Shown: one piece after another, positions 1 to 26,434 of the stretch | Numbering within the stretch: the stretch's first letter is position 1 | Layout of the letters: each line of letters starts with the position of its first letter | Virus record (IMG/VR): IMGVR_UViG_3300006641_000150 | Location: 1 to 26,434 of that record | Direction: 5' to 3' (one strand) | Length of the DNA stretch: 26,434 bases | DNA from: a virus | Made by a program: the position numbers and the translations under genes | The notes under the pieces: generated by a model | Seen by the model: only the letters and a program-made list of their open reading frames with translations | Told to the model about the DNA's origin: nothing | Database searches by the model: none

Positions 1-65
1 CGTTTAGCATAGCCTTCAAAGGGCTTGATGAGTACGTTGATGGCAAGCTCAATCGCTTCATTCAC
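1..65 (-). CDS. Endolysin (phage lysozyme-like), N-terminus only
   Basis: Only the first 21 residues lie in the window: MNEAIELAINVLIKPFEGYAK. The pattern I-K-x-F-E-G-Y/L is the start of phage lysozymes of the T4/P21 type, in which the Glu (here E17) is the catalytic acid that cleaves peptidoglycan. The start is GTG, sharing GTGA with the stop of the holin gene. The other nearby start, an ATG at 61, gives a Ser-rich reading without family resemblance, so I prefer the GTG. Its place directly after a holin fits a lysis cassette. The family call rests on a short stretch; the rest of the active site is outside the window. Confidence 0.62.
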   Translation of the reverse strand, partial: MNEAIELAINVLIKPFEGYAK

Positions 66-541
66 TTGTACTTCTCTATGCTGCGACCAACAAACCAGAA
101 TGTGAGAATCATGGTGAAGAGTCCAAAGTCATCTTCATCCCAAGTCTTGACTAAGACCTCTGCCCACGGTGCATTGCTTTGAAACGCAAGTACAAGCGAA
201 GCCGCCTTGACTGCCGCATACATACCAAAGATAGCCCAAGTAATGCCTGGACGAACCAGCGCTGAGATGCCAGCCACAAACCAACCTGCTGCCTGAGCCG
301 TTTGACTCTGTTCTTCAAAGGCCGCTTTGATGGTATCAAGCTGCTGAACACTGTAGTCAACATACTTTTCCTCCATCCGAAACTGACCTTTCAGTTTCTC
401 AAGATCGGTCTGCAACTGAAACATATTCAGCTCATGCTGGCGTTCGTTCTTTTTATCGAGGAACTTTAGAACCTCTGGAGCTAGTCGGAACAAACCACCA
501 AAGATGCTGCCAAGCAAACCACCGGAGAGTAATTCAAACAT
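62..541 (-). CDS. Holin, 3TM type (GTA-holin-like)
   Basis: This 159-aa membrane protein probably forms the inner-membrane lesion that releases the endolysin. A glycine-rich hydrophobic N-terminus (about residues 5-22) is followed by a charged helical stretch with KNERQHELNMFQLQ (31-44) and EKLKG, then two hydrophobic segments (about 99-120 and 138-152) preceded by the ALVRPGITW motif (94-102). This layout matches, from memory, the 'holin of 3TMs, for gene-transfer release' family. It starts at an ATG that overlaps the previous stop by one base (TAATG), and its stop overlaps the GTG of the endolysin, so the two are translationally coupled. The biochemical role is inferred from family and context. 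Confidence 0.7.
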   Translation of the reverse strand: MFELLSGGLLGSIFGGLFRLAPEVLKFLDKKNERQHELNMFQLQTDLEKLKGQFRMEEKYVDYSVQQLDTIKAAFEEQSQTAQAAGWFVAGISALVRPGITWAIFGMYAAVKAASLVLAFQSNAPWAEVLVKTWDEDDFGLFTMILTFWFVGRSIEKYK

Positions 542-834
542 TAATGTTCTCCGTTCTTATTGATGTCTTCTTTAGCCTTGCGTGTTTCACGTTCAATTTT
601 ATCGCCTCGAAGTTTGCGTACCGTATCAATCTTTTCATCAAGTCGAATCAAATCGTTATCGTGCATCCTAATTCGATCAATCAGAGATACAACAGACTTT
701 TTTGCTGAAGAAAGTACGGGATCGATTTCTTCAGTAGACCAACGCCAAACGTAATACACAAGGTATACAAGACCACCAACAGCCAAGGTCGGAAAGCCAT
801 ATTCTTCGATCAGCTTGCCGACGTTGAAGTCCAT
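541..834 (-). CDS. Single-TM coiled-coil membrane protein, lysis-region
   Basis: A 97-aa protein with one clear membrane segment (about residues 14-31, rich in Val, Leu and Tyr, ending VWRW). A highly charged helical tail (36-90) follows, with regularly spaced Leu/Ile/Val that should form a coiled coil. The shape resembles an inner-membrane spanin or a holin accessory protein, but I see no sequence motif that decides between them and no lipoprotein partner in the window. The ATG overlaps the upstream stop by one base, and its own stop overlaps the holin start in the same way. Function is inferred from topology and position only. Confidence 0.72.
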   Translation of the reverse strand: MDFNVGKLIEEYGFPTLAVGGLVYLVYYVWRWSTEEIDPVLSSAKKSVVSLIDRIRMHDNDLIRLDEKIDTVRKLRGDKIERETRKAKEDINKNGEH

Positions 835-1115
835 TAGTCCTTCCTGTTATCTGACTTTTCTGCACGGGCAATGCGGTCATAGTCAGGCTCTAGACCTAGC
901 GAGTGCGTGATTTTGATATCTATCCGTTGAAGCTGCGTGTTCATGTTATCAACCCGCTGTTCAAGCTGTGTGATGATGTTAGCGATACCGTTGATTGAAC
1001 TTGTAACGCCAGCCAAAATGTACTTAAGTGTTAGGAAAACAAAGTAACCGCCAATGCAAGCGGAAGCAATAGGCAAACCCACAGAATGAATAAAAACAAA
1101 AAGGTCAAGGCTCAC
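834..1115 (-). CDS. Single-TM coiled-coil membrane protein, lysis-region
   Basis: A 93-aa protein with a hydrophobic N-terminal half (about residues 5-38, enough for one long or two short membrane spans) followed by an amphipathic helix (41-72, ITQLEQRVDNMNTQLQRID) and a charged tail. It starts at GTG, sharing GTGA with the stop of the preceding 57-aa gene. The upstream ribosome site is weak, which fits translational coupling. It is probably part of the lysis or membrane group with its neighbours. The layout recalls small haemolysin/XhlA-like phage proteins, but I cannot assign the family. Confidence 0.7.
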   Translation of the reverse strand: MSLDLFVFIHSVGLPIASACIGGYFVFLTLKYILAGVTSSINGIANIITQLEQRVDNMNTQLQRIDIKITHSLGLEPDYDRIARAEKSDNRKD

Positions 1116-1285
1116 TTCTGCAAGATTTGATCAATGCGCGAATGAGCCTTGTCAGCAGACTCATGAATCATTTCAACCTTCGCTTTCAAGTGAGCTAGGT
1201 CTGACCTAATCGCTGCATAAGCACCAAAAGCGCCTACACCAGCGCCAATTAGGGCTTGTATGACTACTGACATCGACACTTCCAT
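1112..1285 (-). CDS. Small single-TM protein with helical tail
   Basis: A 57-aa ORF that begins immediately after the stop of the upstream gene (TAAATG). It has a glycine/alanine-rich membrane segment (about residues 6-26, QALIGAGVGAFGAYAAI) and then a charged helix (AHLKAKVEMIHESADKAHSRIDQIL). An alternative ATG at 1273 (residue 5) has a better-spaced GGAAG ribosome site and may be the real start. The shape is the same as in the next two genes (TM followed by coiled coil), so the three may act as one membrane assembly at lysis. No motif identifies it. Confidence 0.66.
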   Translation of the reverse strand: MEVSMSVVIQALIGAGVGAFGAYAAIRSDLAHLKAKVEMIHESADKAHSRIDQILQK

Positions 1286-1627
1286 TTAGGACATCCCTTC
1301 GCCTGGTGTGATGTACAGGTTGTGCGTACCCGTATCAACGATGGCAGCAAAGTAAACCGGATTGGTTCCATTGGCTTGGCCGTTAGTAATCACAATTCTA
1401 CTGTTAGGCGGAACAACAAATCCATACTGACCAGTACCAGACGTTGGTATCACTGCTGTAGTGCCACTGGTTGAACCTGTTTTTACAAAGATTTCATGGT
1501 TGCCATCGTTGTAAAGCGCAAACTGGTTAGCAGGTGTGTCAGCGTAGACAGCAACATTCGCAGATGTTGTTGTTACGCTTAAAAGGTATGTCTTGCCGGT
1601 AGCAAGAAACGCAATATTATTTGCCAC
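1286..1627 (-). CDS. Small beta-rich virion-type protein with C-terminal TPG motif
   Basis: A 113-aa Thr/Ser/Gly/Ala-rich protein with no membrane segment. It looks all-beta and ends in LYITPGEGMS. It aligns along its length with the 109-aa protein at 12557-12886 (NQ+..N.G....FV..G, a central Pro/Ser block, FAAI, then YITPGEG or YVTPGDG), so the two are probably paralogues. The start is GTG (GTGGCAAAT) with a GGAG-type ribosome site about 6 nt upstream, inside the end of the preceding 54-aa gene. Likely a structural protein such as a decoration or fibre component. Its position among lysis genes is odd for that role. Confidence 0.72.
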   Translation of the reverse strand: MANNIAFLATGKTYLLSVTTTSANVAVYADTPANQFALYNDGNHEIFVKTGSTSGTTAVIPTSGTGQYGFVVPPNSRIVITNGQANGTNPVYFAAIVDTGTHNLYITPGEGMS

Positions 1628-1781
1628 CTTTGCTCCCCCATTGCTGCGCAGCCGTCATGGTTCCATAGCATGGTGCGCCATTGGTAAACTTTGGCTGAAA
1701 GTTGGGGGTTACTTGCTTGGCAACGGCGGGGACTTCCTTAACCATCACCTTTTTGCTCACGATTTTCATGGTCGTCATCAT
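1617..1781 (-). CDS. Conserved small basic phage protein (54 aa)
   Basis: A 54-aa ORF beginning MMTTMKIVSKKVMVKEVP and ending APCYGTMTAAQQWGSKGGK. An AAGGAA ribosome site lies 7 nt before the first ATG. A second ATG follows directly and a third is three codons later, so the exact start is uncertain. It overlaps the end of the two-TM gene by 44 nt and the start of the 113-aa gene by 11 nt. The ordered C-terminal motif with one Cys and a Gly/Lys end looks like a real conserved phage protein, but I do not know its function. It has no membrane segment. Confidence 0.6.
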   Translation of the reverse strand: MMTTMKIVSKKVMVKEVPAVAKQVTPNFQPKFTNGAPCYGTMTAAQQWGSKGGK

Positions 1782-1980
1782 GCTTTGTTTCCTTCATTAA
1801 CGATGGCAAAAACACTGTGATAGCAAAGATGAGCAATGCTGCAAGACGCTCATACGTCGGCCCCCACATTGTCCAACAAGCGAGTGCAAAAGTCATTGAT
1901 ATTGCTAGCAATGTCAAGACTCTCGCGACTACTAACTTCAAAGAAATACGCACTACCTTCAAAAGAAGATTCGCATCCAT
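1738..1980 (-). CDS. Two-TM small membrane protein
   Basis: An 80-aa protein with two predicted membrane spans (about residues 17-37 and 45-60), joined by a short loop containing TMWGPTYERL, and a strongly polar tail (KHDDDHENREQ). I chose the ATG at 1980 because it has GAGG at proper spacing; the ATG at 1992 has no ribosome site. The hairpin topology with a charged C-terminus fits a class II-type holin or antiholin. A separate 3TM holin sits next to the endolysin, so this could be a second holin, an antiholin or an unrelated membrane protein. Confidence 0.62.
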   Translation of the reverse strand: MDANLLLKVVRISLKLVVARVLTLLAISMTFALACWTMWGPTYERLAALLIFAITVFLPSLMKETKHDDDHENREQKGDG

Positions 1981-1999
1981 GCTCAGCCTCATGGGTTAA

Positions 2000-2023
2000 T
2001 TAAGGTTATCTAGTCTACCTTAA
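2000..2023. repeat. Inverted repeat in the gap before the two-TM gene
   Basis: Perfect 7-bp arms TTAAGGT and ACCTTAA flank a 10-nt spacer. One more G-T and one A-T pair can extend the stem. It covers the stop codon of the 69-aa gene and most of a 39-bp gap, one of the longer gaps in this tightly packed region. There is no T-run, so it is not a typical intrinsic terminator. It could be an operator-like palindrome, an RNA processing site or chance. Confidence 0.35.
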
Positions 2024-2229
2024 CTATCGTCATCTTCATCATCATTCATAAAGCCACTCCCCCATTCAGCATCGCTTGCCTTCAGGCGTATGGCTTCTAA
2101 CTTCAATGCTCTGTCAATAATCTTTGACTTATCGGTTAGGCTTGCTTCAGGGTCTGCCATGACCTCAGCCAAGAGTTTGCTTATCGCAGCCTCTAGGTCA
2201 GGGTTTATACCCGTTTGCTTACGCTTCAT
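2020..2229 (-). CDS. Conserved small phage protein (69 aa), unknown role
   Basis: A basic N-terminus (MKRKQTGINPDLEAAI) is followed by helical sequence with DKSKIIDRALKLEAIRLK (33-50), then WGSGF and an acidic tail of Asp/Glu. The start shares ATGA with the stop of the upstream 59-aa gene. The well-ordered charged pattern, and my recollection of similar short proteins in phage structural clusters, support a real gene. The function is unknown. The acidic tail and helical body suggest a partner-binding protein rather than an enzyme. Confidence 0.7.
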   Translation of the reverse strand: MKRKQTGINPDLEAAISKLLAEVMADPEASLTDKSKIIDRALKLEAIRLKASDAEWGSGFMNDDEDDDS

Positions 2230-2405
2230 CGAGTCATGCGGCGCTTTGGCTTGCGTTCAACTTCACGCGCTGCAGGGATGCGGCCAAGAGCGCGTTGCGC
2301 TGACAGCGAGCCCGCTACTTCATTGCGACCAGCCTCGGCAGCTTGCGCTTCCTGGCGCTTCATTTCTTTATTGCCTTCTTCTTTCATCATCGTGTCGTAG
2401 TTCAT
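2226..2405 (-). CDS. Small charged hypothetical protein (59 aa)
   Basis: This ORF begins MNYDTMMKEEGNKEMKRQEA and ends VERKPKRRMTR. It is helical, rich in Glu, Ala and Arg, and has a very basic C-terminus. Start and stop are both locked to the neighbours by ATGA overlaps (2402-2405 upstream, 2226-2229 downstream), which strongly supports translation. No family is recognised. With its two neighbours it forms a set of short, highly charged helical proteins just after the large internal virion proteins. Confidence 0.62.
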   Translation of the reverse strand: MNYDTMMKEEGNKEMKRQEAQAAEAGRNEVAGSLSAQRALGRIPAAREVERKPKRRMTR

Positions 2406-2584
2406 CGCATACCTCTCTTGGTTTTACGCGCTGTTGATAGGGCAATGGCAGCGGCTTGTTTCACGGCTGCACGTTTGCTTGCAGGACGACTGGTGCCTAT
2501 CTTGCCAGTGTCTTTGAATTTACGCACCATCTCTCCAATGTTGGTCGAGATTGTCTTTTGACTACTACCTTTCTTAAGGGGCAT
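2402..2584 (-). CDS. Small basic conserved phage protein (60 aa, MPLKKGSS type)
   Basis: A very basic protein starting MPLKKGSSQKTISTNIGEMV and ending with an Ala/Lys helix (AAVKQAAAIALSTARKTKRG). The combination of MPLKKG, an NI-E-V segment and a KQAxAIAL helix recurs in short proteins of many tailed phages, from general knowledge; their role is not established. A perfect AAGGAG ribosome site precedes the ATG by 7 nt. The start lies 11 nt inside the end of the 980-aa gene. The residues around DTGKIGTSRPASKR look like an insertion relative to the usual shorter form. Confidence 0.72.
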   Translation of the reverse strand: MPLKKGSSQKTISTNIGEMVRKFKDTGKIGTSRPASKRAAVKQAAAIALSTARKTKRGMR

Positions 2585-5516
2585 TTATCTCTCCTTGAGG
2601 AACTAGAGAACCTGTCTCTGCAGCAAGTACGTTTCTTGCAAGCGTCATTAGTAAACCAGGACGTTGCGGTTCAGGCGTTGCTAACACACGTCGAAGTTCA
2701 GCGGGATTAGAGACAATTTCAGCAACAGCTCGACGCAAGGCAGCAGCATAATCTGTGCGTATTGCTTGAGTGCCAAACACGCCTGCAGCAGCAGCCGGAA
2801 TACCTAACGAAGTCATCAAGCCTTGTCCACCAAACCCAGCAAGCGTACCGGCTAAGGCCGCAATGCCTGTAACACTTGCTTGACCAACACGAGCCTTTAC
2901 AACTTCCTTGCGTATTTCATCAGTAAACGCAGCCTCTGGCGACATTGTTCCTACTGCCTTACTAGCAGCAATCTTAGCCCGTTCTACCGCATTACGAGCT
3001 ATGTCAACAGCCTCAACAAGCGCTCTTACTTCAGCAAGCTCATCAGCACGATATAAGCCAGACGCTTTTAATGCTGGCTCAATATTTCTATCAAATAGAT
3101 TCATTAATCTATTCTCTGGTACACGAGATAGCGATTCTCTTACTGCTGACTTGAATGCTTCAGTGGCCTCTGGCACTTGCTTGACTGCAGCAGCCATTGC
3201 CTCAATGTCTTTTTGGCTTGTTGTACCTGTCAACCGCTGATAGAAAGCATCGCTTGCATTCTTTTGACCGAATGTAAGATTCTTTCTAATTTCATCGGCT
3301 TGTGCTGCAGCTTCTTTTTCAATATCAGAAATTCTGCCTGTAAGTTGACCACGAGCTTCACTAACTTCCTTTTGCAATCTCGACGCAGCGCTTTCTTTGG
3401 CAAGGCGTAACGCTTCCTGCCTTGGCTCAAGAAATGCTGTAACACGCTTGGCTGCTTGCCTTGATAACTCTTCGGCGCTTTGAGCTGCTTCACGACGAAT
3501 TTGTTCGGCGGCAGGTATAGGAGCTAATTGAGGCTGCGTGATCTTGCCTGCAAGCTGACCAATCTCAGCCTCTGCCGCTTTGCCAGCAGCACCCAGCCTT
3601 GCAGCACCAGTCTCCGCTTGTGCGAGCCTTGTTTGCAAACCAGATAGTTGATCGCGTAAGCCTTTGAACTGATCTAAAGCAAGCCAATCTCGGTTGCTAT
3701 CAATCGTTCTTGCGACATCCTGCGCCGTGCCACCACGCATTTGATCATTCAAGTATTTAGTTGCTAGGCTGTTAACTAGCGCCTGATCGCCTCCAACCAA
3801 ATCAGTAAAGGTCTTAACGCTTTCTTGCGAACTAAATAACCTTGATGGTATCTGTGCTGGGTCAGTGATAAACCTCTCACCAAATGGCGTTTGCGCTGTA
3901 AGAACCTTGCCTTGCAACGTATTGAATTGATTGATCGGTTTACTTGCCTGAGCGTAATTCGTTAAGTACCGTCCAAACACATCATCGCCAACAAACTGAC
4001 GCTGCATGGCCTCCACACCTTTTGCCAGATCGCCAGCTTCTATTGCACTAATAGCAGAAAATCCTTCATCGCCACCATATGAACGATCTCTAAGTCGTCT
4101 GCGTATCTCTTCAAGCGAATTAAACGAAACAGGCGTTTGAACGACAAAGGTCTGCCCTGCTTCGTTGACCTTTTCTTGCTTCCCAGTTACATCTGCTAGC
4201 AAGCGTTTAAGCATTGGCTCACGCTGCGGGTCAACTTGACCAGGCAACGCTCCTGCGCCAACCTTTGTTTTAATCAGTGATTCAAAGTCTGCTGCTGCTG
4301 GAACAGCTCCTGCGCTTTGACCCATCTTGCTAGCAACAATATTGTCGATAGCATCCAAATCAGATTGAACTTGCGCTCTGCGAGTTGCCTTAAGTTGATC
4401 AAGCCTTGTGCTAGCAGCGGTTCTAGCTTCTTCACCAATTGGAGACAACGTAACACGCTCACCAAATTGCGCGAATCCACGCCCAGCCTCCCGCATTCCG
4501 CGCTCAGACTCTGCTACGGCTGCGTTGCGACGCTGTACCAAATCATCAATTTGGCTTCTAACTCGCGTCACTTCTTGTTGCGCCGCATCAGCAGCTTCTT
4601 GCTCGATACGCCTTGCAATAAGTTCGGCTTCTTGCACACGCTGAGCACCTTGACCAGCAGCATTTTGCCTAACTCTTGCGCCAGCTTGAAACGCTCTATT
4701 AACAGCGTTTTGTGCATCTTTAACACTTTGATCTTGTATGCTACGAATGCTGCTATCAAAATCTTGTTGCAATCGTTTCACTCGATCTGCTGTAGCCGTT
4801 TGCATTTCAGAAACCAAACGGTTAGCCGTATCTTCTAACGTCTTACCAACTGTTACGGCTCCACCAGTACCCGCACCGCCTTCAAGCTCTGCTTTAGCAC
4901 CAGCAAGTCTTTGCTGCCTGGTAACGCCAACTTCGGGTAAAGCGCCTTCGCGCACTGTTTGCGGCAAACGTCTGACCAAACTTTCTGCAACGCTTTGACG
5001 CATCGATGGAATCAAAGGTGTAACAGCACGTTCCACAGCCCTACTAACTGGATATGTAATTAAACCAGGAACCATTTCCCCTGCCATGCCAGCGAGCTGC
5101 GTTACTACAGGGCCAGCACCTTGACGTTGCGCTGCTTGCTCAGCCAATCCACCAGCAGTTCCAGCGGCAAACGCACCACCAGCCATCTTAGTCGCCTCAC
5201 CAACTGTTTTAGGCTGCAAGGCTGATAACAATTGACCACCAACTTTTCCTGCAGTTGATGTACCGTATAACCGTTGAGCGCCTAACGCAGACTGTGCGAG
5301 CCTTGCGCCACCACCAATTACAGGAACGGCGGCAAGAGCCTGCAACCCGCGTTCGAATGCAGATGGGCCTTTAGGAACCTGATCGATAAAAGTACCAGGA
5401 GGTGATGTTGCGCCACCAGGTATTTGACTTAAAACATCAGTAGAGGGCTTGTCAAAAGGGTCAATTATTTCTTTCGATTTTTTTTCAAACGGATCAATGA
5501 TAGATGATGTACTCAT
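2574..5516 (-). CDS. Large internal virion protein, coiled-coil rich (980 aa)
   Basis: A 980-aa Ala/Gln/Arg-rich protein, probably carried in the head and ejected with the DNA. The N-terminus holds two copies of IIDPF(E/D)K (about residues 6-12 and 17-23). Gly/Ala-rich hydrophobic sequence follows (about 55-180), then a long coiled coil (200-380), a more globular middle (400-620), a second coiled coil (640-780) and a hydrophobic Gly/Ala stretch near the C-terminus (about 890-925). I start it at the ATG sharing ATGA with the previous stop, with GGAG upstream. The reading nine codons longer has no comparable support. No lytic transglycosylase motif is visible. The role is inferred from composition, size and position. 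Confidence 0.72.
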   Translation of the reverse strand: MSTSSIIDPFEKKSKEIIDPFDKPSTDVLSQIPGGATSPPGTFIDQVPKGPSAFERGLQALAAVPVIGGGARLAQSALGAQRLYGTSTAGKVGGQLLSALQPKTVGEATKMAGGAFAAGTAGGLAEQAAQRQGAGPVVTQLAGMAGEMVPGLITYPVSRAVERAVTPLIPSMRQSVAESLVRRLPQTVREGALPEVGVTRQQRLAGAKAELEGGAGTGGAVTVGKTLEDTANRLVSEMQTATADRVKRLQQDFDSSIRSIQDQSVKDAQNAVNRAFQAGARVRQNAAGQGAQRVQEAELIARRIEQEAADAAQQEVTRVRSQIDDLVQRRNAAVAESERGMREAGRGFAQFGERVTLSPIGEEARTAASTRLDQLKATRRAQVQSDLDAIDNIVASKMGQSAGAVPAAADFESLIKTKVGAGALPGQVDPQREPMLKRLLADVTGKQEKVNEAGQTFVVQTPVSFNSLEEIRRRLRDRSYGGDEGFSAISAIEAGDLAKGVEAMQRQFVGDDVFGRYLTNYAQASKPINQFNTLQGKVLTAQTPFGERFITDPAQIPSRLFSSQESVKTFTDLVGGDQALVNSLATKYLNDQMRGGTAQDVARTIDSNRDWLALDQFKGLRDQLSGLQTRLAQAETGAARLGAAGKAAEAEIGQLAGKITQPQLAPIPAAEQIRREAAQSAEELSRQAAKRVTAFLEPRQEALRLAKESAASRLQKEVSEARGQLTGRISDIEKEAAAQADEIRKNLTFGQKNASDAFYQRLTGTTSQKDIEAMAAAVKQVPEATEAFKSAVRESLSRVPENRLMNLFDRNIEPALKASGLYRADELAEVRALVEAVDIARNAVERAKIAASKAVGTMSPEAAFTDEIRKEVVKARVGQASVTGIAALAGTLAGFGGQGLMTSLGIPAAAAGVFGTQAIRTDYAAALRRAVAEIVSNPAELRRVLATPEPQRPGLLMTLARNVLAAETGSLVPQGEINAP

Positions 5517-7012
5517 CGCGCTGCTCCGTACTTGTTTTGCCAATAAACTCTAAGCTCTGCATCTGTTGCATTAGGATTGGCTTTTCTGGCTGCTGCAACA
5601 AAAGTTTCTATATCAGGGACTGAACCAGGACGTGGTTGAGGTTGCGGTTGCGGTTGAGCCTGCCCTGGCACTTCTTCGCCAAGATAAGCGTTAAGGGTTT
5701 GATCATTAACGCCAATCGATCTTCCTATTCTTCGTTGTCGATTAGCAGCATCGTTCAGTATTTGAATTTGACGGTCAAAATATGTTCTTGCGTTTTCAGC
5801 GCTTGTAGTTGGATTGATTGTGAATTGGTCAAACGATCTTTCTTCCGCTTTGGTCAAGGTTTGACCGAACAATGTATTTCTAACCTTAGCTACAAATTCA
5901 CGGTAATCTTTCCAAAAATTGACCGTATCATTTGTGATCGGAGGCGCTTTAATTCCAAATGTTTGCGCTATCTGTGATGTCACCTGCCCAACAGGAAGAC
6001 CACGATCTACAAGTGTAAGGAATGTTTCTGCAACTTCTTTTTGCGGGAAAAGACCAAAGAATTCAGGCTTAGCTGAGGATGATATACGGTTGATACCATC
6101 TTTGGATGTGCCAAGATTTTCTAATCGTTTATCTAATGGCCCAGGCAAAGACTGTATCTTCCCTTCTTGTTTAAGTTGGGCTATTTCACGTTGAAACGCC
6201 ATGCGATCTTGTGCAAGCTCACGTTGCTGCTGCATACGTTCTCTTGCCAAATCAGCTTGCTGTTTCATCTGCAAAAGCGTCTGCGATGCACGATCAGAGC
6301 CTTCTACCGCCTTGTAAAGAATCTCTTGCGCTTGCTTGTACTGGCCTTGTCTTAAAGCAGCCGATGCAGTTGAGTTTTCTAACTCTGCTTCAAGCACTTT
6401 TAACTCACCTTCAGCAGCCTTACGATCTGTCTGCAAAAGGCTCATAGCCTTGTTGAATCGATCTAAAGTTTGGCGATTGTTTTCTTTAATACTTTCAATG
6501 TTCTTGTTGAAAACATCTAACTCTCGCTTGTAGACTTCTTGTCTGCCTTGGCGAAATCCTTCTAATCCACCGTTAAGAGCTGCCATAGCAGCCAACCCTG
6601 ACCGCTTGCTAGCGCCACCAACAAGAAAACCAGCAACAGTAGTAAGAGCCAGTACGTTTCGGATGTCTTCCAGGTTAGTAGGGCTTGGCTCAAATGCTGG
6701 CATCTCTCTTTGACGATACTCAGGTGATTCGACCAGCATTCGTTCTTGGGTCGCAAACTCCTTACCAATCTCTTCACGGCGTTTTGCAGCACTCGTACGT
6801 TGCGCTGCAATATCTTCTTGAGCCTGTTGACTTTCAGCACGTTGCGCCTCCATTAGACTCGGAAGTTGCTCCTCTGCCGTAATGCCACGACTAATTCTTC
6901 GCTGCATACCCTGCTCAGGCGTTTCATTCAAAGCAGGTTGCTGACCCATGACTGAGCGCATGGCTCTTGTAATAGGATCACCCGTGGTATTAAGGGTTTC
7001 GTTCAGTGCCAT
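5513..7012 (-). CDS. Internal virion protein, coiled coil (499 aa)
   Basis: A 499-aa protein. Residues 60-100 and 160-290 are long charged helices, with many QQ, ER and KE pairs. Between them lies a Gly/Ala hydrophobic stretch (about 118-155, LTTVAGFLVGGASKRSGLAA). A more globular part (about 295-450) contains FFGLFPQKEVAETFLTL. A Gln/Pro repeat linker (QAQPQPQPQPRP) separates it from a small C-terminal domain with IETFVAAARKANPNATDAEL. There are only 2 bp between it and the upstream stop. Composition and place between other ejection-protein candidates suggest a virion core or ejection role. No enzymatic motif is seen. Confidence 0.68.
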   Translation of the reverse strand: MALNETLNTTGDPITRAMRSVMGQQPALNETPEQGMQRRISRGITAEEQLPSLMEAQRAESQQAQEDIAAQRTSAAKRREEIGKEFATQERMLVESPEYRQREMPAFEPSPTNLEDIRNVLALTTVAGFLVGGASKRSGLAAMAALNGGLEGFRQGRQEVYKRELDVFNKNIESIKENNRQTLDRFNKAMSLLQTDRKAAEGELKVLEAELENSTASAALRQGQYKQAQEILYKAVEGSDRASQTLLQMKQQADLARERMQQQRELAQDRMAFQREIAQLKQEGKIQSLPGPLDKRLENLGTSKDGINRISSSAKPEFFGLFPQKEVAETFLTLVDRGLPVGQVTSQIAQTFGIKAPPITNDTVNFWKDYREFVAKVRNTLFGQTLTKAEERSFDQFTINPTTSAENARTYFDRQIQILNDAANRQRRIGRSIGVNDQTLNAYLGEEVPGQAQPQPQPQPRPGSVPDIETFVAAARKANPNATDAELRVYWQNKYGAAR

Positions 7013-7014
7013 GA

Positions 7015-8037
7015 TTAACCTTTCGGGGGCTGCACGTTACCGTAAATGGTGGCATACAAGTTTGCAAGCGTTTTGTTCAACATTTCTCGCGTGGTTTGGT
7101 CTGCCGCATAACCAGCTTTGATTGCCGCCGCTTGATACTGATTGCCTATCCCTGCAATCTTAATACCTTGGTCTAACAAGTCTTGCGCCGCACGTTGCGT
7201 ACGTTCTACCTGCCTAGCTTCGGCTTGTTGCTGTGCTGTACCTGACGTTAAGCCACGTTGCGCCAATTGCTGACGCTCTCTTGCTGCTAACGCTTCGAGT
7301 TGCTGTCGTTGCACTGGCGTTACCTGACCGGCCTGCCCTAAACGCATCATCTCTTCGCCCATTTGCCGCTGGGGCTGACCAAGCGCTGACAACTCTTGTT
7401 GCATTCTGCGAGCCTGACGACCGGCTTGTCTTGCTTGCAACACCGATGCCAAGGTTCCCAAACCGGCAAGCCCTTCTTTTGTCCCTAGCACCTGCTTAGC
7501 ACCAGCTTTTAACAAGTCACTCACACTTCTTTCTTGACCAGCGCCCATCTCTGTAGGAACGCCAGACGGTATAGCAGGCAAGTTGCCCATTGCCGCTTGA
7601 CCGAGCGCGTCAGCACCTTGATCTGGCCCCAGCCTTGCAAGCTCTGTTTCAAATCGAGTTGGCGCTGAGTAGTCAAAAAATTGTGTGAAATCTTGACTAG
7701 GCTCCATTGTGTCAGTCGGGTTTGTATAGATAAGCGATCTACTCATGTCAATAGGCTGAGATATTGCTTCTGGTGCAAACACATTTTGATTATCTAAACC
7801 TTGTTGAGATGCAGGCGCTAAATCTTCATAACCACCTAAAAATCCATAGTCCTGAAACTCTGGCAAGCCCGTTACAGGATTGACTGTTCCTGAACCGCCA
7901 TTGGCTTTGAGCATCATGGCTTCTTTAGGCGTGATATGGGCTAGCACGGTGTCTTTGCCTCTGCCTTGCTGTCGAACAAGTTCGGCAAGTCGCTGCATGT
8001 CCATACCACCTAACAAGGCTGCAAGTTGTTTAGCCAT
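7015..8037 (-). CDS. Internal virion/pilot-type protein with AHITP...NPxTGLPEF motif
   Basis: A 340-aa protein. Near the N-terminus is a block, DTVLAHITPKEAMMLKANGG directly followed by SGTVNPVTGLPEF (residues 29-61), that I recognise as a recurrent motif in phage virion proteins encoded next to ejection proteins. The middle (about 65-170) is low in helix and rich in Pro, Asp and Gln. The C-terminal half (about 175-335) is helical, with repeated Gln/Ala/Arg and the amphipathic stretch KEGLAGLGTLASVLQARQAG. It starts 2 bp after the previous stop. Likely part of the ejected core; the exact function is unknown. Confidence 0.68.
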   Translation of the reverse strand: MAKQLAALLGGMDMQRLAELVRQQGRGKDTVLAHITPKEAMMLKANGGSGTVNPVTGLPEFQDYGFLGGYEDLAPASQQGLDNQNVFAPEAISQPIDMSRSLIYTNPTDTMEPSQDFTQFFDYSAPTRFETELARLGPDQGADALGQAAMGNLPAIPSGVPTEMGAGQERSVSDLLKAGAKQVLGTKEGLAGLGTLASVLQARQAGRQARRMQQELSALGQPQRQMGEEMMRLGQAGQVTPVQRQQLEALAARERQQLAQRGLTSGTAQQQAEARQVERTQRAAQDLLDQGIKIAGIGNQYQAAAIKAGYAADQTTREMLNKTLANLYATIYGNVQPPKG

Positions 8038-8039
8038 GA

Positions 8040-11000
8040 TTAAATTCCTAACAAACGTCTAAGTTTTAGTGACCTAACATTCCATACGGCTTTTTGTTCT
8101 TCTTCAGGCGTTCCTTCTACATCGCCCGTGTAATCTTCAGATAGCTGCATACGCATTGGCAAGATACCTTCAGTTTCAACAACGCGAGTACCTGGCGGTG
8201 GGTTATACACTGGTTTATTAACAACGGCTGTCGGTTGTTCAACAATAACTTCAGGAACCTCTGGTGTTATGACTGGTGGCTCTGGCAACACGGGTTTTAT
8301 AGTTGGTGTTGGAACTTCTTCAGGTGTTGTCTGTTCCGTAATAATCTGTTGCAACAATATGTCTTCCGGTGGGGTTTCAACAACCGGTGGTGGCTTTGGC
8401 GCTTCTGGTTCTAGTTTTGGAGGAACAATATCTACAGTTGGTGTAGGCGTTATATCCTCAGTAGGCGTAACTGTTGGTGTAACCGTCGGTGTTACGGTCG
8501 GAGTAACTGTTGGGGTTACCGTTGGGGTGACGGTGGGGGTTACAGTAGGAGTTACGGTTGGCGTAACAGTCGGTGTAACAGATGGAGTAGCTGTAACGGA
8601 GGTTGCCGTACCTGTCGAAGTATCGACTGTAACTTGTGTTCCTGTTGTTAATTTTGTGCCAGTTGTTGTATCCATTGTTGGAACAACTGCTACACCCCCA
8701 TTTGTTACTAGAACAGTTGAAGTGCCGTCATTATTGTTGTTCAAAACAATACCTGACGTTAAGTTTGCATTTGCTGCAAGCGCAGCATCAATCAATGCCT
8801 GACCAGTAATGCCGCCTGTTGGTGCCACTGCACCGGTTGTTATTGGTTGGACGGCACCTGTAAAGTCTGGTGCTGTAGCCGCGCTAACAAGCGTTCCGGC
8901 CCCAGCCAAAGAGCCGCTAGTTATAGGCGCAACGCTGGTTAACGTATTATTACCGGATAGAGTAAGCGTTTGGCCTGTGTCGACTTGTGCACCAGTAGCA
9001 GCATCTATTGCCGGTACAACTTTCGTATTACCACCTGCATCAATAACAAGTGCTGTATTATTTGAAGGCACGACAGATACAACAACAACCGTATTACCAG
9101 ACGGTGCTGCAGTTGTTACAGACTCAGGCGTTGCTGTAACGCCTCCAGATGAATCCATAACCACTGACTGACCAACATTGATACGTTGCCCCGTGGTCGT
9201 ATCTACTGAAGGAACAACGCTAGCACCACCATCTTCCGTTACAACCAGTGAGTTATTACCATCTTGACTAACTACTGTGCCTGTAACTGCCTTGCCTGTA
9301 ACAACCAGTTGTCCAAGATTAGTTGGCCCTACATCTGCCGCAACCGTTGGGTCAATGCTAGGAAGAACCTTTTGCTCTCCCTCCATTGTTGCGGTAACTT
9401 TCCCTGCCGCAAGTGCTGCGGTAAGCGCTTGACCAAAAGCAGTTGCGTTACTTTCTCCTGCCGCTTTGGCTTGCAAAAATGTCTCAACCGCTTCGCCAGC
9501 AGTTTCTTTTGCCACTCTTCCTGCAACCGTACCACCACCTGGTGTTACATCTGTTAAAAATTCAGTAACAAATGTAATTAAACCGTCTACACCACCAGAA
9601 ATTCTTGCTTGCTGCATGGCTTGATCTGGCGGCACACCTCTGCTAATGAGATTTTGATAGACCTCATCAAACTTGCTACCAAATGATTCAAAAGCTCCCT
9701 TAGTGCCTTCAATTGCACCAACGACAGCTCTTACTGGTAGATTCAAGGAAAGACCGTATTGAGCAAGCTCAGTTAATTCTTGAACCCTTTCCTTGCCAAA
9801 TATGCCTAATGCAGCGCCAAAGTTGTCAGATAAATTAGACCCTATATCTCGAACAAGTTGTAATTTGTCGCCCGTTTGTTCATACGTTTTGAAAGCATCT
9901 ACATTGCGTTGTAGATAATCCTTTTCTGATGCTCGGTATGCACCAGACTGCAAAAGCTGACCTGACTTTTCAATGTCAGCCGATAAATTTCTTACATCGC
10001 TAGGTACATTCCCTGTTGCGCCTTGCACTCCAGCGGCCTGTGCTTTGTAGTATTCGCCAAGCGCTTCCTGGAATAAACCTCCAACAGTACCAACAGCCTG
10101 CGTAGCTTGCGTTCCTGCGGTGTATGTTGTCTTGTCTTGTAAGATATTTCCAGCAGCATCGAACGTAACAACATTGCCGACACGATCTGTTTGCGTCGTA
10201 GTGCCGTCAGGATTCTTGGTGATCTTTAAGTTAAACGATGGTGCATTAGGGTCAAGTTCTCCGACCAAAGCCATCGTACTTAAATTAGACGATGATGGGC
10301 CTTCGGCTGCCGTAGCAGGATCAAATGTTTTAAGACTACCTTTGTATCTTGCGTCGGCTGGAAGTTCTAACTCCTCACCCATTGATGCGCCAGCTCTTGC
10401 AAGCGCACCACCACTTACTTGTGTTGCTTGACCTTCAGAGGGTTGATACTGAGTTAATTTTCCCGTCGTTCTATCTACAACCCAAATTGTTCCATTGGGC
10501 TGTTCGTAATAATCAGCAAGGGGATATTGAAAATTCTTCTGTTGAGCCTCTGATTGTGTTGCAATTTGTTGTAGCTGTGTACCGCCGCCTGTTTGTACAA
10601 CTGATGTTTCTGGCGTTGCCACGCCAACTGAAAGACCACCAGTAGGCACAGTAGGTATGCCAACCTCAAAGCCTGCACTGTCTCCACCAGTAGTCGTTGT
10701 TGTTGTTGTTGATGGCGTTTCACTTGCAGGCACTCCAGGAATCGTAGTTGTTCCTGTGCCAGCACGTTGAGAACCAGCCACTGCCCCTGTTATAGCAGAC
10801 TGCAACACATCACCGCCGGTAAGCGCTGCACCTGTTGCACTTGTAAGCGCCGAGGCAAGTGCGCTATCAGTAACGGCATCGCCAGTTGGCTTAAAGTCAG
10901 CAAGCCCTGTCTGCCCTGCAATCTGTACAGCCGTGTTAATTGCTGCTTTTGATACGTCTTGGCCTGTCGCCGCAGCAGAGGCTATGTTGCTTACAGCACG

Positions 11001-11792
11001 AGCTACCGTTGGGTCAGTAAATACTTGCGGTGTACCGTATTGAATACCTGCCGTAAGCAAAGCATCTTGCAAAGGTACGCCTTGAGCAACTTGCAAGCCT
11101 ACATTGGCTATGGCCGTTCCAAGCGCTGGACTTACGCCAAGAGCTTGCCCAATTGCTGATCCAACACCTGGTAGTAATACGGATGCTGCCGCACCAATGA
11201 TCGGTGCAAAGGTTTGCAATGCCGTTGTTGGCACTTGCACATCTTCAGTAATCGTACCTGTTGTTGGGTCAACGTATTCGTATTTTGTTGCACCGCTTGG
11301 CACACCTGATTGATCGTCTGACTTACGAACAATATCGGTAGGGCTTAAGACTGCATAGTCTTTGCCGTCAATCGTGATGTTGTTGTATGCAACTTCGTTG
11401 CCTTGCTCGCCCGTTACAACATAAGCAGCATCTTGAACCGCCTGCTGTATTTGGGTTGGCGATGAGACTGTCTCAGCAATAGGTGCTGCTGTAGGCGTTG
11501 GCGTAGGTTCTGGCGTTACAACGGGTGCTGCAGGCTCTGTAACGGCTGCAACAGTCTCTCTTGGCCTTACACCCGTTTGCGCTTCAGTTTCTTGCGCAAG
11601 CAAGTCCATAACCTGCTGGTTAAGGCGCTCTTCAGGTGGCTCATAACCATTATCGAGCATGAAGTTCAGCGTTGCTTGATCAACACCTGCTGATTGCAAA
11701 TCGCTAACGCTTACGTCATTAGCGTTAAACCAAGCTATCTTTTGGCTAGCGTCAAACGAATCCCAATTGCTAGGTAAAGCAGGTATTGCCAT
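8040..11792 (-). CDS. Very large virion protein with hydrophobic, beta-repeat and Thr-Pro repeat regions (1250 aa)
   Basis: The largest gene in the window. It opens with a small helical domain (residues 1-50, LPSNWDSFDASQKIAWFN to DNGY). A Pro/Thr linker follows, then a Gly/Ala hydrophobic region (about 190-345, for example APIIGAAASVLLPGVGSAIG) suited to membrane insertion, and a Thr/Ser-rich linker. A mixed helical part spans about 550-800. Several related beta segments (about 805-1060) carry the core VVPx(V/I/M)DxxTG. Then come ten VTPT tetrapeptides, a Pro/Glu/Val-rich tail and a basic end (VRSLKLRRLLGI). This looks like an ejection or virion-core protein with an extended stalk. No catalytic motif is visible and the function is inferred. 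Confidence 0.7.
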   Translation of the reverse strand: MAIPALPSNWDSFDASQKIAWFNANDVSVSDLQSAGVDQATLNFMLDNGYEPPEERLNQQVMDLLAQETEAQTGVRPRETVAAVTEPAAPVVTPEPTPTPTAAPIAETVSSPTQIQQAVQDAAYVVTGEQGNEVAYNNITIDGKDYAVLSPTDIVRKSDDQSGVPSGATKYEYVDPTTGTITEDVQVPTTALQTFAPIIGAAASVLLPGVGSAIGQALGVSPALGTAIANVGLQVAQGVPLQDALLTAGIQYGTPQVFTDPTVARAVSNIASAAATGQDVSKAAINTAVQIAGQTGLADFKPTGDAVTDSALASALTSATGAALTGGDVLQSAITGAVAGSQRAGTGTTTIPGVPASETPSTTTTTTTGGDSAGFEVGIPTVPTGGLSVGVATPETSVVQTGGGTQLQQIATQSEAQQKNFQYPLADYYEQPNGTIWVVDRTTGKLTQYQPSEGQATQVSGGALARAGASMGEELELPADARYKGSLKTFDPATAAEGPSSSNLSTMALVGELDPNAPSFNLKITKNPDGTTTQTDRVGNVVTFDAAGNILQDKTTYTAGTQATQAVGTVGGLFQEALGEYYKAQAAGVQGATGNVPSDVRNLSADIEKSGQLLQSGAYRASEKDYLQRNVDAFKTYEQTGDKLQLVRDIGSNLSDNFGAALGIFGKERVQELTELAQYGLSLNLPVRAVVGAIEGTKGAFESFGSKFDEVYQNLISRGVPPDQAMQQARISGGVDGLITFVTEFLTDVTPGGGTVAGRVAKETAGEAVETFLQAKAAGESNATAFGQALTAALAAGKVTATMEGEQKVLPSIDPTVAADVGPTNLGQLVVTGKAVTGTVVSQDGNNSLVVTEDGGASVVPSVDTTTGQRINVGQSVVMDSSGGVTATPESVTTAAPSGNTVVVVSVVPSNNTALVIDAGGNTKVVPAIDAATGAQVDTGQTLTLSGNNTLTSVAPITSGSLAGAGTLVSAATAPDFTGAVQPITTGAVAPTGGITGQALIDAALAANANLTSGIVLNNNNDGTSTVLVTNGGVAVVPTMDTTTGTKLTTGTQVTVDTSTGTATSVTATPSVTPTVTPTVTPTVTPTVTPTVTPTVTPTVTPTVTPTVTPTEDITPTPTVDIVPPKLEPEAPKPPPVVETPPEDILLQQIITEQTTPEEVPTPTIKPVLPEPPVITPEVPEVIVEQPTAVVNKPVYNPPPGTRVVETEGILPMRMQLSEDYTGDVEGTPEEEQKAVWNVRSLKLRRLLGI
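8461..8580. repeat. Ten 12-bp tandem units encoding VTPT
   Basis: Ten consecutive 12-bp units, plus-strand pattern GTNGGNGTNACN. Read on the minus strand, each gives the tetrapeptide VTPT with no exceptions, while the third codon positions differ freely between units. It sits in the 1250-aa virion protein and forms a Thr/Pro stalk. The same bases read on the plus strand as a long Val-Gly-Val-Thr ORF, which is a shadow. Confidence 0.9.
8610..9370. repeat. Degenerate protein-level repeat (about four beta units)
   Basis: On the minus strand this segment of the 1250-aa gene encodes diverged copies of one motif: KVLPSIDPTV, SVVPSVDTTTGQRINVGQ, KVVPAIDAATGAQVDTGQ and AVVPTMDTTTGTKLTTGT. The last three are each preceded by a short strand with an Asn/Asp-Gly turn (NNSLVVTEDGG, NTALVIDAGG, TSTVLVTNGG). 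Spacing is uneven and the copies are not similar as DNA, so the duplication is old. The first copy is only partial. Confidence 0.7.
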
Positions 11793-11793
11793 G

Positions 11794-12132
11794 TCATAAC
11801 CCCAAACGATTGATGATGGCTTGATGGATCAAAAGATGCCCCTGTATCCATTCATAAAAATCATCTTCTTGGTTCCAGTCCGTATCAAATAAGTCAAACG
11901 GGTTTTCTAAACTCAATCGATTTGCTAACGCATCGTGCTCAACAAAGTGGTTTAACAACCAGTCATCCAACTCATCAAAATCAGCATCTGCCAGTGGATA
12001 ATGAGGTATCAATATGCCACTGTCTTGCAAGGTGTTGAAGAACAATTGATGTTGCATCGCATTCTCGAACAGCATCTCTCGCAATCCATCGGTGTCGCCA
12101 AACACCACATTTGACAGATTGTCTAAGTTCAT
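11794..12132 (-). CDS. Acidic His/Trp-rich conserved phage protein (112 aa)
   Basis: A 112-aa acidic, mostly helical protein. The ATG overlaps the upstream stop by one base (TGATG); a TTG one codon earlier is not needed. It has an internal duplication: the block DF-x5-W-x3-H-x3-H...NRLSL (about residues 52-75) recurs as DF-x3-W-x3-H-x3-H...NRLGL (about 91-112). A third, weaker His-containing helix (NAMQHQLFFNTLQDSG) lies near the N-terminus. The paired His residues could bind metal or just pack helices. Position after the fibre group and before the internal proteins suggests a virion or assembly role. No family name is known to me. Confidence 0.68.
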   Translation of the reverse strand: MNLDNLSNVVFGDTDGLREMLFENAMQHQLFFNTLQDSGILIPHYPLADADFDELDDWLLNHFVEHDALANRLSLENPFDLFDTDWNQEDDFYEWIQGHLLIHQAIINRLGL

Positions 12133-12548
12133 CAAACACCATAGTAAGGAATCTTCTTGTTCACACCACCAATCTGCACAGTGATGTAGCCTTCCGGCAC
12201 TAAAGGCAGTTCAGACGTTGCAAAGGTTGCCAGCGCTGCTGTCGTGTTTGTTAGATTGACATTGGCTAGTGTTGCCAGGGAAGATACGTTAACGGTCGTG
12301 AAATTACCTGTATCACCACCGTCTATTTTCTGCCATGTTGTACCATTAAAAATAACCCAGTCACCAACACCCCAAAGCGTTTCACCGTCTAGATTTGTAG
12401 AGCCAGCAGTCGAAACAATGTAGTAGTTGTTTGTCGTGCCGACACCCGATGCCAGCGTTGGTGTATTGGTTGCAGCGTTCCAAGTGCCAAGATACGTTGG
12501 CCCTCCACCGCCTCCACCACCGCCTAGACTAGAAACGACTTTAAGCAT
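12132..12548 (-). CDS. Small fibre-like protein with poly-Gly hinge (138 aa)
   Basis: The N-terminus MLKVVSSL runs into eight glycines (residues 9-16). A segment follows, YLGTWNAATNTPTLASGVGT, with YYIVSTAGS, GDWVIFNGTTWQKIDGG, that I know from many phage tail-fibre and carbohydrate-binding modules. The second half is Thr/Ala/Asn-rich with repeated NLT/TLA spacing, and the end VPEGYITVQIGGVNKKIPYYG resembles short C-terminal fibre tips. A GAGG ribosome site lies just upstream. Likely an accessory fibre or surface protein, joined by a flexible hinge. The host-binding role is inferred. Confidence 0.7.
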   Translation of the reverse strand: MLKVVSSLGGGGGGGGPTYLGTWNAATNTPTLASGVGTTNNYYIVSTAGSTNLDGETLWGVGDWVIFNGTTWQKIDGGDTGNFTTVNVSSLATLANVNLTNTTAALATFATSELPLVPEGYITVQIGGVNKKIPYYGV

Positions 12549-12556
12549 GATTCACC

Positions 12557-12886
12557 TCAGAGGCCGTCGCCTGGAGTTACATAAATATCTGCTGTGCTTG
12601 ATGACGTAATGGCTGTGAAATACGCATTAGGCGTAAACGTCAATACTTCATCCGTGCCTGGTAACAAAGGGAATGCAGCACCTGATGTGCTTACAACCGT
12701 AGCATTGGATGTAGCGGCTGCTGATGTTGCACCGTATCCAAGAAACACAGTCACACTACCAGCATTAATGATGCGGTATTGATTGCCACCTAGTGTTGTT
12801 GATACAGCCTGCACTGGTGTTGGTGCAGTTGTTGCAGCCACCAACTTAACGGTATTACCCGTTTTTGTGAATGCTTGGATACCCAT
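12557..12886 (-). CDS. Small beta-rich virion-type protein, paralogue of the 113-aa TPG protein
   Basis: A 109-aa Ala/Thr/Ser/Gly-rich protein that looks all-beta. It ends IYVTPGDGL, matching LYITPGEGMS of the protein at 1286-1627. The two also share NQYRIINAGSVTVFLG versus NQFALYNDGNHEIFVK and a hydrophobic F-x-AI strand before the end. GGAG lies 7 nt upstream of the ATG. In this position, between fibre and internal protein genes, a structural role such as a decoration, head-fibre or tail-tip component is most likely. No enzymatic features are seen. Confidence 0.7.
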   Translation of the reverse strand: MGIQAFTKTGNTVKLVAATTAPTPVQAVSTTLGGNQYRIINAGSVTVFLGYGATSAAATSNATVVSTSGAAFPLLPGTDEVLTFTPNAYFTAITSSSTADIYVTPGDGL

Positions 12887-12889
12887 AAC

Positions 12890-13030
12890 TTACTCCGTTT
12901 CTTTCGGAATTTGCGCCTCAGCCTGCTCCTTGATCTTAACGATTAAAGGCCACACGCCCGTCTTTGCCGGCAGATCGCCAAGCACGTTGAGGATAAATTG
13001 GATTTCGTTTTGGTCGAGGTTTAGGTTCAT
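12890..13030 (-). CDS. Conserved short phage protein (46 aa)
   Basis: A 46-aa helical protein, MNLNLDQNEIQFILNVLGDL then PAKTGVWPLIVKIKEQAEAQ. Short proteins with this pattern (Asn/Leu start, N-x-I-L-x-x-L-G-x-L-P, then K-I-K-x-Q-A-E) are common near tail genes of many phages, from general knowledge, but their role is not known to me. The start shares ATGA with the stop of the 101-aa gene, and its stop is 3 bp before the next ATG. Confidence 0.66.
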   Translation of the reverse strand: MNLNLDQNEIQFILNVLGDLPAKTGVWPLIVKIKEQAEAQIPKETE

Positions 13031-13332
13031 AGCCAAGGAAGTGGTGGTTTGGTGATTGGTGGGTTCTTGCTTGTTTCGATTTGGGCTAGCACAGCAGCTT
13101 CCGTACCCGCTTTGTCAATACCGTTAGCCCATAGCCAGCCAAGTACATCTTCTTTGGTCAGTTGGTCGTAGGGAATGAAGTTACCTTCAGGGGCAGGAAG
13201 GCCATGCGATGCGTAGACATGCCCGTGATGATCGCCATCGGCGTGTGAGCATTGCCAGTGTACGGTCATGACAATATTGGTTAGCTCACCGTCTTGGGGT
13301 TTGCACTCTAAGGTAGAGATGTTCCAGTTCAT
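13027..13332 (-). CDS. DUF7936-like phage protein (101 aa)
   Basis: The start MNWNISTLECKPQDGELTNI, the HW-x-C-S pattern at residues 25-29, the His/Asp/Gly loop (HADGDHHGHVYASHG) and the later PYDQLTKEDVLGWLW match what I remember of the DUF7936 group, often encoded beside tail-fibre genes. The function is unestablished; a fibre-assembly or virion role is possible. AAAGGAA precedes the ATG by 8 nt. Its stop overlaps the next start (ATGA). The Pro-rich end (NPPITKPPLPWL) is probably flexible. Confidence 0.68.
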   Translation of the reverse strand: MNWNISTLECKPQDGELTNIVMTVHWQCSHADGDHHGHVYASHGLPAPEGNFIPYDQLTKEDVLGWLWANGIDKAGTEAAVLAQIETSKNPPITKPPLPWL

Positions 13333-13365
13333 GGTTGGGTTCCTTTTGGTGGTTAGGGTTGCTTT

Positions 13366-15216
13366 TTAATAGCCCAAAGCAAGCGCGGTTACGGTGTAGG
13401 TTCCAGAAGCCATTGCTAACTGCAATGCACTCCCGCTTCTTGTATAAGTTCTTGCAGCGGGCGAACCAAGTGAAGTAAATGAAGCGACAACGGTCGGACT
13501 TACTGAGGTGGAGCAAAGCACCAAGTCGCAAAACCTATTGCCTGAAACTTCACCGTTGACAATTACAAACCGACCAAGCGCACCCGCATCATCAAGAATT
13601 GTGGTTGCGGTTGATACCGACACAGCAGTTTGCCGGTTTTCAATTTTGGTTCCGACTTGACTGCCGGTGAAACGCTGATTGCCCTCGACAGTCAGTTTCT
13701 GTGCATCCGTCGTCGTCCCCACCAGCAAATTCCCCCCGCTGGTGATACGGGCGCGTTCGGTAATACCAGAGCTATCACGAGTTGCTACAACAAAAGCACC
13801 ATTATTTGAGCCATAAGATTCTGCAACAACACCGATGCGAGCAATTGGGTTTGAGCTACCGCCGTCTGTTGATGTTTGAAGGCTCAAGAACGCGCTATTA
13901 GTTCCGCTGCCAAGAGACGCAGGTACATTGTATAAACGCGCAACAATTTGTTGTGTACTAGAACTGTATGTTCCAGTAACAGCAGATTGAATATCAAGCC
14001 TATTGCTTGCTGAAGTGCCTCCAACAACCAAATTCCCACTCGCATCCAGCGTCATCGCCTGTGTGAAGGTGATAGCGTTTCCTGCGGTGCCGGAGGGGGC
14101 GATGTGCCAGCGGTGAATATTCTGAGCAATATCGTATCGACCAGCCGCGAAGCTCCCGATGTATTTGTAGGTCGTGTCTGTGTCTTGATAAGTGTTGTAC
14201 CCAAACGATGTTTTGCCAGCGTAATCGTCATTCCAAAGCGCAGCAGACTTTACTTGCACCGCTTTAGTGTTTCCTGTCCACGCACTCGGCGTCACCCCAA
14301 GGCCGAGGTTGCCGGCACTACTAATTTGCAATCTTTCTGTTGAAGCGTTTGAATCAACAATTGAAAATTCACCATTACCAACCCAAAAGTTGCAACCAAT
14401 CTGATAAGTTCTTCCGTTTGTAGAAGTGCTAACAAAGGTCTGGCGTGTACCAAAACCACCTGAACTAGACAACCGAAGTTGACCTTGGTTGTTGCTAGAG
14501 TTGTCAACGATGTCAGCGCGAACCCCAGGCGAACTCGTCCCAATCCCCACACGATCTGTAGACGCATCCGTGAAAAACAAATTAGGTTCGGTATCGCCTT
14601 CTATCCTAAAGTCTTTGTCAGCACCAGATTCGTTGAATACAAACGTGCCGCCATCGAAGGAGACGTTGCCTGTGGCAGAGAGCGCTCCAACACCGGCTAC
14701 ATCACCCGTTGAATCAGCGATAGTCACTACTGAGTTTTTGACCAACTTGCCAGTCGTGCTGTCAAAACGTACTATGGCATTGGCTGTAGCACTTGCTGGC
14801 CCTACAACATCGCCAGTACCAACCGTTCCTGCCGGATCATTCATCAGCAAGAACTGCGTACCGTCATACATCACATCGACAATCGCATTGGCAGCAATCG
14901 CTCCAGACGATAAAGCACTTGCATCCTGAAATGTAATGTTTTTTGTGCCTCCACCGTTCACATTAAGTGTTGAAGCACCTGTATTGGCATTGCCAGCCTT
15001 AAATTGAATGCGAAGGCCAGCACTATAAGTTGTTGAAACACCCGTCAAGGTAACAACATAGGCGTTAGCAACACCTGTATCGGCAGCATAGTTGCTATAG
15101 GTGTTTGCATCATTCAAAGCAGTAGCAACCGTACTGAAATCCGAGTCCAGTTGCGATAAAGGAATGGCAGTTGTTGCCGTTGCAAAGGTATTTGGGATGG
15201 TGACTGGCTTAGTCAT
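13366..15216 (-). CDS. Tail fibre (616 aa)
   Basis: The probable receptor-binding fibre. The N-terminal virion-anchor region (about 1-130) has the typical TIPNTFATATTAIPLSQLDS, then NTGASTLNVNGGGTKNI and VDVMYDGTQFLLMN. The shaft carries four spaced units of the kind R-x-x-I-x-S-x-GNLxxG: DRVGIGTSSPG (221-231), ERLQISSAGNLGLG (294-307), TLDASGNLVVGG (389-400) and ERARITSGGNLLVG (487-500). These are common in trimeric phage fibres. The last 100 residues are a distinct beta tip with no peptidase-type intramolecular chaperone visible. The ATG overlaps the nozzle gene stop by one base. Host specificity is not predictable from this. Confidence 0.85.
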   Translation of the reverse strand: MTKPVTIPNTFATATTAIPLSQLDSDFSTVATALNDANTYSNYAADTGVANAYVVTLTGVSTTYSAGLRIQFKAGNANTGASTLNVNGGGTKNITFQDASALSSGAIAANAIVDVMYDGTQFLLMNDPAGTVGTGDVVGPASATANAIVRFDSTTGKLVKNSVVTIADSTGDVAGVGALSATGNVSFDGGTFVFNESGADKDFRIEGDTEPNLFFTDASTDRVGIGTSSPGVRADIVDNSSNNQGQLRLSSSGGFGTRQTFVSTSTNGRTYQIGCNFWVGNGEFSIVDSNASTERLQISSAGNLGLGVTPSAWTGNTKAVQVKSAALWNDDYAGKTSFGYNTYQDTDTTYKYIGSFAAGRYDIAQNIHRWHIAPSGTAGNAITFTQAMTLDASGNLVVGGTSASNRLDIQSAVTGTYSSSTQQIVARLYNVPASLGSGTNSAFLSLQTSTDGGSSNPIARIGVVAESYGSNNGAFVVATRDSSGITERARITSGGNLLVGTTTDAQKLTVEGNQRFTGSQVGTKIENRQTAVSVSTATTILDDAGALGRFVIVNGEVSGNRFCDLVLCSTSVSPTVVASFTSLGSPAARTYTRSGSALQLAMASGTYTVTALALGY

Positions 15217-17132
15217 TAGAACCTCGCTCTTAATTCATGTTCAAGCTGGAATCCGTTAATCGTGGATGATGGTGCGCTTGATGTCACCGTCAATCCTAGA
15301 TACTTGCCGTATTGCTGCGCATCATACTTGTACAACTGGTAGCCTGTAGGCACCCATGCTATTTGATTGCCTGAATTATTCGTCCAAGGAATCGTATAGC
15401 CGTTATTGTTCACCCAAATGACAGCATTAGAAAGCGTTGTCGCTGCTGATGAACGATTTTCTGCATCAACGGTGATGTTTAACTGAGCCTCTAAAGCGCC
15501 AGTGATTGTAGCTTCGACACCAAACTTAAGCGCTTGCTTGTCTCGAATGGGATCAGATAGCGACCATAGTGCTGTCTGTATCTCCCAGTTGATTGTCGAT
15601 GTCTTATCCGTATACAACTGCCATAAGTCAGTATCACTAGTTGCATACATGCGCAATACACCAGACACAGACGATGGTGCTATACGCTTTTGAGCGCCTT
15701 GCGAGGTGATAAACCACTTGCGATCAAAGAACACGGCTTGAATAAAGCGCTCTGTACCGCTGTCGTCATACTTGAAGTTATAGACAGCGCAAAGAATGTT
15801 GTTGATGACGCACTGCCCACCTGTAATGGGCTGCGAGAAGTTGATGTCATCAAATAAACCATCTAATGGGTCTGATATTTTGCTTGTTGTTGCACCAATA
15901 AGCGCATACACCCCATAGCGATTCATGAAAAAGATAGATCGGAAGTAAGGAAAGATGCTGTTTTTGAACTCAGAACCTATCGATGCACTGACGTTCGTAT
16001 TGGTAAAGAGCGTTTCTCCTGCCGTCGTTACACGCACATCAGAAAAGACGTTGATGGAATCCGTGCCAAAGATGTATAGAAAGTTATTGGCAGAGATGAT
16101 CTGAATGATGTCGCCATGCAAGGTTGCATCAGTGATTGTTATGTTGCCTGCAGAGATGCTTGTAAAGTCATAGTAGCTATCTGCTGCGGTGTAATACACC
16201 GTTCTACCATCAGCAATCCATACACGGCCAGAAAATGACGCAATGCCAGTACCTGTTTGGCTAATAACCGTTGCAGTTGCTGCTGCAGATGTACCGCCAC
16301 CATTTGGGTCGGCAACATAAAGCAACGTACAAGTGCCATTAGCAGCAGAGCCGCTTGTATGGGTAGGCGCTGTGCTCGAAGTCGTGCCACCTACCGTGAC
16401 GTAATAGTAATTACCGCCTGACGTTAAGAGTCTGCCTGTCTGAAATGCTGTTGTTGATGCCCAACTCACAGCACCTGATGTTCCTATGTAGACTGTAGGT
16501 GCTGAGGTATAGCCTGTACCGTTGTTTGTGATGCTTATCGCTGTTACAGCATTTGAACCTACGGTTGCTGTGGCAGTAGCCTGGATGCCACCAGTATTGT
16601 TAGGAACAGAAAAGGTTACGATAGGTGGTGTGGTGTATCCTGACCCACCTGCTGTAACCGTAACGGTGCCGACCGAACCGACCCGAACGAGATTCGTCCC
16701 GTCAAACGTAGCGTATCCATAAGTTGCGTCAATGATAAGGATTCGCTCATTCTTCCATTGGGTAATGGCTGTATCTGTACCGCTAAATGTTGTTGCTGCA
16801 GCCAAGGTGACCGGCGCTGCGGGTGACGATAGGTTGACATATTGAGCACCTCCATTAGTAAAGAAGGCAAACATGTATTCTGTGCCACCTAAATTACCCG
16901 ATGCCATGTAATGCACCGTGCCACTCCAGGTGACATTAACCGTTGAGCCACCCGATGAGTAGCTCACTTCGTCTTGCTTGGGGACAATCTTTAAGTTGCC
17001 GAAGCCTACAGGCTGAACATTCTCAAGCCATGCAAACTCTTCGCTCGAAATAGCAGTGCGATTGGCCTTGGTATTAATGCCCTTAAAGTCCTTGACAACA
17101 AGATAGGACTTCTTTTGCTCCGTAGCGGCCAT
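15216..17132 (-). CDS. Tail nozzle / tubular protein B-like (638 aa)
   Basis: A 638-aa beta-rich protein placed directly after the adaptor, where podoviruses encode the nozzle (T7 gp12 or P22 gp10-like). The N-terminus (YLVVKDFKGINTKANRTAIS to WLENVQP) is typical of that group. An inserted pair of repeats, VTVTAGGSGYTTPPIVTFS (157-175) and ISITNNGTGYTSAPTVYIG (199-217), looks like a small beta domain. The rest has blade-like stretches such as GRVWIADGRTVYYTAADSYY and DIIQIISANNFLYIFGTDSI. It would form the distal tail tube and bind the fibre. The fold assignment is from position and pattern, not a clear motif. Confidence 0.72.
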   Translation of the reverse strand: MAATEQKKSYLVVKDFKGINTKANRTAISSEEFAWLENVQPVGFGNLKIVPKQDEVSYSSGGSTVNVTWSGTVHYMASGNLGGTEYMFAFFTNGGAQYVNLSSPAAPVTLAAATTFSGTDTAITQWKNERILIIDATYGYATFDGTNLVRVGSVGTVTVTAGGSGYTTPPIVTFSVPNNTGGIQATATATVGSNAVTAISITNNGTGYTSAPTVYIGTSGAVSWASTTAFQTGRLLTSGGNYYYVTVGGTTSSTAPTHTSGSAANGTCTLLYVADPNGGGTSAAATATVISQTGTGIASFSGRVWIADGRTVYYTAADSYYDFTSISAGNITITDATLHGDIIQIISANNFLYIFGTDSINVFSDVRVTTAGETLFTNTNVSASIGSEFKNSIFPYFRSIFFMNRYGVYALIGATTSKISDPLDGLFDDINFSQPITGGQCVINNILCAVYNFKYDDSGTERFIQAVFFDRKWFITSQGAQKRIAPSSVSGVLRMYATSDTDLWQLYTDKTSTINWEIQTALWSLSDPIRDKQALKFGVEATITGALEAQLNITVDAENRSSAATTLSNAVIWVNNNGYTIPWTNNSGNQIAWVPTGYQLYKYDAQQYGKYLGLTVTSSAPSSTINGFQLEHELRARF

Positions 17133-17134
17133 GA

Positions 17135-17770
17135 TCAGTAGGGCATACTATAAGGCGTTGGCAACCGGCGAGTCATGGTCGAGGTGAGCACCCCTTGCAG
17201 TTGTCGCGTGTATTGCGCTTTGAATATCTCAGCCTCACCATAACTTTGCTCTTTGAACTTAGCTTTGTAAGCTGCGTAAAAGGCAACAGGTACGGTGTAA
17301 GGATCAAGAATGGTTTCAGGCGTTGAGTCAGAGGTCAGTGGTGTTGGAAGAATCACTGTGTCGTACTCAACGGTATAAGTCTGGTCTGGGATTGGGCCTA
17401 CATAAATGGTCTGCTGACCGTAAATGCTAAATGCAATGGGCCTTCCCGTATAGTTTTGCCAAAACCGCAACTCAGCATTGAACTGCGAAAACGGCAGATA
17501 GCGCAAAGGAATGCGTGTATTACCCCAATACAAATTGATGTTAAGTACATCAATCGTGAGGTTGCCCTGCGGAAGCGAGGCATATTGATAGGTTTCAACC
17601 CCATTAGTAACCGTTGAGGTCTGTATGGTGCGCAAGCATCCCGTATCACGAACGATACGCTCTCTTGCACCGTTGATGTAATCGGCTAGCTCAGTATCAG
17701 TCCAAAAGTTTCCGGTTGCGTCGTGCAGCAAACGGCGAACTTCTGTGATGTACCCAGAATAGGATGCCAT
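17135..17770 (-). CDS. Head-tail adaptor / tubular protein A-like (211 aa)
   Basis: The 211-aa protein begins YSGYITEVRRLLHDATGNFW then TDTELADYINGARERIVRDT, the helical start of phage adaptor proteins (T7 gp11 or P22 gp4-like) that ring the portal and join it to the nozzle. A beta-rich middle (LTIDVLNINLYWGNTRIPLR) and a helical end (FYAAYKAKFKEQSYGEAEIF) follow the usual order. GAGGAAAG lies just before the ATG. It is followed at once by the nozzle gene. The family is reasonably clear by shape and place; individual interface residues cannot be named. Confidence 0.78.
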   Translation of the reverse strand: MASYSGYITEVRRLLHDATGNFWTDTELADYINGARERIVRDTGCLRTIQTSTVTNGVETYQYASLPQGNLTIDVLNINLYWGNTRIPLRYLPFSQFNAELRFWQNYTGRPIAFSIYGQQTIYVGPIPDQTYTVEYDTVILPTPLTSDSTPETILDPYTVPVAFYAAYKAKFKEQSYGEAEIFKAQYTRQLQGVLTSTMTRRLPTPYSMPY

Positions 17771-17777
17771 ACTTTCC

Positions 17778-18119
17778 TCATGCGTTTGCTACCTGCGACT
17801 GGACTTTGGCCCCAGCCCGACCTCTTGGGGCGGGAGGGGCTACTCGTTCCACCACCAGGGCTGACAAGTGGTCGTTTTTGACTGGCGCATCAGTGAATGA
17901 AAAGTCTTTCAGACGCGACATTGCTTTGTCGAGGTCTGTATTCATTTTCATCCAACCCAAACGCACCAGATAAGGAATTTTGTTGTCGTCACCGTAGCCA
18001 AAAATATGACGGGCGACGACAGGTTCTATTGCAACGGTTTGATGCGGTGCAAACTCAAACCGCTGACCGTCGAAGTGATCGACCAGCGGTTGACTGCCAC
18101 GATTAGTGACATAGATCAT
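17778..18119 (-). CDS. Conserved phage structural-region protein (113 aa)
   Basis: A compact N-terminal domain (residues 1-58), with IYVTNRGSQPLVDHFDGQRF, VAIEPVVARHIFGYGDDNK and PYLVRLGWMK, that I recall from proteins encoded between capsid and adaptor genes in other phages. The C-terminal part is polar and ends in a Pro/Arg/Ala stretch (RVAPPAPRGRAGAKVQ). The start shares ATGA with the previous stop. The position suggests a head-completion or connector role. No activity can be assigned. Confidence 0.7.
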   Translation of the reverse strand: MIYVTNRGSQPLVDHFDGQRFEFAPHQTVAIEPVVARHIFGYGDDNKIPYLVRLGWMKMNTDLDKAMSRLKDFSFTDAPVKNDHLSALVVERVAPPAPRGRAGAKVQSQVANA

Positions 18120-18532
18120 GCTTCTAAAATATCCCCGTAGATGTAAACATCGGCGGTAGATGCGGTGCCTTGCGCTGTATCTAATTTCAAATACAGGTTA
18201 GGTACTGCTGATTTTACGGTTGTATTGACATTACCCGTTGAATTGAGTGTGCAATCAAGAAACCGTGTTGACGCATTTAATGAACTAAGTGCTTGGGATA
18301 AAACAACCGCTGAACCACCACCAGAGGCCGCTGTATAAACACTGGCAACTGCTGTGGTAAGCGATAGTGAAGCATTTGTCACTACCACCCGTCTAACAAC
18401 ATACTTAGACGGGTTACTAAAGATAGTGATGATTTGGTCAGCCGTCGAATTCATATTCGCGGCGACCAGTTTCCCAAGCAGGATACCCCCGAACTGCTGA
18501 GGTAGAAGACTACCTACTTTGCTGGCATCCAT
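18116..18532 (-). CDS. Beta-rich head-region protein (138 aa)
   Basis: A 138-aa Ser/Thr/Ala-rich protein without membrane segments. It opens with SLLPQQFGGILLGKLVAANM, then has alternating strand-like stretches (SKYVVRRVVVTNASLSLTTA, SVYTAASGGGSAVVLSQALS) and ends with STADVYIYGDILEA. It lies two genes after the capsid, so a decoration, head-fibre or head-closure role is plausible. The TAATT gap before it holds TGGAG as ribosome site. No specific family is recognised. Confidence 0.66.
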   Translation of the reverse strand: MDASKVGSLLPQQFGGILLGKLVAANMNSTADQIITIFSNPSKYVVRRVVVTNASLSLTTAVASVYTAASGGGSAVVLSQALSSLNASTRFLDCTLNSTGNVNTTVKSAVPNLYLKLDTAQGTASTADVYIYGDILEA

Positions 18533-18544
18533 GCTTTACTCCAA

Positions 18545-18868
18545 TTAACTGTTGTAAGTGCCAGTCGCAGCCTGACCGCCATTGACGGTCAAGAACAGCG
18601 CTGTAACGGTGCCGGATGTAGAAACGATTTTCACGTTTTGACCATCCGAAACCATCATGCCGCCCGTATTTGCTGCGATTACATCGGCCCAAGAAGTGCC
18701 GTTGTAAGCCTGGTACTTGCAGTTTGCAACAGGGTAGATGATGTACAGCCCTGCTGGCAAGGTGTAATCCGTGCCTGCAGTAACTGACTGCGTAACATAG
18801 TCAAAATAGGCACCAGCGGCATCGCTGTTTAACCCAGTGACAATGATTTTATTTAGTGCAAGAGCCAT
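18545..18868 (-). CDS. Beta-rich protein next to the capsid gene (107 aa), decoration candidate
   Basis: A 107-aa protein starting MALALNKIIVTGLNSDAAGA, with TAGTDYTLPAGLYIIYPVAN, YNGTSWADVIAANTGG and SDGQNVKIVSTSGTVTALFL. This pattern of short beta strands and Gly turns is common in small decoration and head-fibre proteins. It follows the capsid stop by 12 bp with a good GGAG ribosome site. It shares the general style of the next gene, but I see no clear alignment between them. The role is inferred from position. Confidence 0.66.
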   Translation of the reverse strand: MALALNKIIVTGLNSDAAGAYFDYVTQSVTAGTDYTLPAGLYIIYPVANCKYQAYNGTSWADVIAANTGGMMVSDGQNVKIVSTSGTVTALFLTVNGGQAATGTYNS

Positions 18869-18880
18869 GACTTAATCTCC

Positions 18881-19891
18881 TTACAGCGTAAGCGAGTTGA
18901 GACCAGTCACCTTGGTCATGCTCTTAGGCTTGGTGCTCACCAATTCTGCAATGGTCAACACAGCGCCAACATAACCAATCTGCCAGTTAGGCAGGGTGGA
19001 CTCAAAGCCCGTAAAGGCAAACTCGGCTTGATCGTGGATGTACATACTCATGTAGTTCGTATTGAGCAAGTACAGCGTACCTTCTGGGCAGTACGGATCA
19101 GGATAGATCGGAACGCCAGCAACCATCAGCGCACGGAAACCAGACGTTGGGCCTTCTTCACCGTTAGCAAAGCTGCTTCCAGGTGTGATCATGTAGGTTT
19201 CTTGGCCTACAAAGTCTTGCGCCAACAACGTCCAGGTACCAAAGCCGCAAACACCAAAGGTCGGAACTTCAGCGCCGTTCTTTACCGTGCCAGAAATGTA
19301 CTGCAAGATGTTCTGACGGGTTGGGTTAACCGAGCCAGCAGCATACTGCTTAGATTTCCACCAAGTGTAGGTCGAGCGATTGATATTGCCATAGGTTGCA
19401 GTACCCGTGCCATCATCAACAGCCGCTGCCAAGCCAATGAACTGCTGGGCGTTGGTGGTGTTGGTGTAAAGCGCAGTTGCCATTGCATCCATCATGACGT
19501 TGGTCGCATCGTTCATGCGAGCCTCAATCAAAGGAATCACAGCATAGTCTTGCTGAACCGCACCTTCCATACCGAGGAAGGGAACCGGCGCAATCATGAG
19601 CTTGAGGTTGAACTCAGCGTTGTAAGCACCTTGCTGAACGGCAGGCTGTGCAAACGAACCGCTGTAGTCTGACCACTGAGCGTTGACAAATTGCGAACCC
19701 TGAACAGGCACCGTTACAGACGACACACCACCAGAGGCGGTTTGCGAGTTTGCAAGCAGTGCAGCAAGCAGGGGAGTGGAGTTGTAAAGCTGGACAACCA
19801 GTTTGGGAATAAACGCCCTACGGGTGACGTAGGTCAGTTCATTGTACTGACTGGTGCCGCTTGCTGGGATGATACCGCCACCAATAGGCAT
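18881..19891 (-). CDS. Major capsid protein (336 aa)
   Basis: The likely shell protein (HK97 fold presumed). The N-terminus is short, and no long cleaved scaffold-type delta region is seen. Features include YNELTYVTRRAFIPKLVVQL, then LLAALLANSQTASGGVSSVTVP, NAQWSDYSGSF, an acidic/Met-rich helix (EARMNDATNVMMDAMATALY) and the C-terminal AEFAFTGFESTLPNWQIGYV. Length and order fit a P22-like or podoviral coat protein. AGAGGA lies 9 nt before the ATG. It follows the coiled-coil scaffold candidate directly and precedes small beta proteins, the standard head-gene order. I assign it mainly from context and composition; there is no single diagnostic motif. Confidence 0.85.
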   Translation of the reverse strand: MPIGGGIIPASGTSQYNELTYVTRRAFIPKLVVQLYNSTPLLAALLANSQTASGGVSSVTVPVQGSQFVNAQWSDYSGSFAQPAVQQGAYNAEFNLKLMIAPVPFLGMEGAVQQDYAVIPLIEARMNDATNVMMDAMATALYTNTTNAQQFIGLAAAVDDGTGTATYGNINRSTYTWWKSKQYAAGSVNPTRQNILQYISGTVKNGAEVPTFGVCGFGTWTLLAQDFVGQETYMITPGSSFANGEEGPTSGFRALMVAGVPIYPDPYCPEGTLYLLNTNYMSMYIHDQAEFAFTGFESTLPNWQIGYVGAVLTIAELVSTKPKSMTKVTGLNSLTL

Positions 19892-19905
19892 GATACGTTC
19901 CTCTT

Positions 19906-19941
19906 AAAAAACAGCCCTAATTATCGAAGTCCAATAGGCCG
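19906..19941 (-). terminator. Possible terminator/attenuator-like hairpin before the capsid gene
   Basis: On the minus strand, CGGCCTA can pair with TAGGGCTG (7 pairs, one bulge, two G-T wobbles counting generously) across a 15-nt loop. It is followed directly by TTTTTT and then the capsid ribosome site. The stem is imperfect and covers the end of the upstream gene, so it may be chance. If real, it would act as a partial stop or an RNA stability element between scaffold and capsid. Confidence 0.22.
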
Positions 19942-20466
19942 AGACTGTGAACCTTGTCTCAGCTCATTGAGTGCGCTTGCCGCTGCCTCACGCGCTGCTG
20001 CCGCAGGATTCTTCATGTACTTAGCAAAGTCATTGACCTTGGAGGTAATGGGAGAGTTGCTAAATGCAGGTGTTGGCCGATCTGCTTGTTTCATCCACTG
20101 ATAGTGCTTTGCAGCCGTTTCATGGTTGCTGATACCTTCTTTGACCATGAGTTTCTCGATCTCAGAAATATCTTCGTCAGAGCCAACTAAGTTTTTCTCT
20201 TTAAGCGCCAAGCGACGGCGCTCTAACTCAGCACGAGCATCCTTTTCTTTGAGCCTTGCTTCCAACTGAGCAATCTTGTTTTCTTGCGCAGATAAAGCAC
20301 GAGTCGTTTGATCTTCAATGTCAAGTTCTGGCACGGGAAGATCAGGATGCGCCGTCTTGGTTAGACGGAGAAATTCCTTGCGGGTCTTGGGATTCTCGGC
20401 AAGCGCCTTAGCCAGCGCTGCTAATTCGTCCCTTGCATCAGGTGTGAGATTTTCTAGCGACATCAT
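19921..20466 (-). CDS. Scaffolding protein candidate, coiled coil (181 aa)
   Basis: A 181-aa charged, mostly helical protein immediately upstream of the capsid gene, where scaffolding proteins normally lie. Residues about 55-100 (ENKIAQLEARLKEKDARAEL, ERRRLALKEK) form a clear coiled coil. The N-terminus is acidic/helical (LTPDARDELAALAKALAENP), and the C-terminus is Ala-rich then basic (NELRQGSQSRPIGLR), as expected for a capsid-contacting tail. I use the ATG at 20466 with AAGGG upstream. The upstream in-frame TTG at 20481 has no support, and a second ATG follows at once. The scaffold role is inferred from place and composition. Confidence 0.7.
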   Translation of the reverse strand: MMSLENLTPDARDELAALAKALAENPKTRKEFLRLTKTAHPDLPVPELDIEDQTTRALSAQENKIAQLEARLKEKDARAELERRRLALKEKNLVGSDEDISEIEKLMVKEGISNHETAAKHYQWMKQADRPTPAFSNSPITSKVNDFAKYMKNPAAAAREAAASALNELRQGSQSRPIGLR

Positions 20467-20484
20467 TTCAGCCCTTATCAATCG

Positions 20485-20664
20485 TTAGATGACTCGCTTG
20501 GTGTCCCCAGGCTTGCTGAGGGTCATGCGATTCTTAGTAACTTTGTTTGATGAATTCAAACCACCAAATTGCTCAAAGCGAGGGGGGTTGGTGATCTGAC
20601 CATTTTGCTGTTGATTGTCGGTTGGGCGACGAATCGTGCCAGCGCGAGGACGAAACAATTCCAT
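20485..20664 (-). CDS. Small basic protein (59 aa) between endonuclease and scaffold
   Basis: MELFRPRAGTIRRPTDNQQQ, ending TLSKPGDTKRVI. It is low-complexity (Gln/Asn/Arg), basic and probably disordered. An AAAGGA ribosome site lies 6 nt upstream, overlapping the stop of the HNH gene. The clean gap to each neighbour and the strong ribosome site support translation. The function is unknown. Small head-region proteins of this kind often help assembly, but nothing in the sequence proves it. Confidence 0.6.
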   Translation of the reverse strand: MELFRPRAGTIRRPTDNQQQNGQITNPPRFEQFGGLNSSNKVTKNRMTLSKPGDTKRVI

Positions 20665-20674
20665 AAAAAGTCCT

Positions 20675-21139
20675 TTAATGAAGTGTTTTCCAAATCTTGC
20701 GATTTACGATGTCGTTCACCGTTTTCCGGTTTACACCATAAATTGAAGCAAGTCTAAAACAGGAATACTTTCCTGTGTCATGCAAATCACGAATTTCGAG
20801 AACTTGAGAATTCGTTAATTTATTTCTACCATGACCCATGCCATAAGCATGATTACCTCTATTCCTTACTTCTCTGTCTATTGCGTTGTCTTTGTAAGTT
20901 CCAAGATATAAGTGCCTAGGATTCACGCAATAGGGGTTGTCACATCTATGCAGGACAGACAGCCCATCAGGAATAGGCCCAGAATACAACTTATAAGCAA
21001 CTCGATGTGCAAGCTCCCAAGTTTGGCCTTCAAACACAAATTTACCGTAACCCTTTTTTGAAGCAGCGGCAGTCCAGATATGGCATTCACAAAAAGGAAT
21101 GCGCTCTACTTTTCGCTCAAATCGTTGAAGGGTGCTCAT
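20675..21139 (-). CDS. HNH homing endonuclease with C-terminal HTH (154 aa)
   Basis: A free-standing HNH endonuclease, probably cutting DNA at a specific site to spread itself. HNH residues are seen in AHR (44-46), then LHRCDNPYCVNPRHLYLGT (63-81) with the catalytic His and Asn/His pairs, and KDN (83-85). The two Cys in CDNPYC and the Cys pair FCEC near residue 17 may bind zinc. The C-terminus (about 107-150, LTNSQVLEIRDLHDTGKYSC then ASIYGVNRKTVNDIV) is a helix-turn-helix DNA reader. The start is the ATG one base after the upstream stop; it lacks a clear ribosome site, so expression may be low or coupled. The longer in-frame reading overlaps the preceding gene and is rejected. It sits as an insertion between two head genes. 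Confidence 0.86.
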   Translation of the reverse strand: MSTLQRFERKVERIPFCECHIWTAAASKKGYGKFVFEGQTWELAHRVAYKLYSGPIPDGLSVLHRCDNPYCVNPRHLYLGTYKDNAIDREVRNRGNHAYGMGHGRNKLTNSQVLEIRDLHDTGKYSCFRLASIYGVNRKTVNDIVNRKIWKTLH

Positions 21140-21140
21140 T

Positions 21141-21617
21141 CTAGATGGGTAATGGCGGGTTTTGAGTCCCAGGGGTTGGTGCCGCAGCCATTGCTCGCAT
21201 CTCAGCCGATGCGCCACCAGCTTGTGGCAGGGTTTGAATCATTTGCATAATATCTGCAGGGGCAAGTTCCTTGGCTTTGTAGTCCATTTCGCCAAATGTG
21301 CTTCCAATCTGGCGAATGACCTCTTTAATAGCCTTAGCCTCTGGAGAACCGTCGGGAAACTTGGGCAAAGCACCCATTAACATGCCCATGCCAAGCTGTA
21401 CATCAATGCGACCCTGCATTTCCTCGCCTTTTTTGGGTTCAGGCGTGGACATGGGTGACGACATAGGCGGTGAAGCAGCACCAGAAAGCGCAGGCATCTC
21501 TTCTTCGCCCTCTTCGCCTTCTTTACCTTCTTTCTCAACTTCAATTTCCATCGATGCTTTGCCGTTTTTGGCACCGCCTCGAATCAACTTCATTAATTCC
21601 TGTGCTGTCACTGACAT
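21141..21617 (-). CDS. Acidic head-region protein (158 aa)
   Basis: A 158-aa protein with a highly acidic stretch (about residues 22-41, MEIEVEKEGKEGEEGEEEMP), then a Pro/Ser/Met linker (SGAASPPMSSPMSTPEPKKG) and a helical domain (about 68-125, GRIDVQLGMGMLMGALPKFP, EAKAIKEVIRQIGSTFGEMD). The end is Ala/Pro-rich. It lies between portal and capsid and is the first gene after the promoter-like element. It could be a scaffold cofactor, a capsid-core protein or a head-assembly protein. AAGGA lies 7 nt upstream. I do not recognise a family. Confidence 0.68.
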   Translation of the reverse strand: MSVTAQELMKLIRGGAKNGKASMEIEVEKEGKEGEEGEEEMPALSGAASPPMSSPMSTPEPKKGEEMQGRIDVQLGMGMLMGALPKFPDGSPEAKAIKEVIRQIGSTFGEMDYKAKELAPADIMQMIQTLPQAGGASAEMRAMAAAPTPGTQNPPLPI

Positions 21618-21637
21618 AACGTGTCCTTTCAGCGCGG

Positions 21638-21666
21638 TTTGTAAACGCTTACTAACTTAATGTCAA
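21638..21666 (-). promoter_or_regulatory. Sigma70-like promoter upstream of the head genes
   Basis: On the minus strand, a perfect -35 TTGACA (21666-21661) and -10 TACAAA (21643-21638, 4 of 6) are separated by exactly 17 bp. Transcription would start near 21631, about 14 nt before the ATG at 21617, leaving a short leader that includes the AAGGA ribosome site. It lies in the longest gene-free gap of the window (21618-21670). It would give extra transcripts of the acidic protein, endonuclease, scaffold and capsid genes. Confidence 0.55.
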
Positions 21667-21670
21667 GCGG

Positions 21671-21718
21671 TCAGCGGCGTGATGGTCTTGCACGGCGAAA
21701 CATTTTGCGCTGATACAT
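21671..21718 (-). CDS. Tiny arginine-rich ORF (15 aa)
   Basis: The peptide MYQRKMFRRARPSRR has seven Arg/Lys in 15 residues. The ATG overlaps the upstream stop by one base (TGATG), and AGGAG lies 6 nt before it, the best ribosome site in this part of the window. Size and charge resemble small nucleic-acid-condensing virion peptides such as the J protein of microviruses, but that is only an analogy. It may be a real peptide, or its ribosome site may serve to keep ribosomes moving past the portal operon. The coding status is uncertain. Confidence 0.42.
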   Translation of the reverse strand: MYQRKMFRRARPSRR

Positions 21719-21891
21719 CAGTATCTCCTATTGTCTGAACGGTATGCTGTGCGATTCATGGGCGCACGAACATAAGAAATGCGCGGTGTGCGCTCCATTT
21801 GCTTTAACTCTGTTTGATCAACACGGGCTTGATCGCCTTGTGATCGAAAAGAGGATTGCGAATTATTTGGTGATTGCGAGTTTTCGTTCAT
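21718..21891 (-). CDS. Small basic/polar protein (57 aa) after the portal
   Basis: MNENSQSPNNSQSSFRSQGD leads to RTPRISYVRAPMNRTAYRSD and NRRY. It is disordered-looking, Ser/Asn/Gln-rich at the N-terminus and Arg-rich at the C-terminus. The start shares ATGA with the portal stop, and the stop shares a base with the tiny ORF. The linked overlaps on both sides support expression. The role is unknown; it is the first of two basic small ORFs before the acidic 158-aa protein. Confidence 0.58.
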   Translation of the reverse strand: MNENSQSPNNSQSSFRSQGDQARVDQTELKQMERTPRISYVRAPMNRTAYRSDNRRY

Positions 21892-23525
21892 ACGACCCTC
21901 TGTAACATGGGGCCAGCAGCAGTTTCTGGCTCTGGTTGCGGGTTTTGCATGGTTTGCGCAGCCTGTGCGGCTTGTTCCATCTTACGCAAATCCTCTTTCA
22001 ACAACTGTTTCATTGGTGGTTCAAGGATATCAATGAGTCTTTCCTTGGTCATTGCACCACGATCAGCCAATGCAAAGGCTAAAGAGCGCAAATCTTCCGT
22101 AAAGATGGGTGAATTGCTGTGCGCATCCACTTTCACGACAAAATCATTCGTGAATTGGTTAGGAATGAACTTTTGACCCTCATCATCGACAAAAACACGG
22201 TCAGAATAGACCTGCATACACTTCAAATACAGTGTTGCCATCTTTTCTAGCGCATCTTCGATGATTAATGCCCGTTTTTTAGCCCTGGAAGACCCTAAAC
22301 GAGCTAATTGCGAGGCATGACCAGCACTTCTCACCCCTGATTCACCTCTACCTTGCAGCACATTGACAATACCTGATGCTTCTTCAAACATTCGGTCAAT
22401 TTCTGCGATCTCTCGGAACAAATCATTAGGTATAGAAGGGGCCATTTGCTCAACTTTGGCATTAGGCATGTCGGTTGTAAGCAAACCACCCACTCGATTC
22501 AGTGCAAAGTTCTTCTCATCGAGCAAACCGGTAAAGCCAATAAGCGCTGTAGGCGGTGAAACCTGCTTGGAAAGCAAGTCAAGTATCTCTGTCATGCGTT
22601 TATTGCGCATGTCTTGCAAGAAAACCAGTCTTGCAACCTCAGAAATACCCCAGTAATAGTCATATTGAGGGGTTGGGCAGAGCTGAATAAAGGGCAATTC
22701 ACCTTTTAAGAACATGCTAGCCCCTGAACGATCATAAATAATGACATCAGGGTCAGCAATGGTGACGCACTGGTAGTCATCGGTGTTGTCATTCCACACC
22801 CATAACTCAGTCATACGAATCGTGTCTTCAGCAACCCGTGCTTTGTATTGCTGCATTCCAGCAATATTCAGATTCACATTGCCATACATCGTTGGGTCAG
22901 TGGCTGACAGAATCAGTCGCTGAATCCCATCAGGCACTTGGTTTTCCTGGCTTTGCCCTTGTTGCACCCTTGCTAGCAGTGCATCACGGTTGGGATGCGA
23001 ATAAAGCCTTGCATAGAGTTCAGACTTGGTGATGTAGTAAATCTGAACCAAGGCTTCTTGCCTATCAGTGTAGGGCGTATCTTCACGCAGCACCCCAATA
23101 CAGCGTGGGTCAACCATGTAAGGGTGGATACCCTTCTTAGGGATGAGCTTAATGAAGGTTGAGTTGTAGCAAAGCGCCCAATTGAGCGCTTGGGCAAACA
23201 CCTGATCAGCGTTGCTATTGAGCCAATCGTCATTCAAAGCGCCTGTAAGCGCTGGAATCTTAGTTTGCTCATGGGGATTGATGGATGCACCCAGGCTTAT
23301 AGAAAAGCGTGTGGTCTCTGCCGAGTAGAGAAAGGAGGAGAGTTGATCAATGTGCGGGTAAATCTTGTTGTAGTAGGCAGGTGGTGCGTCTAAACCAGAG
23401 CCAAACAAATAATAAGAGCGCAACGAGTCATAAGTTCCCGTGCGCTCCTGGATGCTAACCGAGCATTTGTCCTTCAAATCATTGTAAAACAGCTCACGTT
23501 CAACGAGGTCTTCAGGAATGATCAT
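21888..23525 (-). CDS. Portal protein (545 aa)
   Basis: The dodecameric DNA entry ring of the head, placed two genes after the large terminase. Support includes length, order, and portal-like features: an N-terminal helix region (ELFYNDLKDKCSVSIQERTG), the stretch WALCYNSTFIKLIPKK (116-131), a central WGISEVARLVFLQDMRNKRM (about 294-313), the clip/stem region with LLSKQVSPPTALIGF, and a long C-terminal helical part (RAKKRALIIEDALEKMATLY). The tail is Gln/Ala/Pro-rich (EQAAQAAQTMQNPQPEPETA), like the barrel end of P22-type portals. The start shares ATGA with the previous gene. Confidence is high from context and pattern together. Confidence 0.86.
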   Translation of the reverse strand: MIIPEDLVERELFYNDLKDKCSVSIQERTGTYDSLRSYYLFGSGLDAPPAYYNKIYPHIDQLSSFLYSAETTRFSISLGASINPHEQTKIPALTGALNDDWLNSNADQVFAQALNWALCYNSTFIKLIPKKGIHPYMVDPRCIGVLREDTPYTDRQEALVQIYYITKSELYARLYSHPNRDALLARVQQGQSQENQVPDGIQRLILSATDPTMYGNVNLNIAGMQQYKARVAEDTIRMTELWVWNDNTDDYQCVTIADPDVIIYDRSGASMFLKGELPFIQLCPTPQYDYYWGISEVARLVFLQDMRNKRMTEILDLLSKQVSPPTALIGFTGLLDEKNFALNRVGGLLTTDMPNAKVEQMAPSIPNDLFREIAEIDRMFEEASGIVNVLQGRGESGVRSAGHASQLARLGSSRAKKRALIIEDALEKMATLYLKCMQVYSDRVFVDDEGQKFIPNQFTNDFVVKVDAHSNSPIFTEDLRSLAFALADRGAMTKERLIDILEPPMKQLLKEDLRKMEQAAQAAQTMQNPQPEPETAAGPMLQRVV

Positions 23526-23959
23526 GTCGGTAACTTTAAGTTTTCATGGTCATGCGTGACCACGGACGGTCGTGGACTGCGCAATGCTATACCACTTTCT
23601 TTGACAGCAGACAAGCCCCCAACGGTTTCACCTTGTATTGAATGCAGATTGTAATTTGATAAGGCTTTGGGGCTACTCCACTGTACAGCAAAGGGATTTT
23701 GCGGCTGTGCAGCCTGTTTATTGCCCAGCAACGCATGGTCTTGATGATCACCTTCACGCGCTGACTTAATGTCTGTCATGCCGTAGTCTTTGGCTAACTC
23801 CCTCAAGGTGCTATCAGCATGTTTAGTGCGGTCTGACTTTAAGCCTACGGGTTGTAGAAACACCATTTGCACATCGGCAGTGCAACCTTGTGGGCATACC
23901 GGCTCAACACCTTCAAAAAATCCATGTGCTGGGCATTTGTAGTCATGATAAACGGCCAT
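23522..23959 (-). CDS. Zinc-ribbon-like conserved phage protein (145 aa)
   Basis: The N-terminus carries CPAHG (C9, H12) and CPQGC (C22, C26), a likely zinc-binding knuckle. A conserved-looking block follows, VFLQPVGLKSDRTKHADSTL (34-53), then LAKDYGMTDIKSAREGD. The second half is polar and probably disordered. A perfect AAGGAG ribosome site lies 5 nt upstream, and the gene overlaps its upstream neighbour by 17 nt and the portal by 4 nt. Its place between terminase and portal suggests a packaging or head-assembly role. The function is unproven. Confidence 0.7.
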   Translation of the reverse strand: MAVYHDYKCPAHGFFEGVEPVCPQGCTADVQMVFLQPVGLKSDRTKHADSTLRELAKDYGMTDIKSAREGDHQDHALLGNKQAAQPQNPFAVQWSSPKALSNYNLHSIQGETVGGLSAVKESGIALRSPRPSVVTHDHENLKLPT

Positions 23960-24326
23960 GTTTTCTCCTTATTTGGTTGTCGAGTGATTCACGTTGATAG
24001 TCTTGCGACTTAGGGCGTATGCCCATATCGAGTTTGAAACCTTCACCATTCCAAGTAATTAAATGCCTTCTCACCATCAAAGGCTTGGGTTGCTTTCTAA
24101 ACTCAATGTATTTCTTACCCGCTTTGATCATGACGGCCACATCACCGTTAATCCAGTGCTCATAGCCACGATTCACACGGCGTTGCACATGCTCGGTAAG
24201 CGGGTAATTCTTGTTGATAAACACATCACGCAAATGCAAGGGGTTTAAGCCACATAAGTCTGCAAATAGGCGTACTGAGATACCTCGCTTTTTATCGCGC
24301 AGGAACTTTTCAATCACGACCATCAT
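23943..24326 (-). CDS. HTH-like protein after terminase (127 aa)
   Basis: Residues about 14-40 (RGISVRLFADLCGLNPLHLR, DVFINK) look like a helix-turn-helix of the kind used to bind DNA. A basic middle (TEHVQRRVNRGYEHWINGD) and a basic tail follow. I use the ATG at 24326. An in-frame TTG at 24353 would overlap the terminase end by 17 nt and has a poorly spaced ribosome site. It may be a regulator or a small-terminase-like DNA-recognition subunit, but the small subunit normally lies before the large one. No convincing family match can be stated. Confidence 0.62.
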   Translation of the reverse strand: MMVVIEKFLRDKKRGISVRLFADLCGLNPLHLRDVFINKNYPLTEHVQRRVNRGYEHWINGDVAVMIKAGKKYIEFRKQPKPLMVRRHLITWNGEGFKLDMGIRPKSQDYQRESLDNQIRRKHGRLS

Positions 24327-24336
24327 CTGTTCTTTG

Positions 24337-26094
24337 TTAAGGGCCAACGCCAATAGCCTTCAAGTAAGTATTGATCTGACGATCCATGATGGGTTCTTGT
24401 ATGGGTGATCTCACTTCTTCCTTGCGATCACGGGTCATACGCATTTGCAAGAGCCTTGGCATGACTTGCTCGGCAAAGGCAACGCAAGCAAGGGCTGTCG
24501 CAATGACACGATCATCTTTGTTGCGCCCATAGGCTGAAATACCACCTTGGTCACGCACCACCGATTTCATTTCATCAAGCAAATCCATTGAATACACATT
24601 CAACATGCCGCGCTCAAAGTAGTCCTTAAAGTAATTCAGCATCCTTTCTTTGGATGAATGCGTCGTTAGATAGCCAATGGAGTTTGATAGACCGCCTAAT
24701 GAGTCATTACGCCGCCACAAGTAGTGCGACATATTGCCTAGCACATCGAGTAAACCTCTTGCCTTGCGAGGCTCCATCGTCTGTGCCTGCCTTTTAAGGT
24801 TTCTCATTTCGTTGATGACTGCTTGCCCTGGCCCGTTGACTTCAAGGTTGAGGGTGGAGTTTCGATAAGCCCCTGCCAAGTAGCACACCACCCAGGCAAA
24901 CTGGTAGGTGTTAAGTTCTGAGGTAGCGAATTCCGCAACCTGGTCAAGTCCGTCTGCATACGCTCTAAAGATTTGGATGCAGAAACGATCTGCCCAGTCG
25001 CTGCTTCCATACGCTGGATCAGCACCGATAACGTAAAAGGCGTTGTCAATTGGCTCTTCCCATAGCTTTAAGGTTGCCATGCGCTCTGTTGAGTTAATTA
25101 ACTCAGTGTCTTCAAAGTTCTGTCCCATCGAAAAGCGATAAAACCGAGGTAGCGTCTGCTTAGCAGCCTTGGCTTGATCAGTACATCTGGCATGAGAAAA
25201 GAATGATGTGCCTGTCATGATGAAGGCATAGTCTTCCGTGGGAGGAAACTCCTGATACATGAGGGCTTCATCCTTAATCCCCTCATTCATCTTCCACCGC
25301 CACCAAGCAATCTGCCTTGAATTGATCTCTACCTGGTAGAGCTTTTTAATCTCTCTTGTCCATTCCTTTTCTTCAGGACTTAGCTTGCCATCCCAGTACA
25401 CCTTATAGACATCTGACTTGGCATCAGCACTGTAGAGTTCATTGCGCCACCAGCCACAGAAAATAGCTTTTTGCGTTCTTGCCTTCTTAGCCACAGCCCA
25501 CATGTCATGCCACATGTTGAAGCCACGCGCCGTGCTTTCAAAAAGGTAGAGCCTATTGGGATTCTTCTCTGCCAAGGAAGCTAGCAATGAAGCCAATCCT
25601 TCTTCATCACCCCAAGACGATGTTTCTGTGCCATGCAGATAGGTAATACCTTTACCGCGTCCTAATGACCCCTTAGCTCGCAAGCCAGCTACCTGGTAGA
25701 AGAGTCTTGATCGGTTCTTTAAGACCATCTGATTCCTGTTATGCGTCATCAAAGGAATCTTGTACTCCGGTGGTAAACCATCCATGTACATGGCAAGTGT
25801 GGTTCTAAACTGGTCTCGGTTCTCTTCAGTGTCAGTTGTGAGCGTTCCCTGAAACCCAGGGTTTTTAAAATGCCAGTAAAGGTCTAAGGCAAGCGATATG
25901 GTTGTAATCCCAAGTTGTCTTCCCTTGAGAATCACAAAGAAATGAATGTCGTTGTTCAGACCCTTGGCGATCTCTTCCATCACATAGGTCTGGCTTCCAA
26001 GCAAACGATTACCTAAGCGTTGAATGCCTAGCTCTTTGGTTTCTACCTTCAGTTCCTTGCAGAACTTGTAGAAGTGATTAAGGTCAAACTTCAT
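24337..26094 (-). CDS. terL: Terminase large subunit (585 aa)
   Basis: The packaging motor ATPase and headful/cos nuclease. The ATPase part has a Walker A variant KGRQLGITT (57-65), a Walker B-like strand ITYLHGTETSSW (150-161, with E157 as the likely catalytic Glu) and the coupling motif LFESTARGF (184-192). The nuclease part, RNase H-like, has three acidic sites: IGADPAYGSSDWADRF (356-371, D359), LNLEVNGPGQA (415-425, E418) and KDDRVIATAL (526-535, D527/D528). Length is normal and all key motifs are present. The ATG overlaps the preceding stop by ATGA. The packaging mode (cos, pac or terminal repeats) cannot be read from this window. Confidence 0.95.
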   Translation of the reverse strand: MKFDLNHFYKFCKELKVETKELGIQRLGNRLLGSQTYVMEEIAKGLNNDIHFFVILKGRQLGITTISLALDLYWHFKNPGFQGTLTTDTEENRDQFRTTLAMYMDGLPPEYKIPLMTHNRNQMVLKNRSRLFYQVAGLRAKGSLGRGKGITYLHGTETSSWGDEEGLASLLASLAEKNPNRLYLFESTARGFNMWHDMWAVAKKARTQKAIFCGWWRNELYSADAKSDVYKVYWDGKLSPEEKEWTREIKKLYQVEINSRQIAWWRWKMNEGIKDEALMYQEFPPTEDYAFIMTGTSFFSHARCTDQAKAAKQTLPRFYRFSMGQNFEDTELINSTERMATLKLWEEPIDNAFYVIGADPAYGSSDWADRFCIQIFRAYADGLDQVAEFATSELNTYQFAWVVCYLAGAYRNSTLNLEVNGPGQAVINEMRNLKRQAQTMEPRKARGLLDVLGNMSHYLWRRNDSLGGLSNSIGYLTTHSSKERMLNYFKDYFERGMLNVYSMDLLDEMKSVVRDQGGISAYGRNKDDRVIATALACVAFAEQVMPRLLQMRMTRDRKEEVRSPIQEPIMDRQINTYLKAIGVGP

Positions 26095-26249
26095 TCAATG
26101 CCTGGTTCATATTCGTAATAGGTGCAAACCTTCTCTGCCAGCAAGCCATCTCGGATGCAGATCAATACCACTTCCTTACCATCATCACTTTCCTTTAGTC
26201 CAATTTCTTGGCTGTAGTGGCAGTTTCTGCAATCGGGCTTCAATTCCAT
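26091..26249 (-). CDS. Small four-cysteine protein (52 aa) before terminase
   Basis: A 52-aa ORF with Cys at residues 7, 10, 31 and 42 (CRNC, then IC and VC), compatible with a small zinc-binding fold. It ends TYYEYEPGIE, a pattern I associate with short phage proteins near packaging genes. An AAAGGAAA ribosome site precedes the ATG at correct spacing. It overlaps the 72-aa gene by 65 nt in another frame and the terminase start by ATGA. The function is unknown, perhaps an accessory of packaging. The Cys pattern makes chance unlikely. Confidence 0.66.
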   Translation of the reverse strand: MELKPDCRNCHYSQEIGLKESDDGKEVVLICIRDGLLAEKVCTYYEYEPGIE

Positions 26250-26403
26250 AGTTTTCCTTTAACCACAACACCGTTTTTTGCTCATCAGCACTCAAAGGAC
26301 GTTTCTTTCTCTCATCCTCATACCACTTCATCGCCAGATACGGATAGCTTGGATCACCTTCTGCATACTTCGTAATCCATCTCACCGCATCATCATGCTT
26401 CAC
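26185..26403 (-). CDS. Hypothetical protein (72 aa), GTG start
   Basis: This helical, charged protein begins (M)KHDDAVRWITKYAEGDPSYP and ends KLPLQPRNWTKGK. The start is GTG with a perfect GGAGG site about 6 nt upstream, directly after a TGA that may end another gene. The last 65 nt overlap the four-cysteine gene in a different frame, which is unusually long for this genome, so its 3' end may be in doubt. No family is recognised. Confidence 0.58.
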   Translation of the reverse strand: MKHDDAVRWITKYAEGDPSYPYLAMKWYEDERKKRPLSADEQKTVLWLKENYGIEARLQKLPLQPRNWTKGK

Positions 26404-26434
26404 TCAATCCTCCACACCCTTACACCATTCTCTA
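26404..26434 (-). CDS. Possible C-terminus of an upstream gene, cut by window edge
   Basis: The frame ending in the TGA at 26406-26404 reads REWCKGVED before the stop and is open to the window edge. Its stop sits directly before the GTG of the 72-aa gene, in the coupled style used throughout the window. Only about ten codons are visible, so this is a weak call. Confidence 0.3.
   Translation of the reverse strand, partial: REWCKGVED

Follow-up and report, generated by a model that had tools for sequence, protein, structure and literature searches.

The closest described systems to the gene considered here are the arginine-rich motif of lambda N, protein J (VP8) of the microviruses phiX174 and SpV4, and the core peptide mu (protein X) of adenovirus. 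The lambda N-type motif is a short arginine-rich segment able to bind an RNA hairpin, and it belongs to a longer protein with further contacts. The J proteins have 24-37 residues, and the fold of the microvirus capsid differs from that of tailed phages. One account has J coating DNA at about 120 copies per RF molecule (PMC13386984), and in another J remains inside the capsid, with its C-terminal end buried there (PMC11281519). Mu is reported as a peptide of 19 residues present at about 100-300 copies per virion (PMC7998265).

The gene compared with these systems, here called T1, is a micro-ORF in the window, that is, the whole stretch of 26,434 nucleotides that was analysed (IMG/VR virus record IMGVR_UViG_3300006641_000150). 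Like J, its product is very short, highly basic and viral; J belongs to ssDNA phages, whereas T1 has 15 residues and is carried by a dsDNA tailed phage, and the likeness is one of principle only. In place of the genome and capsid of an ssDNA microvirus, the gene string around T1 contains an SU10-type portal, a terminase and a tailed-phage major head protein. T1 and mu are both arginine-rich, but mu is an animal-virus peptide released by cleavage of a 79-residue precursor, whereas T1 is a free-standing gene of 15 codons with its own start, ribosome site and stop, in a frame that varies relative to that of the preceding 57-aa gene. Unlike the lambda N motif, T1 is a basic peptide alone, and no RNA target for it was found in the window. 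Its 15 residues lie below the 20-aa minimum of profile searches, its likeness to J and mu is by features only, and no membership in either family is claimed. The features of the locus, in sense order, are:

21888..23525, minus strand, portal gene of SU10 type (PF23899, 42 bits against a cut-off of 30)
21891..21718, minus strand, 57-aa gene (net charge +4), a conserved small protein with a D-Q-x-R core and a basic tail
21729-21725, minus strand, AGGAG ribosome-binding site of the micro-ORF, with a 6-nt spacer to the ATG
21718..21671, minus strand, micro-ORF T1, 15 aa from ATG to TGA, MYQRKMFRRARPSRR
21666..21638, minus strand, promoter-like element TTGACA-N17-TACAAA, between the micro-ORF and the 158-aa gene
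21617..21141, minus strand, acidic 158-aa gene (net charge -7), the downstream neighbour of the micro-ORF
18881..19891, minus strand, major capsid protein gene (phrog_9953, E 5.4e-39), 3' of the promoter-like element

The string begins with the terminase large subunit, followed by genes of 136 and 145 aa, the portal, the 57-aa gene and the micro-ORF; beyond the promoter-like element come the 158-aa gene, an HNH gene, genes of 59 and 186 aa and the major capsid protein. The D, Q and R of the D-Q-P-R core of the 57-aa protein are invariant in 33 aligned sequences. Neither this protein nor the 158-aa protein had a Pfam or PHROG match at E 0.01. The predicted structure of the latter is largely of low confidence (mean pLDDT 65.6), and its model retrieved nothing from BFVD with E <=0.001. 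A homing-type HNH endonuclease gene (HNH_3) occupies 20675-21140, between the 158-aa and 59-aa genes. An extra 480-487 nt at this place occur in the window, L019 and L110 (three of 162 loci, duplicates included), the HNH assignment being that of the window copy. The 59-aa gene (20485-20664) encodes a protein with a mean net charge of 6 to 7 in the groups compared, and at 8459-8589 a 1250-aa gene contains imperfect tandem repeats of 12, 24 and 36 bases.

An earlier, sequence-only reading of this DNA had described a 15-residue ORF with seven positive residues, beginning on a TGATG overlap with the preceding stop, preceded by AGGAG at 6 nt and lying directly before a promoter-like element. All of this was recovered on the minus strand, which that reading had left unnamed: MYQRKMFRRARPSRR has seven K/R and no D/E (charge +7 by count), its ATG shares one base with the stop of the 57-aa gene, and the promoter-like element begins 4 nt past its stop codon. 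The flanking proteins are basic and acidic as had been stated; the label 'head gene' given to the 158-aa gene reflects position only. When strong basic micro-ORFs are defined by an ATG, a Shine-Dalgarno match of at least five bases and a net charge per residue of at least 0.4, the one at 21718..21671 is the only member of the class in the window. Seven of 100 dinucleotide shuffles of the window also contain at least one basic micro-ORF of equal strength. Judged on the window alone, the micro-ORF is only mildly unusual; it stands well beyond chance because it is conserved among relatives, as seen in its intact frame, its substitution pattern and its density at one junction, all given below.

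The promoter-like element is the sole mismatch-free match in the window to TTGACA-N17-TACAAA, where matches with up to two mismatches number six against 3.5 expected by chance; a general promoter scan, which demands T at the last position, omitted it. Among related loci, 134 of 142 have a TTGAC box no more than 110 nt from the start of the 158-aa gene, and in 119 the distance is 46-57 nt. As judged by eye, the spacer of this box often holds an inverted repeat in relatives. Since the box is 3' of the micro-ORF in the window, a transcript starting from it would exclude the micro-ORF; read-through transcription from the portal string may nevertheless extend over the element.

Relatives were taken from a portal search of viral contigs (best 80 loci), and the distinct junction sequences whose portal was more than 84% identical form a close group of 45, the window being one. 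The frame of the micro-ORF is intact in 45 of 45. Variants of the peptide include MFQRKMLRRSRPSRR, MMQRKMLRYARPSRR, MMQRKMLRRSRPYRR, MYQRKMLRRARPSRR and a few others, and the group amounts to seven peptides from 19 distinct nucleotide sequences. Across these 19, pN/pS is 0.233 in frame and 1.38 and 3.20 in the two shifted frames, while the third codon position varies in 12 of 14 codons and the first and second in 5 of 14 each. The amino acids are conserved and the codons are not, which is the pattern of purifying selection on a protein-coding gene. The start overlaps the prior stop, as TGATG or CATG, in 42 of 45 junctions; in the other three it follows one base after the stop (ATTGATATG). Because the frame relative to the 57-aa gene varies in this way, a frameshift fusion of the two genes is unlikely. 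Ribosome-site matches are also present in the relatives, in a listing confined to ORFs that match over 4 nt or more. Alignment of the junction in related phages, which the sequence-only reading had proposed as its check, came out in its favour: the ATG, the arginine pattern and the ribosome site are retained, changes favour synonymous sites, and no close relative keeps the ribosome site with the frame lost. These comparisons strongly support the micro-ORF as a genuine conserved phage gene.

A wider set was assembled from capsid- and portal-profile searches of viral contigs (the best 80 among the matches listed for each) together with five MAG contigs. It holds 180 loci with the whole portal-to-158-aa interval, which reduce to 152 distinct junction sequences. 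With the family defined as basic ORFs of 9-30 aa with a ribosome site between the portal and 158-aa genes, a definition under which the window micro-ORF was itself detected by the same scan, one or more members (usually one or two) occur in 141 of the 152, a count corrected by removing spurious hits at two loci (L117, L122) and adding one just under threshold (L143). The uncorrected scan gave two micro-ORFs in 68 junctions, one in 66, three in seven, four in one and none in ten; some extra matches within multi-ORF loci (e.g. L140, L146, L150) are probably chance. The densities of strong micro-ORFs, the charge correlations and the strict-pseudoknot counts reported below rest on the uncorrected rows (142 positive loci).

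Two kinds of peptide recur. T1 follows the pattern MY..KR.RKTRR, of which the window peptide MYQRKMFRRARPSRR is a diverged form, and T2 follows MARKARKGRKGRK or MRKARKGRKSRK. Family peptides are mostly of 10-15 residues, reaching up to 27, and about 50-70% Lys/Arg; longer T1 peptides of 20-27 residues occur in L109, L113, L129, L131, L143 and L163, and longer T2 peptides of 19-24 residues in L188, L194 and their kin. Among distinct peptides, initial Met excluded, K+R make up 55% of T1 and 68% of T2 and acidic residues less than 1%; the two sets were separated by pattern with slight mixing, some T2-like peptides having fallen into T1 and some T1-like ones into T2. K and R replace each other; the remaining residues are mainly A/G/S in T2 and Y/M/T/G/S/A in T1. 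Three further peptide groups gave pN/pS of 0.425, 0.265 and 0.289, with all shifted frames above 1.3; these groups were picked by peptide pattern, so their ratios are biased down somewhat, whereas the first group comprised all close relatives. Tandem triplets of micropeptide genes with a different spacer were also seen (L106, L107, L121, L140, L159, L191), with peptides such as MYKSVKRSRRGKRR, MAKRKGRKAKR and MRKGRKGRKARR.

On a portal tree of 67 rows, from which near-copies had been thinned, T1 occurs on either side of the deepest split under midpoint rooting and is therefore probably ancestral. The tree includes four of the 11 loci that lack a micropeptide, and one locus labelled T1 (L083) carries both T1 and T2; on it the micropeptide-less state needs at least three changes and the 'T2 only' state three. 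The 11 of 152 junctions without a micropeptide indicate that it is dispensable in some lineages. Family contigs L163-L167 come from MAGs labelled Balneolaceae, beta proteobacterium (two), Legionella and Alphaproteobacteria, labels that possibly reflect binned virus contigs rather than the host. The window micro-ORF looks like a member of an unannotated family of very short basic peptides encoded beside head genes in many uncultured phages.

The family is closely tied to one place in the genome. In related loci, strong basic micro-ORFs number 163 in 77.9 kb of junctions (2.09 per kb), against four in the other 1092 kb of that strand (0.0037 per kb) and five in 1170 kb on the reverse strand. Two DNA-pattern scans of the viral collection, blind to context and each a sample of 120 stretches among the matches listed, returned 219 loci under new ids, some being contigs already in the set under other ids. 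All 254 occurrences among the matches listed lie within 458 nt of the family's portal or 158-aa gene, and no occurrence away from these genes was found among them. Two deposited relatives, MW202825 and MW202753, carry exactly two strong micro-ORFs each in the whole genome. In both, GenBank antisense ORFs are annotated over the unannotated micropeptide genes (L446:25683-25943, plus strand, and L447:4740-5038, minus strand, respectively), which illustrates how easily genes this short are missed.

Codon usage, compared across related loci, points in the direction of strong translation. CGT and CGC make up 86% of the arginine codons of the micro-ORFs, against 59% in the portal, 49% in the terminase, 77% in the capsid and 89% in the 59-aa gene of the same loci, and AGA, AGG and CGA account for 44 of 953 arginine codons in the micro-ORFs where 270 would be expected from portal usage at the same loci. 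Such optimality fits high expression of the micro-ORFs. Since the 59-aa gene is equally rich in these codons, they mark expression and not function; its own highly optimal arginine codons suggest that the 59-aa protein is abundant.

The reading we prefer, and to which we give slightly less than an even chance, is that the micro-ORF is a selected gene for a 15-residue cationic peptide that binds nucleic acid during head assembly or packaging. T1 is the last gene of the terminase-portal string, with the promoter-like element next and the head genes after it. Its peptide would be made abundantly late in infection and would bind nucleic acid by charge; once bound, it would neutralise or condense the DNA, or link it to the capsid, while heads assemble and DNA is packaged, and in this way T1 would be a counterpart, in very short form, of microvirus J or adenovirus mu. 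The computation shows a micro-ORF that evolves as genes do, is conserved, occupies this position, has optimal arginine codons and encodes a peptide whose charge is not matched by that of the 158-aa protein; translation, high expression, nucleic-acid binding and a role in packaging are what we infer. Counting against it are the 11 of 152 junctions that do without a micropeptide, and the placing of the gene with the portal and not the capsid, upstream of the box before the head genes. Charge, moreover, cannot tell binding to DNA, RNA or protein apart, and a pseudoknot found before T2 may point just as well to RNA binding and regulation as the family's role.

In relatives with both peptides, this H-type pseudoknot usually lies in the T1-T2 spacer (62-81 nt in 43 aligned), directly 5' of the T2 ribosome site. 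From 66 distinct spacers, 11 without a TGGCT anchor were dropped, and 44 distinct cores were aligned (L172:5862-5900 and 43 others). In these, 94.5% of cells pair and both sides change at five of 12 pairs; adding two outer pairs lowers the paired cells to 89.4%. The covariation score, for a structure drawn from the same sequences that were scored, is 0.236 against 0.079 in shuffles, none of which reached it in 500, and sliding the structure gives no more than 0.113. Rfam gave no match at gathering scores for the window and 11 loci, nor at E up to 1 for six loci. A strict pseudoknot pattern was found in 63 of the 68 junctions with exactly two micro-ORFs and in none of the 84 others, although it overlooks variants recognised by eye (L133, L134, L137, L139, L141 and perhaps L150); variants before T2 were also seen by eye in lineages without T1. 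Scanning with the pattern gave 87 distinct matches among those listed. T2 lies 3' of every one of the 85 that no contig end truncates, and 80 of 86 have a T1-like ORF on the 5' side, a few such ORFs being due to chance (e.g. MRSMRQISRT, 3). By these counts the pseudoknot is associated with T2, and it is possibly a translational control element of that gene. The window has no T2 and no match to the strict pattern.

The pseudoknot, covarying and placed right before T2, is an obvious candidate target if T1 were an arginine-rich-motif RNA-binding regulator of late expression, possibly of its own or its sister peptide's, that is not packaged. Peptides rich in Arg and Lys of such length are able to bind RNA, and the micro-ORF sits at a transcription boundary. 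However, the window and the close group retain the peptide without the pseudoknot pattern, and neither a structured target in the window nor an Rfam match at gathering scores was found. We regard this regulatory role as improbable, though it survives better than the other alternatives.

A less probable proposal is that T1 is a host-directed cationic peptide, acting for example on ribosomes, membranes or nucleases, that merely happens to sit in the late region. Host-takeover genes are usually variable and early. T1 keeps its site amid packaging and head genes across the compared loci, and the matches listed by the pattern scans include none elsewhere. In favour of the proposal, one review describes certain phage small proteins that target the host (PMC11323111).

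The sequence-only reading had also suggested that the peptide may be a partner of the acidic protein. A partnership in which T1 balances the charge of the 158-aa protein, or serves it as an assembly cofactor, would have in its favour the gene adjacency in the loci compared and the opposite charges in the window (+7 and -7). Across 142 loci, however, a higher micropeptide charge goes with a less acidic 158-aa homologue (Spearman +0.65, for which no P value is given because the loci are related by descent), and at the micropeptide-less loci that were printed it remains acidic, with a net charge of -6 to -11. Both results argue against charge partnership; charge matching was rejected on the correlation, and 11 of 152 junctions have no micropeptide to serve as partner. 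The conserved promoter-like element also separates the two genes, and the partnership is, in our judgement, unlikely. A trade-off of micropeptide charge with other proteins showed no simple pattern in the related sequences: the coefficients are +0.31 for the capsid, +0.06 for the 59-aa protein, -0.62 for the 186-aa protein and +0.44 for the portal, and a value of -0.95 for the 57-aa protein, from 25 one-micropeptide loci only, is given no interpretation.

It is very improbable that the micro-ORF is a leader or attenuator, in which the act of translation and not the product controls the downstream genes. Such a role would suit a short basic ORF at an operon boundary, and 22 of 142 loci have terminator-like hairpins between it and the 158-aa gene; yet none of the 45 close-group junctions has such a hairpin, the promoter-like element comes after the ORF, K and R interchange, amino acids rather than codons are conserved, and the arginine codons are optimal where a stalling leader would need rare or diagnostic ones. 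That the ORF is untranslated and its DNA conserved for some other reason is likewise very improbable, since its extreme shortness and the seven shuffled windows in 100 with an equally strong ORF are set against a pN/pS of 0.233 with shifted frames above 1.3, ribosome sites in relatives and 254 of 254 listed blind-scan matches adjoining the same genes.

The preferred reading, a cationic peptide acting on nucleic acid at head assembly or packaging, may be extended from the window to the family, although we hold the extension to be doubtful. Widespread dsDNA tailed phages would then encode free-standing 'mini-protamines' of 10-15 codons, abundant and either enclosed in the virion or acting while DNA is packaged; they would often come in twos or threes, the second being controlled by a new RNA pseudoknot. 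No account of such peptides, of strings of them or of the RNA was found in the literature searched; the survey of Fremin et al. 2022, reportedly the key one on phage small genes, may list them. ORFs of this size could also be contained in a global smORF catalogue whose lower limit is 30 nt (PMC11364881), and an earlier listing of these ORFs without further study is possible.

If the peptide is packaged, dsDNA phages would gain a charge-neutralising component, which models of genome packing and ejection would have to include, and if the mini-protamine reading is true, few virion or assembly proteins encoded directly would be shorter than these peptides. The family, in which T1 spans both halves of the portal tree, is deep enough for genetics once a member is cultured, and T1 and T2 together offer a natural set of minimal predicted nucleic-acid-binding peptides.
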